The notes beneath the pieces are model-generated. The model was not told the DNA's origin. It saw only the letters and a program-made list of their open reading frames with translations, and ran no database searches. This document shows, one piece after another, positions 1 to 64,000 of a stretch of DNA of 64,000 bases. Position 1 is the stretch's first letter; the number at the start of each line of letters is the position of its first letter. Source of the stretch: Clostridiales bacterium (GTDB taxonomy: Bacteria > Bacillota > Clostridia > Lachnospirales > WQUN01); assembly GCA_031287685.1 (NCBI GenBank), contig JAITSQ010000014.1, positions 1 through 64,000 on the forward strand. Direction: 5' to 3'. Both the position numbers and the translations under genes were made by a program.

Positions 1-349
1 ATAACAAAAACAGCCCCCCCGGAAAATAGTTGAAATCCATTTGTGATTTTGAAAGCAGTCGCGGTTGGCGCTTCTTGGTCTTTGCTTCGCTAATTCTTGT
101 TATTTAGTTCGCTTTACAGCAACACCGCTGTCCCGCGTATTGATTATATTCGTGGCTTGCGGACTGCGGTTCGATTTTTGTCGCGTGAGCCATTGGTGGA
201 ATATATTGGAGAAATAGATTTAAACGGCATTGCGGAAAAGTAAGGCAGGGCCGGGAGGGTAAGGAACACCGCCGGCGCAGCTTGCCCTCCCCCCAAAACC
301 CTCCGTTGACATTGCCCGCAATCCGTGAGAGAAAGAGCGCCGTTATTTT
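1..349. other. Left-edge region without a supported gene
   Basis: No convincing gene was found here. A plus-strand open tail of about 48 codons ends at 243, reading in part RGLRTAVRFLSREPLVEYIG, but it has no good start or ribosome-binding site. It could be the decayed end of a gene. From 244 to 349 I see only GC-rich sequence downstream of the leftward gene. Confidence 0.3.
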
Positions 350-1630
350 TTATTCCTCAATAACTCCTTTTATGAAATCGCCTATCATCTTTGTGACTTT
401 TTTCATAGTGTCGTCGGCGTAAACTTCAGTGTTGTACGAAAATACAAACACATAGTGTTTTTGGTTGTCAAATTGCGGCACTTTAGTTTCAAATACCTGC
501 GCGCCAATGTCGAACACATTCCCGAAAGAGGGTATAAAAACCTTAAGGAACATACCCCACGAGGTGTCGGTACACGCGGGCTTCGGGTAAATTTTGTTCA
601 TAGCTTCGTCCGCGCCCCCTATGCCCGCCTGAAAAAGGTAGTTGATCCTAACTTTGAAACCGTGTCTTTCCTGCGCGATACTTGAGGTGTATTCGGTGTG
701 GTTCTTCAAAATATTGTAATACTGTTCTTTTATGGATTTTACGAAATCAATTCCTTCAAGGCTTGCGTCAATTTTAAGTATCAAAGGGAAGTTTCGGACA
801 AACAGCCCCGCTTCTCGGTTTATTCCCCGTTTCGCCCGCCCCGCCGTGTTCGACCCGAAAAACAGGTGCTCCTCGCCGCTCAGGGCGTTCGCGGCGCGGC
901 ATAATCCCGCCAGAAAAAGTACGTTAGGGGAAATTTTAGTTTTCGCGCAAAAGCCGTTCACTTTCGCGGATTCAAGGGGTAAACGCGCTATGCCCGTGCC
1001 CTCGGTAAGCGCGGCGTCAGGGGCGTTCTTAAAATCAAGGATTACCTCTTTGTAATGTTTGAAAAGTTCGTCATAAAACAGAACGCTTTCCGCGAACTTT
1101 TCACTTTTTTGGGCCGCGACTTCATAATTTCCCTCTTCAAAGCCGGCTCCGCCGTCGGGGGCGAGATCTTCGCCGTTATAGGCGCGTATTATGTCCTCGA
1201 TAATAATGTCGCGCGTAATTCCGTCATAGTATATGTGATTAAGTCCCCCAAGCGCGTAAACGCCCGTCCCGTCCACGCGAAAAACCGCGAAATAATAGAG
1301 GGGGTCTTTTGCCATGTCGGGGTTTAGCTCCGGTTGCTGAAAAAAATCGTCTTGGATTTTTTCAAACTCTTCGGAGGACACTTCAAAAATTTTTACGGAA
1401 ACTTCCGCGTCGTCATTGCGAACCCAATAGGGAACGTCGCCGCTTGCGACGTTCGCCTTCAAAAATTTGTGCGCGTTCACAACTTTAACAAAACTTTCGG
1501 CAAGGCGTTTTACGTCCGTGCCGTTTTCATATTCAAGCCTAAACGGCACCGCGGTTGTTTTTCCCGTGTTTTTCCAGTGATTATAGTAGCCATACTGTTC
1601 CGCGGACAACGGATATTTTTTATCGCTCAT
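350..1630 (-). CDS. Stand-alone NRPS-type condensation-domain protein (second of two)
   Basis: A protein of 426 residues that begins like a condensation domain (YPLSAEQYGYY, the usual start of the first condensation motif). At about residues 131-138 it carries NHIYYDG, a form of the HHxxxDG motif in which the second, catalytic histidine and the DG are kept and the first histidine is Asn. No adenylation or carrier domain is attached. Such free-standing condensation-fold proteins transfer acyl or peptidyl groups to amines or alcohols; the substrate cannot be read here. It lies 18 bases downstream of a paralogue in the same orientation, so the two probably form a unit and may act as a pair. They sit at the far end of a glycosyltransferase/GH3-adenylase cluster, which suggests acylation of a sugar-containing product. 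Fold confidence is good; function is inferred. Confidence 0.75.
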   Translation of the reverse strand: MSDKKYPLSAEQYGYYNHWKNTGKTTAVPFRLEYENGTDVKRLAESFVKVVNAHKFLKANVASGDVPYWVRNDDAEVSVKIFEVSSEEFEKIQDDFFQQPELNPDMAKDPLYYFAVFRVDGTGVYALGGLNHIYYDGITRDIIIEDIIRAYNGEDLAPDGGAGFEEGNYEVAAQKSEKFAESVLFYDELFKHYKEVILDFKNAPDAALTEGTGIARLPLESAKVNGFCAKTKISPNVLFLAGLCRAANALSGEEHLFFGSNTAGRAKRGINREAGLFVRNFPLILKIDASLEGIDFVKSIKEQYYNILKNHTEYTSSIAQERHGFKVRINYLFQAGIGGADEAMNKIYPKPACTDTSWGMFLKVFIPSFGNVFDIGAQVFETKVPQFDNQKHYVFVFSYNTEVYADDTMKKVTKMIGDFIKGVIEE

Positions 1631-1648
1631 TTTTCAATCTCCCTCATA

Positions 1649-2887
1649 TTAAACTATTAAACTTAAAATGAAACTTTCCGAATCGCCCAAGAATTCCTTT
1701 ATAAAGGTTTCGTCGAATAAAGCGTCGTTATGTTTGCAGTTAATGGTGTAGGAACCCTCGGACTCCGCGACTATAAACTCAAAAGCCACTAAAGGGGTGT
1801 TTTTCGCCTCTTTGCTGTCCGTTATAAAATTGACGGCGACTTTTTCGCCGTGGAGAACGGGGCAAGCGCCGGCGTCCAGCAAATTACCGTGGAATATATA
1901 TAACATGGGTATTCTGAAATTTTTTACGCTTCCGCCGCTTCTGTTAAGCTGCATAGCGTTTCCGTAATATTTCGCGTCGTGAATATTTTGTTTAGCGAGG
2001 CGGCAGTTTTCGAGCGGGGTTTTATCAGGCTCGTGCCGTATTATAAGCGGCACGGTTTTTATATATCCGCCTATTGAGTTTTCAAGCCCGAGCCCAATCC
2101 GTCCGGAAAAAATCGCGCCGACAAGCAGCGCCTTTTTACCCGTGCGTTTATAGGCGGCGGCGGCGAACGCGGCGGCGAACAGGCTGTTTGGCGAAACGCG
2201 GGCGGCGCCGCAAAAAGCGCGCGCTTTATCCGCCGGGATCGTGTTACTGAAAATAAACCTGGGGCTGCCCGCGGGTTCCGCGAGAGTTTTTTGCTCGGGA
2301 AACACCGTAACTCCGCCGCTGATTTCCATAAGCTCCTTAAATTCCTCCGTTTTCCGCTCCAGCGAATCGGGTATTTGCCGCTCGCGCAGGCTTTCCAAAA
2401 AAGCCTCGTCCGTTTCGGCGGCCGGGGGATTTCCGTTGTAAGCCGCGACGACCTCTCTTATGAATATGGCTTGAGAAGTCCCGTCAAAAATCGCGTGCTG
2501 AATGTCCAGCAAAAGCGTTACGGCGTCGGGGGTTTTGCATATTTTAACGCGGTACAGCCTGCCTCCGCCCGCAAAGTCGAAAGGTTTTATGAAAGCTGAC
2601 TTAAGCTCCGCAAGCTCCCCCGCCGTCATTTCCGCATAGGGTTCAAACACGGCGGCGGTTTCTTCGGGATACGCCCACTCGTACTCACAGCCGTCGTTTT
2701 TTACGATACGCGCCGAAAGCATCGGGTGCGCCGCAAACACGGCGGAGACCGCCTCGCGGAGTTTTTCGGTGTCGGCGTTCCTGGAAAAGCGGATTTCCAA
2801 AGGATAATTGCCCTTTATGTTTTCGGGGTCGTTCAAAAACACCTTAATATGCTGGTCTTGAAAGTTGCTCAACGGATAAGTTTTCAT
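1649..2887 (-). CDS. Stand-alone NRPS-type condensation-domain protein (first of two)
   Basis: About 412 residues. I chose the ATG at 2887 (MKTYPLSNFQDQH) because an AGGAGGA ribosome-binding site sits five bases upstream; the longer reading from 2908 would place that site inside the gene. It opens like a condensation domain, and its catalytic motif reads QHAIFDG, again keeping the second His, Asp and Gly of HHxxxDG. Length matches a single condensation domain of about 420-450 residues, with no adenylation or carrier part. It is the paralogue of the next gene downstream. A palindromic repeat and a decayed nucleotidyltransferase separate it from the glycosyltransferases, so co-transcription with them is likely but not certain. 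Possible roles are amide or ester formation on a surface molecule; the substrate is unknown. Confidence 0.75.
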   Translation of the reverse strand: MKTYPLSNFQDQHIKVFLNDPENIKGNYPLEIRFSRNADTEKLREAVSAVFAAHPMLSARIVKNDGCEYEWAYPEETAAVFEPYAEMTAGELAELKSAFIKPFDFAGGGRLYRVKICKTPDAVTLLLDIQHAIFDGTSQAIFIREVVAAYNGNPPAAETDEAFLESLRERQIPDSLERKTEEFKELMEISGGVTVFPEQKTLAEPAGSPRFIFSNTIPADKARAFCGAARVSPNSLFAAAFAAAAYKRTGKKALLVGAIFSGRIGLGLENSIGGYIKTVPLIIRHEPDKTPLENCRLAKQNIHDAKYYGNAMQLNRSGGSVKNFRIPMLYIFHGNLLDAGACPVLHGEKVAVNFITDSKEAKNTPLVAFEFIVAESEGSYTINCKHNDALFDETFIKEFLGDSESFILSLIV

Positions 2888-2947
2888 ATATGTCCTCCTG
2901 TTTTCCAAAGCGGCGACGGGTATTGCCCGTTTTCCCGCTTGGCTTTG

Positions 2948-3001
2948 CCCGGTGTTTTCATTTGTCTAAAACAAGTTTAGACAAATGAAAACACCCTTCT
3001 T
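2948..3001 (-). repeat. 54-nt modular palindromic repeat, copy R1
   Basis: A nearly perfect hairpin: GGTGTTTTCATTTGTCTAAA, a short loop ACAAG, then its complement. This copy has lost the usual GGGGGC side and is symmetric out to GGTGTTTT/AAAACACC. It is followed by CTTCTTC, the complement of the family's GAAGAAG end. It forms the last codons of the nucleotidyltransferase remnant. Confidence 0.85.
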
Positions 3002-3242
3002 CATGGCCGACGCGGCTATAGCCCTATATTCTTTATAGGTTACGCCGTACCATACGCCGCCGCTCGAAAGCGCCGCGACGTCCGCCTCACCCTTATCTAT
3101 AAGCGAATTTACACTTGAAGCGCGTCATTACGGAGTAATCGATAATTACCTCGCCGTGTTCCCCGGCGGGGTCTATTTACTTAAGCCCTCCGCGGCGGCT
3201 TCCCATTCCCGCCGCCAAAACTAAAAGCGCAGGTTTATTCAT
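2966..3242 (-). pseudogene. Decayed sugar-phosphate nucleotidyltransferase
   Basis: Reading leftward from ATG 3242, with AGGAGG upstream, the frame gives MNKPALLVLAAGMGSRRGGL and then K, stop, IDPAGEHGEVIIDYSV. This is the N-terminus of a COG1208-like NTP-transferase, with the signature LAAGMGSR. The Gln codon expected after LK has become TAA. After a frame change the text resumes as a C-terminus, SLIDKGEADVAALSSGG then WYGVTYKE. Roughly 200 residues from the middle are missing. Repeat R1 supplies the last in-frame codons (VFICLNLF) and the stop TAG. The gene therefore has a nonsense change, a large internal deletion and a repeat at its end. It once probably activated a sugar for the neighbouring glycosyltransferases. 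Confidence 0.75.
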
Positions 3243-3268
3243 AGCAATCCTCCTGTGGGTACAGGTTC

Positions 3269-5107
3269 TTAATCTTTTATATCTCGTTCAGGCGTAAAAA
3301 ACGTCGCCCCGTCTTCCGACGTCCATTTTTGCGTCTCAAACCACTCTTTGCGAAACAGGCGTTCGGCTTCATAACGCTCGCGCTCACAACCGTCCGTTAT
3401 TTTCAGTTTATATCCCCAAGAGTCAATCACGCCCTCCAAAATCCGGCTGTCAACCTTGCACGAAAAATCCCGGTATCCGTGCGTATACGGCGCGGCGATT
3501 TTATTCTGGCAAGAGTCGAACAGGTTCATATAGAGGCTTGAAGGCATTTTGCCGTGAGTTATGCTCCCCGGGCGCATACGGTAGTAGTATAGTTTTTCCT
3601 GTACGCAGGTTATTTTTTGGCACCGCAAATAAATATCGGGGAGGATAAACGTATCCTCAAACAGGCAGTTCAGCCGAAACCGCAGATTGTCAAATATTTT
3701 GCGGTGGTATAGTTTCACGAAAACAACCGCCGTCGCGAAAGGCATTTTGTCGCAATAGCAACGGAAAACGTCGGGCGCGTCGAAAACGCCCTCAAGGGCA
3801 AACGGGGCTTTTGACATAAAGGTAGGGTCATAACCCTCCTCGAAGACGTAATCAAGGTTGCAGACGCCCATATCGCAATCGTCGTTTATAACAGCGTTGT
3901 AGAGCCGCTCGACAATGGTCGGGGCGACATAGTCGTCGCTGTCGACGCACATAATGTAAAGCCCTTTCGCCAAGTCAAGCCCCGTGTTCCGCGCCGCCGC
4001 CACGCCGCCGTTTTTTTGGTGAACCACTTGTATACGCGCGTCTTTTTCGGCGTACTCGTCGCAAATAAACCCGCTTGTGTCTTTCGAGCCGTCGTCAATC
4101 AGCAGAATCTCCAGACGCTTGTAGGTTTGGTTCATTATTGATTCCACGCACTCCCGCAGATATTTCTCAACATTGTACACAGGCACGATTATCGATATTA
4201 AATCAGCGTCCAGCAAGGGCTCGCCGCAGTTCAGCAAAGAGGGCGCGCCTGTTTTCAGGAGAGGCGCGGACGGTTCGTTTTTGCCTGTCAGGGTAAGTTT
4301 TGTAACGCCGCCGCGCGTGACCCATTTCTGCGCGTCAAACCAAGCGCGGCGTTTGAAAAGTTCCTTTTCGGATTCGGGATTCGCTCCGCCCTCCGTTTGG
4401 ATTTTCGGAAGCCAATAGGAGGAAAGCATCTCGAAAACACGGCGCTCGTGGCGAAAAGAGCAGTCCGAAAAGCCGTTTTTGTATGAAAATTCCGTTTTAT
4501 ATTGGTGCGCGTCCCAAAGGCTTTGTATATGCGCGGAGGTTTTTAAGTAATACGAAAAGTCGTTTGTGGGGTACTTCACGGTATGCAGTATTTCTTTCGC
4601 GCAGAATATTTTACCGGCGCGAAGGAAAACCTGAGAAAGGGTATAAAATTCGCTGTAATAAGAGTCCTCGGGGAAAGACAAGCCCTCGAACAAAGAACGG
4701 CGGAACAGCTTCCCGCCTATTCCGCGCAAAGCGAACGGCTCGTCCTCAAGGTACGCTTGGTATACGTCGCGGGCGGAAAAAACGCCGTCCAGCGCAAGCG
4801 GCCTGTCGGCAAGGTTAAGGTAGGACTGAAAAAGCGACGGGCCAGCCAGTTTCTCAAAATTATAGACGGAGTCCGAAACGGAAATATCCGCGCCGTTCTC
4901 CAGCATAGGAGCGATTAAAGTTTCAAGCAAGGTTTTATCTTCATAATGATTTGACAACGAAAATATGACGTATTCCCCGGACGCCTTCGAGAGCCCCGCG
5001 TTAAGGGCGCGCGCCGAAAACTCCCCGTCCTCGCGGATTACCTCAAAATCCTTGTGGGTTTGATTTTGCGGAAAGGGGCTTTCGCCCACAACTATAACCG
5101 AAATCAT
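3269..5107 (-). CDS. Two-domain GT2 glycosyltransferase, N-terminal domain degenerate
   Basis: 612 residues with two GT-A folds in tandem. The C-terminal half, from about residue 300, is a standard family 2 transferase: LISIIVPVYNVEKYLRECVE, then LLIDDGSKDTSG, RNTGLDLAKG and the metal-binding DSDDY. The N-terminal third starts MISVIVVGESP and keeps ARALNAGLSKASGEYVIF. Where DxD should be it has SLSNHYED, so that copy is probably not catalytic. The start overlaps the stop of the preceding transferase in ATGA (5104-5107), so translation is likely coupled. The three transferases share the ending pattern (R..WF..QKW....G.TK), which suggests they arose by duplication. Likely cytoplasmic or membrane-associated; donor and acceptor are unknown. 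Confidence 0.88.
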   Translation of the reverse strand: MISVIVVGESPFPQNQTHKDFEVIREDGEFSARALNAGLSKASGEYVIFSLSNHYEDKTLLETLIAPMLENGADISVSDSVYNFEKLAGPSLFQSYLNLADRPLALDGVFSARDVYQAYLEDEPFALRGIGGKLFRRSLFEGLSFPEDSYYSEFYTLSQVFLRAGKIFCAKEILHTVKYPTNDFSYYLKTSAHIQSLWDAHQYKTEFSYKNGFSDCSFRHERRVFEMLSSYWLPKIQTEGGANPESEKELFKRRAWFDAQKWVTRGGVTKLTLTGKNEPSAPLLKTGAPSLLNCGEPLLDADLISIIVPVYNVEKYLRECVESIMNQTYKRLEILLIDDGSKDTSGFICDEYAEKDARIQVVHQKNGGVAAARNTGLDLAKGLYIMCVDSDDYVAPTIVERLYNAVINDDCDMGVCNLDYVFEEGYDPTFMSKAPFALEGVFDAPDVFRCYCDKMPFATAVVFVKLYHRKIFDNLRFRLNCLFEDTFILPDIYLRCQKITCVQEKLYYYRMRPGSITHGKMPSSLYMNLFDSCQNKIAAPYTHGYRDFSCKVDSRILEGVIDSWGYKLKITDGCERERYEAERLFRKEWFETQKWTSEDGATFFTPERDIKD

Positions 5108-6042
5108 AAGCCGCCACCATATCTTTCAAGCAGGTTGAGTTTTGTGCGCCCGTTATGAATTATCCACTCCTGCGCCGCGAACCAGGCGCCGCGTTTGTCG
5201 TACTCCGGTTTCCAGACGGCAAGTTCGCCGGGCGGCATATGCGAGAGGTATTCCGCGAAATATGTCATAAATATTTCTATTAACGTTCTGTCAAAACCAT
5301 AGGACGCGTCGCTTAACCCGTTATCATAAAAAGTTATAATCTTTTGGATACGGGAGTCTATAAATTCGCATCTGCGCGCCAAACCGTATTTTTGGTGCAT
5401 TACGCTGCCGGGCTGCTGCACGTAATAGTAATACTCGCCGTCTATGAAAGAAACCGTCTCGCACGCAAGGTATATCCTCGGCAAAATGAGGGTGTCCTCA
5501 AAGGCCCGCCCCACGGCGAAACGTATATTGTCAAAAATGCCCTTTCGGTACAATTTCCCCCAAACGACGGCTGTGATTAGAGGCTCGCGCTCCACAAACT
5601 GGCGGCAAAGCTCAAGCGCGGGCTGCGTCCCGCTTAACTCAATCGGGCTTCCGTCAAGCATTTGGTTCGGCTTGCCGACGATTTCGGCTTTCTTGATTGC
5701 GCTGATATCGGAAGCCCCAAGGGCGTTATACAAATCCTCAACCATAGTTTCCGAAATATAGTCGTCGCTGTCAACAAAGGTAATGTACCCGCCCTCGGCA
5801 AGCTCGATTCCGTCGTTTCTGGCGGCGGATACCCCCGCGTTTTTTTTATGAATGACGACGACGCGCGAATCTTTTTCTTTGTAAGAATCACATATGGCGG
5901 GGCTTGCGTCGGGCGAGCCGTCGTCTACCAAAATCACCCGCAAATCCGTATACGTCTGCGCCAGTATTGAATCCACGCACTTTTCTAAAAACTTCTCAGC
6001 GTTGTAGACAGGCACAACCACTGAAACGGTTTCTTTGCTCAT
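5104..6042 (-). CDS. GT2 family glycosyltransferase
   Basis: 312 residues. The N-terminal GT-A domain is intact: VSVVVPVYNAEKFLEKCVDS, LVDDGSPDASPAICD, VSAARNDGIELAEG and VDSDDYIS for the metal and nucleotide-sugar site. The C-terminal part is helical with a tyrosine-rich stretch GEYYYYVQQPGSVMH, typical of family 2 transferases in capsule and surface-glycan clusters. It overlaps its neighbours by four bases at both ends (ATGA), so the three transferases form one coupled unit. It resembles the 6039-6974 gene closely and is probably a duplicate with altered specificity. Linkage formed and substrate cannot be read from the sequence. Confidence 0.9.
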   Translation of the reverse strand: MSKETVSVVVPVYNAEKFLEKCVDSILAQTYTDLRVILVDDGSPDASPAICDSYKEKDSRVVVIHKKNAGVSAARNDGIELAEGGYITFVDSDDYISETMVEDLYNALGASDISAIKKAEIVGKPNQMLDGSPIELSGTQPALELCRQFVEREPLITAVVWGKLYRKGIFDNIRFAVGRAFEDTLILPRIYLACETVSFIDGEYYYYVQQPGSVMHQKYGLARRCEFIDSRIQKIITFYDNGLSDASYGFDRTLIEIFMTYFAEYLSHMPPGELAVWKPEYDKRGAWFAAQEWIIHNGRTKLNLLERYGGGL

Positions 6043-6974
6043 ATGCTCCCCTCCTGTAATTCCTCCTGAAGAAGCTCAAGTTTTGTGCGGCTGCCGCGCA
6101 CATACCATTTTTGCGCGTCAAACCAACGCTTTCTTGCCGCGAGGCTCCGCTCCGCCGCCTCGTTCCCCTTGGAGAGGTATTTTGCCCAAAGCAGCCTTGA
6201 TTCCAGCAAGGTTCGCTCTTTGTCATAGGACGCGTCGCGAAGCCCGTTATTGTAAAAAACGCGTATTTTGTGTATGCGCGAGTCAATGAATTCCACAAGC
6301 CGCTTGGGGCTGGATTCTTGGTGCATAGCGCTTGAAGCCCTTTGCAAGTAGTAATAATAATCCCCGTCTACGCAAACGCAGGTTTTCGCGCTTGTGTATA
6401 TATACGGCAAAATCCGGGTGTCCTCATAGGGGTGCTCCGTGTCGAAACGCAGAGACGAAAACAATTCGCGTTTATACAGCTTTCCCCATACGACGGAGGC
6501 AAGCAAAGGCTCCTCCTCAAGAAAAGCGCGTCCGACCTCAAGCGCGGGGTGAAGCCCCGTCAGGCGCAAAGGCTTTCTGGATGTGAAAAGCGGCGGTTCA
6601 AAACCCTCCTCCGCGACTATTACGGCGGTAGTTATCGTCGCGAGGTCCGCGCCGTCTTTTTTCAGCGCGTTATGCAAATCCTCCAGCATATTTTCCGCCA
6701 AATAGTCGTCGCCGTCAACGAAAGTTATGTATTCGCCCTCCGCCAAATCTATACCCGTATTCCGCGCCGCCGAAACCCCGGCGTTTTTTTTATGTATGAC
6801 GGTTATCCGGCTGTCTTTTTCCTTGTACGCGTCGCAAATAGCGGGACTCGCGTCGGGCGAGCCGTCGTCAATCAGCAAAATCCGCAGATCGGTATACGTC
6901 TGGCTCAATATTGAATCAATACATTTCGGCAAAAACTTGTCAACCCCGTATATCGGAACTACTACAGATATCAT
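6039..6974 (-). CDS. GT2 family glycosyltransferase
   Basis: 311 residues; first of three coupled family 2 transferases. It shows MISVVVPIYGVDKFLPKCID, LLIDDGSPDASPAICDAY, VSAARNTGIDLAEG and VDGDDYLA, the last being the DxD-like metal site with Gly in the middle. A GAGAGGTG ribosome-binding site lies before the ATG. The C-terminal portion (DGDYYYYLQRASSAMHQ) matches the same region of the next gene. It lies downstream of the GH3 adenylase and a small ORF, all on one strand with short gaps, so it is probably transcribed from the promoter at 8962-8991. Role: transfer of a nucleotide-activated sugar onto a cell-surface or secreted product; specificity unknown. Confidence 0.9.
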   Translation of the reverse strand: MISVVVPIYGVDKFLPKCIDSILSQTYTDLRILLIDDGSPDASPAICDAYKEKDSRITVIHKKNAGVSAARNTGIDLAEGEYITFVDGDDYLAENMLEDLHNALKKDGADLATITTAVIVAEEGFEPPLFTSRKPLRLTGLHPALEVGRAFLEEEPLLASVVWGKLYKRELFSSLRFDTEHPYEDTRILPYIYTSAKTCVCVDGDYYYYLQRASSAMHQESSPKRLVEFIDSRIHKIRVFYNNGLRDASYDKERTLLESRLLWAKYLSKGNEAAERSLAARKRWFDAQKWYVRGSRTKLELLQEELQEGSI

Positions 6975-6998
6975 AACACACCTCTCACGCGAATTCCT

Positions 6999-7226
6999 CT
7001 ATAAATTTTTTGAAATTTTCTTATCAAGCGCGCCGCGGCCCCAGACATAGCCCGCAGCCGTTAACCCTCGTTTTTTCGGCGTTTTGATGAAACAACGGAA
7101 AATTTTCCTCCAGGTAAGAATAAAACGCTCAAACCGGGAAAAATCCGTCTTATCATAATCGTGATTTGATATGGCGGGTATTCGCAAGGCACGCGACAGG
7201 CGCGTTAGAATCGTTTCGCCGCTCAT
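6999..7226 (-). CDS. Small basic hypothetical protein
   Basis: 75 residues starting MSGETILTRLSRALRIPAIS, rich in Lys and Arg. The ATG lies two bases after the stop of the GH3 adenylase, with GGAAAGG as a plausible ribosome-binding site inside that gene's end, so it looks like a coupled small gene. I recognise no family. It could also be the remaining N-terminus of a decayed larger gene; 24 bases separate it from the next transferase. Confidence 0.4.
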   Translation of the reverse strand: MSGETILTRLSRALRIPAISNHDYDKTDFSRFERFILTWRKIFRCFIKTPKKRGLTAAGYVWGRGALDKKISKNL

Positions 7227-7228
7227 TT

Positions 7229-8914
7229 TTAATACCTTTCCCGGAGCGCGAAGAAAAATTTCTTATCCTCGGGCTTGGAGATTACGCGCACGGGCTTCAT
7301 CTGATTTTCAGAAACGCCCCTCGCGATTTTTTGGTCGCGGTGCAGATAATACGTTTGCTGCTGCAAAACCTCAAGCGCCACAGAACCAAGCGCGCCGCTT
7401 TTTATTTTCGCGCCGGCGGAGGGGTTTGCCGCCGACAGTTTATCTTCTATAATCCCGCGGTAGCCTTCAAGTTTTTCTTGGGGCACAAGGTCTTTCGGCT
7501 CGGCGAAAAACACATATCTCCCCGGGGAGGCTTCCGTGTCCGCGTACACACTGTAATCAACGAAAACCTCGCCCGTTTCGCGGGAAAGCTCCGACATCAC
7601 CCATTTCACCATGTTTTCGTCCGTTTTTTCGCCCGCTATGCTGACAAGCTGATTTTTGCGGTATAAAAAGCAAATCCTCGGAGATTGGTTATAATAGCCT
7701 AAAACCCGCACAACGTCGCCTATGCGGTAGCGATAAAGCCCCGAAACGTTGGTTATCACGATTTCGTAATTTTTACCGGCTTCAAGCTGGTCAAGGGTGA
7801 GGGTTTGCGTTTCGTCCCCCGCGTCCTCCGGTATAAACTCATAGAATCCGCCGTCGGGTATCAGGGTGTAAAATTCCTCCTCCATACCCGTCGCCACGCC
7901 CACAATCGCCTCGGAAGCCGCGTACACCTCAAAATGAATCGGAACGTCCCCCAAAAAGTAACGCATTTTTTCGGTGTATACGGCAAATCCGCCCGTGCCT
8001 ATCGCCGAAAGAAGCTCTATACCCGTCCAAATTTTTTTAATCACGTTTTCAAAGCCCCGCGAAAATATTTCGCGAAGCTCAGCGGCGCGTTTCGGGTCGG
8101 GCGCTAGCAGAGGCTCAAGCTCGTCGCGCATTCCCCGCGGTATTTCTATTTCTTCGCTTATAACGCCTTTTTCGATGTCGTCTGCCAAAAGTTCCCAATT
8201 GCTTTCAAGATACGTGAACAAATCCGCGAACGACGTCATAAACGGCGCGCCCAAAATCGTTACCTCCCGCGCGGGAAGCGCGAACCGCAGCTTCAGGTAA
8301 CGCTGAAAGCGCACCTCTTTTGGAAACAAGACGCACGCGGGGGTTGTGTACAAAAAAGACGCTATGATTTTCAGCTGGTCAATCGTCGCCGCCGATACGC
8401 AGCCCGACGTCGCGCCGTCCGGGGCGTGTTCCACCACTACTTCAAGAGAAGCCAAAACCTTTCCCTTGTTCAGGCCGCGCCCGTACTTTTTTTGAGTGTA
8501 TTCCTGGGCGACGCCAAAGTAAGCCATCGCGTACTCCGAATACAGCTCTATCTCCCGCTTCGACACCGGAACGCGCTTAGGCGCGCCGACGCTCCCCGAC
8601 GACGTCGCGTAATGCGCTATGGGATACGCGGTTATAAGGTTTTTTTCACCGTTTTCATACATACGCGCTATGTAATTTTCATAATCCTCATAGGTCGAAA
8701 AAGGCACATTGCTTTTATACTCCGCGACGGTCTTAATCCCCGCGAAATCATACTTCCGGCCGTATTCCGTATCCGCGTTGTCGGAAAGCATCTTAAGCAG
8801 AAGGTTCTCGCTCACGGCCGCGGCGTTTTTGCTTATATCCTCCAAATGCCGCAAGGTTTCCTGGCTTTTTTGAAGTACGGCGCCGAAGACGTCTTCGGCG
8901 GTTGGATTTCCCAT
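7229..8914 (-). CDS. GH3 (auxin-responsive-like) acyl-adenylate-forming enzyme
   Basis: 561 residues, the usual size for bacterial relatives of plant GH3 acyl-acid amido synthetases. It shows the ATP-binding loop ATSSGSVGAPKRVPVSK (about residues 108-124), a central YAASEAIVGVATG and the C-terminal hinge YRYRIGDVVRVLGYY. Family knowledge: GH3 proteins adenylate a carboxylic acid and pass the acyl group to an amino acid or other amine. It is the promoter-proximal gene of the leftward cluster, with an AAGGAGAG site before its ATG and a strong divergent promoter upstream. With the stand-alone condensation proteins downstream it gives the cluster both an activation and a transfer chemistry. The acid substrate is unknown. 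Confidence 0.88.
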   Translation of the reverse strand: MGNPTAEDVFGAVLQKSQETLRHLEDISKNAAAVSENLLLKMLSDNADTEYGRKYDFAGIKTVAEYKSNVPFSTYEDYENYIARMYENGEKNLITAYPIAHYATSSGSVGAPKRVPVSKREIELYSEYAMAYFGVAQEYTQKKYGRGLNKGKVLASLEVVVEHAPDGATSGCVSAATIDQLKIIASFLYTTPACVLFPKEVRFQRYLKLRFALPAREVTILGAPFMTSFADLFTYLESNWELLADDIEKGVISEEIEIPRGMRDELEPLLAPDPKRAAELREIFSRGFENVIKKIWTGIELLSAIGTGGFAVYTEKMRYFLGDVPIHFEVYAASEAIVGVATGMEEEFYTLIPDGGFYEFIPEDAGDETQTLTLDQLEAGKNYEIVITNVSGLYRYRIGDVVRVLGYYNQSPRICFLYRKNQLVSIAGEKTDENMVKWVMSELSRETGEVFVDYSVYADTEASPGRYVFFAEPKDLVPQEKLEGYRGIIEDKLSAANPSAGAKIKSGALGSVALEVLQQQTYYLHRDQKIARGVSENQMKPVRVISKPEDKKFFFALRERY

Positions 8915-8961
8915 AATTCGCTCTCCTTGCCATGACTCAATGTAATTTTATTTCAATTTTT

Positions 8962-8991
8962 ATTATAACACTAATTAAAAAATATTGTCAA
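8962..8991 (-). promoter_or_regulatory. Sigma-70-type promoter for the GH3/glycosyltransferase cluster
   Basis: Read leftward: TTGACA (8991-8986), an 18-base AT-rich spacer, then TATAAT (8967-8962). Both hexamers match consensus. The -35 shares five bases with the -35 of the rightward promoter on the other strand, so the two transcription starts point away from one shared block. Confidence 0.8.
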
Positions 8992-9013
8992 GGGGCTGAT
9001 TATATGCTATAAT
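8985..9013 (+). promoter_or_regulatory. Sigma-70-type promoter for the STAS gene
   Basis: TTGTCA (8985-8990), 17-base spacer, TATAAT (9008-9013). It reads toward the STAS gene at 9087, and its -35 overlaps that of the leftward GH3 promoter. Polymerase binding at the two sites should be mutually exclusive. Confidence 0.8.
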
Positions 9014-9086
9014 TTTAGTCGTCTAAGTCCGTGGGGCAGACTCTTTTCGAAATGTCTAAAAACTTGTAAATCAGGGGGATATTATT

Positions 9087-9392
9087 ATGACTATAACAAA
9101 ATCCGAATACGAGGGCGCGGTCGCGCTTGCCGCAGAGGGAAAACTCGACAACAACACTTCGGACGCGCTTAGGGCCGCGATTGAGGATAATTTCGACGGA
9201 ACCGGACGGCTTTTTCTTGATTTCGAGAAGCTGGCCTATGTATCGTCGGCGGGGCTTCGCGTTATTTTAGCCGTCTACAGAAAAGCGGACGAGCGGGGCG
9301 GCGGGGTCGTGCTTAGAAACGTGAACGCCGAAATTTTGGAATTGTTTGACATGACGGGATTCTCGGACATTGTGGTTATCGAAAACAAATGA
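9087..9392 (+). CDS. STAS-domain anti-sigma-factor antagonist (SpoIIAA/RsbV-like)
   Basis: 101 residues, a single STAS domain. The segment YVSSAGLRVILAVYRKAD (about residues 50-67) contains the conserved serine that anti-sigma kinases phosphorylate in this family. An AGGGGGAT ribosome-binding site precedes the ATG. Such proteins bind an anti-sigma factor when unphosphorylated and free the sigma factor; a PP2C phosphatase of the SpoIIE/RsbU type restores the unphosphorylated form. Its stop overlaps the start of exactly such a phosphatase gene (ATGA, 9389-9392), but that gene is broken. No anti-sigma kinase lies in the window. The protein may now depend on another phosphatase or be on the way to loss. 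Confidence 0.9.
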   Translation: MTITKSEYEGAVALAAEGKLDNNTSDALRAAIEDNFDGTGRLFLDFEKLAYVSSAGLRVILAVYRKADERGGGVVLRNVNAEILELFDMTGFSDIVVIENK

Positions 9393-10301
9393 AAAACGAT
9401 ATCCCCAAAAAGTCAAAAGCCTTCTTTTGACCATTTCTCTTAGAGGCGTTATTCTTGTCGGTTTGATTTCTCTCGCGGCTATCGCTATTCAAATTATTAT
9501 GTCCTGAAAAACTCGCGGGAGCTTGAAAATCAAACGAAAACCCCTCGCGACGTCAACCATCGAAAAAATCAAGACAGATAACCTGCTGGAGATTTCAAAG
9601 GAAAACGCGGTGTTTATTGACAATAGTTTTTCGCGCTTCAAATCGTATCTTGATATTGTGACATTGGCGGCAAGCAAAGCTCACGCCGGATACTTGACAC
9701 CGAAGAACACAGGGCAAAAAGGCAAAATCCGCGTTTTGTACTCCGAAGAAAACAAAGAGGCGCTTGCGAGAGAAACAGAAAACCTTTCCTCAATAGAATG
9801 CTGGCCTGGGTATTGAATGAAGCTCCTCGGATTTCGGCCGCGTATGCCGCCGCCGAAACGGGAATCCTGGTATACGCCAAAAAAGAGCGTATTGTGACGG
9901 AGCTTAATGTCGCGGCGAATATTCAGACGGATATGCTCCCGAAAGTCCCCCCGTTTCCTTGGCGCGCGGACGACATTTTCGCCTCTATGCCGTCCGCGAA
10001 AGAAGCCGGCGGTGATTTTTACGATTTTTTCCTTATCGACGACGGCCATATGCGCGCGCTTGTCTCGGACGCGTCCGGCAAAGGCGTTCCCGCCGCCCTG
10101 TTCGCGGTTATAGCGAAGGCTCTTATAGACGAAAACATGAAGCTCAAACGCTCTCCCGAGCTTTGCTTTGAATTAGTCAATAACGCGCTTTTTGAAAACA
10201 ATGATTCCGCGATGTTCGTTAACTCGTTTATGGGCGTTCCGGAAATGTCCACGGGAAAATTTACATATGTGAACGCGGGTCGCAACCCGCCGTTTATGTA
10301 G
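9389..10301 (+). pseudogene. Decayed SpoIIE/RsbU-type serine phosphatase with membrane sensor part
   Basis: Several frames together give one protein. First comes a transmembrane segment (LLLTISLRGVILVGLISLAA, then a stop at about 9507). A sensor-like stretch follows (ENAVFIDNSFSRFKSYLDIV). Last, in a third frame from 9798, is a PP2C domain with NIQTDMLPKVPPFP, AKEAGGDFYDFFLIDDG and LVSDASGKGVPAALFAV. It stops after YVNAGRNPPFM, where the final third of the phosphatase domain should continue. At least two frameshifts and a C-terminal truncation make function very unlikely. The start overlaps the STAS gene stop, so the two were once a partner-switching pair. Confidence 0.8.
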
Positions 10302-10594
10302 CGGAATTCCCTCAATTCCGTCCGACAAAAGAGTCCGTTTGGCGCGGGTTTCCTCAGGCAAATTCAGCGCTTCAAACAACCGCGCTGCGCGCCGTGGAGC
10401 TTCGCCATTTTTTCGGCGGCCTTGACGTTGGTCGCCGCGGGCGCCGCGGGACGCTATGATATGCCGCGGAAAACGCTAAAGCGGAGTCCGCGCGAAAAAA
10501 GAATAATTTTTCCGAAAAAGCGGCGAACTTGTTCAGACAAAAGCGGACGCCCCCCGTAAATATTTGTAAACACATCAAACCAGGAGGTAATTTT
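10302..10594. other. Degenerate intergenic sequence
   Basis: I see no gene here. The beginning probably holds unrecognisable remains of the phosphatase. The end carries an AGGAGG ribosome-binding site (10582-10587) for the next gene. Confidence 0.4.
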
Positions 10595-10945
10595 ATGAAA
10601 AAGTCAGTATTCGGCTTAGACGAGAACATCGCGGCGGCGGCGGCGTATATTTTCTCGCTCATATCGGGGATTGTGATCCTGATAATGGAGCGGGAGAATC
10701 GGTTTGTGCGCTTCCACGCGATGCAGAGCGTGCTGCTCGGCGTGGTGGTGTCGGTCGTGAACGTGGCGCTGCAGTTTCTGCGGGGGATACCCTTCCTGGG
10801 CGGGCTGTTCGCGCCGGTGATTTCGGTTTTCGGCCTGCTTAGCTTAATCGCGTTTATCGTTTCGGCGTATCACGCTTTCAAAATGGAGCTGTTCCGCCTG
10901 CCGATAATCGGAGACGTGGCCGCGAAGCAAATGGAAAAAGCCTAA
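10595..10945 (+). CDS. Small membrane protein, DUF4870/Tic20-like
   Basis: 116 residues from the ATG at 10595, chosen because AGGAGG lies seven bases upstream; a longer reading from 10529 would swallow that site. It starts MKKSVFGLDENIAAAAAYIF and has three hydrophobic segments, about residues 10-30, 42-65 and 72-95. The cytoplasmic-looking RENRFVRFHAMQSVLLG is characteristic of DUF4870 proteins (RFHA.QS). The function of this family is not established; Tic20 homology points to a small helical membrane bundle. It stands alone between a decayed phosphatase and its own intrinsic terminator, so it is probably a single-gene unit. Confidence 0.8.
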   Translation: MKKSVFGLDENIAAAAAYIFSLISGIVILIMERENRFVRFHAMQSVLLGVVVSVVNVALQFLRGIPFLGGLFAPVISVFGLLSLIAFIVSAYHAFKMELFRLPIIGDVAAKQMEKA

Positions 10946-10948
10946 ACC

Positions 10949-10986
10949 AAAAAACCGCTCTGGCGAGGCGAGGCGAGCGGTTTTTT
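10949..10986 (+). terminator. Intrinsic terminator after the DUF4870-like gene
   Basis: AAAAACCGCTC, a 14-base loop, then GAGCGGTTTTTT. The A-run before and T-run after make it usable in both directions, so it may also end the leftward cellobiose phosphorylase transcript after the repeat array. Confidence 0.85.
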
Positions 10987-11023
10987 ATTTGACCGGGAGG
11001 CCCGGCTTGCCGTTTTCGGTCTG

Positions 11024-11186
11024 TTCGGCGTTTGAGGTTGTCTAAAAAAGGATTTAGACAACCTCAAGCCCCCTCCTTGCTCGGTGTTTCGGCTTGTCTA
11101 AAAGGATTTAGACAAACCGAAGCCCCCTCCTTGCCCGGTGTTTAAGTCGTCTGAAAAGACTCAGGCGGCTTAAAGCCGCTTTCTTA
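11024..11186 (-). repeat. Tandem array of three modular palindromic repeats (R2a-c)
   Basis: Three units lie end to end: 11024-11079, 11080-11133 (exactly 54 nt) and 11134-11186. Ends are conserved (CTCGGTGTTT, AGCCCCCTCCTTG on the plus strand) while the arms differ: TGAGGTTGTCTAAA, CGGCTTGTCTAAA and TTTAAGTCGTCTGA. In the third unit, differences between the arms are all G-U compatible in RNA. The array touches the stop codon of cellobiose phosphorylase: TAA is the first triplet of the last unit on the coding strand. Confidence 0.9.
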
Positions 11187-13622
11187 TCCCATTACGACTT
11201 CTACGTTTATAACGTCCGCGCCGTCAATATCGGCGGGAATAGGGCCGCTTACGGCCTTGCCGTTCGCCGTGACGGATTTCACGCCTTTTTCGGCCCCAGC
11301 GGAGTTATTTATGTGTATAACAAACTTCTTGCCGCGGAAACGCCGCTCGATTGTGAAGTCCTTCATCGACGGCGGCACGCACGGATCCACTATAAGCCCG
11401 TCAAAATCAGGCCGCACGCCCAGAATGTACTGTGAGATATTAACGAAAGTCCAAGCCGCCGTCCCGGTCAGCCAGGAGTTCTTGGCCTCTCCGTGGTTCT
11501 TGGCGTCCTTGCCCGCGATCATCTGGGAATACACGTAAGGCTCCGTGCGGTGGATTTCGCTTATATCCTCAAGGTACGCGGGGGCGATACGGCTGTAGAC
11601 CTCGAACGCGCGCGCGCCGCGCCCGGCCACGCACTCCGCTATTGAAATCCACGGGTTGTTGTGGCAGAAAATGCCCGCGTTTTCCTTATAGCCAATCGGG
11701 TAGCTTGACACTTCGCCAAGATTCAGATAATACTTGCTGTAGGGCGGCTGCTGAAGCACGCAGCCGTATTTGGTGTCAAGGCGCTCCTTCACGCTGTCGA
11801 GCGCTTTGAGCGCGCGCCCGTCGGACAGGCCCACGCCGGCCATTACGCAGAAGCCCTGCGGTTCGATAAAAATCTGGCCCTCCTCACATTCCCTGCCGCC
11901 GACCTTCGCGCCGTTCGCGTCGTAAGCGCGGAGGAACCATTCCCCGTCCCAGCCGTGCGCGTCCACCGCCTTAAGAACGGCTTCGTAAGCGGCTTCGGCT
12001 TTTTTGGCCTGGGCTTCGTCGCCCATATAGCGGCAGATTCGGATGTAATCCTTCATAGCGAACAGGAAAATGCCCGCGATAAGGACGGACTCCGCCGTCT
12101 TGCCGTCGCCCTGGTTTTCCGTGGTCTGGAAACTTTCGCCCGGCGTCTCGGAGAAACAGTTGAGGTTGAGGCAGTCGTTCCAGTCCGCGCGGCCGATTAG
12201 CGGCAGGCCATGAGGGCCGAGGTTCGTCACGGTGTAGTTAAACGCGCGGTTCAGGTGCTCGAAAAGCGACACCTCCGAGCCGGGGGCAAGATCGAACGGC
12301 ACGGCTTCTTTTAATATGCCGAAATCTCCCGTTTCCTTGACGTAGGCCGCCGCGCCGATAAGCAGCCACATCGGGTCGTCGTTGAAGCCGGAGCCGACCT
12401 CAAGGTTGCCTTTTTTAGTGAGCGGCTGATACTGGTGATACGCGCTTCCGTCAGGAAATTGGGTGGAGGCTATGTCTATTATCCGCTCCCTCGCGCGCTC
12501 GGGGATCAGGTGCACGAAGCCGAGCAGATCCTGGTTCGAGTCTCGGAAGCCCATACCGCGGCCTATGCCGGACTCAAAGTACGACGCCGAGCGCGACATG
12601 TTGAACGTAACCATGCACTGGTACTGATTCCATATGTTGACCATACGGGAGAGCTTCTCGTCCGCGCACTTGACCGAATAGCCCGTGAGCAGGCTGTGCC
12701 AGTAATCCGAAAGCTCGGCGAGCGCCTTGTCTATCTGTTCGTCCGTTTGAAATCTGGACAGAAGGGCCTTAGCGGGGGCTTTGTTAATCACGCCGGGGGC
12801 CTCGAATTTCTGGTCCTTCGGGTTTTCGCAATAAGCCAGGATAAACGCGACGGAGGTAGTCTCCCCGGGCTTGAGCGTAATATTGAAGCTGTGGGAGCCA
12901 ATCGGCGCCCAGCCGGACGCGACGCTGTTCCGCGATTTGTTCTCAAGCACGGCGGCGGGCGCGTCGAAACCGTTGTAGAGGCCCATAAAGCTCTCCCTGT
13001 CGGTGTCGAAGCCGTCCGGCGCGCGGTTAGCCGAAAATACGGCGTAGTGGTTGCGCCTCTCCCGGTATTCCGTCTTGTGATAAATCGACGCGCCGTCTAT
13101 TTCCACCTCGCCTATGGAATAATTGCGCTGGAAATTAGTCGAGTCGTCCTGCGCGTTCCAGAGGCAGAACTCAATAAACGAAAACAGCGTGAATTTTTTC
13201 TCCGCGCCGGATTCATTGGTGAAGTTCAGGCGGTTAATCTCGCAAGCGGCTCCCAGGGGGACAAACGCCGTGTGTACGGCCTTAAGGCCTCCCCGTTTGG
13301 AGGTAATGCGCGAATAGCCCATACCGTGGCGGCACTCGTAGCTTTCAAGCTCCGCGCGGCAGGGCTTCCACGACGGGTTCCAAACGCCCTCGCCGTCGTT
13401 GATGTAGTAGTAGCGCCCGCCGGCGTCCGTCGGCACGTTGTTGTAGCGGTAACGGGTAATCCGCAGGAGCCGCGCGTCCTTGTAGAAGCTGTAGCCTCCG
13501 GCCGTGTTTGAAAAAAGCCCGAAAAAATCCTTATTACCCAGGTAGTTTATCCACGGATAGGGCGTATCCGGGCGGGTAATGCAGTATTCACGGGCCTCGT
13601 CGTCAAAAAAACCGAATTTCAT
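11184..13622 (-). CDS. cbp: Cellobiose phosphorylase (GH94)
   Basis: 812 residues, almost the length of characterised clostridial cellobiose phosphorylase (811). It opens [20 protein letters not shown] and continues PYPWINYLG then [15 protein letters not shown], typical of that enzyme. The catalytic region [11 protein letters not shown] lies at about residues 478-488, with the expected general-acid Asp at 483. The enzyme splits cellobiose with phosphate into glucose-1-phosphate and glucose in the cytoplasm, saving one ATP. A consensus promoter lies directly upstream (13673-13701), so it is transcribed alone. It fits with the GH130/epimerase pair near 33-35 kb as part of a phosphorolytic strategy for plant glucans and mannans. 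A chitobiose phosphorylase is a less likely alternative given the N-terminal match. Confidence 0.92.
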
Positions 13623-13672
13623 TAAGGTTCCTCCCTTATAGTTTGTATTTTATGGAACGAGATGTTACATTT

Positions 13673-13701
13673 ATATTACAATGAAACGGGGCGGAAGTCA
13701 A
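13673..13701 (-). promoter_or_regulatory. Promoter of the cellobiose phosphorylase gene
   Basis: Leftward TTGACT (13701-13696), 17-base spacer, TAATAT (13678-13673), about 50 bases before the start codon. No clear operator palindrome was seen beside it. Confidence 0.7.
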
Positions 13702-13808
13702 GTTAAAAAACTCTTTAAGATTTCTCAAAATCGTTTTTCGCGAAACTTACGCAAAGCAACTTGGAAACAGGCTTCAACCGCCGCCGTATTTCCGCGTGCA
13801 GAGCCGGT

Positions 13809-13910
13809 CAAGAAGGGGGCTTTTTGGCGTGGTCGCGAGCGTTTGCAACAGCTTTTTGGCGGAGCCAAAATAGCGAACGCAAACGCGGGGAAGCGCCAAA
13901 AAACACCGGT
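13809..13910 (+). repeat. Expanded modular palindromic repeat (R13) abutting feoB
   Basis: The usual ends (CAAGAAGGGGGCTTT and AAACACCGGT) enclose arms TTTTTGGCG/CGCCAAAAAA. The loop is filled by a second hairpin module at 13836-13888 (GCGTTTGC with GCAAACGC outside, TTTTTGGC with GCCAAAA inside). That module reappears inverted at 63792-63844. Total length is 102 nt, again a multiple of three. The repeat ends at the feoB stop codon. Confidence 0.85.
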
Positions 13911-15712
13911 CAAACAAACCGCGCGGCGAAATTAACTATCGCGCAAAGCCCCGCTCCGAACGCCGTCGGCAGAACCGCCGCGAGCAGCGTGCTTTTAACG
14001 CTCCCCGTTTCTTTGAAAATTGTAGCGAGCGTGGCCGCGCAAGGAAAATGACATATTGAAAAAATCATCACGCACGCGGCGGTCGGGGCGCTCCAGCCGC
14101 CGCGCCGCAAAATGTCCGAAAGCTCCGAAAGCCCGGGGGCCTCCCGCAGGACGCCCGCGCCGGAATAACACATAAGCATTACCGGCAGGACGATTTCATT
14201 AGCGGGGAAGGCCAGCAGAAACGCCGCCAGTATAACCCCGTCAAGCCCTATGGCCGCGCCCGCCGGCTCCAGAAAAGCCGTGAACCCGTCAAGCGCCCCC
14301 GTTCTGCGCAAAGTCCAGATAAGCGCGCCGGCGGGGGCGGCGGCGACCACGGCGCGCAGCAGGACGCGCGCCGTCTTATCCCGCGCGCTTTCCGCGACGG
14401 CCCGAAGCACGCGCGGCCTCCGGTAAGGCGGCAGGGCGAGCGTAAAATCAGACGCGCCTTTTTCGCGGGAAGCAAGGGAAATCAGCTTGCAGGCGAGAAG
14501 CGTGCTCCCCACGGAGACAGCCGCCGCCAGAAACCCGGCGGCGACGCTCCTGGCCGCCCCGCCGAAAAAAATCAGCGTAAGCGCGGTCAACAGGGGGAAC
14601 CGCCCGTTGCAGGGGGTGAACACGTTCGTGAGCACCGCCTTGCGCCGCTCCCCGCCGGAATCTATTATGCGGCAGGCCGTGACCCCCGCCGCGTTGCAGC
14701 CAAGGCCCATACACATGGTCAGCGCCTGCTTGCCGTGCGCGCCGGCTTTCTTAAAGACCCCGTCCAAGTTAAACGCGAGCCTCGGCAGGAGGCCCGCGTC
14801 CTCCAGAAGGGTAAAAAGAGGAAAAAATATCGCCATTGGCGGCAGCATTACCGAAACCACCCAGCACACCACCGCCAGCACCCCGTCGCACAAAAAGCCG
14901 GTCAAATCCGCCCCCGCGCCCGCCGCCTCAAGAAGGCCCCGCACAGCGGGCAGCGCCGCCGCGAAAACCCACGTAAGCCCCTCCGACAAAAGGTTCGCGC
15001 CGGACGCGGTTATCCACAGGATTAACCCGAAAAGCGCCGCCATTATGGGAATCCCTCTGACGCCAAGTATAATTTTGTCGATTTTCCTGTCAAGCCCGTC
15101 CGGTTTGCCCCTGACCGTCTGACAGAGCTTCTTTATCCGCGCCGGGTCGGCCGTTGCGGCAAGGCTCCGCTCCCTCCCCCCGCGCTCTTTTTCGGCGCAT
15201 TTCCGGGCTATCGCTTCCCGAAGCTCGTCTATGCCCTCCCCGTTTGCCGCCGAAGCCCCGATTACCGTAAGGCCCGTCATTTCCGAAAGTTTCGGCAGAT
15301 TCGTCTCTATTCCGCGGGCCCGCGCCTCGTCCAGGAGGTTCACGCAGAGGATTATTTCCGACGGGTCGTAAACGGAGGCGACCTCCAGGGCGAACTTAAC
15401 CCCCCGCGTCAGGCTCCCCGCGTCCGCCACCGCCACTATTACGTCGGCCTCCCTTCTTATTATGAATCCGCCGGCCGCCGCCTCGTCCGCCGATTTTCCC
15501 CGCAGGGAATACGCGCCGGGCAAATCCACCACCGTGAAACAGGCGTTGCCCCGCTTAAAGCCGCCCACCGCGCTGACGACGGTTTTCCCCGCCCAGTTGC
15601 CCGTGTGGGCGCTCCGCCCGGTCAGCCTGTTGAACACCGTGCTCTTGCCCACGTTCGGATTCCCCGCGAGCGCCGCCGTAAAAACGATTTTCCTTGAAGC
15701 GCCGGATTTCAT
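13910..15712 (-). CDS. feoB: Ferrous iron transporter B
   Basis: 600 residues. The N-terminal G domain shows GNPNVGKSTVFNRLTG (G1), NWAGKTV (G2 region), VVDLPGAYSL (G3) and VNLLDEA, the place of the usual NxxD (G4). It is followed by a membrane part with the Gate-like segments (FPLFTLLEDAGLLPRLAF, then CMGLGCNAAGV) found in FeoB. It imports Fe(II) across the cytoplasmic membrane under low-oxygen conditions, with GTP hydrolysis required. The protein is on the short side for the family, mainly from a brief linker and C-terminus. It starts four bases after feoA stops. Its stop codon coincides with the edge of palindromic repeat R13. Confidence 0.95.
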   Translation of the reverse strand: MKSGASRKIVFTAALAGNPNVGKSTVFNRLTGRSAHTGNWAGKTVVSAVGGFKRGNACFTVVDLPGAYSLRGKSADEAAAGGFIIRREADVIVAVADAGSLTRGVKFALEVASVYDPSEIILCVNLLDEARARGIETNLPKLSEMTGLTVIGASAANGEGIDELREAIARKCAEKERGGRERSLAATADPARIKKLCQTVRGKPDGLDRKIDKIILGVRGIPIMAALFGLILWITASGANLLSEGLTWVFAAALPAVRGLLEAAGAGADLTGFLCDGVLAVVCWVVSVMLPPMAIFFPLFTLLEDAGLLPRLAFNLDGVFKKAGAHGKQALTMCMGLGCNAAGVTACRIIDSGGERRKAVLTNVFTPCNGRFPLLTALTLIFFGGAARSVAAGFLAAAVSVGSTLLACKLISLASREKGASDFTLALPPYRRPRVLRAVAESARDKTARVLLRAVVAAAPAGALIWTLRRTGALDGFTAFLEPAGAAIGLDGVILAAFLLAFPANEIVLPVMLMCYSGAGVLREAPGLSELSDILRRGGWSAPTAACVMIFSICHFPCAATLATIFKETGSVKSTLLAAVLPTAFGAGLCAIVNFAARFV

Positions 15713-15715
15713 AGC

Positions 15716-15946
15716 CTATCCCCCCGTCTCCACCACAATGCCCTCCGCCGTCTCTTCCCGCACGGCGAACACCTCTCCGCACAAGCTGTATGCCGCTATA
15801 TCCCCAAACAGGCTTCTGTGCGCCGCCTCGACAAAGCTCCCTCTTGTGAAGCCAAGCTCCTCAAGCCGCTCCCCCGCCGCGCCCGCCGCCTCTAGCTTTT
15901 TAATAATTCCCCCCTGCCCCGTTCGCAGGTCGCTAAGCCTCTTTTC
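15716..15946 (-). CDS. feoA: FeoA, small SH3-like partner of FeoB
   Basis: 76 residues from the ATG at 15946 (MEKRLSDLRTGQGG), preceded by GGGGAAAG. A longer reading from a TTG at 16012 is rejected because it would overlap the promoter. The body GERLEELGFTRGSFVEAAHR, with a closing strand pair, is the SH3-like beta-barrel of FeoA. It is needed for FeoB-dependent Fe(II) uptake and is thought to contact FeoB on the cytoplasmic side. It forms an operon with feoB (four-base gap). A palindrome covering the -10 suggests repression by a metal-responsive regulator. Confidence 0.9.
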   Translation of the reverse strand, partial: EKRLSDLRTGQGGIIKKLEAAGAAGERLEELGFTRGSFVEAAHRSLFGDIAAYSLCGEVFAVREETAEGIVVETGG

Positions 15947-15977
15947 CATAACTTTCCCCGTGTTTTCTTTTAATATA

Positions 15978-16012
15978 TTTAATATATTAAAAAGGCTTAT
16001 TTTTTTTGACAA
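15978..16012 (-). promoter_or_regulatory. feoAB promoter with a palindromic operator over the -10
   Basis: Leftward TTGTCA (16012-16007), 17-base spacer, TAATAT (15989-15984). The perfect palindrome TTTAATATATTAAA (15978-15991) covers the -10, and the pattern TTAAATATATT partly repeats beyond it. The placement is what a repressor site would need. An iron-responsive regulator (Fur or DtxR type) is inferred; the sequence is not a classical Fur box. Confidence 0.6.
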
Positions 16013-16060
16013 AACGCCGATATATATGCAGACGCGTAAGACTCAAAGGGGGCCTTTTTC

Positions 16061-19000
16061 TTGAAATCGGACACCGTTCCGGCGCTTGCGGCGCATTTTT
16101 CGGAAAACAATATATTTTTAGCGGACAAAAAGCACGGTTCGCTCGCGGACAAGACAAACAGCCTCATAAAGGCCACTCTTACGTCCATTACGGGAAAAAC
16201 GGCCACCCTCACCATAAAAGCCGCCGATATTCGCGCAGCCTCCGACCTTATTTTCACCGCCGACGCGGATAAAATAAGCGGCGAACCCGGCGACGAGCTT
16301 CTTTTCGAGGTTCTGAAATCCGACGCCGCCGGCTTTACCCTGAAACAGGTAAAGGCGCCCAAAACCGCCGCGGAGGATAAAAAGAAAGAGGACTTCGCCC
16401 AAATAAAAGACCTTTTTCAGCAGCAGGGCCTGTACGAAAAGGACGGCGGTTCCGCCGCCGCGCAGAAGGAACAGAAAAAAATAGCGGACGCGTGCGCGCG
16501 TATAAAGCGCCGCCTGGAAAACGGGGCCAAAAACAGCGCCGGGCTTATAGCTATGCTCGCCGCGCAGGGGCTTTCGGTTGAAAAGCTCTCCGTAGAGGCT
16601 TTCGCCTCGGTTATGGATTCCCGCCGAAAGGCGGAGAGCGAAGCCGCTCCCTTAAAACGGGCCGAAACCTACGACTCCGCCGAAATCCTCAAATCTCACG
16701 GGCTCGGGCCAGACGCGGAAAAACAGGCGCGCGCCGCCGTCTCCCGTTTCCGCGCCGCGCGCGAAATCGGCTCCGAAGGGATTTTAGAGCTGATCCGCAA
16801 GGAGCTTCCGCTGACGATAGACAACATATATAAAGAAAGGTTTCAGTCCCCGGACGCGAACCGGGAGGACGCGCCCGACCCGCGGCTTGACCGCCAGATA
16901 ACGGACCTGCTCCGCCGGAGCGGCATACCCGCCGGGCCAGCCTCCCTTGAGGCCGCCCGCCGCATGGTGCAAAAAGACATCCCCGTTACCCGCGAAAACC
17001 TCGACAAGGCGAAGTTTCTCTCCACCCTTGACAAAATACCCGAAGAAGATATTTTCCACTCCGCGTGCGAAAACATCACCTCCGGCCGCCCCGCTTGGGA
17101 CATCGACCTTTGCCCGCGCAAAGAGCCGGCGCAGCTCCAGCGGGAATACAGGGAAATCGCTTCCCTGCTCCCCGGGATAACCCCTTTCGTAATCCAGCGG
17201 GCCATAAGCTCCGGCGTGACTATAAACCTGCGCGCGCTTACGGATTTTTACGTGGCCGGGGTTTCGGAGGGGCTTCGCAACGCGGGCGCGGTGCCGTCGC
17301 CGGAAGCCCTTGAAATCAAGAAGACTCTCCTTGAAGTGCAGTTTAAGCTGACCGCGGAGGCCGCCTCGCGCCTCTCCGGAAAGGGGCTTGACATCACCGT
17401 CCTGCCGGTTAAGGAGGCCTTGGCCGCCCTGAACGACGAAATATCGTCGGAATATGAGGAAAGCGTCAAAGCCGCGGGCGCGGGCAAACCGGACGAGAAC
17501 GTCTCCGCGCTTCAGGCTTTATACGACAAAATCCGCGTAATAACGCCCGTCCCGCGCTCCCTTTTTGGGGATATTATACAGAAGCGCGTGGATTTCTCAA
17601 TCGACGGGATGAGCGGCGCCGTGCTTAAACGGCCGGATTTCACCGCCTACGAGGCTACGGAGAATATCCGCTCCAAATACGGCGACGCGCTCAGAAACCC
17701 GGAGGAGGAGTTCGGAAAGCTCCTGCGCTCCCTGGCTATAGGGGACGACGACGACAACATTCGCGCGGCGCGGATACTTTCGGCCAACAAGCTCGACGTC
17801 ACCGCCGAAAACATTATGAAAGTCCTGGGCATAGACCTCAAGGTGCGCGCCATAGCGGACACGCTACACCCCGCCATTGCCGCCGATATGCTCAAAAACA
17901 ACCTGAACCCCGCTCAGATGCACGTAGACGAAGTGCTGAGCTATATTGAGAAATTTAACGACAAATACGGCGGCGGACTTTCCGACAAAATCGCCGAGCG
18001 GCTCTTTGAAATGGAAAAAAGCGGGGAGCTTGACCAGAACGCCAAAAAATCCGTCGTGGCGGTTTTCCGTATGCTGTCCTTCATTCAAAAAAACGGCGGC
18101 GCGGCCATAGGCGCGGGTATAGCGGCAAGCGACGAATCGCAGACTATCGGGCGGCTTTTCCGCAACGCGGTCTATATGGGCCTTTCGGGGCGGCGCGGGC
18201 GCGCGGAAATCGCCGTGGGGGATAAAATCTCGGCGCGCCTGCCCTCCGCCGGGGCGCGCACCCTCTCCGACATAGAGGCGTTTCTGTCCGACAACTTAAT
18301 GGCGGCGACTGAAACGAACGTGACAAAAGCCGGAGAGGTCTTTGACACAGCTTCGGAAAACCCCGATTTGGCCATACTCGCTTGGCAGAATCAGGCGCTC
18401 GCCCTCCGGGAAATCACCGCGAAAGCCGGCAACGCCGCGTTTGCCGCGTTCGCCGAAAATAACCCGGATTTCGCCGACCTGCCTCTTGAGAGCGCAATCG
18501 CCCTGCTTCGGGAAAACCTGCCCCTGGAGGACGCGCCGCGCGCCCCCCTTGATATTTCCGAAGCGTCCGAGGCGCTTCTTTCCGCCGCGCGGGACGTCTC
18601 TCCCGACGCGCTGAAGCTGCTTATGGACGCGAATATGCCGGTTACTGTAAATAATATCGCGGCGGCGGCGAATTTGCTTAAGAAAAACGGATTTATCGCC
18701 GATAAACTAAATGAGCTTATAAACGAAAGCGGCGAAGGCGATTTTGAGTACCTGCCCGACCTTGCCGAAAGCCTCGGCCTGACTGGGGATATAGACGAAG
18801 AAGCGCTCCGCGGGCGGCTCGACGATTTAACGGGGAACCTCTCCGCCGCGGCGGACCTGGCCGCGTTTGACTCCCCGCCCCGCCTTCGGGAAACAATCCG
18901 GGAGATAGCGGCGGCGGCAAGCCTGCGCTCGGCTCTTGGCCGCCGGCGCGGCGACGGCTCTTTCTCAATCCCCGTGAAGCTGCACGACCGCGTGGCCGGG

Positions 19001-19222
19001 CTTGACGTGCGGATTATAAACCCCTCGCCAAACCCCACGGTTTATATGAGCCTTTCGGCGTCGAACCTCGGGGATCTGGAGCTTTACGCCGAGCCGAAGG
19101 GGGCTTCGCTCTCCCTCCGGGTTAAGTCGTCAACCGGCGGCTTCGCCGGAAGCGAGGGCGAACTCCGGGAGCTTTTAGACAGCCTCGGCTTCCCCGAAGC
19201 GGAGATTATAATAGAAGCATAA
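16061..19222 (+). CDS. Large FliK-like (hook-length control-like) flagellar protein
   Basis: 1053 residues from a TTG with AAAGGGGG upstream. No signal peptide. Long helical, Ala/Glu/Lys-rich middle made of loosely repeated blocks around motifs such as LPVTRENL, MPVTVNNI and LPLTIDNI, about every 90-100 residues. The last 120 residues (FSIPVKLHDRVAGLDVRI, PTVYMSLSASNLGDLELY) resemble the C-terminal domain of FliK and its DUF6240-type relatives. FliK measures hook length and switches export specificity at FlhB. The location just before flagellin and fliS supports a flagellar job. It is about twice normal FliK length. The family call rests mainly on the C-terminus. A GCCGATAT (16016-16023) upstream resembles a flagellar-sigma -10, but no matching -35 was found. 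Confidence 0.6.
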   Translation: MKSDTVPALAAHFSENNIFLADKKHGSLADKTNSLIKATLTSITGKTATLTIKAADIRAASDLIFTADADKISGEPGDELLFEVLKSDAAGFTLKQVKAPKTAAEDKKKEDFAQIKDLFQQQGLYEKDGGSAAAQKEQKKIADACARIKRRLENGAKNSAGLIAMLAAQGLSVEKLSVEAFASVMDSRRKAESEAAPLKRAETYDSAEILKSHGLGPDAEKQARAAVSRFRAAREIGSEGILELIRKELPLTIDNIYKERFQSPDANREDAPDPRLDRQITDLLRRSGIPAGPASLEAARRMVQKDIPVTRENLDKAKFLSTLDKIPEEDIFHSACENITSGRPAWDIDLCPRKEPAQLQREYREIASLLPGITPFVIQRAISSGVTINLRALTDFYVAGVSEGLRNAGAVPSPEALEIKKTLLEVQFKLTAEAASRLSGKGLDITVLPVKEALAALNDEISSEYEESVKAAGAGKPDENVSALQALYDKIRVITPVPRSLFGDIIQKRVDFSIDGMSGAVLKRPDFTAYEATENIRSKYGDALRNPEEEFGKLLRSLAIGDDDDNIRAARILSANKLDVTAENIMKVLGIDLKVRAIADTLHPAIAADMLKNNLNPAQMHVDEVLSYIEKFNDKYGGGLSDKIAERLFEMEKSGELDQNAKKSVVAVFRMLSFIQKNGGAAIGAGIAASDESQTIGRLFRNAVYMGLSGRRGRAEIAVGDKISARLPSAGARTLSDIEAFLSDNLMAATETNVTKAGEVFDTASENPDLAILAWQNQALALREITAKAGNAAFAAFAENNPDFADLPLESAIALLRENLPLEDAPRAPLDISEASEALLSAARDVSPDALKLLMDANMPVTVNNIAAAANLLKKNGFIADKLNELINESGEGDFEYLPDLAESLGLTGDIDEEALRGRLDDLTGNLSAAADLAAFDSPPRLRETIREIAAAASLRSALGRRRGDGSFSIPVKLHDRVAGLDVRIINPSPNPTVYMSLSASNLGDLELYAEPKGASLSLRVKSSTGGFAGSEGELRELLDSLGFPEAEIIIEA

Positions 19223-19225
19223 CAA

Positions 19226-19257
19226 AAGCGGTTTTCAAACGCCTTTGCTATAAGCGA
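19226..19257 (+). repeat. Solo end of the TATAGAAAAGGCG MITE family
   Basis: AGCGGTTTTCAAACGCC then TTTGCTATAAG matches the right end of the element at 29687-29920, with one change in the last block. No partner end is nearby, so it is a relic or an end fragment. It sits between the FliK-like gene and a small ORF. Confidence 0.6.
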
Positions 19258-19271
19258 AAGGAGTCCGGGCC

Positions 19272-19451
19272 TTGAACCCTCTGCCCGAAAAAACCTGCCG
19301 CCTTATCGACGGCTTAGTCAAATTCATCGATAAACGGGACCGGGAGCAAGCAATGAAAGCAATCGGGCTTCAGCTTGCCCGGCCCGGCGTACCGCTTATT
19401 CAAGCGGATATTACAAACCTCAAAGGAGAGTTAAACGATGGTAATAACTAA
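19272..19451 (+). CDS. Small ORF overlapping the flagellin start
   Basis: 59 residues starting at TTG 19272 (NPLPEKTCRLIDGLVKFIDK), with AAAGGAG upstream. It ends with TAA at 19451, so it overlaps the flagellin start by 14 bases and contains the flagellin ribosome-binding site. Charged and mostly helical; no family recognised. The good ribosome-binding site and overlap suggest a translated leader or small flagellar factor, but it may be chance. Confidence 0.35.
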   Translation: MNPLPEKTCRLIDGLVKFIDKRDREQAMKAIGLQLARPGVPLIQADITNLKGELNDGNN

Positions 19452-20595
19452 CAACATCCCCGCCCTTACGGCAACGCGGAACTTAAACCGGGCCAACTCC
19501 GCCCTCTCCAAGGCCGCTAACCACCTCTCGTCCGGATATAAAATAAACTCCGCGGCGGACGACGCGGCGGGCCTGGCCATAGCGAACAAGCTCCGCCTCC
19601 AGGGCGCGGCGCTCCACACCGCCAGCCAGAACTCGCTCGACGGGGTCTCCCTCATCCAGACCGCCGAGGGCGCGCTTAGCGAAGTGCACAGCATTCTTCA
19701 GCGTATGCGGGAGCTTGCCGTGCAGTCCGCCAACGACACCCTGACCCGGCAGGAGGACGGCGACCGCGAAAAGGGCGACGTCGCCAAAGTCCAGAAGGAA
19801 ATAGACTCGCTCCTTACTGAAATCACCGCCATTTCCTCCCGCACGGAGTTTAACCGCATTAAAATCCTGAGCGGCGAGCTTTACAAATATCAGGAGGGCG
19901 ACGAATTAATCTATAAAAACGAAAACCCCAACACCCTGGCGGGCTTCTCGAACGACTTGACCCTGCAAATCGGGCCGAATCAGCACATGGAGCTTAACCT
20001 CTCCATTCCGAAGTTTACAAGCCGCACGCTCGGCCTTGTGGGGAGCGGCGTTTACGAGGCCTCCGGGCTTGACTCCGACCATAGTTACGACCCGGATAAG
20101 CTCGACTATACGCGCTATGACTTCCTTGCGGATTATCACCAGAGCAACGACGGCATTCTTGACAACGTGAATTTCCGCACGGATTCCAAAGGGAATTTCA
20201 TCGACAAGGACGGCAATCCGACCACCAACCCAAACGCTATGGCCCGCAACGCGAACGGCCTGCTTGTGGACGCGGCCGGCTATCCTGAGGACGACCCCGC
20301 TTACATCGGCCCCGTGCGCCTGGAAAACCCCATAATTCGTCTGGACCGCGCTATAGGCTATGTTTCGGAGCTCCGCGCGACGCTCGGCGCCACCCAGAAC
20401 CGGCTTGAGCACACTATCAGCAGCCTTGACACCACCGGCCTTAACATAGACCAGGCGCGCAGCCGCATAGAGGACGCGGATATGGCTTACGAGTCCACGC
20501 TTTACGCCGCCAAGAACGTGATTTCGCAGGCGGCGATTTCCATAATCGCCCAAGCAAACCAGCGCCCGCAGTCTATTTTACAGCTTTTGCACTGA
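19438..20595 (+). CDS. fliC: Flagellin
   Basis: 385 residues. The N-terminal helical region is classic: NNIPALTATRNLNRANSALS, then SSGYKINSAADDAAGLAIAN. The C-terminal helix is equally clear: SRIEDADMAYESTLYAAKNV and SIIAQANQRPQSILQLL. The middle, about residues 140-290, is the variable surface domain, here charged and Asp/Asn-rich. It has no signal peptide, as expected for export through the flagellar channel. AAAGGAGAG precedes the ATG. A palindromic repeat starts one base after the TGA, and a terminator follows, so transcription likely ends before fliS or continues only in part. Confidence 0.95.
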   Translation: MVITNNIPALTATRNLNRANSALSKAANHLSSGYKINSAADDAAGLAIANKLRLQGAALHTASQNSLDGVSLIQTAEGALSEVHSILQRMRELAVQSANDTLTRQEDGDREKGDVAKVQKEIDSLLTEITAISSRTEFNRIKILSGELYKYQEGDELIYKNENPNTLAGFSNDLTLQIGPNQHMELNLSIPKFTSRTLGLVGSGVYEASGLDSDHSYDPDKLDYTRYDFLADYHQSNDGILDNVNFRTDSKGNFIDKDGNPTTNPNAMARNANGLLVDAAGYPEDDPAYIGPVRLENPIIRLDRAIGYVSELRATLGATQNRLEHTISSLDTTGLNIDQARSRIEDADMAYESTLYAAKNVISQAAISIIAQANQRPQSILQLLH

Positions 20596-20596
20596 G

Positions 20597-20650
20597 CAAG
20601 AAGGGGGCTTTGGTTTGTCTAAATCCTTTTAGACAAACCTAAACACCGAG
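20597..20650 (+). repeat. 54-nt modular palindromic repeat (R3) after flagellin
   Basis: CAAGAAGGGGGCTTT, arm GGTTTGTCTAAA, short loop, complementary arm, AAACACCGAG; exactly 54 nt. It begins one base after the flagellin stop codon and lies in the same orientation as the gene. Confidence 0.9.
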
Positions 20651-20674
20651 CGCGGCGATTAGACTGACTTATTA

Positions 20675-20703
20675 AGGAAGCCGTACATTACCGGCTTCCT
20701 TTT
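20675..20703 (+). terminator. Intrinsic terminator downstream of flagellin
   Basis: AGGAAGCCG, eight-base loop, CGGCTTCCT followed by TTT. It stands between repeat R3 and fliS and probably sets flagellin apart as an abundant single-gene transcript. Confidence 0.75.
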
Positions 20704-20732
20704 ATGGCGTATTTTTAAGGAAGGTGTTTTCA

Positions 20733-21218
20733 TTGCCCACAATAACAGAAATGCCCGAAAAACTCAAGGAGTACGCTGTCCGCGTCACTTCGGCCACGCC
20801 GCTCGGCCTTACCGTGCTCACCTTTGAGCTTATAGCGGATTGCGCCGCCGCCGCCAAGGACGCGCTCACCCGCGAGGAGCCGGAGCTTTTCCGCAAATAC
20901 GCCGAGAAGGCGCGGAGCGCGCTGCTTCAGCTTATGAACGCCCTGGATTTTGAGGAACCCCTGTCCGCCCAGCTTCTGCGGGTTTATATTTATGTTGATT
21001 CGTGCCTGTCGTCCGCGTATTTCGGCAAACGGGCCGATAAGCTCGACGAAGCGGGCAAGCTCGTCCGGATTCTGCTCGAAAGTTTCAGGAGCCTGCCCGA
21101 CGGCGGCGAAGCCCCCGCTATGGAGAACGCCGAGCGGATTTTCGCCGGCCTGACCTACAAAAACGGCAAGCTCGGCGAATATGTTGATTCTGGTGAAAAT
21201 CGCGGATACCAGGCTTGA
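20733..21218 (+). CDS. fliS: FliS-like flagellin export chaperone
   Basis: About 161 residues from the TTG at 20733, chosen for the AAGGAAGG site seven bases upstream; a GTG at 20724 is the alternative. The pattern VTSATPLGLTVLTFELIADC, then LLQLMNALDFEEPLSAQLLR and VYIYVDSCLSSAYFGKRADK, follows the helical FliS signature: SP..L...LYD, a central LD.E repeat, and a helix ending before the C-terminus. FliS caps the C-terminus of flagellin in the cytoplasm until export. Its place right after flagellin agrees. It is somewhat longer than usual (about 125-135), with an extra C-terminal tail. Confidence 0.75.
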   Translation: MPTITEMPEKLKEYAVRVTSATPLGLTVLTFELIADCAAAAKDALTREEPELFRKYAEKARSALLQLMNALDFEEPLSAQLLRVYIYVDSCLSSAYFGKRADKLDEAGKLVRILLESFRSLPDGGEAPAMENAERIFAGLTYKNGKLGEYVDSGENRGYQA

Positions 21219-21319
21219 AAAACCGGATATTATGTGTTAAAATAAAAAGAGACGTCGAAGAAGAGCCTTGGGCGCGCAGGCGGCGCGGGTTCTCAATTAT
21301 TCAGGGAGGTTCGCGCTTA

Positions 21320-24130
21320 ATGAAAATACGCGAGGTTTACGGCATAGTTCTTATGGTTATCGTTTGCGCGGCGTGGGTTCTTTTTATCCCCGCCTACAGG
21401 CCGGCGGAGGCCGCTTCGGCTGAGACAAACCCCTCCGGCGGTGAGCGGCCCTCCGTTCAGGCGGTTTCCTCCGTTCCCGCTCCTGATATAACCGCGGCAA
21501 ACTCAGCCCCGGCGCCCGGATCCAAAATTTCGGAGGATTTCCGCGCCGTCTGGGTCAGCAGCGTCGTAAATCTCGACTTTCCCTCAAAACGCGGACTCTC
21601 CGCGGAAGAAATGAAGGCGGAAATTGACGCTATAGTGAAACGCAGCCGCGAAATAGGCTTGAACGCCATAATTTTTCAGGCGCGCCCCTCTTGCGACGCG
21701 CTCTATAAATCCGACCTTTTCCCTTGGTCACGATACATAACGGGCGTTCAGGGGCAGGCTCCGGACAGCGGGTTCGACCCCTTGGCCTATTTCACGCAGC
21801 AGGCCCACGCGAACGGCCTGGAGCTTCACGCGTGGCTCAACCCCTACCGCGTCACCCACACCGCCGATAAAATCACCGACGTTTCTCAGCTCGCGGCGAA
21901 TAACCCCGCGCGGCTTCACCCGGAAAACGTCGTGAAATACGACGGCGCGCTTTACCTCGACCCCGGAATCAAGGCCAATCAGGAGCTGATTATAAACGGA
22001 GCCGCCGAGCTTCTGAAAAATTACGACATAGACGGGATTCATCTCGACGATTATTTTTACCCCGGCCCTGATTTCGACGACGCGAAAACCTTCGCCGGCG
22101 ACAAAACCAAACCTGCCGGCATTTCTCTTGAGGACTGGCGGCGGGAAAACGTGAACGCCGTAATAAGGGGGCTTCAGGCTAAAACCCGCGAAGTTAAGCC
22201 CTCGGCTCGTTTCGGCGTATCTCCGTTCGCCATCTGGCAAAACTCCTCCTCCGACCCGAAGGGCAGCGCCACAAAAGGCTTCGAGGCCTACAAATCCATA
22301 TATTCCGACACATACCGCTGGGTAAAGGAGGGTTGGGTCGATTACATCTGTCCGCAGATTTACTGGCAAATCGGCTACGAAAAGGCCGATTACGCGAAAG
22401 TTCTCTCTTGGTGGGACGGCGTTTGCAAGAGTACGAACGTTGATTTATACGTCGGCCACGCCGCCTATAAAGAAACCGAAGGCGGAGCCGAATGGAGCGG
22501 TGAAATCCTCCGCCAGCTTAAGCTGAACGAGTCCACGGGGGTAAAAGGCGACGTTTTCTTCCGCGCCAAGCACCTTAACGGAAAAATCGGGGATGGGCTG
22601 AAGGCCTATTACGCCGCCAAGGACGCGGCAAACCCGGACAAAACGGCGGTCTCCCCCGACGAAGCGGAAAAGGAGCCGGAAAAGCCCGCCGCCGCGCAGG
22701 TTTCTTATTATGTCGCCGATTTCCCTCCCGAAATAAAAATGGATACGCTCTCCGTGGGGATTCCGGCGGGGAACGCCTCCACAGCCGGCGCGGGTTATAA
22801 CATCGTCGGCACTTATAACCCCGCCGCCCCTCTTTACGTGAACGGGGCGGAGGTCTCAAACCGCACGCCGGACGGCTTTTTCAGCGTATACGCGCCGCTC
22901 TCGCTCGGGGAAAACTCTTTCAAATTCACCCAGGACGGCCAAAAACCCGTCGCCCGCGTAATCACCCGGCGGAAACCCTACGATGGAGGAGGCGGCGGCA
23001 CAGAGCCGGCCCCCAGCCCTCAGATAGATTATTTTACCACGCCCTATTACGCCGCGCTGACCGCCGAGAGGGCCTGGGCCTACGCAAAGCCCACGAGCAA
23101 CGGCGGCTCGGACTGGCAGCTTGAAAAGGGCCAGCGCGACAAGGCGGTCGCCATTACCCGCGACGGCAGGTGGATTCTCCTGCAAAGCGCGCAGTGGGTT
23201 GAAAGCGCGGCTCTGACCCTCTCCAAGAGCGGCTCGCTTGACCCGCTCTCGGACGGAAAATACGTCAAGGGGGAGCTGACGGACGCAATCCGCTTCAAGG
23301 CCTCCGATTATCCCGTCGTCAACGCCAAATTCGACGGGAAAAAACTCGTCGTGTATTTCGGCCTGTCCTCCAAGCTCCCGCCGCTTGACCTTAACCCGGA
23401 CGGCACGCTGTTTGCCTCCATAAACAGCGGTATGGACGACACGCGCCCTTATTACTCGTTCACCCTGCGGGAGGGCGCGCGCCTTGAGGGTTATTACACC
23501 TCCTTCGCCGACGGATATTTTAACTTTAACTTCCGTAAACCCCGGCCTCTTTCGGGGGACGCGGCCGCGCCCCTTACGGGCTTTACTTTCGTAATCGACC
23601 CGGGTCATGGCGACGACGACAGCGGCGCGGTCGGCCCTATGGGCGGCAAAATGCCCGAAAAGACCCTCAACCTGCAGAACGGGAAAAAAATCGCCCAGCG
23701 CCTTAAAAACCTCGGCGCGAACGTGGTCTTAACGCGAGACTCCGACGTGTTCTACACGCTTCAGCAGCGCGTCAACATAAACCGCCAGAATATGCCGGAT
23801 ATCTTTCTCTCCGTGCACGCCAACAGTATGGACGAGTCTACGGACTCCACGAACACCCACGGCCTGACTATGTGGTACAGGAACGAAAATTCCCGCCCCC
23901 TGGCCCAGCTTTTTATGAATAACCTGCTTAAAATAAACCCGGCCTCCAGGCGTGAGCCGAAGCCGTCTCAGTCTAACCTTTACGTGCTCCGCCCGGCTTT
24001 CGCGCCGTGCGTCCTGCTCGAGAGCAGCTTTATGTGCAACCCGCAGGATTTTTCGTGGCTGGTGAACGAAAAAAACCAAGACGCTCTGGCCGACGCGGTG
24101 GCGGCCTCAATAGTGGAATATTATAAATAG
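21320..24130 (+). CDS. Secreted fusion of GHL10-type glycosidase-like domain and N-acetylmuramoyl-L-alanine amidase
   Basis: 936 residues from ATG 21320, with GGGAGG upstream; an earlier start at 21215 would lack a signal. A membrane or signal segment (IVLMVIVCAAWVLFIPAY) lies at residues 9-26. Residues about 70-400 form a TIM-barrel of the YngK/GHL10 family (FRAVWVSSVVNLDFPSKRG, LHAWLNPYRVT, DGIHLDDYFYP). After linker and beta-rich regions, the last about 180 residues are an Amidase_3 domain with zinc ligands in DPGHGDDD, PEKTLN, SVHANS and LLESSF. The amidase cuts the bond between muramic acid and L-Ala in peptidoglycan outside the membrane. The fusion suggests two cuts in the wall or on an attached glycan. 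It stands behind flagellar genes and may help wall passage or cell separation. Confidence 0.85.
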   Translation: MKIREVYGIVLMVIVCAAWVLFIPAYRPAEAASAETNPSGGERPSVQAVSSVPAPDITAANSAPAPGSKISEDFRAVWVSSVVNLDFPSKRGLSAEEMKAEIDAIVKRSREIGLNAIIFQARPSCDALYKSDLFPWSRYITGVQGQAPDSGFDPLAYFTQQAHANGLELHAWLNPYRVTHTADKITDVSQLAANNPARLHPENVVKYDGALYLDPGIKANQELIINGAAELLKNYDIDGIHLDDYFYPGPDFDDAKTFAGDKTKPAGISLEDWRRENVNAVIRGLQAKTREVKPSARFGVSPFAIWQNSSSDPKGSATKGFEAYKSIYSDTYRWVKEGWVDYICPQIYWQIGYEKADYAKVLSWWDGVCKSTNVDLYVGHAAYKETEGGAEWSGEILRQLKLNESTGVKGDVFFRAKHLNGKIGDGLKAYYAAKDAANPDKTAVSPDEAEKEPEKPAAAQVSYYVADFPPEIKMDTLSVGIPAGNASTAGAGYNIVGTYNPAAPLYVNGAEVSNRTPDGFFSVYAPLSLGENSFKFTQDGQKPVARVITRRKPYDGGGGGTEPAPSPQIDYFTTPYYAALTAERAWAYAKPTSNGGSDWQLEKGQRDKAVAITRDGRWILLQSAQWVESAALTLSKSGSLDPLSDGKYVKGELTDAIRFKASDYPVVNAKFDGKKLVVYFGLSSKLPPLDLNPDGTLFASINSGMDDTRPYYSFTLREGARLEGYYTSFADGYFNFNFRKPRPLSGDAAAPLTGFTFVIDPGHGDDDSGAVGPMGGKMPEKTLNLQNGKKIAQRLKNLGANVVLTRDSDVFYTLQQRVNINRQNMPDIFLSVHANSMDESTDSTNTHGLTMWYRNENSRPLAQLFMNNLLKINPASRREPKPSQSNLYVLRPAFAPCVLLESSFMCNPQDFSWLVNEKNQDALADAVAASIVEYYK

Positions 24131-24166
24131 AGCGAGACCGCGAAAAAATAATTAAGAGATGATGCT

Positions 24167-24925
24167 ATGAACGCGCTCGTTACTTCCGGAGGCACAATCG
24201 AGCCTATCGACTCCGTAAGGGGGATAACAAACTTCTCGACAGGGGCGCTGGGCGCTTTAATCGCGGAAAATTTAACCGCGCTCGGCTGTTCCGTGCTTTA
24301 CGTCGCGCCGAAAACCGCCGCCGCGCCCAAACAGCCCTGCGAGACGCTCACGGTGACGGACGCCGCCAGCGTGGAGGCCGCCATAAAAGCGCGCGCCCCG
24401 CGTATGGATATAATTATCCACGCTATGGCGGTCTCGGACTATCGCGTGGCGGGTGCGTCCTCCGTTCCTTCTATGTCGCGGGAAATCGCCAAAAAAATAA
24501 GCGCTCTCGGCGGCGCGGACGAAAAAATAATCGCCGACGCGGTCAAGACGCTTTTTCACGCCGAAAAGAAAGGCAAAATCCCGTCCGGGCTCGACGATTT
24601 GACCCTGCTTTTAGAACAGACCCCAAAAATAATCGCTCTCCTGCGTTCTCTTGCCCCAAACGCCGTCATAGCGGGCTTCAAGCTCCTTTCCGGCGTAACG
24701 CGGGAGGCCCTTATAGATGTGGCCCGCGCTCTTATGCGGAAAAGCGGCGCGGATTTTATGGTCGCCAACGATATGTCCAATATTACGGAAACCGCGCATA
24801 TCGCGCATATAATTTCAAAAGCCGCGGCTGCTTGTGAACCCGAGACTTTTGGCACTAAAATCGAAACGGCCCGCGCCTTGTCGCAAAAAACATTTGACTT
24901 GGCCGCAAAACGAAAGGAGAAGTGA
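24167..24925 (+). CDS. coaB: Phosphopantothenate-cysteine ligase (separate CoaB)
   Basis: 252 residues starting MNALVTSGGTIEPIDSVRGI and TNFSTGALGALIAE, the nucleotide-binding start of CoaB. It condenses 4'-phosphopantothenate and cysteine in coenzyme A synthesis. Later, FMVANDMSNI and TAHIAHIIS follow the family pattern. In most bacteria it is fused behind CoaC; here the two are separate genes, ligase first, nine bases apart, as known from streptococci and some Clostridia. Together they complete the two steps from phosphopantothenate to phosphopantetheine. Confidence 0.9.
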   Translation: MNALVTSGGTIEPIDSVRGITNFSTGALGALIAENLTALGCSVLYVAPKTAAAPKQPCETLTVTDAASVEAAIKARAPRMDIIIHAMAVSDYRVAGASSVPSMSREIAKKISALGGADEKIIADAVKTLFHAEKKGKIPSGLDDLTLLLEQTPKIIALLRSLAPNAVIAGFKLLSGVTREALIDVARALMRKSGADFMVANDMSNITETAHIAHIISKAAAACEPETFGTKIETARALSQKTFDLAAKRKEK

Positions 24926-24934
24926 ATAAAGGTT

Positions 24935-25474
24935 ATGACAGAAATTATTTTGGGAATCACGGGGGGAATAGCGGCGTACAAAGCCGCGGACATAGCCAAC
25001 CAGCTCACGAAAAAAGCGGATTTTTCCGTCCAGGTAATAATGACGGACTCGGCGGCGAAGTTTATCACCCCGCTCACTATGCGCACCTTGACGGGAAACC
25101 GCGTCTATACGGATATGTTCGACGAAGCGTTCGAGCCTTACGTGCGGCACATAGCGCTGGCCAAACGCGCCAAGGCGGCGCTTATCGCTCCGGCCACGGC
25201 GAATACTATCGCCAAGCTCGCGACGGGGGTCGCCGACAATCTGCTCACCACAACGATTCTGGCCATGGAAGACAAGCCTATAGTAATCGCTCCGTCGATG
25301 AATACCGCGATGTATGAAAACCCCGTCACGCAGGAAAATATCAACAAACTCCTTCGGCTTGGCGCGCGGTTTATCGAGCCGAGGGAATCCATACTCGCGT
25401 GCGGGGATTTGGGGCGCGGCGCGCTGGCCGAAGTAGATGTAATCGTGAATTATATGAAGGATTTACTGGCTTAG
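24935..25474 (+). CDS. coaC: Phosphopantothenoylcysteine decarboxylase (separate CoaC)
   Basis: 179 residues, a flavoprotein of the HFCD family. ILGITGGIAAYKAADIAN binds FMN, VRHIALAK carries the catalytic His, PSMNTAMYENP is the PxMNxxMW-type substrate motif, and ILACGDLGRGALAE holds the catalytic Cys. It decarboxylates phosphopantothenoylcysteine to phosphopantetheine. It lies nine bases after coaB, with AAAGG near the ATG, and clearly in one operon. Its last four bases overlap the end of the convergent miaA. Confidence 0.93.
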   Translation: MTEIILGITGGIAAYKAADIANQLTKKADFSVQVIMTDSAAKFITPLTMRTLTGNRVYTDMFDEAFEPYVRHIALAKRAKAALIAPATANTIAKLATGVADNLLTTTILAMEDKPIVIAPSMNTAMYENPVTQENINKLLRLGARFIEPRESILACGDLGRGALAEVDVIVNYMKDLLA

Positions 25475-26406
25475 CTTAAACCCAAGTCCTTCAACGCGGT
25501 TTCGGCCGCCTCCGCGACTTTTATTTTTGCGTCTTTCCACACCACGCCCGGGGATTTATGGGCAAGCCAGGTCAGCTGGCGCTTCGCGAAATTCCGAGTG
25601 GCCCGCTTAATAAGCTCGGCCGCTTCGGGCAGGCTGATTTCTCCCTCTAAAAACTTAATAATCTCCTTGTAGCCCAGCCCCTGCATCGAGGTCAGGCTTT
25701 TGTAGTATCCCCGCGCAAGCAGCCCCTCTACCTCCCGGACAAGCCCGCTTTCGAGCATTTTGTCAACCCGCTCGTTTATCCGGCTATAAATCTCCGCGCG
25801 CGGCATATTAAGAGCGAAAAAAACATAATTATACGGGCTTTCTTTTTGCGCTTCCCGCCTATTATGCGTCGAAATAGGCTCTCCCGTCTGGCGGAGAAAC
25901 TCAAGGGCGCGGACGGCCCTCTTGACATTATTCGCGTGGATCGCGGCGGCGGACTCCGGGTCGGCTTTCTCAAGCATTTTATGCAAAAAATAGGCCCCTT
26001 CTTTTCGCGCGACTCCGTATAAATATTCTCTGTATTCTTTGTTCGTATCAGTTTTAGTAAAATCCGTATCGAAAATGAGCGCGTTCAAATAAAAGCCCGT
26101 CCCTCCGGCGATTATCGGAATTTTGCCCTTTTCGTGGATTCCCGAGATATACGCCTTTGCCCGTTCCTTGAAACCCGCCGCCGAGCACTCATAGTCCGGC
26201 GGAAACTCGTCTATCATATAGTGCCGAACCGCCTCAAGCTCCGCTTTCGCCGGCTTGGCCGTTCCGACGTCCATATATTTGTACACCTGCATAGAGTCCG
26301 CCGAGACGATTTCCGTCTCCAAAACCCGCGCGAGTTCAAGCGACAGCGCGGTTTTCCCAGTCGCTGTCGCTCCGCCGATTATTATAAGCGGTTTTTTTTC
26401 ACCCAT
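25471..26406 (-). CDS. miaA: tRNA dimethylallyltransferase
   Basis: 311 residues, normal for MiaA. The P-loop GGATATGKTALSLELA, the substrate loop DSMQVYKYMDVGTAKP and the later GGTGFYLNALIF are all in place, and TRNFAKRQLTWLAHK near the end belongs to the tRNA-binding part. It adds a dimethylallyl group to A37 of tRNAs reading UNN codons. It is the last gene of a leftward run with the YhhN-like and murJ genes and converges on coaC. Confidence 0.95.
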   Translation of the reverse strand: MGEKKPLIIIGGATATGKTALSLELARVLETEIVSADSMQVYKYMDVGTAKPAKAELEAVRHYMIDEFPPDYECSAAGFKERAKAYISGIHEKGKIPIIAGGTGFYLNALIFDTDFTKTDTNKEYREYLYGVARKEGAYFLHKMLEKADPESAAAIHANNVKRAVRALEFLRQTGEPISTHNRREAQKESPYNYVFFALNMPRAEIYSRINERVDKMLESGLVREVEGLLARGYYKSLTSMQGLGYKEIIKFLEGEISLPEAAELIKRATRNFAKRQLTWLAHKSPGVVWKDAKIKVAEAAETALKDLGLS

Positions 26407-26442
26407 TTCCCCGCCCCCAGTAACGAATCAAAATAAACCGCC

Positions 26443-27048
26443 TTATACCGCGGTCGTTTTCAGGTAAGACCCGCTAACGGCCAAAACAAACTGCGACGGT
26501 ATATAAAACACCCAAATAAGCGCGTCAAAAACGCGGCTTACCGGATAACCCGAATAAATATTCATAAGCGCGACGTTCAGGTCGCACAGGAAAAACAGGA
26601 ACATTCCGAGAAACGCCAGGAACGCCTCTTTGCCCCCGCCTTTCCTGAAATTCCGCCACGCGTCGCAAACGTTGGCAATAAGCCCGGCGGCATACGAGGC
26701 GACCAGCGCGGCTTCCAAAGACTTCACCGCTAACACGCCGGGTATAAAGAAGGGGGCTTTGGTTTGTCTAAAAAGATTTAGACAAACCAAAACACCGAGC
26801 AGCCGGAGCGCCGCGCCTTTTCCGCCCGGGTTATACCTGATAAAATACGTAAACTGAGCCGCGTTGAAAAACGCAAGCCCCGGAAGGTTTTCCCCGCGCA
26901 AAACCATAAAATAATCGGCGATTAGCGTGAAAAACATAGCCAGATTAAGCAGCCTCCCGTCGCGTGATTTTTTCACGCGCGACAGGCAAAGCCCCGTTAC
27001 AAACGCGCACGCCACGAGCGCGAATTTAATTACCCTGTCCGCCGCCAT
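26443..27048 (-). CDS. YhhN/TMEM86-like membrane protein carrying an in-frame palindromic repeat
   Basis: 201 residues, mostly hydrophobic with about seven segments. NLAMFFTLIADYFMVLRGE and FLFFLCDLNVALMN fit the two acidic pairs conserved in YhhN proteins (lysoplasmalogenase family), and FYIPSQFVLAVSGSYL resembles their usual end. Enzymatic function here is uncertain. Residues about 84-101 (LGVLVCLNLFRQTKAPFF) are encoded entirely by a 54-nt palindromic repeat. The reading frame passes through without a stop, so the element adds 18 codons between two membrane segments. The gene overlaps the end of murJ by 23 bases. Confidence 0.65.
   Translation of the reverse strand: MAADRVIKFALVACAFVTGLCLSRVKKSRDGRLLNLAMFFTLIADYFMVLRGENLPGLAFFNAAQFTYFIRYNPGGKGAALRLLGVLVCLNLFRQTKAPFFIPGVLAVKSLEAALVASYAAGLIANVCDAWRNFRKGGGKEAFLAFLGMFLFFLCDLNVALMNIYSGYPVSRVFDALIWVFYIPSQFVLAVSGSYLKTTAV
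26746..26799 (+). repeat. 54-nt modular palindromic repeat (R4) inside a coding gene
   Basis: AAAGAAGGGGGCTTT, arm GGTTTGTCTAAA, loop, arm TTTAGACAAACC, AAACACCGAG. The same unit is found between genes elsewhere (for example 55677-55730). Here it lies within the YhhN-like gene on the opposite strand and contributes 18 in-frame codons. Confidence 0.92.
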
Positions 27049-28606
27049 TTTTCAGCTTCTCCGTAAATTTTCTCAATATTCCGATTGCCGTCACGGCTTC
27101 GCCTATTCTAAACGCGGAGGTCGCCGCCAGGTATACCGCGGCCCCGAGAACAGTCGGCAGCGCCACGCACAGAAGCTCCCCGAAGCGTCCGCTTACCCGC
27201 GCGGCCAGCGCGATATACGCGCCCCTCACCGCCGCCGCCATCACGAGCGACGCGGCCAGCATCAAGCCCGCGTCTTTCGCCGTCTTTAAGTCTAGTACAT
27301 ATTTATTCTTTTTATACATAAAAATCAACATACCCGCGGCCGAGAAAGTAAACGAAGCGCCCGACGCGAACGCCGGCGCGCCCACGCCCCAGACGGGCCA
27401 GAGCGCCGAACTGAGCGCGGCGTTTATCGCAATAGCCGCTATTCCGGTAATGAGCGGCGTTTTCACGTTTTTCCGCGCGTAAAAAGCGCGGCTCAGAATA
27501 GTCTGCAGGCCGAAGCCGAGCATCCCGAGCGAGAGCCAGGAAAGCGCCGACGCCGTCAAATACGCCGAAAAATCGTCGTATTTGCCGACGCGGAAAACAA
27601 GCCGAGCCAGCGGCCCGCTCAACACAAAAAGCCCGAGAGATATCGGCGACAGCAAGTAAAACAGCCCTCTCATAGAGGTTTTGAGGGTATTCCCGAATTT
27701 TTCGTCCTCTCCCCGCGCGTTTATCTTAGTAAGCTCCGGGAAAACGAAATTCGCTACCGACAGCACGAAAACGCCCATAACGACCGAATAAAGCACATTC
27801 GCCTTGACATAGGCCACGGAAGCCGCGTCATTTATAAACGTCGAAATTCGAACATTGACCATATTGTTAACCGGCTGCGTCCATGTGCTCGCCATAACCG
27901 GCAGTATCATCGCGGCAATTTCCTTAAGCCCGCCGTCCCGCAAGTCTATCCGAAATCTGTACCAATAGCCCGCTTTTTTCAGCGCGGGGATTTGTATAAC
28001 AATCTGCAGCGCCCAGCCCGCCAGGAAAACCACCGCCAAGCCGTAAACGCCGAATTTCCGCACAAAAAACAGACAATACGCGATTATTGCCCCGTTCGCC
28101 GCTATGCTCATAGCTGCGGGTATGTTAAATTCCCCCAAAGACTGCAAAACGCCAATAAGCAGGAAAGCCGCGCCGCTGAGCACAATGAGCGGCAGCGTTA
28201 TTTTAAACAGCCGCCCCGCGAGCTCTTGCGTGGCGGGGTCAAGCCCCGGACCCATTAAAACCGCGATTTCCCGTGAAAAAATCATAGCGGCGGCCGTTAT
28301 CGCCGCCGTCAGAACCAAAATCACGCTCATAAAATTGGCGGCCAACGCGAAAGCCGCTTCCCTGCCCCGTTTTTCAAGGGTGGAGTTAAACACGGGTATA
28401 AAACAGCCGGAAATCGCCGACGCGAAAGCCACGTCCAGAAAATCCCGCGGCAGGGTCGAAGCTAAGTTGAACGCCGCGCCCTCCCCCACGCTCCCGAACG
28501 CCGCGCCGATTAAAATTTCCCGCGCCAAGCCCATAATTTTGCCAATAAGGGTTATCAGCATCATCACGCTTATTATTTTTACGGGGTTCTTATTTTCCTC
28601 GGACAA
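27026..28606 (-). CDS. murJ: Lipid II flippase MurJ
   Basis: 526 residues, 14 predicted hydrophobic segments. The start is TTG (LSEENKNPVKIISV) with CAGGGAA upstream; the ATG 14 codons later is an alternative. The N-terminal helix pair IGKIMGLAREILIGAAFG and STLPRDFLDVAFASAISGCF is the MviN/MurJ signature, including the conserved Arg in LARE. MurJ moves the peptidoglycan precursor lipid II across the cytoplasmic membrane. It is upstream of the YhhN-like gene, with overlap, and downstream of a small secreted protein gene. Confidence 0.93.
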   Translation of the reverse strand: MSEENKNPVKIISVMMLITLIGKIMGLAREILIGAAFGSVGEGAAFNLASTLPRDFLDVAFASAISGCFIPVFNSTLEKRGREAAFALAANFMSVILVLTAAITAAAMIFSREIAVLMGPGLDPATQELAGRLFKITLPLIVLSGAAFLLIGVLQSLGEFNIPAAMSIAANGAIIAYCLFFVRKFGVYGLAVVFLAGWALQIVIQIPALKKAGYWYRFRIDLRDGGLKEIAAMILPVMASTWTQPVNNMVNVRISTFINDAASVAYVKANVLYSVVMGVFVLSVANFVFPELTKINARGEDEKFGNTLKTSMRGLFYLLSPISLGLFVLSGPLARLVFRVGKYDDFSAYLTASALSWLSLGMLGFGLQTILSRAFYARKNVKTPLITGIAAIAINAALSSALWPVWGVGAPAFASGASFTFSAAGMLIFMYKKNKYVLDLKTAKDAGLMLAASLVMAAAVRGAYIALAARVSGRFGELLCVALPTVLGAAVYLAATSAFRIGEAVTAIGILRKFTEKLKNGGGQGN

Positions 28607-28623
28607 ATAGTAACATTCCCTGC

Positions 28624-29082
28624 TTAGTTAATTTCGTAGCCGCCTTTTATTATGAACCACGCGTCCTTAGACACTAAAACGCCCCGCCCGTCGTCCCTTG
28701 GTATTAAAATGAGGTTATTCGCGTCAATCCCGGCGCCGTCAGCCAAATCAAGGCCCCGCGTCGCGTTGACAAGTCCGTCGCTTCCTGGGCAGTAGGCCGC
28801 GCACGAACCGCTCCGGAGGATTATTTCCGCGCCCTCCTTGCCCAGGACTTTTTGACCCCGGCTGGCGAAAACCGGCTCGAACGCGTTCTTGTTGGGTAAA
28901 GCGGCCTCCGATGGCGGCGAAGCCCCCATAATTTCGGCAATCCGCGCGTCCACATAGCTTTTTGTGACCACCGGGTCGCCCTCGCTCCCCGGCTCGGCGG
29001 CGCGGGCGTTTATATTCATAAGTAAAACCGCCGCGGATACCGCGCATAAAACCAAAGCGATTGTTCGTCTTTTATTTTTCAT
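28624..29082 (-). CDS. Secreted protein of unknown function
   Basis: 152 residues with a clear Sec signal peptide (RRTIALVLCAVSAAVLLMNI, cleavage likely near NARAAEP). The mature part (VVTKSYVDARIAEI, then a beta-rich half ending DAWFIIKGGYEI) resembles small exported proteins often found next to scpAB in Clostridia, but I cannot name a family or function. It lies 13 bases after scpB and 17 before murJ on the same strand, so it is co-transcribed. Confidence 0.7.
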   Translation of the reverse strand: MKNKRRTIALVLCAVSAAVLLMNINARAAEPGSEGDPVVTKSYVDARIAEIMGASPPSEAALPNKNAFEPVFASRGQKVLGKEGAEIILRSGSCAAYCPGSDGLVNATRGLDLADGAGIDANNLILIPRDDGRGVLVSKDAWFIIKGGYEIN

Positions 29083-29095
29083 GCCTTTAGTCCTT

Positions 29096-29653
29096 TCAGT
29101 CGTCGTCCCTGTATACTTCCCGTTCCGCCTGCCTGCGCAATTCGTCGAGCTTGTCCGACAGCGGCGGCAAATCCCCCAGGCCCGAAAGCCCGAAACAAGT
29201 CAAAAAGCGCTCCGTCGTGCCGAAAAGTATCGGCCTGCCGACAGACTCGTCCCGCCCTTTTTCGCACACCAAATCATACTCAACCAGCTTATTTACGGCG
29301 TGAGAAGCCTCAACCCCTCGAATTTTCTCAATTTCGCCTTTGGTGACGGGCTGCCGGTAAGCGATTATCGCCAAAGTCTCCAGAATTGGCTGGGTAAGCG
29401 GCCTTTTCGGCGGGGCCTCCGCAAGGGCGTTTATCGCCCAGAAAAACTCCGGATTCGTCCGCAACTGCCAGGAATCGCCCGCCTGGACTATCCGTACACC
29501 GCTTTCCCGGCGCTCTTCGGCCATAGCGTTCAGGAGCTTCCGCACCGTGTCCTCGTCGTGGCCGGCCGCGCGCGCCAAATCCCTCAGCGGAACCGGCGCC
29601 CCCGCCGCGAAAAGAATCGCCTCAAGCGCGGCGCGTGTTTTTTGAATTTCCAT
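29096..29653 (-). CDS. scpB: Segregation and condensation protein B
   Basis: 185 residues. It begins MEIQKTRAALEAILFAAGAP and contains QLRTNPEFFWAI and TLAIIAYRQPVTKGEIEKIR, the winged-helix pattern of ScpB. Two winged-helix domains form a dimer that binds ScpA and, through it, SMC, to compact and separate chromosomes. The partner scpA lies just upstream but is separated by a 234-bp MITE instead of the usual tight overlap, which may weaken coupling of the two proteins. Confidence 0.93.
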   Translation of the reverse strand: MEIQKTRAALEAILFAAGAPVPLRDLARAAGHDEDTVRKLLNAMAEERRESGVRIVQAGDSWQLRTNPEFFWAINALAEAPPKRPLTQPILETLAIIAYRQPVTKGEIEKIRGVEASHAVNKLVEYDLVCEKGRDESVGRPILFGTTERFLTCFGLSGLGDLPPLSDKLDELRRQAEREVYRDDD

Positions 29654-29686
29654 AATTTACCGCCTGGATTTATTTTTCTTTACGCT

Positions 29687-29920
29687 TATAGAAAAGGCGG
29701 TTTGAATCCGCGGAGCCGAGCGAAGAAAAACGCCAGAGGACTCAGCGCTTTTCGCTTCGCGAAAAGCCGCGCCTGCGGCGCGTCCGGATTTCTTTCCGGT
29801 GCGATTTTTTCGTTTTGAGCAGAGTCCGCAAGATAGCGGCGCGCGCGGCTTTAAGCGCGCGTTTTCGCCGAAGGCGAAAAGCTTGAGATAGCTCCGCGGT
29901 TTTCAAACGCCTTTTCTATA
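29687..29920. mobile_element. MITE-like element with TATAGAAAAGGCG termini
   Basis: 234 bp bounded by inverted ends: TATAGAAAAGGCGGTTTGAA on the left, and on the right the complement of TATAGAAAAGGCGTTTGAAA; both continue into CCGCGGAGC. Inside is a chain of small hairpins (CTTTTCGC/GCGAAAAG, CCGGA/TCCGG, GCGCGC/GCGCGC, CTTTTCGCC/GGCGAAAAG). No coding capacity. It sits between scpA and scpB. Related ends occur at 61722-61786 and 19226-19257. Confidence 0.8.
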
Positions 29921-29935
29921 CAAATTTTACGCTCC

Positions 29936-30679
29936 TTACGCGGGGACGGCGGCGACCACAATTTCCTTAAAATTCCCGTCCTGCCCCGCCTCCGCCTTAT
30001 TCTGGCGCACAAGCTCCAGAACGGCGCAAAAAGCGGCGACCATTTCTTCCTTGTCGGCTCGCGCGAAAAAATCCCCAAACAGGAAACTCTTTCGCTCACG
30101 CAAAATCCGCTCGATTTCCCGGATTTTATCCTCAACCGTGAAAACCTCCGGCGCGGCGGCGGCAAAGAGCGGCTCATCTTCCGAAGGAGCGCGTTTGCGC
30201 ATTAAATCCGCGAAAAGCCCGCATAACCGGTCTATCCTCACTCCGGCGAGCGCCTCCTCCGCGCGCGGCTTCGGCAGCCGCTCCGCCCGGTCCAAATACT
30301 CCGGCTCCGGCCCTTTTTCATAAGAACCCGCCGCCGCTTCATACTTTTCGCGCAAAATCCCCGTAACTTCCTTAAACCGTTTATACTCCAAGAGCATTGC
30401 CACGAGCCGCTCACGCGGGTCCTGCTCCTCGCCCTCCGGGGCCGCCTTGGGCTTTTTCGGCAGAAGATACGCCGACTTTATCTCCGTCAGCGTCGCCGCC
30501 ATTAACAGGAACGAGCTTAACGAATCCATATCCGTCACGCTCTCCAAATAGGCTATATACTGGCTCGTCAGCTCCGCTATCGGAATATCCGATATTTCCA
30601 TCTGGTTTTTGTCGAGAAGGTGAAAAAGCAGCTCGAACGGGCCTTCAAAGGCTTCCGTCTTTATAATCAGCCCTTCCAT
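29936..30679 (-). CDS. scpA: Segregation and condensation protein A (kleisin)
   Basis: 247 residues. MEGLIIKTEAFEGPFELLFH and LLDKNQMEISDIPIAELTSQ then YIAYLE is the N-terminal kleisin signature that contacts the SMC neck. The C-terminal winged helix (AFCAVLELVRQNKAEAGQDG) binds the SMC head. It links the two SMC arms and recruits ScpB. Its start lies directly against the stop of the upstream DAHP synthase gene, so it is translated at the end of a longer operon. A MITE follows its stop. Confidence 0.93.
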   Translation of the reverse strand: MEGLIIKTEAFEGPFELLFHLLDKNQMEISDIPIAELTSQYIAYLESVTDMDSLSSFLLMAATLTEIKSAYLLPKKPKAAPEGEEQDPRERLVAMLLEYKRFKEVTGILREKYEAAAGSYEKGPEPEYLDRAERLPKPRAEEALAGVRIDRLCGLFADLMRKRAPSEDEPLFAAAAPEVFTVEDKIREIERILRERKSFLFGDFFARADKEEMVAAFCAVLELVRQNKAEAGQDGNFKEIVVAAVPA

Positions 30680-31708
30680 TTATACCCGCTCCGCTATTTC
30701 ATAAATCAAAGTCTCCGTCTGTCCCCAGCCAAGGCAGCCGTCGGTTATGGACTGCCCGTATACCCCGCCGGTAATATCCTGCGCCCCGCCCTTGATATAA
30801 CTTTCGATTAAAAGCCCTTTTACAAGCCGGCGAATCCCGGAATTAAGGCGGCGGCTCTGCATAACGTCAAGGGCGATGCGCGGCTGCTCCGCGAAGTTCT
30901 TCCCGCTGTTGGCGTGGTTTGTGTCGATGATAACGGCGGGGTGCGCCAACCCCGATTTTTCGTACATTTCTCGCGCGGTCAGAATATCCTCGTAATGATA
31001 ATTAGGGACGGACGCGCCGCTTTTATCCACGAATCCGCGCATAATCGCGTGCGCCGCCGGATTGCCTGTCGTGGCGGCCTCGTTCCTATGATAGATAAAC
31101 GCCTGCGGGCTTTGCGCCTGCCTGATGGAGGCGAACATAACGGACAAATCGCCGCTTGTGGGGTTTTTCAGCCCCACGGGCACGGACACTCCGCTTGCCG
31201 CCATAAGGTGCTGCTTATCCTCAACGGAGCGCGCGCCCACGGCCACGTAGCTCAAAACGTCGTCTACATACACGTGATTATCGGGATAAAGCATTTCGTC
31301 GGCGGCGGTCAGGCGCGATTCGGCCATTACGCGCAGGTGCGTCCGGCGTATGCTGTAAATCCCCGCGAGGATGTTCGGCTCCTCCTCTGGCTTCGGCTGG
31401 TGGAGCATACCCTTATACCCCGTGCCGGTGGTGCGCGGTTTACAAGTGTATATCCGCGGAATTACTATGAGCTTCTCCGAAACGCGCTCCTGCGCCTTCG
31501 CCAAGCGGGACACATAGTCGCAGACCGCGTCCTCGTTATCCGCCGAACAAGGCCCCACGATTATCAAAAACTTCCCGCTCTCCCCTTTTATGACGGCTTC
31601 TATCTCCGCGTCCCGGCGCCTCTTTATTTCTTTCATTTCGGCGGAGAGCGGCGTGTCGGCCAGTATCTCCGAAAGCGGGGGGATTGCGCGTTTTTTAACG
31701 AAACTCAC
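30680..31708 (-). CDS. aroF: DAHP synthase (second of two tandem copies)
   Basis: 342 residues from the GTG at 31708 (VSFVKKRAIPPLSEIL), chosen for the AGGGGG upstream and because it then has exactly the length of its paralogue. [38 protein letters not shown] and [18 protein letters not shown] are class I DAHP synthase motifs for phosphoenolpyruvate and metal binding. It joins phosphoenolpyruvate and erythrose-4-phosphate, the first step to aromatic amino acids. The neighbour upstream is a close duplicate, which suggests isoenzymes with different feedback control. A gap of 11 bases separates them. Confidence 0.93.
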   Translation of the reverse strand: MSFVKKRAIPPLSEILADTPLSAEMKEIKRRRDAEIEAVIKGESGKFLIIVGPCSADNEDAVCDYVSRLAKAQERVSEKLIVIPRIYTCKPRTTGTGYKGMLHQPKPEEEPNILAGIYSIRRTHLRVMAESRLTAADEMLYPDNHVYVDDVLSYVAVGARSVEDKQHLMAASGVSVPVGLKNPTSGDLSVMFASIRQAQSPQAFIYHRNEAATTGNPAAHAIMRGFVDKSGASVPNYHYEDILTAREMYEKSGLAHPAVIIDTNHANSGKNFAEQPRIALDVMQSRRLNSGIRRLVKGLLIESYIKGGAQDITGGVYGQSITDGCLGWGQTETLIYEIAERV

Positions 31709-31719
31709 AGCGTTTCCCC

Positions 31720-32748
31720 CTAACACCCGTCCGCTATCTGAAAAAGCAGTTTCTCCGTCTGCTCCCAGCTAAGGCAGCCGTCGGTTATCGACTGTCCGTA
31801 CACCCCGCCGTTTACTTTCTGGGCGCCCTCCTCTATATAGCTCTCGATGAGCAGGCCCTTCACCATAGCGCGGACGCTCGCGTCGTACCTCCGGCTGTGG
31901 AGGATTTCTTTGGCGATGCGCGGCTGCTCAAGGTAATTCTTGCCGCTGTTGGCGTGGTTGGTGTCTATTATTATCGCTGGGTTAGCCAGCCCGCGCGCCT
32001 CGTAAAGCTCCGCCGCGCGGACAATGTCCTCGTAATGATAATTCGGGATCGACTCTCCGTGCTTATTCGTCGAGCCGCGCATAATCGCGTGAGCGAGCGG
32101 GTTTCCGTCCGTCTCCACCTCGTGCCCGTAATAAATGAACGTATGGGAGGACTGCGCGGCGTAAATCGCGTTAAACATAACGGACAAATCGCCGCTTGTG
32201 GGGTTTTTCATACCCGACGGCACGGAAAAGCCGCTGCACACCAAGCGGTGCTGCTGATTCTCCACCGAGCGCGCCCCTATGGCCACATAGCTCAGAATAT
32301 CCTCAACATACACGTAATTATCGGGATACAGCATTTCGTCGGCGGCGGTCAGCCCAGTCTCGGCTATAACCCGGAGATGCGTCCGCCGTATGCTGTAAAT
32401 GCCTTCAAGGATATTCGGCGCCTCCTCCGGGTTGGGCTGGTGGAGCATACCCTTATAGCCCTCCCCGGTGGTGCGGGGTTTGTTCGTGTACACCCGGGGG
32501 ACGATAAGCAGCCTTTCCGAAAGCTCGTCCTGCGCCTTCGCCAGGCGCGACACATAGTCGCAAACCGCGTCCTCGTTGTCCGCGGAGCACGGCCCCACGA
32601 TAACCAGGAATTTGTCCGACTTTCCGCTTATTACGTCCGCCACGAGCTTGTCGCGCTTTTTTTTGACCGCCGAAAGCTCCGGCGAGACGCTCGTAGCCCT
32701 TAAAATTTCCTCCAGGGGGGGGATTGCGCGTTTATAAATAAAGCTCAT
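31720..32748 (-). CDS. aroF: DAHP synthase (first of two tandem copies)
   Basis: 342 residues starting [20 protein letters not shown]. It has the same motifs as its neighbour: [40 protein letters not shown] and [20 protein letters not shown]. The two align without gaps over their whole length; the best-conserved parts are around the active site, and many differences lie in surface regions that set allosteric inhibition in this family. It overlaps the upstream GH130 gene by four bases. Why an aromatic biosynthesis pair follows sugar phosphorylase genes is unclear; probably a chance operon. Confidence 0.93.
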
Positions 32749-33926
32749 TTAATCTTCAAACCTTTCAATATTTCTAAATTCTTAGAGATTAAATCGCACC
32801 GGGTCTCCACGCATTTATGGGAATACAGGCCGTCTCTCGGAGTGTTTTTGCAGTAGTCAATCATTTTATCCACTGTCGTTTTCGCGACGTGCAGGCGCGT
32901 GTCGCTCGACGCGTAATAGATGTATAAATCGCCGTTTTCCAGAGCCACCGCGCCGTTCGTAAACACTACGTTCGACACGTCGCCCACGCGCTCCCCGCCC
33001 CGCGGCGCGATTAAATGCCCGGCCGGGCTGTGGATAACCTTCGCCGGGTCGTTTATATCCGTCATAAACGCGTAAATTACGTAACGCAGGCCCGCCGCCG
33101 TGTTCCGCACGCCGTGCGCGATGTTCAGCCAGCCCGCCGGAGTTTTGACGGGCGCCGGCCCTTGCCCGTTCTTAACCTCTTTTATCGTGTGGTAGGTTTT
33201 TTCGTCAATCAGCGTTTCCTTGCCGATTACGGCGTTCTCCATACTGCCGGTATAGGCTATGGCTATGCCCCCGCCGCTCCCCGTGTCTATAAAGCCGTCC
33301 TGGGGGCGGGTATACAGCGCGTACCCGCCGTTTATAAACTCCGGGTGCAGGACGACGTTGCGCTGCTGAGAGCCGCTTGTTTTCAAGTCAGGCAGGCGCT
33401 CCCACGTTTTGAGGTCTTTTGTGCGGGCTATTCCCGCCGCCGCCACCGCCGACGAAACGTCCCCTCTGGGGGCCGCCGGGTCTTTGCGTTCCGTGCAGAA
33501 AATTCCGTAAATCCAGCCGTCCTCGTGCGCGGTCAGGCGCATATCGTACACGTTCGTGTCCGGCTCCGCCGTCTGCGGAAGCCTCACCGGGTAATCCCAG
33601 AAGCGGAAGCCGCAATGTGGTTTATCGCTCTCCGCCACGGCGAAAAACGACTTCCTGTCATTACCCTCGACTCGCGCCACAAGGTAAAACTTCCCGCCCC
33701 GATAAATCGCTCCCGCGTTAAACACGCAATTTACGCCCATCCGCTCCATAAGGTAAGGGTTGGTTTTCTCGTCCAAATCATACTTCCAGTGCGGCGGGAC
33801 GCTGCGGCGGTCAAGCGCCGGGCGCTCAAAGCGCGTAAAAATCCCGTTCTCGGAGGGCAACTCCGCGTTGTCCCTCGCTATAATTTTTTCGTACTCCTGG
33901 TATAGTTCGCTTATTCTGTCCGTCAC
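32745..33926 (-). CDS. mgp: 4-O-beta-D-mannosyl-D-glucose phosphorylase (GH130)
   Basis: 393 residues, matching the GH130 subfamily 1 enzymes. [20 protein letters not shown], then [18 protein letters not shown], is the typical first blade. [16 protein letters not shown] holds the expected catalytic Asp, and [20 protein letters not shown] and [20 protein letters not shown] form the phosphate and sugar site. It splits mannosyl-glucose with phosphate into mannose-1-phosphate and glucose in the cytoplasm. The gene upstream encodes the epimerase that makes its substrate from mannobiose, which strongly supports this assignment over a mannooligosaccharide phosphorylase. Confidence 0.9.
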
Positions 33927-33948
33927 TTAAATCTGTCCTTTCCTTATT

Positions 33949-35148
33949 TTATTCCGCGTCGCCGCGAAAAGTTCCGCCGCGCTCAATTATTTCAAGGCAC
34001 ATTCTCCCGTTATGATACGGGCATTTCCAAAAACCGGCTTTCTCCATATTTACGTCCGGCGCGCCGTCCCTGTCAACCTCGTTGTGCCACTCTCCGCGCT
34101 CCTTGTCGATAAACACCCGGTCTATATAATCAAAAATCTCCGTCGCCGCTTTTAGATACTTTTCGCCGCCGGTCAGGCCGTACGCCTCGCAAAAGCCCAC
34201 GACCGCCTCGGCTTGAGGCCACCACGCCTTTGCCGCGCAAATTTCCCCGTTTTCCTCACGCTCGTTGAACAGGCCGCCGCGCTCCGTGTCCCGCCCGTTT
34301 TCGTAAACCTCCGCCGCCATGGAAGCCGCCGTCTCCCGCGCGCGCGCCAAAAGGCTCTCATCGCCCAAAACCTCGGCGGCCTCGCGCAGCAGCCAAGCGC
34401 CCTCTATGTCGTGCCCGTATGAAATTTTGCGGGAAAGCGGCGTAAAATCCTCGTCAAAAAACAGCCGGAACCGCTTCCCGTCCTCTATTATCTTGTCTAT
34501 CGTCACTTCAATCAGGCTTCTCAGCGGTTCCTTCGGCCTTTCGCTTATCCGCGCGAAGTTCGTGTACGCCTCCAGAATGTGCAGGTTCGTATTCATGGTC
34601 TTGGCGCAGTTAAAGTCCTTCGCCGAAAGAGAGGAATCCTCCAGCGGCTTATAATCCCGCGCCGCCGCGTCAAAATATCCGCCGCGCTTTTTGTCGTAAG
34701 CGTAAGTCTCCAAAACGTCAAAAAGCGAATCCGCGAGTTTCAGCGCCGGCGCCTTTTTGCCGCCGCCGGCCCGCGCGTATTCGGACAGGCCGTACAGCCC
34801 AAACGCCAGGTTGTAAAACTGCTTCTTGTCGGAGATTACGCCGCCCCGGCAGTCCACCTCCCAAAACAGGCCGCCGTATTTCCCGTCATAAAAAGCGGCC
34901 TCAAGGAAATCAAGGGCAGCCTCGGCGTAAGGCAGATAACCCGCGTCCCCCGTGACCCGCGCCGCCGCCGAAAATGTCCACAAAATCCGGGAGTTCAATA
35001 TCCCGCCTTTGGGCGCCGTCTTGTCGATTCTGCCGTAGAAATCCGCAAAGCCGAAGAAACCGCCGTTTTCACGGTCAAGCATTCCCTGCCAGAACGGCAG
35101 AATATTCCCCGTCAGCTCCGCGCGCGCTCTTTTTTTCAAATTTTCCAT
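33949..35148 (-). CDS. Cellobiose 2-epimerase (AGE family)
   Basis: 399 residues from the ATG at 35148 (MENLKKRARAELTGNILPFW) with AGGGGTGA upstream; a start at 35175 would run into a mobile element. The (alpha/alpha)6-barrel motifs GGFFGFADFYGRIDKTAPKG, ISYGHDIEGAWLLREAAEVL, AWWPQAEAVVGF and RGEWHNEVDRDG carry the His residues used for proton transfer at C2. It converts mannobiose to mannosyl-glucose (and cellobiose to glucosyl-mannose) in the cytoplasm. It is the first gene of the operon with GH130. A 168-bp MITE ends 12 bases before the start codon, so the native promoter has been pushed away or replaced. Confidence 0.88.
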   Translation of the reverse strand: MENLKKRARAELTGNILPFWQGMLDRENGGFFGFADFYGRIDKTAPKGGILNSRILWTFSAAARVTGDAGYLPYAEAALDFLEAAFYDGKYGGLFWEVDCRGGVISDKKQFYNLAFGLYGLSEYARAGGGKKAPALKLADSLFDVLETYAYDKKRGGYFDAAARDYKPLEDSSLSAKDFNCAKTMNTNLHILEAYTNFARISERPKEPLRSLIEVTIDKIIEDGKRFRLFFDEDFTPLSRKISYGHDIEGAWLLREAAEVLGDESLLARARETAASMAAEVYENGRDTERGGLFNEREENGEICAAKAWWPQAEAVVGFCEAYGLTGGEKYLKAATEIFDYIDRVFIDKERGEWHNEVDRDGAPDVNMEKAGFWKCPYHNGRMCLEIIERGGTFRGDAE

Positions 35149-35160
35149 AAAAGTCACCCC

Positions 35161-35328
35161 TATCGCAATTTTCAAAATCGCGGCTCGGTGTTTTGAGCTT
35201 CCAAGAGAAGCTCAAAGCCCCCTCCTTGACTGCCGGCGTTTTTTCGGGCCTAATGCCGCCCGAAAAAGCCGCCTTCTTGTCGCCGATTTTCCGCTCCGCG
35301 CCAGTCAACGTTTTTTAAAATTGCTATA
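35161..35328 (-). mobile_element. MITE-like element with TATAGCAATTTT termini (T1)
   Basis: 168 bp. The left end is TATCGCAATTTTCAAAATCG; the right end is the complement of TATAGCAATTTTAAAAAACG. The ends start with TA, as expected if TA is the target. Inside are two modular palindromic repeats. The right-end block (TTGACTGGCGCGGAGCGGAA) recurs at the left end of the element at 62699-62937, in opposite orientation. It lies just upstream of the epimerase ribosome-binding site. Confidence 0.8.
35184..35279 (-). repeat. Two modular palindromic repeats inside the T1 element (R5a, R5b)
   Basis: R5a at 35184-35228 is 45 nt: CTCGGTGTTTTGAGCTTC, loop, GAAGCTCAAAGCCCCC. R5b at 35232-35279 is 48 nt with arms TTTTTTCGGGC/GCCCGAAAAA and the variant ends GCCGGCG and GCCGCCTTCTTG. 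Each unit is a multiple of three long, but the arms are unrelated to each other. Confidence 0.85.
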
Positions 35329-35376
35329 TCTAAGATTATTTTACCATTAAATCGGCGCGCGGGCAAGAATTTATTA

Positions 35377-35405
35377 TTGTTTTCAGCCGCAATTTGTTGT
35401 ACAAT
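35377..35405 (+). promoter_or_regulatory. Promoter of the Sel1-repeat gene
   Basis: TTGTTT (35377-35382), 17-base spacer, TACAAT (35400-35405), about 35 bases before the chosen TTG start. Confidence 0.6.
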
Positions 35406-35439
35406 ATAAACATTATCACACGTGAGAGGACTGGTTTTT

Positions 35440-36777
35440 TTGGAATTATCGGACTTGACAAAAGCCGCCGCCGCCGGAAACGCGGAGGCGGCGTACAAGC
35501 TCGGAATGAATTATTACAACGAACAGACTAACCATGGCCAGACGCGGGCGTTCGGATATTTCAAACAGGCGGCGGAGGCCGGTTATCCGCCGGCTCAGTT
35601 CGCGCTTGGTTCCTGCTATGACGCGGGCGCCGGCGCGGGGCAGGATTATTTCGAGGCGGCGCGGTGGTACGAAAAAGCCGCCGAAGCGGGGCATACCGCC
35701 GCGCAGATCAATATGGGCACGCTTTACACGAACGGCGACGGGGTGCCCGCTTCCGCGCCTATGGCTTTCTCTTGGTATAAAAAAGCCGCCGAGTCAGGGG
35801 ACGCGCGCGCCGTTTATTACTTGGCGGACTGTTATTTTTACGGGCGCGGCACGGCGGTCAACGAGGAGGAGGCCGTCCGCCTCTACCGAATTACCGCTTC
35901 GGCGGGCTTTGCCGACGCGCAGTTCGCGCTCGGCAAGTGCTATTACGAGGGTGAGGGCGTCCCGCTTGATTATAAAAAGGCGGCCGAGTGGTACGCGGCG
36001 GCCCGCGAACAGGGCCACGCCGGCGCCTCCCTCAACCTCGGCTCCTGCTACTACGAGGGCGACGGGGTTGAAAAGGACCTGGAAAAGGCTTTTTCCCTGT
36101 TTATGGAGGCGGCGGAAGCGGATGTGGCAAACGCCCAGTTTAACGTGGCCAGGTGTTTTTACGCGGGCGAAGGCGTCCCGCGGAATCTTGAGGAATCCAT
36201 AAAATGGTTCAGCCGCGCCGCCAAAAACGGCAATGTGGAGGCGGCGCACGCTCTGCGCGAAGGCTTCATTAAAAAACCGGAAATCACGCCCGAATTTGAG
36301 GAGCAGATACGCGGCTTCGCCTCTCTTGCGGAGCAGGGCGACGCGGACGGTCAGTACAACCTTGGCGTGGCCTACGCTTTCGGGCACGTCGTGGAGCGCG
36401 ACCCTCAAAAATCCGCCGAGCTTTACGAAAAAGCGGCGGAGCAGGGGCACGTTTTCGCCCAGAGCAACCTTGGCGTGTGCTATATAAGCGGTACGGGCGT
36501 CGCGCGAGACAGGGACAAGGCGGTCTACTGGTTCGAGCGCGCGGCCTACCAGGGCGATATAAGCGCGTCCTACAACCTTGGCCTGCTGTGGGTCAACGGC
36601 TCCCCCACGGCGGAGGATTATGAAAAGGCGCTCAAACATTTTCAGGCGGCGGCGGTCAGCGGCCACGCGCTGGCTCAGCGGGAGCTTAGCAGGCTCTACA
36701 AGGAGGGCCTCGGCACGCCTCCGGATTCCGAAAAGGCGGCGTATTGGGCTGGCGAAGCCACAAAGCAAGGGTCGTAA
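35440..36777 (+). CDS. Sel1-like repeat protein
   Basis: About 445 residues from the TTG at 35440, preceded by GAGAGGA; a GTG at 35422 is less likely because it would precede the ribosome-binding site. The whole protein is a run of about eleven 36-residue Sel1-like repeats, each close to A..WY.KAAEQGH..AQ.NLG..Y..G.GV..D. A weaker spacer near residue 275 (HALREGFIKKPEITPEF) splits the row in two. No signal peptide, so it is cytoplasmic. Such solenoids serve as protein-binding scaffolds; the partner is unknown. It has its own promoter and terminator. Confidence 0.88.
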   Translation: MELSDLTKAAAAGNAEAAYKLGMNYYNEQTNHGQTRAFGYFKQAAEAGYPPAQFALGSCYDAGAGAGQDYFEAARWYEKAAEAGHTAAQINMGTLYTNGDGVPASAPMAFSWYKKAAESGDARAVYYLADCYFYGRGTAVNEEEAVRLYRITASAGFADAQFALGKCYYEGEGVPLDYKKAAEWYAAAREQGHAGASLNLGSCYYEGDGVEKDLEKAFSLFMEAAEADVANAQFNVARCFYAGEGVPRNLEESIKWFSRAAKNGNVEAAHALREGFIKKPEITPEFEEQIRGFASLAEQGDADGQYNLGVAYAFGHVVERDPQKSAELYEKAAEQGHVFAQSNLGVCYISGTGVARDRDKAVYWFERAAYQGDISASYNLGLLWVNGSPTAEDYEKALKHFQAAAVSGHALAQRELSRLYKEGLGTPPDSEKAAYWAGEATKQGS

Positions 36778-36782
36778 CACAC

Positions 36783-36812
36783 AAAAAGCCCCGAGTCACG
36801 CGGGGCTTTTTT
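36783..36812. terminator. Bidirectional terminator between the Sel1 and pilin-like genes
   Basis: AAAAAGCCCCG, seven-base loop, CGGGGCTTTTTT. The A-run and T-run on either side let it serve the rightward Sel1 gene and the leftward pilin-like gene that ends at 36826. Confidence 0.88.
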
Positions 36813-36825
36813 ATTGCTCTTTTAT

Positions 36826-37077
36826 TTAATTGATTTCGTGGGCTTCCGGCGAAGCGACTGCGCCCGGCGAAACGGCGGGGTCAACAAAGTCTCCGCCGAA
36901 CTTGTCGAACTGGCCGTGCACGGAGCAAACCACCGTCCAGCCGTTATCTCCTAAAGTGTACTCTCCGCCCTCCGGGCAAACGGGCAGGTCCAAAAGTAAA
37001 TCCGCGTCCACAAGATCCTGAAGGTTCTCCGGGTCTTTGCCATTTATCGCGTAATAAATCGTACAAGCCGACATCAT
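36826..37077 (-). CDS. Pilin-like C-terminal domain, separate second ORF
   Basis: 83 residues. YYAINGKDPENLQDLVDADL, then LPVCPEGGEYTLG and VVCSVHGQFDKFG, repeats the globular part of the preceding ORF (NGSYPTSVNALV, CPSGGTYSI, RCSVHS). It lacks the signal or hydrophobic helix needed for export on its own. Its ATG overlaps the stop of the preceding ORF (ATGA), so it may be coupled, or the two ORFs may be one two-domain protein split by a frameshift. Confidence 0.55.
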   Translation of the reverse strand: MMSACTIYYAINGKDPENLQDLVDADLLLDLPVCPEGGEYTLGDNGWTVVCSVHGQFDKFGGDFVDPAVSPGAVASPEAHEIN

Positions 37078-37538
37078 TGTGCGGATATTACCTCGGCAAG
37101 TTTTTTTTTTGCGTCCGCCAAATCCTCGGCCGACGGACGACCGTAGTTGGCGGGAATCACGAAAGCCGCGCCGTTGTCCGCGTCAACCGCCTTAGCGCCC
37201 GAAAGTTCGCCAAAGCTGTCAAACTGGGCGGCCGTGGTTTGCGCCGCGCTGTGCACGGAGCAACGCACTTTCCCGCCGGTTATTGAGTACGTCCCGCCGC
37301 TGGGGCATTTCGGAACGGCCTCAAGGTCCCCGCTGGACACCAAGGCGTTGACGCTCGTCGGATAGGAGCCGTTGAACATTGAGTACATTTCGGCGGCGGA
37401 CTTAATGGCGTTAATATTGCTGGCGCACACCGCCGCTTCCCCGCCTCCGGCGGAACCCGCGCGCACCGGCAAGGCGAACGCGCTTATAAGCGTGGCCGAT
37501 AACAACATACCCAAAAATCTTTTCATACGCTTTTTCAT
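37074..37538 (-). CDS. Secreted pilin/pseudopilin-like protein
   Basis: 154 residues. AAGGAGG lies ten bases before the ATG. The N-terminus (KRFLGMLLSATLISAFALPV then RAGSAGGG) looks like an ordinary Sec signal peptide. After it come CASNINAIKSAAEMYSMFNG, CPSGGTYSITGG and RCSVHS, the fold seen behind the hydrophobic helix of type II/IV pilins, with a possible disulphide between the two cysteines. It ends with a charged helix. The type III prepilin cleavage site is missing, so it may be a secreted soluble relative. An array of palindromic repeats lies upstream. Confidence 0.6.
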   Translation of the reverse strand: MKKRMKRFLGMLLSATLISAFALPVRAGSAGGGEAAVCASNINAIKSAAEMYSMFNGSYPTSVNALVSSGDLEAVPKCPSGGTYSITGGKVRCSVHSAAQTTAAQFDSFGELSGAKAVDADNGAAFVIPANYGRPSAEDLADAKKKLAEVISAQ

Positions 37539-37570
37539 AAATCAAATTCCTCCTTAAGATAATGGTTTTG

Positions 37571-37678
37571 CTCGGTGTTTCGGCTTGTCTAAAAGGATTT
37601 AGACAAACCGAAGCCCCCTTCTTGCTCGGTGTTTCCATTTGTCTAAAACAAGTGTAGACAAACCGAAGCCCCCTCTTT
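37571..37678 (-). repeat. Two tandem 54-nt modular palindromic repeats (R6a, R6b)
   Basis: R6a (37571-37624) has the same arms as unit R2b at 11080-11133, including the same single mismatch (CGGCTTG against CAAACCG). R6b (37625-37678) has a left arm of the CATTTGTCTAAA type but a right arm TAGACAAACCG of the other type, so the arms no longer match fully. It looks like a recombinant of two copies. Confidence 0.88.
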
Positions 37679-37811
37679 ACTATCCTCGCTTGCCTTCAGC
37701 CCAAGGAACCGTCCCGCGTTCCTTCGCGGCTCTCTTTTTGAACTCCTTCCTGATTTTTTCTTAGAACCTGTTCCCAGCAGGCAGAAACGCCATCTTTATT
37801 TAAGTATAACT

Positions 37812-37887
37812 ATTTTTCGACAAAAAATCAAGGGTTTTTCGCAATAAATTCCCTAATCATATAACCTTACAACCGTTTTTATCACCG
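37812..37887. repeat. Direct repeat, left copy, flanking the chemoreceptor gene
   Basis: A 76-bp stretch matching 40426-40501 at about 71 positions by my count. It contains a second copy of the last codons and stop of the Gx gene (leftward reading VIKTVVRLYD, stop). The region 37680-37811 shows no gene. Confidence 0.85.
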
Positions 37888-37920
37888 CTTCTTGTTTTCC
37901 CCAGACACCCCCTATCGCGA

Positions 37921-40158
37921 CTACGCCAAATTAAACGTATTCACCATTTGCTTCAGCACTTCAGCCTGGCTTGAAAGTTCTTCGGCGGCGGCGGCCGTTT
38001 CCTCCGACGCGGCGGTATTTGCCGAAACCACGCTGCTTATACGCGAAATCTCGTTTACTACAGAAGCGACGGATTTGGTCTGCGTCTGAGATATGGCGGC
38101 GATGTCGGTAATTACGTCCGCTATGCCGCCGACGTCTTTAACTATCTTGGAAAGAGTTTCCGCCGTAGAGGCGACGGTTTTGGCGCCGCTGTCAACATTA
38201 GACGACGACTCCGCGACGAGCCGCTCAATCTCCTTGGAGGCGGCCATGCTTCTTGTGGCTAGGCTTCGCACCTCTTCCGCCACAACCGCGAACCCTTTGC
38301 CGTGTTCGCCCGCGCGGGCGGCCTCGACAGCCGCGTTCAGCGCCAGCAGGTTTGTCTGGAAAGCTATGTCGTCCATCACCTTCGTGATTTTCGCTATGGC
38401 CGCTGACGAATTTTTTATATTCTCCATAGAAAGGAGCATTTGACGCATTTCAGCCTCTCCGCGAGAAGAATTTGTTTTGGAGCCAGCGGCCAGGCTCTCC
38501 GCCATCTTTGCGTTTTCGCCGTTTTTCTCCGTTTTTTCGCTTATGGTTTCAGCCGATTCGTTGAGATGTTCAACCGAAGTCGCTTGTTCCGTACAGCCCT
38601 GCGCCAGGGCTATGCTTGAATCCGCGATCTGCCTCGCGGCGTCAGCCACTTGTTCCGACGCGGAGGTTATATCAACCATGACGACGTTAATCTGCTTCGC
38701 CGTGTTGTTCAGCCCGTCCTTGATTTCAGAGAATTTGCCCACATATTCACGGGTTATGGCCACGTTTATGTCTCTGCGCGACATTCTGGACAGTTGTTCC
38801 GAGATTTCGTTTATATAGCCTGAAATATTTGAAACCGTGCTGTTAATGGCCTCCTTGGTGAGCAGGAAGTCTCCCTTATACTCGCCCGTTACCATTCGGT
38901 CAAAATTACCCTGCGACACGCTGCGCAAAACCTCGGAGGTTTCGTTTATCGGGTCGGCGACAGCGCTAACCAAGCGGTTCAGGATTTTCATAAGCGCCGC
39001 CCAGTCCCCGTCGTATTTCGCGTCGTCGGCGCGATTCTTTAAATCTCCGTTAATGGCGTGTTCGGCGAAGGCGTTGATTTCGTCGCGCACGGCGACAAGG
39101 TTGTTTTTTATGCCGTTAATGCTGTCGGTAATGACCGCTTTTTTCCCAGGCAGCACAGGCACGGCGGCGTTAAAATCACCGCCGCTTATTTTTGACAGAC
39201 AGCCGAGTATGTTCATAAACTCGCCTATTACGCCTCCGACCATACCGTTCAGGCGGACCGCGACATCTTTATAAACGCCGTTAAACCGCGATTCTTGCAA
39301 TCTGGCGTCCGTGTCGCCGCGGTCAAAACTCTCGGCCATTTCAGACATGCCTTCTGTCAGCAAGGAAAACTGGCCGAGCTGTTCAAGCAGGTGGCTCGTG
39401 CATTCAAGCACCTGCCCCGTTTCGTCCTTAGTGCGGTGTTTCGGGTCTATTTGCAGATTCAGGTTGCCGTTTGTGATTTCGCGCAAAATACCGGTTACAT
39501 AGCGCAGCGGGCCGGAGATTATGCTTGACATATACACGGCAAGCGCGGCGGCCGCCAAAACTATTATGGATATAACAATAATAGTTGAGCGCCGCGACTC
39601 CGCGCTCTGGGCTTCCGCTTTTGAAAGCGTGTCCGCCAGGTAGCCTCGGGAAAGCTCGACAGCCTTGTCTATTTCCCCTCGGTGGTTTTCATAGGCGACG
39701 AGCATGTCTTTAAGCGGCGCGGAAGTATCGCCGCCGGAAAGAACGGCGGGCGCCAGTTTGTTCTCAAACTCGTCATAAAACTGCATGCCGTGCTTGTACG
39801 CGTCCGACACAAAGACCTGGCGGAGGTCGCCGTAATCGGGCGCGTTTTCTTGCCAGTATTTGTTGCGGGAGACGTACTCGGCCTCTAATCGCTTTATATC
39901 GTCAGAAAGAGCCTTACGCGTGTCGGCGGAATCCGTCAGGACAAATTCAAGCGCTTTGGCGTAGCTCTCAATAATGTATTCAGGCGGCGGCAGAATATCG
40001 GCGGTAAGCTCATTTGACAGAATTATCTCGTTATACATGCCGCCGCCTATTGAAACGCGGCTGTCAAAGGTTGCGGTCAAACGCCAGGTCACGATCAGCC
40101 CCGCGATTAGAATCGCCGCGAACACGGCCATCTTATACTTCATACTTAAATTACGCAT
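37921..40158 (-). CDS. Methyl-accepting chemotaxis protein
   Basis: 745 residues. TM1 lies at about residues 10-27 ([16 protein letters not shown]), a periplasm-facing helical sensor of about 160 residues follows, and TM2 is at about 192-212 ([20 protein letters not shown]). Next come HAMP and further HAMP-like coiled repeats ([27 protein letters not shown]), and a C-terminal signalling domain. The hairpin tip is clear: [20 protein letters not shown] then [10 protein letters not shown]. The receptor senses a ligand outside and controls the CheA kinase, in line with the flagellar genes. GGGAGG lies just before the ATG. The gene and its leader are flanked by the direct repeats at 37812 and 40426, which suggests it was inserted next to the Gx gene. 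Confidence 0.93.
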
Positions 40159-40277
40159 ATTTCCTCCCAGGTTTTATAATTTGTTGTTTTGGAATTTGTT
40201 TTAAACAGACTTTGAGAATAGGTTTTTATTCGCGTTTTAAACAGGACTTTGAGTCAGCAAAAACCAGATATTAAAGT

Positions 40278-40317
40278 CCCCGCCGAAGATGGCGGGAAGC
40301 AGCCATCTTCGGCGGGG
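40278..40317. other. 16-bp perfect hairpin in the chemoreceptor leader
   Basis: CCCCGCCGAAGATGGC, eight-base loop, and the exact complement. There is no T-run on either side, so it is not a standard terminator. It lies 120 bases upstream of the chemoreceptor start. The rest of 40159-40466 is AT-rich with no gene. Confidence 0.7.
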
Positions 40318-40425
40318 GAATCACCTTCCTTATTAACACAATACATATGCGCGCTATCAGTATTGTTTCGATAATATTTTTTCTGATTTCTAACTTTCAT
40401 TTAAATTAATAGCTTTATTATAATA

Positions 40426-40501
40426 ATTTTTCGACAAAAAATCAAGGGCTTTTCGCAATAAATTTCCTAATCATATAATTTTACAACCGTTTTTATGACC
40501 G
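40426..40501. repeat. Direct repeat, right copy, at the end of the Gx gene
   Basis: Matches 37812-37887. It spans the last codons and stop of the Gx gene plus about 41 bases downstream, so this is the original place and the left copy is the duplicate. Confidence 0.85.
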
Positions 40502-40979
40502 GAGCGGCGGCGCACGCCACGAGCGCCCCCGCCGCGACCCCCGTGACAATGAGCGCCGGGGCGTAAAATAAAATCCTCGGCGTGCCCGTCAGGATTACCG
40601 CCGCCGCCGCCTGCCCGAAATTATGCGCCACGCCGCCCGACGCCGACACGCCCAGCAGGCCCGCGCCGGTTTTCTTCTTCATCAGCAGCATAACGCAAAG
40701 GCTAAGCGCCGCCCCGAAAAATCCATATAAAAAAGAAGCCGCCCCGCCGAAAAGCAACGCGCAGAGGGCCGTCTTAATAAAAGCCGTGAATACCGCCGTT
40801 CTTGGGCGAACGGCATAAAGCGCGGTCAAAACAGCTATGTTTGAAAGCCCCGGCTTGACCCACGGGCCTATCCTCGGCAGAGGGACGAACCGCTCCGCGC
40901 CGCCCAGGACGACAGCCAGAGCCGACAAAACGGCGCATATGGCTATCTCCCGCGTTTTTTCACCACGCAATGTCGTCAA
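40467..40979 (-). CDS. Gx transporter family / heptaprenyl diphosphate synthase component I-like membrane protein
   Basis: 170 residues with about five hydrophobic segments. EIAICAVLSALAVVLGGAER then FVPLPRIGPWVKPGLSNIAV is the signature of this family (PF07456), as is the later GASVSGGVAHNFGQAAAA-like segment (read here as SASGGVAHNFGQAAAA). Despite its old name it resembles small ECF-type substrate-binding membrane proteins. It overlaps the NusG-II gene, a common partner. What it transports is unknown. Confidence 0.85.
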   Translation of the reverse strand: MTTLRGEKTREIAICAVLSALAVVLGGAERFVPLPRIGPWVKPGLSNIAVLTALYAVRPRTAVFTAFIKTALCALLFGGAASFLYGFFGAALSLCVMLLMKKKTGAGLLGVSASGGVAHNFGQAAAAVILTGTPRILFYAPALIVTGVAAGALVACAAAPVIKTVVKLYD

Positions 40980-41316
40980 CCCCTTCAGGCGCGCCGGCTT
41001 TTTCTATCGTCACAGAGACTTTATTCGGCAGGCAGACGAGCGGCTTCGAGGGGGAATCCGTGAAGCCTTGCCTGACGCACAGCTGGTTGGGGCAAGTCGA
41101 GCGCGTTATGCCCGCCTTGCCGCCCTTGATTTCGACGACCACGCCGCCGCCGGTATACTCCGCGTCGAGCGGCAGCGGCAGGGTTTCCGCCGTCTCCCCG
41201 CCAACCCGGATTACGGCGCGGCCCCCCTCCCCCGCGAAAAGCCGCTCCGCCAGAAAAAAGACCAGCGCGGCAATACATAGCGCGCATATAAGTTTTATAT
41301 CAAACGACTTCGCCAT
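40960..41316 (-). CDS. NusG domain II-containing exported protein
   Basis: 118 residues. One N-terminal membrane helix (LICALCIAALVFFLAERL), then a beta-rich domain with CPNQLCVRQGFTDS and LVCLPNKVSVTI, the conserved cysteine pattern of PF07009. Not a transcription factor despite the name: the domain is anchored outside the membrane. It is found with Gx genes and often near flavin-transfer (ApbE) genes, which hints at an electron-transfer or cofactor job. It overlaps the Gx gene by 20 bases. Confidence 0.85.
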   Translation of the reverse strand: MAKSFDIKLICALCIAALVFFLAERLFAGEGGRAVIRVGGETAETLPLPLDAEYTGGGVVVEIKGGKAGITRSTCPNQLCVRQGFTDSPSKPLVCLPNKVSVTIEKAGAPEGVDDIAW

Positions 41317-41324
41317 TTTTACCT

Positions 41325-41807
41325 TCAGTAATCCGTCTTGGGGTACTCCGTATTTTCCGGTTTCAAGTCGTTCAGCAGCTCCAAAAATTCCCGCGCCTCA
41401 TACCGCGCCATTTCCAGATTATGGTCAAGGTAATTCCCGCACATTTTGGGCTTCGCGGCGGGGATTTCCCCCTGAAACGCCGCCACGTGCGCGAACGCGG
41501 CGCGTACCCCGTCAAGCACGTCTCCCGGCTGGAGGTCGCCCTTGAACAAAAAATACATACCCGTGCGGCAGCCCATAGGCCCTATATAAACCGTGCGTGA
41601 GTCCCACTCCGGGCTGCTCCTGTAGTACATCGCTATAAGGTGCTCAAGGGTGTGCATCGCGGGATTGTCGATAACCGGGCAGCGGTTCGGCTCCTTCATT
41701 CTTATGTCAAAAGTAGTGACAAAGCCGCCCCCCACCTCGTCCAGGCGCGAAACGTAAACCCCTCTCAAAAGCCTGTCGTGGTCTATTCCGAAACTTGACA
41801 CGTCCAT
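41325..41807 (-). CDS. luxS: S-ribosylhomocysteine lyase
   Basis: 160 residues. The metal site HTLEHLIAMYYRS (HxxEH) and the second-shell CGNYLDHNLEMARYEAREFL with the catalytic Cys are in place. MGCRTGMYFLFKGDLQPGDV is a further LuxS hallmark. It cleaves S-ribosylhomocysteine to homocysteine and DPD, the precursor of the autoinducer AI-2, as part of methyl-cycle recycling. It lies between NusG-II and hisA on one strand. Confidence 0.97.
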   Translation of the reverse strand: MDVSSFGIDHDRLLRGVYVSRLDEVGGGFVTTFDIRMKEPNRCPVIDNPAMHTLEHLIAMYYRSSPEWDSRTVYIGPMGCRTGMYFLFKGDLQPGDVLDGVRAAFAHVAAFQGEIPAAKPKMCGNYLDHNLEMARYEAREFLELLNDLKPENTEYPKTDY

Positions 41808-41829
41808 AATAACCTCCGTATTTTATTTT

Positions 41830-42543
41830 CTAATTCTGGTATTTTTCAATAACTTCCTTTAAGTCAAGCGCTCCCGTAAAAAGCGCCTTTCCGATAATCG
41901 CGCCGTGTACGCGGGTTCCGGACAATTTTTCCAAATCGTCGGCGGAGCTGACCCCGCCGGAGGCGATTATCTTAACCGGGACGGACTCCGCCAGCCGCGC
42001 CGTCTCGCCCACCGAGGCGCCGCTCATCATACCGTCTCGCGCTATGTCCGTGAAAATAATCGTCGAAACCCCAGCCTCCGCCACCTCCGCCGCGAAAGCG
42101 AAGGCGTCCGCCCCGGAGCTTTCGCGCCAGCCGGAGACGGCGACGACCCCGTCCCGCGCGTCTATCCCGACGGCGACGGCCTCGCCGAATTTTTCGACCG
42201 CCTCCCGGACGAAGCCCGGATTTTTAACCGCAGCCGTGCCAAGAACGACGCGGTTCGCGCCGAGCGCGAGTTTCCGTTCTATGTCCTCAATAGAGCGTAT
42301 GCCGCCGCCCGTCTGCAAAAACAGGCCCGCGCGCGCTATCCTCCGTATTATTTCGTCATTCATAGGCTCGCCCGTCCGCGCGCCGTCCAAATCCACAACG
42401 TGGATATGCGTCGCCCCCGCTTCCTTATATCGCCGCGCGACCGCCGCGGGGTCGCTCTCATAAACCGTCTCGCGCTCAAAATCCCCCTGGAGCAGGCGCA
42501 CCGCCGCGCCGCCCCTTATATCCACCGCGGGATATATAATCAT
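41830..42543 (-). CDS. hisA: ProFAR isomerase HisA
   Basis: 237 residues, a (beta/alpha)8 barrel. The catalytic Asp residues sit in YPAVDIRGGAAVRLLQGDFE and IIFTDIARDGMMSGASVGET; LQTGGGIRSIEDIERKL and IIASGGVSSADDLEKL bind the phosphates. It carries out the Amadori rearrangement in histidine synthesis. It follows tfoX-like and hisH on the same strand. hisF, the usual partner of hisH, is not in the window. Confidence 0.96.
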   Translation of the reverse strand: MIIYPAVDIRGGAAVRLLQGDFERETVYESDPAAVARRYKEAGATHIHVVDLDGARTGEPMNDEIIRRIARAGLFLQTGGGIRSIEDIERKLALGANRVVLGTAAVKNPGFVREAVEKFGEAVAVGIDARDGVVAVSGWRESSGADAFAFAAEVAEAGVSTIIFTDIARDGMMSGASVGETARLAESVPVKIIASGGVSSADDLEKLSGTRVHGAIIGKALFTGALDLKEVIEKYQN

Positions 42544-42544
42544 A

Positions 42545-42883
42545 CTAAACCTCCTGCTCCTTCTTTCTCTTTTTAGGCCTCGGCTTGGGCACGGGAAGCG
42601 CCGCCGCGAGAACCGAAGCCGCCTCGCGGGCCAGCTCCGCGTCGTCTATGTCGAGCTTATAATGCTCCTTAGCCCCGTCGTAAGGAAAGCCCCTGCCGCA
42701 GCCGGCGCAGAGCGCGTCCGTCTCCGGCAGTATTTTAACAAAGACCGTGTTTTCGCACACAAGGAACACAGGCCTGTCGTCGACATACACCAGGTATTCC
42801 CCGAACATCTTCCTGTATCTAATATCGCCGGCGCCGTCAATTTGTGAAACGACGTACTCTACAAAGTCTTTCGTCGTGCTCAT
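42545..42883 (-). CDS. TfoX/Sxy N-terminal domain protein
   Basis: 112 residues. IRYRKMFGEYLVYVDDRPVF and ENTVFVKILPETDALC are the TfoX N-terminal domain pattern (R.MFGEY). The C-terminus is a Lys/Arg/Pro tail (PKPRPKKRKKEQE). Full TfoX regulates competence in gamma-proteobacteria; the role of the single domain in Clostridia is unknown. Unusually it lies inside a histidine operon, one base from hisA and ten from hisH. Confidence 0.85.
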   Translation of the reverse strand: MSTTKDFVEYVVSQIDGAGDIRYRKMFGEYLVYVDDRPVFLVCENTVFVKILPETDALCAGCGRGFPYDGAKEHYKLDIDDAELAREAASVLAAALPVPKPRPKKRKKEQEV

Positions 42884-42893
42884 TCCGCTCCCC

Positions 42894-43505
42894 CTAAAGT
42901 AAATTTCCGAAGTTTTTCAGCATCTTAACTCCGTCCTCACCGCTTTTCTCCGGGTGAAACTGCACGGCAAAAATATTGTCTTTACGCGCGGCCACTTCTA
43001 TTTTCCCGCCGTAATCGCACACCGCGGACACAATGGACTTGTCCGAGGCGTTCATATGGTACGAATGGACGAAATACACGCACGGGTTTGGCGGCAGGCC
43101 CTCAAAAAGGGGGCAGTCTCCCTTAAACTCAAGCGAATTCCACCCCATATGCGGCACCTTCAGCACGCCCTCTATCCGGACGACCTCCCCCCCCAGCAGG
43201 CCCAGGCCCTCAAATTCGCCGTTTTCAAGGCTTTTGTCAAACAGCAGCTGAAGGCCAAGGCATATGCCCAGGAGGTATTTCCCATCGCGGACGGCTTTTT
43301 TTATCTCGCCGTCGAAGCCCTTTTCCCGGATTACGTCTATGGCGTCGCGAAAGGCGCCCACGCCCGGCAGTATATACCGCCCAAAGTCCGCGAACTCCTC
43401 CCCCCGCGTGATAAACCCCGACTCGAACCCGCAGAAATCCAGCGCCTTTTTAACGCTCGCCAGATTGCCGAGTCCGTAATTTATTATCCCGATTTTATCG
43501 CTCAA
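42894..43505 (-). CDS. hisH: Imidazole glycerol phosphate synthase glutaminase subunit
   Basis: 203 residues. MSDKIGIINYGLGNLASVKK is the typical start; LLGICLGLQLLFDKSLENGE holds the nucleophile Cys and VQFHPEKSGEDGVKML the His/Glu pair. It releases ammonia from glutamine for HisF. The start overlaps the hisB stop by four bases. The partner hisF must be elsewhere. Confidence 0.96.
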   Translation of the reverse strand: MSDKIGIINYGLGNLASVKKALDFCGFESGFITRGEEFADFGRYILPGVGAFRDAIDVIREKGFDGEIKKAVRDGKYLLGICLGLQLLFDKSLENGEFEGLGLLGGEVVRIEGVLKVPHMGWNSLEFKGDCPLFEGLPPNPCVYFVHSYHMNASDKSIVSAVCDYGGKIEVAARKDNIFAVQFHPEKSGEDGVKMLKNFGNLL

Positions 43506-44092
43506 GCCAAGACCCCTTTCGTCGAAAGCGCGCCGGCGACGCGCGGGTCGGGCCGCGACGCGTCCGAAAGCGCGCGGGCCGCCGCCTTGAAGGCCGCCTC
43601 GCAGATATGGTGGTTATTGCGCCCGTCAAGCAGCTTTAGGTGGAGGTTCATACCGGCGTTGTCCGAAAACGCGCGAAAAAATTCCTCCGCCATTTCCGTG
43701 TCAAAGCCGCCTATACGCTCCGCGCTGAATTTCAGGTCAAAATTCAGATACGCGCGCCCGGACAGGTCAACGGCGCACAGGACAAGGGTTTCGTCCATAG
43801 GAACGGCGGCGGAGCCATACCGCGCTATGCCGGCCTTATCCCCGAGGGCCGCTTTGAACGCAGCGCCGAGAGCGATACCCGCGTCCTCGACCGAATGGTG
43901 GCAGTCTACGGCCAAATCCCCCTCGCAAGCAAGGCTCAGGTCAAAAAAGCCGTGCCGCGCGAAAAGGCTGAGCATATGGTCAAAAAAGCCTATGCCGGTC
44001 GATATTTCCCCCCTCCCCCCGCCGTCAAGGTCAAGGCGGAGGGTTATCCGGGTTTCGGCGGTCTCTCGTGAAATTTCCGCAATTCTTGACAA
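43502..44092 (-). CDS. hisB: Imidazoleglycerol-phosphate dehydratase
   Basis: 196 residues from the TTG at 44092 (LSRIAEISRETAETRI), chosen for the GAGAGAAG upstream and the normal family length. A -10-like TATACT at 44139-44134 rules out longer readings. STGIGFFDHMLSLFARHGFF, DCHHSVEDAGIALG and NNHHICEAAFKAAARAL are the metal-binding HH motifs. It dehydrates imidazole glycerol phosphate in histidine synthesis. It is the single-domain form and heads the hisB-hisH-tfoX-hisA-luxS run. Confidence 0.93.
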   Translation of the reverse strand: MSRIAEISRETAETRITLRLDLDGGGRGEISTGIGFFDHMLSLFARHGFFDLSLACEGDLAVDCHHSVEDAGIALGAAFKAALGDKAGIARYGSAAVPMDETLVLCAVDLSGRAYLNFDLKFSAERIGGFDTEMAEEFFRAFSDNAGMNLHLKLLDGRNNHHICEAAFKAAARALSDASRPDPRVAGALSTKGVLA

Positions 44093-44133
44093 GTTAAACA
44101 CTTCTCTCTCAATTCCAAACTTTTTCTGAAAAA

Positions 44134-44166
44134 AGTATACCATATCCGGCTGAAAAATGATATACT
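44134..44166. promoter_or_regulatory. Divergent -10 elements between hisB and the sugar kinase
   Basis: TATACT leftward (44139-44134) for hisB and TATACT rightward (44161-44166) for the kinase. Neither has a clear -35, so activators may be needed. Confidence 0.4.
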
Positions 44167-44220
44167 GTAAATGATACTTTTTTAAGACGCAATCGCGATT
44201 TAAGCAAGGGAGGCAAATCA

Positions 44221-45336
44221 ATGGAAATTTCGACCGAAACTTTGAAACTGACAGCGGAAAAATTCGCGTTTGATGGAGCGGCGGAAAAATTTGAGAGAAT
44301 ATCTGTCGGCAATATCAATGAAACCTATATAGTGACCTGCTCCAGCGGCAGACGCTACATACTCCAGCGCGTGAACAAGGAGGTCTTCGGCGCGGAGGGC
44401 GGCGTTTACGCTATGCTTGAAAACACGGAGCGCGTCATAGCGCACTTAAAAGCGAAAATAACCGCGCGCGGCGGGGAGTCCCGGCGGGAGCGCCTGTCGA
44501 TGGTGCGCACGACCGACGGGAAGCTCCACGCCGAAACGGAGGGCGAGGTTTGGCGCGTATATCATTATATCGAAGGCACCGTTCATTACCAAAGCCCGCC
44601 CGGCTATGAGCACGCTGCGGAAGCGGGGCGGGTTTACGGCGATTTCTTCTCGCTTATGTCCACCTTCCCGATTGAGAGCCTGAAGCCCTCAATCGTCAAC
44701 TGGCACGACACCGAGCATTATTTTTCGGAGCTTAAAGCCGCCGTCAGCGAAGACCCGCTCGGCCGCGCCGTCAGCTGCCAGGACGAAATCCGCCGGATTC
44801 TCAAGCACTCCGGCGACTGCCTTAATTTTTATAAAAAAATCGTGAAACTGCCCAAACGCGTGACCCATGGGGACACAAAGTTTTCAAACCTGCTGTTCGA
44901 CGCCAAAACAGACAAGGCGCTGTGCGTGGCTGACCTGGATACGGTGGGCTTAGGGTACGCGCCTATGGATTTCGGCGACTCCGTGCGGAGCGCCTGCAAC
45001 GCCGAGCCTTACGTCCCCGGCAAGCCCGCGGACACGGCGAAAATCGGCCTTGACGAGCAGGCTTTCGACGCTTTCACGACGGCCTTTCTGACCGAGGCGG
45101 CCTCGGCCCTGTCGGACGAGGAGAAGCAGGCGCTGCCCCAGGCCGTTATAGTCGTCACCTTCGAGCTTGCCGCGCGCTATCTGACCGACTACCTGCGGGG
45201 CGATAAATACTTCAAAATCTCGGAGGAAGCCCAAAACCTCGGCAAAGCGAGGAACCTGACCCATCTTCTGGACGATATGATTTATAAGTCCATCTGGATA
45301 AACTCGGCGGTCAGGCGAATCCTTGGCAAAATTTAG
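44221..45336 (+). CDS. NahK-like sugar 1-kinase (aminoglycoside phosphotransferase fold)
   Basis: 371 residues. VGNINETYIVTCSSGRRYIL, then QRVNKEVFG, forms the N-lobe; RVTHGDTKFSNLLFD holds the catalytic Asp and VADLDTVGLGYAPMDFGDSV the metal-binding Asp. The wording of these motifs is closer to N-acetylhexosamine 1-kinase (NahK) than to antibiotic-modifying enzymes. It would phosphorylate an N-acetylhexosamine or similar sugar at C1, feeding phosphorolysis products or salvage into nucleotide-sugar pools. Exact substrate uncertain. AAGGGAGG lies before the ATG; it stands alone between hisB and amt. Confidence 0.8.
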   Translation: MEISTETLKLTAEKFAFDGAAEKFERISVGNINETYIVTCSSGRRYILQRVNKEVFGAEGGVYAMLENTERVIAHLKAKITARGGESRRERLSMVRTTDGKLHAETEGEVWRVYHYIEGTVHYQSPPGYEHAAEAGRVYGDFFSLMSTFPIESLKPSIVNWHDTEHYFSELKAAVSEDPLGRAVSCQDEIRRILKHSGDCLNFYKKIVKLPKRVTHGDTKFSNLLFDAKTDKALCVADLDTVGLGYAPMDFGDSVRSACNAEPYVPGKPADTAKIGLDEQAFDAFTTAFLTEAASALSDEEKQALPQAVIVVTFELAARYLTDYLRGDKYFKISEEAQNLGKARNLTHLLDDMIYKSIWINSAVRRILGKI

Positions 45337-45360
45337 TTTATTACAAAATCGTTACTTCTC

Positions 45361-45388
45361 TTTACAAATTCTTATATTGTGTTATAAT
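45361..45388 (+). promoter_or_regulatory. Promoter of the Amt-PII gene
   Basis: TTTACA (45361-45366), 16-base spacer, TATAAT (45383-45388). The start of transcription would fall about 12 bases before the leader hairpin. Confidence 0.7.
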
Positions 45389-45406
45389 TTCACCATTGAA
45401 CGTAAG

Positions 45407-45435
45407 GCAAGGGCGCCAAAACGCCCTTGCTTTTT
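45407..45435 (+). terminator. Leader hairpin with terminator form before Amt-PII
   Basis: GCAAGGGCG, hexaloop CCAAAA, CGCCCTTGC, then TTTTT. It lies between promoter and ribosome-binding site, so full-length transcript would need read-through. Nitrogen genes in Clostridia can be controlled by antitermination through hexaloop hairpins; that this one is such a site is inferred. Confidence 0.7.
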
Positions 45436-45477
45436 CGTATTTCCGGCTTTATCAAAATTTTATAACGAGGTGGTTTT

Positions 45478-47223
45478 ATGCAATTTTTGGAAGTAGGTCA
45501 GTTTTCCCCAACGGACACGATTTGGGTGCTCGTGGGGGCCGTGCTCGTGTTTTTTATGCAGGCGGGCTTCGCTATGGTTGAAACGGGCTTCACCCGCGCC
45601 AAAAACGCTGGCAACATAATTATGAAAAACCTTATGGACTTCGCCATAGGGACGCTTATTTTCTGGATTCTGGGCTATGGGCTTATGTTCGGCTCGGACG
45701 CGGCGGGCGGCGACCTCGGCGGGTTTATCGGAGTGCCGGATCTTTTCCTTCGCGGGAACTACGACGGGGTGTTCGGCGCGTTCTCCGGCTCGACGCACCT
45801 TATTTTTCAGACCGTATTCTGCGCCACGGCGGCCACGATTGTTTCCGGGGCAATGGCGGAGCGGACGAAATTCGCTTCCTATTTAATGTACAGTTTCATT
45901 ATCAGCGCGGTTATCTACCCCGTTTCCGGGCACTGGATATGGGGCGGCGGCTGGCTGGCCCAGCTCGGGTTTCACGACTTCGCCGGCTCGACGGCGGTGC
46001 ATATGGTCGGCGGCGTGGCGGCGCTCGTGGGCGCTAAAATCCTCGGGCCTCGTATAGGCAAATACGGCAAGGACGGCAAGCCCCGCGCCATTCTGGGCCA
46101 CAGCGTTACCCTCGGCGCGCTCGGCGTGTTTATCCTCTGGTTCTGCTGGTTCGGCTTCAACGGCGCGTCTACCGTCTGCGCCACCGGGGACGACGCGCTC
46201 CGCTCAATGGGCGATATTTTCGTAACCACGAATATGGCGGCGGCTTCGGCCACCCTGGTCACTCTTATAATCACTTGGGTGCGCTACGGCAAGCCCGACG
46301 TCTCTATGACGCTCAACGGCTCCTTGGCCGGGCTGGTGGCCATTACCGCCGGGTGCGACCTTGTTTCCCCCGCCGGCGCTTTCGCAATCGGCATAATAGC
46401 GGCGTTTGTCGTCGTTTTCGGCATAGAGTTTGTGGATAAGAAGCTTAAAATCGACGACCCTGTCGGCGCTATCGGCGTGCACGCGATGTGCGGCGCTTCG
46501 GGCACTATCCTCACCGGGCTTTTCGCGGTGAACGACGGCCTTTTCTACACCGGCCGCGCGGACTTCCTGGGGATACAGCTTCTGGGCGTGGTTGTGGTAA
46601 TCGCCTGGGTCGCCGTTACTATGATCATCATATTCAACGCGATCAAGGCGACTATGGGTCTGCGCGTTTCCGAGCAAGAGGAAATCGCCGGGCTTGACAT
46701 AGAGGAACACGGGCTTATGTCGGCCTACGCGGACTTTATGCCCGCCGTTTCCGGCTCCTCCTACGGCACGGAAGCCCCGCTGCCCGCGCTCGCGGCAAGC
46801 GATAAAGTTACACGGTCGGAGGCGGTGCCCGTGGTGCACAGGTATGAAAAGCCCGTGGGCAGCGACGTTAAGATCACCAAAATTGAAATCATCACCCGGC
46901 CGAGCAAGCTCGACGATTTGAAAATCGCTATGAATTCCGTCGGCATTTCGGGTATGACTGTTACGAACGTATTGGGGCACGGCCTGCAAAAGGGCAGCGC
47001 GACGTTCTACCGCGGCGTGGAGATGGACGTTATCCTCCTTCCTAAGGTGAAAATGGAAATTGTAGTATCGAAGGTGCCGGTGGAAACGGTCGTGGATAAG
47101 GCGAAGGAAGTCCTCTACACCGGCAAAATCGGCGACGGCAAGATATTCGTGTACGACGTTGAGGACGTGGTGAAGGTGCGTACTGGCGCCAACGGCGTCA
47201 GCGCGCTGCAAGATGAGGACTAA
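45478..47223 (+). CDS. amt: Ammonium transporter fused to a PII signalling domain
   Basis: 581 residues. Residues 1-410 are a full Amt channel of eleven membrane segments, with no signal peptide. The twin histidines are in TAVHMVGGVAALVG and IGVHAMCGASGTIL, and ETGFTRAKNAGNIIMKN and GGGWLAQLGFHDFAGS are typical. After a linker of about 50 residues, 464-565 form a complete PII domain (KITKIEIITRPSKLDDLK, GHGLQKGSATFYRGVE, LLPKVKMEIVV, GKIGDGKIFVYDVEDVVKVR). PII normally blocks Amt as a separate GlnK trimer; fusion gives each subunit its own gate. At the T-loop position of the uridylylated Tyr51 of GlnB/GlnK stands Met516, so that modification is not possible. Promoter, leader hairpin and terminator mark a single-gene unit. 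Confidence 0.95.
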   Translation: MQFLEVGQFSPTDTIWVLVGAVLVFFMQAGFAMVETGFTRAKNAGNIIMKNLMDFAIGTLIFWILGYGLMFGSDAAGGDLGGFIGVPDLFLRGNYDGVFGAFSGSTHLIFQTVFCATAATIVSGAMAERTKFASYLMYSFIISAVIYPVSGHWIWGGGWLAQLGFHDFAGSTAVHMVGGVAALVGAKILGPRIGKYGKDGKPRAILGHSVTLGALGVFILWFCWFGFNGASTVCATGDDALRSMGDIFVTTNMAAASATLVTLIITWVRYGKPDVSMTLNGSLAGLVAITAGCDLVSPAGAFAIGIIAAFVVVFGIEFVDKKLKIDDPVGAIGVHAMCGASGTILTGLFAVNDGLFYTGRADFLGIQLLGVVVVIAWVAVTMIIIFNAIKATMGLRVSEQEEIAGLDIEEHGLMSAYADFMPAVSGSSYGTEAPLPALAASDKVTRSEAVPVVHRYEKPVGSDVKITKIEIITRPSKLDDLKIAMNSVGISGMTVTNVLGHGLQKGSATFYRGVEMDVILLPKVKMEIVVSKVPVETVVDKAKEVLYTGKIGDGKIFVYDVEDVVKVRTGANGVSALQDED

Positions 47224-47232
47224 GATAACGAC

Positions 47233-47267
47233 AGCCCCCCAGATTAAAAAGCTGGGGGGTTGTTTTG
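47233..47267 (+). terminator. Terminator after Amt-PII
   Basis: CCCCCCAG, nine-base loop, CTGGGGGG, followed by TTGTTTTGTTG. Confidence 0.85.
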
Positions 47268-47452
47268 TTGTGAAACCACAGTCGTGATCAATTCCATACG
47301 GATAAACTTAAAAGCCCCGCGATAATGCCGAGCAAGCTCCACAGTCTGCCCGGCTTATCCGTGAATGGGTAAGCGATATAGCCGCGCTGAACCGTTGAAC
47401 GCGTAAATTTTGACGCCGCTGGCGGGCGGGTCCGAAGGACAAAAGAAAGCGA

Positions 47453-47478
47453 ACCCCTGCCGTTTGCGGGGCTGTTGG
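47453..47478 (-). terminator. Possible terminator after ugd
   Basis: Leftward GCCCC, loop GCAAACGGCA, GGGGT, then CGCTTTCTTTT. The stem is short. The rest of 47268-47452 shows no gene. Confidence 0.4.
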
Positions 47479-47479
47479 C

Positions 47480-48724
47480 CTATTTCAAAAAATACCGGCA
47501 GTCCGCCCACCGTTTCCCCGGCCATCGCTCAGAAAGCCCGGCGAACTCCGCCCAAGTAGTGACGACCGCGATCGTGTCGCATTTTTCAATCACCTCTTCG
47601 GCGGTATCGCAATACGTCACGCCGGCGAGCTTATAAACGGCGTCAAAAACGCCGTTCGCCACAGGGTCGTAAGCGAAGAACTCCGAATATCCCCGTTTGA
47701 CCAGCTCCCCGATTATTTTCGCCGCCGGAGAGTCCCGCACGTCATCGGACTCCGGCTTGAACGACAGGCCGAGTACGCCGAGCGGCTTGCCCTTCGGCAG
47801 AATTTTTTGGATTTTTTCCGCGGCGGCGGCGGGCATACCGTCGTTCGCCGCGATTACCTCCCGCAAGATACGCGGCTCAAAGCCGCTCGCCGCCGCCCGC
47901 GCGGCCAGCGCCCTGGTGTCCTTCGGCAGGCAATACCCGCCGTACCCGCAGCCGGGGTAAATATACGTCCGTATGCCGGAACCGCGCAGGCGCTTGTCCT
48001 CGTGCAGAATCCGGAAAGCCGGCCCGACCTCAACCCCGCCGAGCGCGTCCGCCATAAGCGCCATCTCGTTTGACCAGCTGATTAAATTCGCCAGCAGGGT
48101 GTTCGACAGGTATTTTATATACTCTCCGGTGTTTAGCGAGACCAGATGAACCGGCGCGCCGAACGGCTCGTAAAGCTCCCGGAGCAGGGCCGCCGCGCGG
48201 AGGTCCTCCGCGCCGACGACAATTCTGTCCGGCTGCGTGAAATCCTCCCAGCACTTGCCCTCCCGCAGAAACTCCGGGTTATTCGCCACGGCAAAATCCC
48301 CGGCCCAGCCCGACGTATGCGGGATTACCTCCCCGCTGGTCGTGCCCGGAGGCACGGTCGATTTCACCGTAAGCGCGCGGAAGCGCCCGTCGGCCAGAGC
48401 GGGCCGCGCCGCGTCAAGCGCGGAAAAAAGATACGTCAGGTCGGCCCGGCCGTTTTCCCCGCAGGGCGTGCCCACGCAGAAAAAAACCGCGTCGCTCTCC
48501 TCAACCGCGGCGGCGGGGCTGTCCGCCAGGGTAAAAGTCCTCCCCAGGCAGCGCTTCAGCGCGTCGTCAAGCCCCGGCTCAATAAACGGCAGGCGCCCCG
48601 CCGCAATCGTCTCAACACGCTCTTTATCAACGTCGTAACCCCGGACGGCGAAACCCTTGTCGGCAAAACCAAGCGCCGTCGTCAGGCCCACGAAGCCAAG
48701 ACCGAATACCGATACCCCGCGCAT
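47480..48724 (-). CDS. ugd: UDP-glucose 6-dehydrogenase family nucleotide-sugar dehydrogenase
   Basis: 414 residues. The Rossmann start VFGLGFVGLTTALGFADKGF binds NAD, FFCVGTPCGENGRADLTYLF and VKSTVPPGTTSGEV follow the family, NNPEFLREGKCWEDF helps catalysis, and YPGCGYGGYCLPKDT holds the nucleophile Cys. It oxidises UDP-glucose to UDP-glucuronate in two NAD steps. The operon also contains a UDP-glucuronate decarboxylase-like gene, so the two would make UDP-xylose or a relative for the glycosyltransferase between them. UDP-ManNAc dehydrogenase is a less likely alternative. Confidence 0.88.
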   Translation of the reverse strand: MRGVSVFGLGFVGLTTALGFADKGFAVRGYDVDKERVETIAAGRLPFIEPGLDDALKRCLGRTFTLADSPAAAVEESDAVFFCVGTPCGENGRADLTYLFSALDAARPALADGRFRALTVKSTVPPGTTSGEVIPHTSGWAGDFAVANNPEFLREGKCWEDFTQPDRIVVGAEDLRAAALLRELYEPFGAPVHLVSLNTGEYIKYLSNTLLANLISWSNEMALMADALGGVEVGPAFRILHEDKRLRGSGIRTYIYPGCGYGGYCLPKDTRALAARAAASGFEPRILREVIAANDGMPAAAAEKIQKILPKGKPLGVLGLSFKPESDDVRDSPAAKIIGELVKRGYSEFFAYDPVANGVFDAVYKLAGVTYCDTAEEVIEKCDTIAVVTTWAEFAGLSERWPGKRWADCRYFLK

Positions 48725-48735
48725 AAATTCCCTCC

Positions 48736-50088
48736 TTAAATTTCCACTGTCCGCCCATAGTCCGACGCGATTTTATTTAAGGCCGCGCGCACCTGTTCCG
48801 TCAGCGCGCCGGACTCTTTGGCGAACGCCGCCCAATACTCCAAATCCGGATTCACGTCCTCCTCCGCCCAGTTCGTAAGCTCCGCCCGTTTCCCGTCCGG
48901 CCAAAGGCGCGTAAACCCGGCAAAGTCAAAGCTCCCCGAAACTCCGCGCAAAGCGGACGCCCGGACGTTAAACAGCGCCGCCCGCCCCCCGAAAGGATAA
49001 ACCACGCCCGGATTAAGCACATAATTATAAATATCCTCAAGAACCGCGCTTCGCGGCTCCTCCCCGGCATACGCGAGGACCCAGTCGCTCCCCGCTCCGG
49101 CGAGAAGCCCCGCCAAGTCAAAGGGTTCGGCGGTTTGCAGCTTCTTCAACTCTCGCGGAAAAAGCGACTTGTTCTCCGCCGAGATGCGCTCCATGTAGGA
49201 GTCTATATACCAGTTTTTCTTATCCTGCAGATTCGTTTCGCTCAGCTTGTCGTCTCCCAGCAGGGCTACGCGGCCCTGCCGGAGCTTGGGGCTGCCGGCC
49301 TTTTCAAGCATTTCGTAAAGGGTGGGCGAAACGTCGTCTATCTCCTCCGACGAAAGCCGGCCTTTTGTCCGCAAAGCCGCGCCGCAAAGCTCACACCATT
49401 TCAGCTGCTCGCCGAACTCCTCCGGCTCCCGCTTCCACCAACCCGGCTCCACAGGCCAGCCGCCCGGACCGTCGAACAGCATATCCAGCGCTCCCGCCAC
49501 CTCGCAGAAAAACGCGCCTTTGGGAGTCGCCGTCGCGCTCCACATATTCTGGATCCAGCACGCGTCGCGCAGAGGCAGCCACTCCTCGTCCGTTATGCCC
49601 AGGTCTTTTCTGCTGACAAGCAGCGGCTGGTGCATCGCGTTGTTTTTATGGTCGTTTATGAGTTGGTAAGGGAACGCGTCTTGTATAGTTTCAAAGTACT
49701 CATAGTACTTTTGCCCCCCCCCCCCCCAAAAACCTGGGCCATGACGGGTATTCATACTTTCGTGCCAAAAGTAATTTTTATCCCACATATAGCGGATAAA
49801 ATTCCTGACCGGCCAGCGCGCGGGGTTGTGTTTATACGTCGGCGGGTGTTTTTCGGCGATATACCGGGCGAAAACCTCAAACTTCGGGTGCAGCGTCGGC
49901 TCTCCCCCCATAACGCCAATGGTCCTGGGGAACCCCTCGAGAGAATCCACCGCTTTTTTGAACGCGTCCTCCTCCATAAAAAACGGCTTTTTATGGTTCC
50001 CGCAGAACCTCGTGCAGTTTGAACACGCGTGAATACAAGCGTTTGTTATGTCAATCTGAATAATACGCATTTCCTTAGGTGAGCGCAT
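48736..50088 (-). CDS. Radical SAM protein of a surface-sugar cluster, with a 14-G tract
   Basis: 450 residues. IDITNACIHACSNCTRFCGN gives the CxxxCxxC iron-sulphur site (Cys18, 22, 25); GVMGGEPTLHPKFEVFARYI binds S-adenosylmethionine. A later pair, WCELCG, could bind a further cluster. The C-terminal 150 residues are not recognised. The reaction is unknown; in this setting it could modify a sugar. At residues 120-125 (FWGGGGQ) the codons contain fourteen consecutive G. Gain or loss of one base would shift the frame, so expression may vary between cells. It is placed between GT2 and ugd in one operon. Confidence 0.85.
   Translation of the reverse strand: MRSPKEMRIIQIDITNACIHACSNCTRFCGNHKKPFFMEEDAFKKAVDSLEGFPRTIGVMGGEPTLHPKFEVFARYIAEKHPPTYKHNPARWPVRNFIRYMWDKNYFWHESMNTRHGPGFWGGGGQKYYEYFETIQDAFPYQLINDHKNNAMHQPLLVSRKDLGITDEEWLPLRDACWIQNMWSATATPKGAFFCEVAGALDMLFDGPGGWPVEPGWWKREPEEFGEQLKWCELCGAALRTKGRLSSEEIDDVSPTLYEMLEKAGSPKLRQGRVALLGDDKLSETNLQDKKNWYIDSYMERISAENKSLFPRELKKLQTAEPFDLAGLLAGAGSDWVLAYAGEEPRSAVLEDIYNYVLNPGVVYPFGGRAALFNVRASALRGVSGSFDFAGFTRLWPDGKRAELTNWAEEDVNPDLEYWAAFAKESGALTEQVRAALNKIASDYGRTVEI
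49714..49727. repeat. 14-bp homopolymer (C on plus strand, G on coding strand)
   Basis: A run of fourteen identical bases inside the radical SAM gene. The present length keeps the frame open. Such runs slip at high rates during replication and are the usual basis of phase variation. Confidence 0.9.
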
Positions 50089-50094
50089 ACGCTC

Positions 50095-51018
50095 TCAGCT
50101 CCCTTTACTCTTCAAATATTCCTTCATATATTCAAGCTGCCTCTCGCAGCCCTCTAAGCTATTCTCAATAATATTCTGACACATATTCTTCATAAAAGCA
50201 AGCGTCGCTTCATCAATATCCTTGGAAATTTCTGGAATTCTGTCCCGGAGATACTCCGCCCGCGACAGGTACATCGCGATATATTCGTCAAGCAGCTCCG
50301 GCGTCAGCTTCTTGGTCTGGGTAAACGCCGTCATATTCGACTCGTGCCTGCGGAAATAATACAGCGGCCTGTTCCACACAGCCACTCTGCGCGCCCGCTC
50401 AAACGCCTTGTAAACGACGTGTATATCGTCCACAAGCACGTTTCCGGGGAAAGTCAGCCCGTCCCACAAAACGCGGCGGAACAGCTTGCCCGGCGGCGCG
50501 ACGTTGTAGAGCCGGCGCTTCAACAGCTCCCGCAGGGCGTCGGCCCTGCCGAAGACGCTCCGCTCGCCCCCCGCGTACTTCGGCTCCGTCCTGCCGCCGA
50601 AATCAAACATACTCCCCGCGACGCTTATGTCCGCGCCCTCCTCCCGCGCCAGCTCCGTCAGAAACCGAAGCAGCTCAGGCTCGCACCGGTCGTCGTCGTC
50701 AACGAACGCGATATACTCCCCGGAAGCGGCGGCCAGGCCCGCGTTCCGCCCGAAGGAGGCCCCGGCGTTCTCCCGGATTGAGAGCGGCTTAACCCGCCCG
50801 TCCGAAGCGGCGTAAGCCGCGCACAGGCCCGCCGTGCCGTCCGTCGAGCCGTTGTCAACAAGTATAAGCTCATAGTCCTTAAAAGTCTGCGCGCGAAGGC
50901 AGTCAAGCATACCAGGCAGGTATCCCTCCCGGTTGTAAGTCACCAGTATTACGCTGATAAATGGGGTCAATCCGACACGCCGCCTCTCCTTAACAGCTTT
51001 CCGTTTTTGCCTAAGCAA
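50095..51018 (-). CDS. GT2 family glycosyltransferase
   Basis: 307 residues from a TTG at 51018; a TTG at 50970 (LTPFISVILVTYNREGYLPG) would match the usual family start better, with AAGGAG 15 bases before it, so the true start is open. ILVDNGSTDGTAGLCAAYAA, GASFGRNAGLAAASGEYIAF and VDDDDRCEP make up the GT-A active site. The C-terminal part (RPLYYFRRHESNMTAF) fits surface-glycan transferases. It lies between uxs and the radical SAM gene and would be a natural user of UDP-xylose or UDP-glucuronate made by its neighbours. Confidence 0.9.
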   Translation of the reverse strand: MLRQKRKAVKERRRVGLTPFISVILVTYNREGYLPGMLDCLRAQTFKDYELILVDNGSTDGTAGLCAAYAASDGRVKPLSIRENAGASFGRNAGLAAASGEYIAFVDDDDRCEPELLRFLTELAREEGADISVAGSMFDFGGRTEPKYAGGERSVFGRADALRELLKRRLYNVAPPGKLFRRVLWDGLTFPGNVLVDDIHVVYKAFERARRVAVWNRPLYYFRRHESNMTAFTQTKKLTPELLDEYIAMYLSRAEYLRDRIPEISKDIDEATLAFMKNMCQNIIENSLEGCERQLEYMKEYLKSKGS

Positions 51019-51032
51019 AACGCGGAACCGCT

Positions 51033-52103
51033 CTATTTTCCGAATTTTAAGAACCTTAAATACCTCTCTACGCCCCGCTCGACCCCAACCTCCGGCTTAT
51101 ACCCCAGCTCGGCGCGGATATGGCTCAAGTCCGGCCGGCGGCGCTTCGGGTTGTCCGTGTTATAATGCTTGTCCGCGTGCTCCTCGAAGATTATTTCTCC
51201 GGAATAGCCGAAAAGCGCCCGCCCCGCGGATTTATAGATTTCCGCAAGCTCCCGAATGGTCATCTCCTCCGAGTCGCCGCCTATGTTGAAAATATCGTAC
51301 TTCCCGCGCAGCGCGCATTTCAGGGCGGCCGCCGTCGCGTCCGAAACATAACAGAAAGTCCGCGTGGCGTTTCCGTCGCTGTATATCCTAATCGGCTCGC
51401 CGCCGAGGACATTCAGCGCGAAATCCGCCGGCGCGCGCTTGTCGTTCGTCCGCAGGCCCGGCCCGAAAGTGTTGAACAGCCTGATTACCGTCACGGGGAA
51501 GCCGTATTGGTGATGGAAAACATAACTGAGCGTCTCCGCGAAGCGCTTTGACTCGTCATAACAGGCGCGCGGCCCGGAGGTGTTGACATTGCCCCAGTAG
51601 CTTTCCGGCGTCGGAACCATCGCGGGGTCCGGGTCGCCGTAGACCTCGCTCGTGGAGTAAAACAGCAGGTTAAATATCCCCCGCTCCTTATAAAAATCAA
51701 GCAGCCGGCGAAGCCCCCACGCGTCCGCGTCCATAGTCTCGACGGGGTTTTGCCGGTAGTACACCGGCGAAGCCAGAGACGCCATATGAAAAATCAAATC
51801 CGCATCCCCGGCGAAGGATAAATCCTCCTTCGTAACGTCGCCCTCACGCACAAAAAACAGCGGAACCCTCTCGATGTCATTTACCCAGTCCGGCCTGCCG
51901 AAAATATAGTTATCAAGCGCGTATACCCGCTTTACCCCAAGCTCCGCGCCGTATCGCGCGAAAAACGCCGTCAGCATAAACCCTAAGGAGCCGGCGAAAC
52001 CAGTTATGAGCACAGTCCGTCCCCGCAGGGCCGCCCGCTCTCCTTCCGAAAGAGCGCCGAGCACCCGGCTCAAATCCTCCGACAGAATCTCGTTTTTATC
52101 CAA
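51033..52103 (-). CDS. uxs: UDP-glucuronate decarboxylase-like NAD-dependent epimerase/dehydratase
   Basis: 356 residues, extended SDR family. VLITGFAGSLGFMLTAFFAR is the NAD-binding glycine motif. YSTSEVYGDPDPAMVP, then YWGNVNTSGPRACYDESKRF, carries the catalytic Tyr and Lys (YDESK), and VIRLFNTFGPGL follows. The stretch YWGNVN..GPR.CYDE is characteristic of UDP-xylose synthase. It would convert UDP-glucuronate to UDP-xylose. The start is TTG with AAGGAAG upstream; a good promoter lies at 52185-52213. First gene of the uxs-GT2-radical SAM-ugd operon. Confidence 0.85.
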   Translation of the reverse strand: MDKNEILSEDLSRVLGALSEGERAALRGRTVLITGFAGSLGFMLTAFFARYGAELGVKRVYALDNYIFGRPDWVNDIERVPLFFVREGDVTKEDLSFAGDADLIFHMASLASPVYYRQNPVETMDADAWGLRRLLDFYKERGIFNLLFYSTSEVYGDPDPAMVPTPESYWGNVNTSGPRACYDESKRFAETLSYVFHHQYGFPVTVIRLFNTFGPGLRTNDKRAPADFALNVLGGEPIRIYSDGNATRTFCYVSDATAAALKCALRGKYDIFNIGGDSEEMTIRELAEIYKSAGRALFGYSGEIIFEEHADKHYNTDNPKRRRPDLSHIRAELGYKPEVGVERGVERYLRFLKFGK

Positions 52104-52184
52104 AATCAGCCACTTCCTTAAAAATATAGATTCGTATCAGAATTCCTCCCGCAAAATACAAAACGCGGGTTTTCCCTCACGTAA

Positions 52185-52213
52185 ATTATATAACTTACAA
52201 ACTATAAATGCAA
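52185..52213 (-). promoter_or_regulatory. Promoter of the uxs operon
   Basis: Leftward TTGCAT (52213-52208), 17-base spacer, TATAAT (52190-52185), about 80 bases before the uxs start. Confidence 0.75.
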
Positions 52214-52270
52214 CGATTTTTTTGAAACTTGCGGAATTTTATTTTTTCGGGGCTTTTTACAATATAAGCA

Positions 52271-52299
52271 TTGACACAGCCTTGTTTTTGCAATAAAAT
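52271..52299 (+). promoter_or_regulatory. Promoter of the sugar ABC transporter operon
   Basis: TTGACA (52271-52276), 17-base spacer, TAAAAT (52294-52299), about 80 bases before the lipoprotein start. Confidence 0.8.
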
Positions 52300-52383
52300 T
52301 AACTTACGGCAATTCTGGATTTTACAGGCTTTTTGCCTGTGGCTTCAAGCGCCGAAAAACTTATTTTATGGAGGCTTATTTTG

Positions 52384-53706
52384 ATGAAACGAACCAAGCG
52401 ACCATTCTTACTCAAACTCTCGTCCCTGACGCTGTGCGCGGCGCTGCTGCTGACCGGCTGCGGCGGCGGGGGCGCGTCGGCCGGCTCCGGCTCCGGCAAT
52501 CAGACCGCGTCCGGGGCCGGCGGCAAGAAAACCTTGACTTTCTGGCATATCTGGGGCAGCGGCGACTCAAACTCCACAGCCGTGGCCAAGGTTATCGCCG
52601 ATTACGAAACGCTCCACCCGGACGTCAAAATCGAGGTGCAGACCTTTGAGAACGACGCGTACAAGACCACCATCCGCACGAACGTCTCCGGGGACACCGC
52701 GCCGGATATTTACTCCGCCTGGGGCGGCGGCTTCTCCAAGCCTTTTGTGGACGCGGGCAAGGTGCTCAAGCTCGACGACTACCTCACGAACGAGGACCGC
52801 GACAAGCTCGTCAGCGGCGCGCTCAAAAACTTTACCTACGATGGCGGCGTCTACGGCCTGACCTTCGGCATGAGCTGCTCGGGCCTTTTCTGCAACTCCG
52901 AGCTTTTTGAGAAATACGGCGTGCCCCTCCCCAAAACCTGGGAGGAGCTTATTTCCGCGATAGATACTTTCAAGGCCAGCGGCGTTATTCCGATTTCCAC
53001 CTCCATTAAGGAGCGCTGGGTAATCGGCATGCTCTTTGAGGCAATCGCCCTTAAGGAAGCGGGCGCGGACCAAATGTACGCCACGCTGACCAAAAACGGC
53101 GGTTCCTTTTCGGACCCCGCGTATCTTGACGCGGCGAAAAAGCTCATGCAGCTTGAGGAGATGGGCGCGTTTAATTCCGACGCGGCGGCGATTTCCCGCG
53201 ACGAAGCCGAAGTCCCCGTAAAGCAGGGCCAGGCCGCTATGTATTATATGGGCAGCTGGGCCTCCGGCTCGGTGGACGCGGAGGACTCCGTGGACGCGGG
53301 CAAGTTTAAGTTTATCCCCTTTCCGACTATCAGCGGCGCGAAAGGCCTCCCCACGGAGTTTAACGGCGGCGGCGCGGACGGCATACTCGTCAACGCCGCC
53401 ACGGCGGACCCGGCCCTCGCCGCGGATTTCGTGAAATATTTCACCGAAAACCTCTCCCGGGAGGATTATCAGGCCGGCAACTACCTGCCTACTTATAAGG
53501 ACGCGCAGGTGGACGAATCTAAAATCAGCCCGACCACGCTTGATATAGTGGACGCGACCAAAGACGCCTCGGATTTTGTGCTCTGGTGGGACACGCTGCT
53601 GGAAGGCTCGGACGTGACCACCTATCAGGACGCGCTCGACCTTATGATTCAGAAGCAGCTTACGCCGGAGCAGTTCGTCGAGGAGCTTAAGAAAATTCAG
53701 CCATAA
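52384..53706 (+). CDS. Sugar ABC transporter substrate-binding lipoprotein
   Basis: 440 residues from ATG 52384, with GGAGG upstream. The signal is a lipoprotein one: LLKLSSLTLCAALLLTGCGG, with Cys26 as lipid anchor, followed by a Gly/Ser linker. LTFWHIWGSGDSNSTAVAKV, then VIPISTSIKERWVIGM and GQAAMYYMGSW, places it in the extracellular solute-binding family 1 for oligosaccharides. It captures sugar outside and delivers it to the two permeases that follow. No ATPase gene is in the operon; a shared MsmK-type ATPase is usual. The GH3 enzyme downstream suggests xylo- or gluco-oligosaccharides. Confidence 0.92.
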   Translation: MKRTKRPFLLKLSSLTLCAALLLTGCGGGGASAGSGSGNQTASGAGGKKTLTFWHIWGSGDSNSTAVAKVIADYETLHPDVKIEVQTFENDAYKTTIRTNVSGDTAPDIYSAWGGGFSKPFVDAGKVLKLDDYLTNEDRDKLVSGALKNFTYDGGVYGLTFGMSCSGLFCNSELFEKYGVPLPKTWEELISAIDTFKASGVIPISTSIKERWVIGMLFEAIALKEAGADQMYATLTKNGGSFSDPAYLDAAKKLMQLEEMGAFNSDAAAISRDEAEVPVKQGQAAMYYMGSWASGSVDAEDSVDAGKFKFIPFPTISGAKGLPTEFNGGGADGILVNAATADPALAADFVKYFTENLSREDYQAGNYLPTYKDAQVDESKISPTTLDIVDATKDASDFVLWWDTLLEGSDVTTYQDALDLMIQKQLTPEQFVEELKKIQP

Positions 53707-53710
53707 CAAA

Positions 53711-53875
53711 AAAAGAGGGGATTGGGGCCGCCGGAACCTTTCCGCCCGGTGTCTGAGCTTGCCTGAAGAGCTTTAGGCAAGCCAGGCTCAAGCCCCTTCG
53801 CCGGCGGCCCAAAACACCGAGCAAGAAGGAGGCTTTGGGGCGCAGGCGCCTCAAAACACCGAGCAAGAAGGAGGG
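53711..53875 (+). repeat. Nested and tandem modular palindromic repeats (R7)
   Basis: An outer unit (about 53711-53821, arms GGGGCCGCCGG/CCGGCGGCCC, end AAAACACCGAG) holds in its loop a complete inverted unit (53745-53800, CCCGGTGTCTGAGCTTGCCT and its complement). A 42-nt unit follows (53822-53863, arms TTTGGGGCGC/GCGCCTCAAA), then only the first bases CAAGAAGGAGGG of another. This last piece acts as ribosome-binding site for the permease gene at 53884. Confidence 0.85.
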
Positions 53876-53883
53876 TTCCAAAA

Positions 53884-54798
53884 TTGGATAAAGTAATGAG
53901 CGATAAAAAAGCCGTGGTCATATTCCTGCTGCCTTCGTTTATCCTGTTCTGCGCGGTCATAATAATCCCGATATTTATGTCCGCGGGGTACAGCCTGACC
54001 GAATGGGACGGCACGCGGGCCAAAGTCTTTATCGGCCTGCAAAACTACAAGGAGCTGTTCAGCAGCCCCGTTTTCCTCAAGTCCATGCTTAATTCCCTGA
54101 TTATCGCGGTCGCGTCCGTGCTTATACAGCTGCCGCTCTCGCTCCTGCTGGCGCTGTGCATAGCCCACGGCGTCAAAGGGGAGAAATTCTTCATAACCGT
54201 GTTCTTTATACCCGTAATCTTGGCCAGCGTGGTCATCGGCCAGCTCTGGGCGCGCATTTACAACCAGAACGGCCTGCTCAACCTCTTTCTGCGCGCGCTG
54301 GGCGATAAAGACGCGAAAACCGCCTGGCTCGGCGGTATGAAAACCGCGCTCCCCGCCGTAATCGTCCCGATTTTATGGCAATACGTCGGGTATCACATGC
54401 TCCTGTTTTATTCCGGCATCCGCTCAATTTCCCAGGATATTTTTGAGGCCGCCAAAATCGACGGCGCCTCTTTCTGGAGAACCTGCTCCTCAATCACCAT
54501 ACCCCTGCTCAAGCCGATTATAGAAGTCTCCGTCACTTTCGCCGTGGTCGGCTCGATGAAAACCTACGACCTCGTGAAAGTCCTGACGAACGGCGGGCCG
54601 GCCTCCGCGTCGGAGGTTATAACGACGCTCCTTGTGCGCACAATGTTTTACCCCGGCAACCGCTACGGCTACGGCTCCGCTATGGCCATAGCGCTCATCG
54701 CGGAGTGTTTCCTGCTCTACCTGGCGCTTGGGCGGATTTTCCGCGAAAAGCCCGAAAAGCTCGAAAAACCCCTTAAAGACGAAAGGAGCGCCGCCTGA
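53884..54798 (+). CDS. Sugar ABC transporter permease (MalF type)
   Basis: 304 residues from a TTG at 53884. The only ribosome-binding site, AAGGAGGG, is part of the truncated palindromic repeat directly upstream. Six membrane segments. The ATPase-contact loop ISQDIFEAAKIDGASFWRTC, then SSITIPLLKP, is the EAA motif of sugar permeases. Typical start SFILFCAVIIIPIFMSAGYS, then LTEWDG. It overlaps the second permease by one base in ATGA-like fashion, so both are made together. Confidence 0.92.
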   Translation: MDKVMSDKKAVVIFLLPSFILFCAVIIIPIFMSAGYSLTEWDGTRAKVFIGLQNYKELFSSPVFLKSMLNSLIIAVASVLIQLPLSLLLALCIAHGVKGEKFFITVFFIPVILASVVIGQLWARIYNQNGLLNLFLRALGDKDAKTAWLGGMKTALPAVIVPILWQYVGYHMLLFYSGIRSISQDIFEAAKIDGASFWRTCSSITIPLLKPIIEVSVTFAVVGSMKTYDLVKVLTNGGPASASEVITTLLVRTMFYPGNRYGYGSAMAIALIAECFLLYLALGRIFREKPEKLEKPLKDERSAA

Positions 54799-55637
54799 TG
54801 AAAAAATTATCTAAGCTCAGCCCCGGGCGGGCGGTAATGTATCTCCTGCTGTCGGCGTGGGCGTTTATACAGCTTTTCCCGCTGTACTGGATGTTCACCT
54901 TCTCACTTAAGTCCAATCAGGAAATTTTCGGCGAAAACCCCGTCGGCTTGCCCAAAAACTGGCTCTGGAGCAACTATACGAACGTCGTCGAAAACGCGCA
55001 TATGCTGACGTACTTTTTCAACAGCGTTATCGTCACCGTCGCCAGCATCGCCGTCGTTTCCGTTTTCGGTATGATGGCCACCTTCGCCCTGACCAGGATG
55101 GTCTGGCGCGGGCGCGGCGCAATGCGCATGTTCTATATGCTCGGCCTGTCCATACCCATACACGCCGCGCTCCTGCCCGTGTTCATAATGCTCCGCGATA
55201 TGAAGCTCCTCAACAGCCACCTGTCGCTGGTTATTCCGTACTCGGCGTTCGCCCTCTCGATGGCCATCCTGATTTTTATCGGCTTCATCAGCGGCATACC
55301 CACGGAGCTTGAGGAATCCGCCTGCCTTGACGGCTGCTCCATATACGGCATATTCTTCCGGATAATCCTGCCGCTTATGCGCCCGGCCATTTCCGTCGTG
55401 GCGATATTTACCTTCCTTCAGTGCTGGAACGAACTGCTCTTCGCCTCCACCTACGCCACGGATTGGCATTACCGCACCATCACTGTGGGCATAATGGAGA
55501 TGACCGGCCAATTCCGCACGGAATGGGGCCCTATCGGCGCGGGGCTTATGGCGGCCACTCTGCCCACGCTCCTGACATATGTGCTGCTCAGCGACAAAGT
55601 GCGCTCAAGCCTCGTGCTCGGCGCGGTTAAGGGTTAA
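54798..55637 (+). CDS. Sugar ABC transporter permease (MalG type)
   Basis: 279 residues, six membrane segments. WAFIQLFPLYWMFTFSLKSN is the common start; the EAA loop is IPTELEESACLDGCSIYGIF, then FRIILPLMRP. It pairs with the upstream permease to form the channel. GAAAGGAG precedes the ATG. The stop TAA runs straight into palindromic repeat R8 (TAAGAAGGGGGC). Confidence 0.93.
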   Translation: MKKLSKLSPGRAVMYLLLSAWAFIQLFPLYWMFTFSLKSNQEIFGENPVGLPKNWLWSNYTNVVENAHMLTYFFNSVIVTVASIAVVSVFGMMATFALTRMVWRGRGAMRMFYMLGLSIPIHAALLPVFIMLRDMKLLNSHLSLVIPYSAFALSMAILIFIGFISGIPTELEESACLDGCSIYGIFFRIILPLMRPAISVVAIFTFLQCWNELLFASTYATDWHYRTITVGIMEMTGQFRTEWGPIGAGLMAATLPTLLTYVLLSDKVRSSLVLGAVKG

Positions 55638-55730
55638 GAAGGGGGCTTTGAGGCGCAGGCGCCTCAAAACACCGAGCAAGAAGGGGGCTTTGGTTTGTCT
55701 AAATCTTTTTAGACAAACCAAAACACCGAG
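55635..55730 (+). repeat. Two tandem modular palindromic repeats (R8a, R8b)
   Basis: R8a (55635-55676) is 42 nt with arms TTTGAGGCGC/GCGCCTCAAA; R8b (55677-55730) is 54 nt with arms GGTTTGTCTAAA/TTTAGACAAACC. They share their ends exactly (AAGAAGGGGGCTTT, AAACACCGAGCAA) but not their arms. R8a begins within the stop codon of the second permease. Confidence 0.92.
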
Positions 55731-55762
55731 CAAAAACATAACTGAATATTAAGGATGATTAA

Positions 55763-57880
55763 ATGGAAAAATACCTCGACCCCTCCCTTTCCTTTGAAAC
55801 CCGGGCGGCCGACCTCGTTTCCCGGATGACGCTCGACGAAAAAATCTCCCAAACTCTGCACAGCGCGCCGGAAATCCCCCGCCTGGGCCTCCCCGCCTAT
55901 AACTGGTGGAACGAAGGCCTGCACGGAGTGGCCCGCGCGGGCGTGGCGACGGTCTTCCCGCAGGCAATCGGCCTGGCGGCGGCGTTTGACGCGGAGCTTA
56001 TGACCCGCTTGGGCGACGTCGTCTCTACGGAGGGCCGCGCAAAATTCAACGCCAATTCCCGCCGGGGCGACCGGGACATCTACAAGGGCCTGACCTTCTG
56101 GGCGCCGAACGTCAACCTTTTCCGCGACCCGCGCTGGGGCCGCGGCCACGAAACCTACGGGGAGGACCCTTTCTTAATATCGCTCCTCGCCGCGGCCTTT
56201 ATCAGGGGAATCCAGGGCAGCCACCCTAAATACCTCAAGGCGGCGGCCTGCGCCAAGCATTTCGCCGTCCACAGCGGCCCGGAGGCCCTGCGACACGAGT
56301 TCGACGCGGTTGTGTCCGAAAAAGACCTTCGGGAGACTTATCTGCCCGCGTTCGCCGCGTGCGCGGCGGCCGGCGTTGAAATCTTTATGGGCGCGTATAA
56401 CCGCGTCAACGGAGAGCCGGCCTGCGGCAGCCGCCGCCTGCTTGCGGAAATCCTGCGCGGGGAGTGGGGCTTCTCCGGCCACGTCACGAGCGACTGCTGG
56501 GCAATCAAAGACTTTCACCTCGCCCATAAGGTGACAAACACCCCCCAGGAAAGCGTGGCGCTGGCCATAAACAACGGGTGCGACCTTAACTGCGGCAGCC
56601 TCTACCTGGCGCTTTCGGCGGCCGTCGCGGAGGGCCTCGTCTCGGAGGAGACAATAACCCGCTCCGTCACCCGCCTTATGACCACCCGCTTGAAGCTCGG
56701 CCTTTTCGACCCGCCAGAGTCCGTTTCCTGGAATTCTTTGTCGTATCTCGAAAACGACACGCCGGAGCACAGCCTGCTCTCGCTTGAGGCGGCGCGGCGC
56801 TCCCTTGTGCTGCTTAAAAACGACGGCTCCCTCCCACTTAATAAAGAAACAATTACCAGAATCGCCGTCGTCGGGCCGAACGCGGACAGCCGCGCCGCTC
56901 TTGAGGGCAACTACTTCGGCACGGCCTCCCGCTACGTGACCGTCCTGGACGGCGTGCGTGACGAAATCGGCCCGGGAATCCGCCTGCTGTACGCCCCCGG
57001 CTGCCATCTCCATAAGGAGACCGACCAGCCGCTGGCCGAAAAGCCCGGGGACCGCCTGGCCGAAGCCGCCGAAGCCGCCGCCCTCTCGGACGCGATCGTG
57101 CTTGTCCTGGGGCTTGACGCCAACCTTGAGGGCGAGGAGGGGGACGTGTCCAACGCTTTCGACGCCGGGGACAAAAAAGACCTCCGCTTCCCCGGCCTGC
57201 AGAACAAGCTTCTCGAGACCGTCTGCGCCTCCGGCAAACCCGTCATTCTCGTTAATATGACCGGCTCCGCTATGGATTTGCGCTACGCCCACGAGCATTG
57301 CGCCGCCGTTATCCAGGCTTGGTATCCCGGCGCGCTCGGCGGCCTGGCCGTCGCCCGGCTGATTTTCGGCGGCTTCAGCCCGTCGGGCAAGCTCCCCGTG
57401 ACCTTTTACGAGACCTCGGAGGAACTGCCGCCGATTGCCGATTATTCTATGCGCGCGGGCGGCGGGCGCACTTATCGGTTTATGCGCGGCAAGCCGCTTT
57501 ATCCGTTTGGCTACGGGCTATCCTACACGGATTTTGAGTACTCCGGCCTCCGCGCGCGGCGCCAGGACGGCGTCGTCTCCGCCTCCGTCACCGTGCGGAA
57601 TACCGGCGGCACGCCCGCTTACGAGACTTCTATGCTCTATCTCCACAGCGCCGACCCTCTTGACACGCCCAACCCCTCTCTCCGGGCCGTTTCGGTAAAT
57701 TTTCTTGAGCCGGGGCAGAGCGCGGAGGTTTCGTTTGAGGTTCGCGAACCTAAAGTAATCGACGAAAGCGGCGCGGAGAAGCCCATAGACGGCAGGATTA
57801 AGGTCTATGCCGGCGGAAGCGCCCCCGGGGAGCGCTCTGAGGAGCTGACCGGGCGGAAATTGCTGTTCGCCGAAGTCTGA
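55763..57880 (+). CDS. GH3 family beta-glycosidase, probably beta-xylosidase
   Basis: 705 residues; two-domain GH3 plus fibronectin III-like end. YNWWNEGLHGVARAGVATVF is the wording of exo-xylosidases and related enzymes. The nucleophile is Asp244 in GHVTSDCWAIKDF. The second domain contains LVLLKNDGSLPL, VVGPNADSRAALEGNYFGTA and LGLDANLEGEEGD; the end has YPFGYGLSYTDFEYSGL. No signal peptide, so it acts in the cytoplasm on imported oligosaccharides. It follows the sugar ABC genes and completes uptake and breakdown. Alpha-arabinosidase or beta-glucosidase activity cannot be excluded. AAGGATG precedes the ATG. Confidence 0.9.
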   Translation: MEKYLDPSLSFETRAADLVSRMTLDEKISQTLHSAPEIPRLGLPAYNWWNEGLHGVARAGVATVFPQAIGLAAAFDAELMTRLGDVVSTEGRAKFNANSRRGDRDIYKGLTFWAPNVNLFRDPRWGRGHETYGEDPFLISLLAAAFIRGIQGSHPKYLKAAACAKHFAVHSGPEALRHEFDAVVSEKDLRETYLPAFAACAAAGVEIFMGAYNRVNGEPACGSRRLLAEILRGEWGFSGHVTSDCWAIKDFHLAHKVTNTPQESVALAINNGCDLNCGSLYLALSAAVAEGLVSEETITRSVTRLMTTRLKLGLFDPPESVSWNSLSYLENDTPEHSLLSLEAARRSLVLLKNDGSLPLNKETITRIAVVGPNADSRAALEGNYFGTASRYVTVLDGVRDEIGPGIRLLYAPGCHLHKETDQPLAEKPGDRLAEAAEAAALSDAIVLVLGLDANLEGEEGDVSNAFDAGDKKDLRFPGLQNKLLETVCASGKPVILVNMTGSAMDLRYAHEHCAAVIQAWYPGALGGLAVARLIFGGFSPSGKLPVTFYETSEELPPIADYSMRAGGGRTYRFMRGKPLYPFGYGLSYTDFEYSGLRARRQDGVVSASVTVRNTGGTPAYETSMLYLHSADPLDTPNPSLRAVSVNFLEPGQSAEVSFEVREPKVIDESGAEKPIDGRIKVYAGGSAPGERSEELTGRKLLFAEV

Positions 57881-57903
57881 CTCAAGCAGCCGCGGCCGTT
57901 CTT

Positions 57904-58290
57904 AACTAAGCCTGTTTTGAAAGAAGGGCGTTTTCTTTAAGGTCGTGCGACTTCGCTATCTCCGAATATGTGTCGGCGGAGGCGCGGGCGCGGCTTCCGT
58001 TTTTGGGTGTGCTTCAAAATATTTTCGCCGCGCCCCTGCAACATCTTTCCGTACTCCGCTTTCACCGCGTTTATATCAACGGCGGTAGTTGCGGTCGGTC
58101 GGCGTTAGCTCGCCAACCGCTCCGACTTCCGCCGTTATTGACGCTGACGGCGTTGTTGGCCCGCTCGCATGGACTTCTCCGGTTATACCCGAACAACCGC
58201 ATAATCCCAAAACAATAACGACGATAAGCGGAATTAATCCATTCTTATAGAATGGGTTTCGCGTAGATACCTTCCTTAATCTTAGCTCTC
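57904..58290 (-). pseudogene. Decayed lipoprotein gene
   Basis: Leftward: a lipoprotein signal LIPLIVVIVLGLCGCSGITG followed by a Ser/Thr-rich linker (TTPSASITAEVGAVGELTPT). Two frame changes later the text goes on as DINAVKAEYGKML and ends SADTYSEIAKSHDLKENALL, near 57904. No usable start codon precedes the signal. Once a small surface lipoprotein; family not known. Confidence 0.5.
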
Positions 58291-59204
58291 CGCCGTTTTT
58301 TGCTTTACGGGATTCTTCGCAAGGAAATTACAATTTACTAAGCAAAGAACGTCAGCCATCGGCGGGCGCCTTTTCGCAAAAATTACAACCGGGTTACAAT
58401 AACTTATCCCGCGGCCTTCCTTTACCAACTTATCTCAAAAACCCTCTCAGACAAACAGACGCCATAAAATAATTCTCACTGTCCTAGGCGCCTTAAAATA
58501 AATTCTGAAATTTTACAATTAAACTTAATTAAACCGCGATTAAACTTCGCTAAACTTCCGTTTAACTCCCGTCCGGCAATCCTCCGGGCCATTGTCGATT
58601 TATGTCGAAAACTTTTTTAACGCAGCCCGCTGACAAACAGCCGGCGGGCAAGGAGGCGGCTTTGGATTGTCTAAATCTTTTTAGACAATCCAAATTCAAT
58701 ATTACCGAAAATTTGGAGGGCGCGCCCGTTCCCGCCGTACCGCGTGACAGCCAGGCATTCAGCGGACGCTTGCGGCAAATTGTCCAAAAAACAATCCCTT
58801 GACTTTCAGCGTGACTTTGCCCAAAAACCCGACCGGCGCGGCTATCCCGGTCTGCCGCTCATTTGCGGCTATCGCCCGTTTTGCCGTAAATTGCGCTCCA
58901 ACCGCCGTCGTTTTGTTCGCGGAGGTTTGCTCGGAGAGAGGGTTTCGGCGGCTTGCCGCCTTATTGATACGGCAGCAGCCGATGAGAGCAATTCGGGTGA
59001 AAAAGCGCCGAGCGTATCAACGCGGTCCGTATTTGTGCCGCCAAGCGGGGATTGAGTTCCCTGAGGTGAAATCAAGCCCGAAAAACCCGCCGAAGGCCAA
59101 AGCACCCCCGCTCGACCCCCGAGGACAATTTGCGCTTGCGGAACGCTCTAATAAAACTGTACAAAATTACAACGGGCGGCGCGGCGGACGCAAACGGCGG
59201 CAAG
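58291..59204. other. Non-coding or decayed region
   Basis: No intact gene. Many stops and AT-rich stretches up to 58600, then GC-rich text with short open frames but no recognisable protein. It contains repeat R9. Parts of 58700-59200 may be further remains of the transposase next to it, but I could not align them. Confidence 0.4.
58649..58695 (+). repeat. Modular palindromic repeat R9, right end lost
   Basis: CAAGGAGGCGGCTTT, arms GGATTGTCTAAA/TTTAGACAATCC; the AAACACCGAG end is replaced by AAATTC. The arm differs from GGTTTGTCTAAA at one base, with the matching change on the other side. Confidence 0.85.
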
Positions 59205-59259
59205 GAAGAAGAGGGCTTTGGTGTGTCTAAATCTTTTTTAGACAAACCAAAACACCGAG
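59205..59259 (+). repeat. Modular palindromic repeat R10 inside an IS5 transposase remnant
   Basis: GAAGAAGAGGGCTTT, arms GGTGTGTCTAAA/TTTAGACAAACC, AAACACCGAG; 55 nt because of one extra T in the loop. On the minus strand it follows directly after the transposase text ending VIDAS. Confidence 0.85.
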
Positions 59260-59476
59260 CAAAGAGGCGTCTATCACAAGCCATTCGAAATTCGGCCGCT
59301 CAATAAGTATTTCAAGCAATTTTTCTCATCGGCCCGCGCCGCGCCAGCGGCGGAAGCGCTGGTGAACCGTACCCGTGCGGAGAATCCCAAAAAACGCCGA
59401 GCCACGGCGTTGATAAATCGGCGGGTAACGCCCAAACTTCGCCGGTTATGCCGTGGCGGTGATAGTCGGGTTTCAT
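59260..59476 (-). pseudogene. IS5-family transposase remnant
   Basis: From ATG 59476: MKPDYHRHGITGEVWALPAD. In a second frame comes RRFINAV; in others TVHQRFRRWRGAGR and EKLLEILIERPNFEWLVIDA. Joined, these follow the N-terminal third of IS5-group transposases (T..VWAL, NRRFINA, HRRF.RW, LL..L...P.FEWL.IDAS). At least two frameshifts and loss of the segment around the W..LP motif; the rest is cut off by repeat R10. No inverted ends were identified. Confidence 0.75.
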
Positions 59477-59566
59477 TATAGAATATTTCTTGTGCAGACA
59501 CAATATAAGGCGCTTTAAAGCGGCGCAAATATTGAATAACTTTGAATATAGGCGGTTCTTCAGAGG

Positions 59567-59595
59567 TTGTAAGTTGTGGGAAATCGTGCTATAAT
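59567..59595 (+). promoter_or_regulatory. Promoter of the two-component system
   Basis: TTGTAA (59567-59572), 17-base spacer, TATAAT (59590-59595), 30 bases before the response-regulator start. Confidence 0.75.
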
Positions 59596-59624
59596 AAAAT
59601 TTATTGCGCAATCGGGGTGAGGGT

Positions 59625-60296
59625 ATGGCGAAGATACTGGTTGTGGACGACGAGGAAAAAATCCGCGAGCTAATCCTTAAATACACGAAGTTTGAAGGCC
59701 ACGAGGCTGTTATCGCGGCGGACGGAATGGCCGCTGTGGAGGCGGCGCGGCGGGAAACTTTTGACTTGATAATTATGGACGTGATGATGCCGGAGCTTGA
59801 CGGATTTTCGGCGGTTAAGGAAATCCGCAAGACCCGCGGCACGCCCGTGCTGTTTTTGTCGGCGCGGGGCGAGGAATATGACAGGATTCACGGCTTCGAG
59901 AGCGGCGGCGACGACTACGTAACCAAGCCCTTTTCCCCAAAAGAACTGATGCTGCGGATTGAGGCTATACTCAAACGCGCCAAACAGCCGGACGCGGCGC
60001 GGCGCGAATTATGGAGCAAGGAAGGGCTGTCCGCCGACGCTACCGCGCGGACGGTGACGGTGGACGGCGAAACCGTAAATATGTCGCCAAAAGAATATGA
60101 CCTGTTTTTTTATATGCTGAAAAACCGCAACATCGCCCTAACCCGCGAAAAGCTGATTGAGGAGGTCTGGGGCTATGATTTCATAGGCTTTGACAGGACG
60201 CTTGACACGCACGTCAAGCTGCTGAGGAAGTCGCTCGGGCGGTACGCGAAATTCATAGTAACCCTGCGCGGCGTGGGCTACAGATTTGAGGGATAG
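59625..60296 (+). CDS. OmpR/PhoB-family response regulator
   Basis: 223 residues from ATG 59625, with GGGTGAGGG upstream. Receiver domain: LVVDDEEKIRELILKY, phospho-acceptor Asp in LIIMDVMMPELDG, and YVTKPFSPKEL with the conserved Lys. The C-terminal winged helix (VNMSPKEYDLFFYMLKNRN, LREKLIEEVWG-like text, RTLDTHVKLLRKSLG) binds DNA repeats. The partner kinase starts three bases after its stop. The next operon downstream (VTC) has a -10 without -35 and a possible tandem site, so it is a candidate target. Confidence 0.94.
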   Translation: MAKILVVDDEEKIRELILKYTKFEGHEAVIAADGMAAVEAARRETFDLIIMDVMMPELDGFSAVKEIRKTRGTPVLFLSARGEEYDRIHGFESGGDDYVTKPFSPKELMLRIEAILKRAKQPDAARRELWSKEGLSADATARTVTVDGETVNMSPKEYDLFFYMLKNRNIALTREKLIEEVWGYDFIGFDRTLDTHVKLLRKSLGRYAKFIVTLRGVGYRFEG

Positions 60297-60298
60297 GA

Positions 60299-61708
60299 AT
60301 GAGCATACGCGCGAAGCTTTTCGCTTATCTGCTGCTGTTCTGCTCGTTTCTGCTGGCGGCTTTGTGGCTGTTCCAGGTGGTGCTGCTGGACGCGATATAT
60401 AAACGGATTAAAATCGCGGAGGTCAACTCCGCTATGACCACGCTCGTAGCGAATTTTGGGAGCGAAAACTTCGGAAATATAGCGGACGGCCTTTATGAGT
60501 CGCGCGGCGTGAACGCGGCCGTCTTGTCGCCCGAGGGCGCGGTGGCCTACGCGAACGGCGAGTTTCTCCGCCAAAGGGACGCTTACCGGGAGTTTTCGCG
60601 CCTGTACGCTTTAACGCGGGAAAACGGCGGCGAATATTTTGAATACCCCCTTGCCGGCGGCGCGGCTGACGCGCGGGGGGGCGCGCCGCGGGATACCGGC
60701 AGGGCCTTCGGCGCGCCGCGCGGTTTGAGGGATATATATCATTGCAAACTGACGGAGGATTCCCTGATTGTCCTTTCCGCGATGATTTCGCCCGTGGACG
60801 CGACCGTCGATACTTTGAAGCTTGAGTTGTACGCTATAACGGTCATAATGCTATTGTTTTCCGTCGGGCTGGCGGTTATCATAGCTCGCCGAATCGCGAA
60901 GCCGATTGTCGCGCTGAACCAATCGGCCAAGCGGCTGGCGCGCGGGGAATATAACACGGTGTTTGACACAAAGGGCTACCGCGAGATTACAGAACTGGCG
61001 GGGACGCTGAACGTAGCGGCGCGGGAGCTTTCCGCCGTGGAGGAAATGCGGCGGGAACTTATGGCGAACGTCTCGCACGATTTGCGGACGCCGCTGACGC
61101 TCATCGAGGGCTACGCCGAGGCTATGCGGGATTTGCCCGGCGAAAACACGCCGGAGAACGCGCAGATTATAGTGGACGAGGCGAAGCGGCTGAACAGGCT
61201 GGTGAGCGAGGTGCTGGACTTATCCAAGCTTCAGTCCGGGGCGATGGAACCGCGTCTTGCCGAGTATAACCTTACTCGAAGCGTTTCCGGCATTGTGGAA
61301 CGGCTCGCGGAGTTTACAAAGGCGAACGGCTACCGCGTTATTTGGGAAACGAGCGGGGACGCGGTTATTACCGCCGACGAAAACGCCGTTTCGCAAGCGG
61401 TTTATAACTTGCTCACAAACGCGATTGCCTTCACGGGCGAGGATAAAACGGTGACGGTGCGGCAGCTTGCCGGCCCGGCTTCAGTAACGCTGGAGATTGA
61501 GGACAGCGGCAAAGGCGTTGGGCCGGAGGAGCTTCCTTATATATGGGACAGATATTACCGCACGGGCAAAAAGCACAAACGCGCCGTCGTCGGTTCGGGC
61601 ATCGGGCTTTCGATTGTGAAGTCGGTGATGGATTTGCACGGCGGAGAGTACGGCGTAAAGCCCGCGGACGGCGGCGGGTCGGTATTTTGGATTCGATTTA
61701 ACAGATAG
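60299..61708 (+). CDS. Membrane sensor histidine kinase
   Basis: 469 residues. Two membrane segments (FAYLLLFCSFLLAALWLFQV near residue 15 and LYAITVIMLLFSVGLAVIIA near 185) enclose an extracytoplasmic sensor of about 150 residues. HAMP follows (RRIAKPIVALNQSAKRLARG). H box: NVSHDLRTPLTLIEGYAEAM; N box: NLLTNAIAFTGE; G boxes: IEDSGKGVGPEELPYIWDRY and GSGIGLSIVKSVMDLHGG. It phosphorylates the upstream regulator. The signal is unknown. Confidence 0.95.
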   Translation: MSIRAKLFAYLLLFCSFLLAALWLFQVVLLDAIYKRIKIAEVNSAMTTLVANFGSENFGNIADGLYESRGVNAAVLSPEGAVAYANGEFLRQRDAYREFSRLYALTRENGGEYFEYPLAGGAADARGGAPRDTGRAFGAPRGLRDIYHCKLTEDSLIVLSAMISPVDATVDTLKLELYAITVIMLLFSVGLAVIIARRIAKPIVALNQSAKRLARGEYNTVFDTKGYREITELAGTLNVAARELSAVEEMRRELMANVSHDLRTPLTLIEGYAEAMRDLPGENTPENAQIIVDEAKRLNRLVSEVLDLSKLQSGAMEPRLAEYNLTRSVSGIVERLAEFTKANGYRVIWETSGDAVITADENAVSQAVYNLLTNAIAFTGEDKTVTVRQLAGPASVTLEIEDSGKGVGPEELPYIWDRYYRTGKKHKRAVVGSGIGLSIVKSVMDLHGGEYGVKPADGGGSVFWIRFNR

Positions 61709-61721
61709 AAAAGCGGGCGCT

Positions 61722-61786
61722 TATAGAAAAGGCGTTTGAAAACCGTTCGGCGCTCGGCCTCTCGGATTCAAACCGCCTTTTCTATG
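61722..61786. mobile_element. Short element of the TATAGAAAAGGCG family, possibly acting as terminator
   Basis: TATAGAAAAGGCGTTTGAAA, short middle, and the complement of ATAGAAAAGGCGGTTTGAAT. The neighbouring bases extend the symmetry (AAGCGGG left, CCCGCTT right), and TTATTTTTT follows, so the whole could end the kinase transcript. Compare the 234-bp relative at 29687. Confidence 0.7.
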
Positions 61787-61821
61787 ACCCGCTTATTTTT
61801 TCGCGAAATATTCTCCGTTCG

Positions 61822-61853
61822 TTCATACAGCCGTCACATTTCCCTTATATAAT
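61822..61853 (+). promoter_or_regulatory. VTC operon promoter with possible response-regulator site
   Basis: TATAAT at 61848-61853 with no -35 at the right distance. Upstream are two similar hexamers, TTCATA and GTCACA, spaced 11 bases centre to centre (61822-61838), the geometry of OmpR-family binding. Inferred, not proven. Confidence 0.4.
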
Positions 61854-61883
61854 GAAGTCAAGATATAGAAAGGGGTTGAGGAT

Positions 61884-62687
61884 ATGGCGATTGAGACTTT
61901 TAACAGGCACGAAAACAAATATCGGCTGGACGGGCGGACGTTCGAGAGACTTGAGCGGGAAATAGCGGCGCGTATGGAAGCCGACGCGTATAACGGCGGC
62001 GGGGAAACCTACCCTATCTTCAATATTTATTACGACACGCCGAACGACGATATTATCCGCGCCTCGGTCGCGAAGCCCGCTTATAAGGAAAAATTGCGGC
62101 TGCGCTCCTATGGCGGGGTTGACGCGGATTCTCTTGTCTATGCCGAAATCAAGAAAAAGGTCGGCGGCGTGGTCAACAAGCGGCGCGGCGGCTTAAAACT
62201 TGACGAAGCCTATCGGTTTCTGGCAAACGGCGAAACGCCGGATATACAGCCGTATATGAACGGTCAGGTAATGCGCGAGATCGCGTACATACTGAGGCGG
62301 GAGCCGCTGAAACCCGCGCTGTTCCTGTCCTATGAGCGGCTGGCGTACTTCGGTGAGCGGGGCTTGCGCGTGTCCTTTGATACAAACCTGCTGACGCGCC
62401 GTTATGATTTGCGCCTTGAATACGGCGCGTACGGCGAACCGCTGCTGGGCGCGGGCGAGTGGCTTATGGAGATTAAGACAGCGGAAAGCATACCGCTGTG
62501 GCTGTCGTCGCTGCTCGCGGAGAATAAAGCGTACCCCTCAAGTTTCTCGAAATACGGCGCGGAATACCAAAAGTCGCTTACAGAAAAAAATACAAGGCGG
62601 ATTTTTGTTTTTGCGCCGGGCAAGACAATGGTTACGAGCGCGATAAATAGAAAAAGAGAGACGGCTCTTATCGCGGCGAACGCGTAG
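61884..62687 (+). CDS. VTC-domain polyphosphate polymerase
   Basis: 267 residues, a single tunnel-shaped VTC domain. FNRHENKYRLDGRTFERLER is the start; basic and acidic tunnel residues lie in KEKLRLRSYG, EIKKKVGGVVNKRRGG, LSYERLAYFGERGLRVSFDT and LMEIKTAESIPLW. VTC enzymes build polyphosphate from ATP at the membrane; in bacteria they occur with DUF4956 and sometimes CotH proteins. The DUF4956 partner follows at 62957 after a mobile element. AAAGGGG precedes the ATG. Regulation by the two-component system just upstream is plausible. Confidence 0.92.
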   Translation: MAIETFNRHENKYRLDGRTFERLEREIAARMEADAYNGGGETYPIFNIYYDTPNDDIIRASVAKPAYKEKLRLRSYGGVDADSLVYAEIKKKVGGVVNKRRGGLKLDEAYRFLANGETPDIQPYMNGQVMREIAYILRREPLKPALFLSYERLAYFGERGLRVSFDTNLLTRRYDLRLEYGAYGEPLLGAGEWLMEIKTAESIPLWLSSLLAENKAYPSSFSKYGAEYQKSLTEKNTRRIFVFAPGKTMVTSAINRKRETALIAANA

Positions 62688-62698
62688 AAGCTGTCTCC

Positions 62699-62937
62699 TA
62701 TAGCAATTTTACAAAACGCTGACTGGCGCGGAGCGGAAAATCAGCGGCAAGAAGGCGGCTTTTTCGGCGGGCAGTAGCGCCGAAAAAACGCCGGGCAAGA
62801 AGGTGGCTTTTTCGGCGGGCAGCAGCGCCGAAAAAACGCCGTTTTAAGCCGTTTTTCGCGGAGGAGGGGGCTTTCATTTGTCTAAACTTGCTTTAGACAA
62901 ATGAAAACACCGAGCCGCGATTTTGAAAATTGCTATA
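62699..62937 (+). mobile_element. MITE-like element with TATAGCAATTTT termini (T2)
   Basis: 239 bp. Ends: TATAGCAATTTTACAAAACG on the left and the complement of TATAGCAATTTTCAAAATCG on the right. It carries three modular repeats: 62748-62795 and 62796-62843 (48 nt each, arms TTTTTCGGCG/CGCCGAAAAA) and 62861-62914 (54 nt, arms CATTTGTCTAAA/TTTAGACAAATG). It separates VTC from its DUF4956 partner and ends 19 bases before that start codon. Confidence 0.85.
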
Positions 62938-62956
62938 ACGAAGGGAAGTGTGTTTT

Positions 62957-63655
62957 ATGTTTGAGTCAATTTTTGTCAGCGCGGCGGGCGAAACGGCGTT
63001 TACAACGCCCGCCCTCGCGGCGGCGCTCGGAACGTCGCTCGCCCTGGGGCTGTTAATCAGCTTTGTGTATATGAAAACGCAGACCAAGGGTCAGCCGTCG
63101 CGCGGTTTCGCGCTTACGCTGGTGCTGCTTCCCGCCGTTATAGCCGTCATAATTCTGCTGGTCGGAAACAACGTGGCGCGGGCGTTCAGCTTGGCGGGCG
63201 CGTTCTCAATAATCCGCTTCCGGAGCGCCCCCGGCGAGCCGAAGGACATCACGCACGTTTTATTCTGTATGGCGGTGGGTTTGGCGGCTGGTATGGGGTT
63301 CCTGATCTACGCGGCTATCGTCGGAACGGCGCTGTGCGCGGCGGCGGCGGTTTTGGAGGTCAGCGGTTACGGCAAGAAGAAAGGCGCGGAGAGGCTGCTG
63401 AAAATCACCGTGCCGGAGGACTTGAGCTTCGGCGGGGCGTTTGACGAGGTATTCAGGGAATACACGCTGTCTTGCGACGTTAAGCGCATTAAAACCGCCG
63501 ACCTCGGCAGCGTGTACGAGCTGACCTACGGCGTTGTACTCAAGGACGGGATAAGCGAGAAATCGTTTATCGACGAACTGCGCTGCCGCAACGGTAATAT
63601 GAACATTGTGTTGATTATGGACGCGGCGGCAAATTCCGCCGCCGCGGAATTTTGA
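62957..63655 (+). CDS. DUF4956 membrane protein, partner of VTC polymerase
   Basis: 232 residues from the ATG at 62957, with AAGGGAAG upstream; a GTG at 62948 is less likely. Four hydrophobic segments in the first 140 residues with SLAGAFSIIRFRSAPGEPKD, the conserved loop of DUF4956 (IIRFR). The C-terminal 90 residues form a soluble domain (LLKITVPEDLSFGGAFDEVF), probably cytoplasmic. Found next to VTC-domain genes; it may anchor the polymerase or pass its product. Function not established. Confidence 0.88.
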   Translation: MFESIFVSAAGETAFTTPALAAALGTSLALGLLISFVYMKTQTKGQPSRGFALTLVLLPAVIAVIILLVGNNVARAFSLAGAFSIIRFRSAPGEPKDITHVLFCMAVGLAAGMGFLIYAAIVGTALCAAAAVLEVSGYGKKKGAERLLKITVPEDLSFGGAFDEVFREYTLSCDVKRIKTADLGSVYELTYGVVLKDGISEKSFIDELRCRNGNMNIVLIMDAAANSAAAEF

Positions 63656-63662
63656 CAAACAT

Positions 63663-64000
63663 TATCGCAATTTTCAAAATCGTAGACTGCCGGCGTTGCT
63701 CGGTGTTTTCATTTATCTAAAGCAAGTTTAGACAAATGAAAGCCCCCTCCTTCGCGAAAAACGGCTTAAAATCGGTGTTTTTTCGGCACTCCCGCGTTTG
63801 CGTTCGCTATTTTGGCTCCGCCAAAAAGCTGTTGCAAACGCTCGTGACCCTCTCGCAAGCTTCGCTTGCTGGCCCTCCGACGCAGGTTTTGTGCTTGAGG
63901 CCGCACAAAACCTAAACGCGTCTCCGGGTTAAAACCGGGCGGCCGTGTTGGCCTGCCGAAAAAGCCGCCTTCTTGCCCGGCGTTTTTTCGGGCCTAATGC
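63663..64000 (-). mobile_element. MITE-like element with TATCGCAATTTT terminus (T3), cut by the window end
   Basis: Starts eight bases after the DUF4956 stop with TATCGCAATTTTCAAAATCG. Contains a 54-nt unit (63699-63752). Next is a giant unit of about 200 nt (63772-63975, outer arms TTTTTTCGGCA/TGCCGAAAAA) whose loop is packed with smaller hairpins: the 53-bp module shared with 13836-13888, an AGGTTTTGTGC/GCACAAAACCT hairpin and CCGGGTT/AACCGGG-type stems. A further unit of the R5b type begins at 63976 and runs off the window. Confidence 0.8.

Follow-up and report, generated by a model that had tools for sequence, protein, structure and literature searches.

A family of short hairpin repeats with in-frame copies in a YhhN-family gene and other protein-coding genes of a Clostridiales bacterium

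The window, meaning the whole 64-kb stretch of DNA analysed here, carries an intact open reading frame (ORF) of 201 codons on its minus strand, with a complete 54-nt palindromic unit inside it (Table 1). The ORF gives a full-length match to the Pfam YhhN family (PF07947), in which residues 6-192 align to profile positions 4-181/182 (E 5.9e-11; above the cut-off). Because the match spans these residues, the two halves that flank the repeat belong to one gene. The unit consists of a 28-nt core between the ends AAGAAGGGGGCTTT and AAAACACCGAGC, and its fold z-score against shuffled sequence is -5.9 on the plus strand and -8.8 on the minus strand. A preliminary description of this DNA had placed a palindromic repeat within a YhhN-like gene and called it nearly identical to an intergenic copy. 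Both observations hold, and only the coordinates had to be moved by one base for each unit, their borders now being fixed from tandem copies. Of their 54 bases the two units share 50, and an inverted loop (AAAAAGATTT versus AAATCTTTTT) accounts for the four differences.

Table 1. The YhhN-family gene and the hairpin units of the 64-kb window
Feature	Position	Strand	Remarks
YhhN-family membrane protein gene, 201 aa	26443..27048	-	contains the unit in frame; residues 84-101 = LGVLVCLNLFRQTKAPFF
54-nt palindromic unit AAGAAGGGGGCTTT-GGTTTGTCTAAAAAGATTTAGACAAACC-AAAACACCGAGC	26747..26800	+	antisense to the YhhN host gene; core inverted relative to most copies
Intergenic 54-nt unit	55678..55731	+	50/54 identical to 26747-26800
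42-nt family unit	55636..55677	+	head to tail with 55678-55731; first AA (55636-55637) completes the TAA of gene 54798-55637
55-nt unit	2947..3001	-	
Three head-to-tail units (56, 54, 53 nt)	11023..11185	-	cores different
54-nt unit	20598..20651	+	
45-nt unit	35183..35227	-	within larger composite repeat
Two head-to-tail units (54, 55 nt)	37570..37678	-	
42-nt unit	53823..53864	+	
55-nt unit	59206..59260	+	
Two 48-nt-type units	62749..62841	+	nested in larger repeat with ends TATAGCAATTTT / AAAATTGCTATA
55-nt unit	62861..62915	+	nested in the larger repeat that also holds the 62749..62841 units
55-nt unit	63698..63752	-	nested in second copy of larger repeat

The palindromic unit in the YhhN gene is not a chance arrangement. 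It is a real member of a hairpin family with an estimated ~490 copies in this ~1.9-Mb genome, or about 1.3% of its DNA. The assembly comprises 1.88 Mb in 37 contigs and is 97% complete. A pattern describing the unit from end to end has 223 exact copies in the whole genome, and the reversed pattern used as a control has none. A mismatch-tolerant scan, which covered 1.17 Mb, identified 303 copies; within an 834-kb subset it returned 229 copies, and the control gave 0 at an equal mismatch limit. The ends of the family are near-invariant (AAGAAGGNGGCTT...AAACRCCGRGC), and the hairpin design includes an outer stem GGNG/CRCC plus a GC bulge. The cores are interchangeable and come in length types, with units mainly of 48, 54, 55 and 45 nt and nearly all copies between 42 and 56 nt. 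Strong covariation is evident in the stems of both types that were compared. For the 54-nt type (26 copies), pairing holds in 96.6% of cells and 62 cells show a double change (16 when shuffled), and the 48-nt type has 143 double-change cells (51 when shuffled).

Some small hairpins nest inside a larger composite repeat, copies of which occupy positions 35161-35330, 62699-62940 and 63660-64000. These copies supply both filled and empty hairpin insertion sites. A further repeat module (GCGAGCGTTTGCAACAGCTTTTTGGCGGAGCCAAAATAGCGAAC), found at 13806-13902 and 63778-63849, adjoins the left end of the hairpin and has several copies elsewhere in the genome.

When filled and empty sites in paralogous larger repeats of the same genome are compared, the net gains are exactly 45, 54 and 102 nt. 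The 45-nt gain is at GGCAGTC^CACG, with at most 1 nt of ambiguity, the 54-nt gain at GGCGGCC^NNGTTGG, and the 102-nt gain, which represents a 54+48 pair, at TTCAAT^AAGCTG. As read from these sites, hairpin insertion is precise and occurs without target duplication. Adjacent copies invariably share the same orientation, head to tail (57 of 57 pairs), and 50 of the 57 have a gap of zero. The two cores are identical in just 6 of 55 adjacent pairs, and so the arrays are not only local duplications. About 75% of solitary copies have AA directly after them. Twelve copies in the 1.17 Mb are located at the TAA stop codon of an upstream gene, and because all of them insert in register as T^AA, the stop is restored by the element's own AA. 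In gaps between co-directional genes, the sense orientation is the commoner one (105 versus 38).

About 90% of copies are intergenic. Only 29 of the 303 reside wholly within called ORFs versus 266 expected at random (p 4e-213), with coding DNA making up 88% of the sample. At least 17 genes carry convincing copies that are in frame and open, on which basis short selfish DNA appears to add pieces to working proteins. The named hosts encode YhhN, PolC, FolC, an NRPS, a SpoIIE-type phosphatase, an M15 peptidase, LarC, ComEA, DacA (in its signal peptide) and a TPR protein, and several others are unnamed. The PolC insert is composed of two tandem 48-nt units that encode 32 extra residues, leaving 56 residues between anchors that are separated by 24 in 24 of 29 relatives, and the family matches break exactly at the insert. 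By this alignment, the insert is a clean 32-residue gain in an essential DNA polymerase. FolC has 40 residues between its anchors versus a median of 26 in relatives, and the NRPS gene carries one 51-nt copy and three tandem 48-nt copies. A Phos_pyr_kin kinase (pyridoxine/phosphomethylpyrimidine; L164, G000:C30:56618-57790) carries, midway through its domain, a composite insert of roughly 150 residues that is in frame and contains a 55-nt unit.

A test of flanking sequence that ignored gene calls identified nine sites where coding sequence extends up to both borders of the unit. Seven are in frame and open, LarC proved on inspection to be in frame as well (eight of nine in total), and at the remaining site the copy occupies the gap between two genes. 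The 1.17-Mb sample yielded no gene that a copy had broken. One candidate split gene, at C15:58861, was rejected because the copy lies between grpE-like and dnaK-like genes, and four further sites (C14:44374, C14:23403, C10:33796 and C26:72984), which lie in genes by coincidence, were discarded because they match the family poorly.

The preliminary description had also stressed that the unit is open in its frame and has a length divisible by three. The unit is indeed open, but this openness belongs to the core. Most intergenic copies of the 54-nt type are open in just two of the six frames (60/71 and 61/71), and all eight in-gene copies of this type keep those same two frames open. Likewise, multiples of three are not enriched in genes (23 of 29 copies in ORFs versus 201 of 274 other copies; Fisher p 0.66), and we therefore dropped divisibility by three as a gene-specific argument.

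We favor an explanation, with a probability of roughly 0.8, in which the hairpin is mobile, inserts precisely, and survives between genes, at TAA stops, or in frame within genes. The hairpin would be a non-autonomous DNA element of 45-55 nt whose insertion leaves no target duplication. Its hairpin ends, the lack of target duplication and the head-to-tail arrays suggest that it moves as a folded single strand. The mobilising enzyme would be supplied in trans or would since have been lost. Y1_Tnp (PF01797) has 0 matches in this 97%-complete genome, the control search being positive in 5 of 14 genomes, and a genome search found no IS110 transposase. Seven tyrosine-recombinase domains are present and are at most candidates for this role. 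Copies would persist mostly where they are harmless, which includes intergenic regions, stop codons restored by the element and gene interiors where the frame is kept open, and frame-breaking insertions would be removed by purifying selection. The repeat peptides would be translated and tolerated. In the YhhN protein, the antisense frame of the 54-nt type would be read as LGVLVCLNLFRQTKAPFF and take up the place where the third membrane helix lies. It is also conceivable that a selfish hairpin became gene-compatible, having evolved to add harmless in-frame peptides and even a membrane helix. This idea draws on the common unit lengths of 45, 48 and 54 nt, which are divisible by three and have frames open on both strands, compared with only 1 in 10 copies divisible by three in the sister genus. 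We consider this further step rather unlikely.

The effect of the repeat on the YhhN protein differs from what was first proposed, namely 18 residues added between membrane segments and visible as a clean gap against orthologues. Hydropathy analysis predicts a membrane segment at residues 77-93 (KGAALRLLGVLVCLNLF) that is gone when the insert is removed. Relatives have a segment at this place, and thus the repeat-encoded LGVLVCLNLF (ten residues) probably forms part of predicted helix 3, not a loop. Between the anchors QFTYFIR and SY there are 55 residues here and 39-69 in 27 relatives (median about 46). Subtraction of the 18 repeat residues leaves 37, which is below every one of these relatives, and therefore the protein either has lost native residues or had an ancestor that was exceptionally short here. 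A single-sequence AlphaFold model of the protein (pLDDT 47) is too poor for use. Antisense readings of the 54-nt unit occur in hydrophobic settings in three of four cases (YhhN, the C26:8190 membrane protein and the DacA signal peptide), which is a small number.

The short native region, together with an insertion inside a predicted helix, could also mean that the YhhN gene is decaying and is open merely by chance, with no functional protein behind the insertion. However, the ORF is unbroken, its codon use resembles that of coding sequence and it matches YhhN from end to end, and similar insertions exist in PolC and FolC, whose genes a cell cannot easily lose. We thus regard decay as quite unlikely.

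Hairpins with stems kept through compensatory change might instead be functional RNAs or regulatory elements, such as mRNA stabilisers, attenuators or RNase sites, with the in-gene copies as by-products. The prevalence of the sense orientation between co-directional genes and the many copies directly after a stop codon are in keeping with such a role. However, copies occur in both orientations, some of them within genes, others as tandem arrays or inside other repeats, an Rfam search of the window returned no match, and the family, although plentiful in a single genome, is sporadic across the order. Moreover, transposition that copies or depends on hairpins would maintain the stems as well. 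These considerations make a regulatory role improbable as the primary explanation. It is far less probable that ribosomes bypass the in-gene copies, as in yeast mitochondria, so that no KEGAFSAGSSAEKTPS-like peptide is added. The element does have a hairpin shape, and work cited in PMC6649704 describes mitochondrial genes of Magnusiomyces whose palindromic elements are bypassed, but bypassing would not need simple in-gene copies to be in frame and stop-free, as all of them are, nor would it confine the 54-nt copies to the two open frames. Finally, a chimera of reads misjoined at a repeat has next to no probability even for a repeat-rich genome in 37 contigs, because the flanks of the insertions in YhhN and PolC form one protein domain in the correct order and frame, which misjoins would not give.

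A precisely inserting mobile hairpin, which remains our preferred reading, has counterparts in several known systems. Earlier work has described palindromic repeats that lie in frame within genes of Rickettsia, Wolbachia, enterobacteria and Methanocaldococcus. The Rickettsia palindromic elements (RPEs; Ogata 2000), as summarized in PMC2229807, are hairpin repeats of an alphaproteobacterium that are situated between genes and, in 19 reading frames, in frame in conserved genes; they are 105-146 bp long, form stable stem-loops and are probably neutral or mildly harmful. The hairpin repeat described here is similarly intergenic and in frame inside conserved protein genes, but its units of 45-55 nt fall short of the RPE length, and it differs in its near-invariant ends, interchangeable cores and head-to-tail arrays and in a host genome that carries PolC, a gene pointing to Bacillota. 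Set against RPEs by description, the hairpin behaves like one without being classed as one. The Rickettsia parallel drawn in the preliminary description is therefore apt for the genome as a whole, given in-frame copies in at least 17 genes, a clean PolC gap and the lack of any broken gene found, but has to be revised for the YhhN gene itself, where the gap is not clean.

Judged by their titles as cited in PMC2229807, the protein-coding palindromic repeats of Wolbachia (Ogata 2005) and Methanocaldococcus jannaschii (Suyama 2005) are likewise palindromic with coding potential, in other lineages. The enterobacterial ERIC/IRU (RU-1), RU-2 and RU-3 are small non-autonomous repeats of 103-168 bp whose open frames fuse in frame with genes, including those for new membrane or exported proteins, and ERIC and RU-2 make target duplications (PMC2759123, PMC2229807). 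In-frame fusion is shared with the hairpin studied here, whereas its unit is shorter and leaves no target duplication. Thus, the behaviour is the same as that of RPEs and ERIC/RU, and the differences lie in the unit size, the modular cores, the arrays and the absence of target duplication.

REP/BIME sequences associated with RAYT (Y1) transposases are short intergenic hairpins that are clustered and carry a fixed tag beside the stem. Our family resembles them in these features and in insertion without target duplication, but it has regular in-frame intragenic copies, its genome lacks Y1_Tnp, and its ends are AAGAAGG / GAGC instead of the GTAG tag of REPs (PMC3733652). Unlike a MITE, the hairpin has unpaired ends (AAGAA / GAGC) and no signature of terminal inverted repeats and target duplication, and its net gain equals the unit length.

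None of 37 other genomes of the GTDB family contains the exact pattern, and a core pattern is present in 3 of 392 genomes of the order. With a covariance model, diverged copies are recovered in G016, which has 10 with a triple array among them, and in G028, G058 and G001. Copies in G016, the sister genus, have an outer stem GGAG/CTCC and are 46-59 nt long. A repeat-pattern scan of named genomes gave one isolated match, in an FCPU426 MAG, and a search of viral contigs for the family gave no match. In terms of this distribution, the family is an old and sporadic one that multiplied in this genome. The triple array in G016 (L172 1111-1287) is a head-to-tail arrangement of a diverged 59-nt version, and most unit lengths in that genome are not multiples of three.

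Few lineages have documented in-frame palindromic repeats, and to these the present genome contributes one in which the copies number in the hundreds and the cores are modular. Its other features are the clean gain in an essential replicative polymerase, in-frame copies in tandem arrays, and the composite kinase insert of ~150 residues. Together these copies form an extensive natural collection in which to test how proteins acquire new peptides from selfish DNA and to ask how a ~50-nt hairpin moves precisely without a recognised transposase.

The window contains other repeats as well. An 88-nt repeat unrelated to the hairpin family is present at 37800-37887 and 40414-40501, with the two copies 90% identical. 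Diverged direct repeats of several hundred bases at 30668-31433 and 31708-32473 (1040-nt spacing), and others at 3891-6963, are probably duplicated genes.
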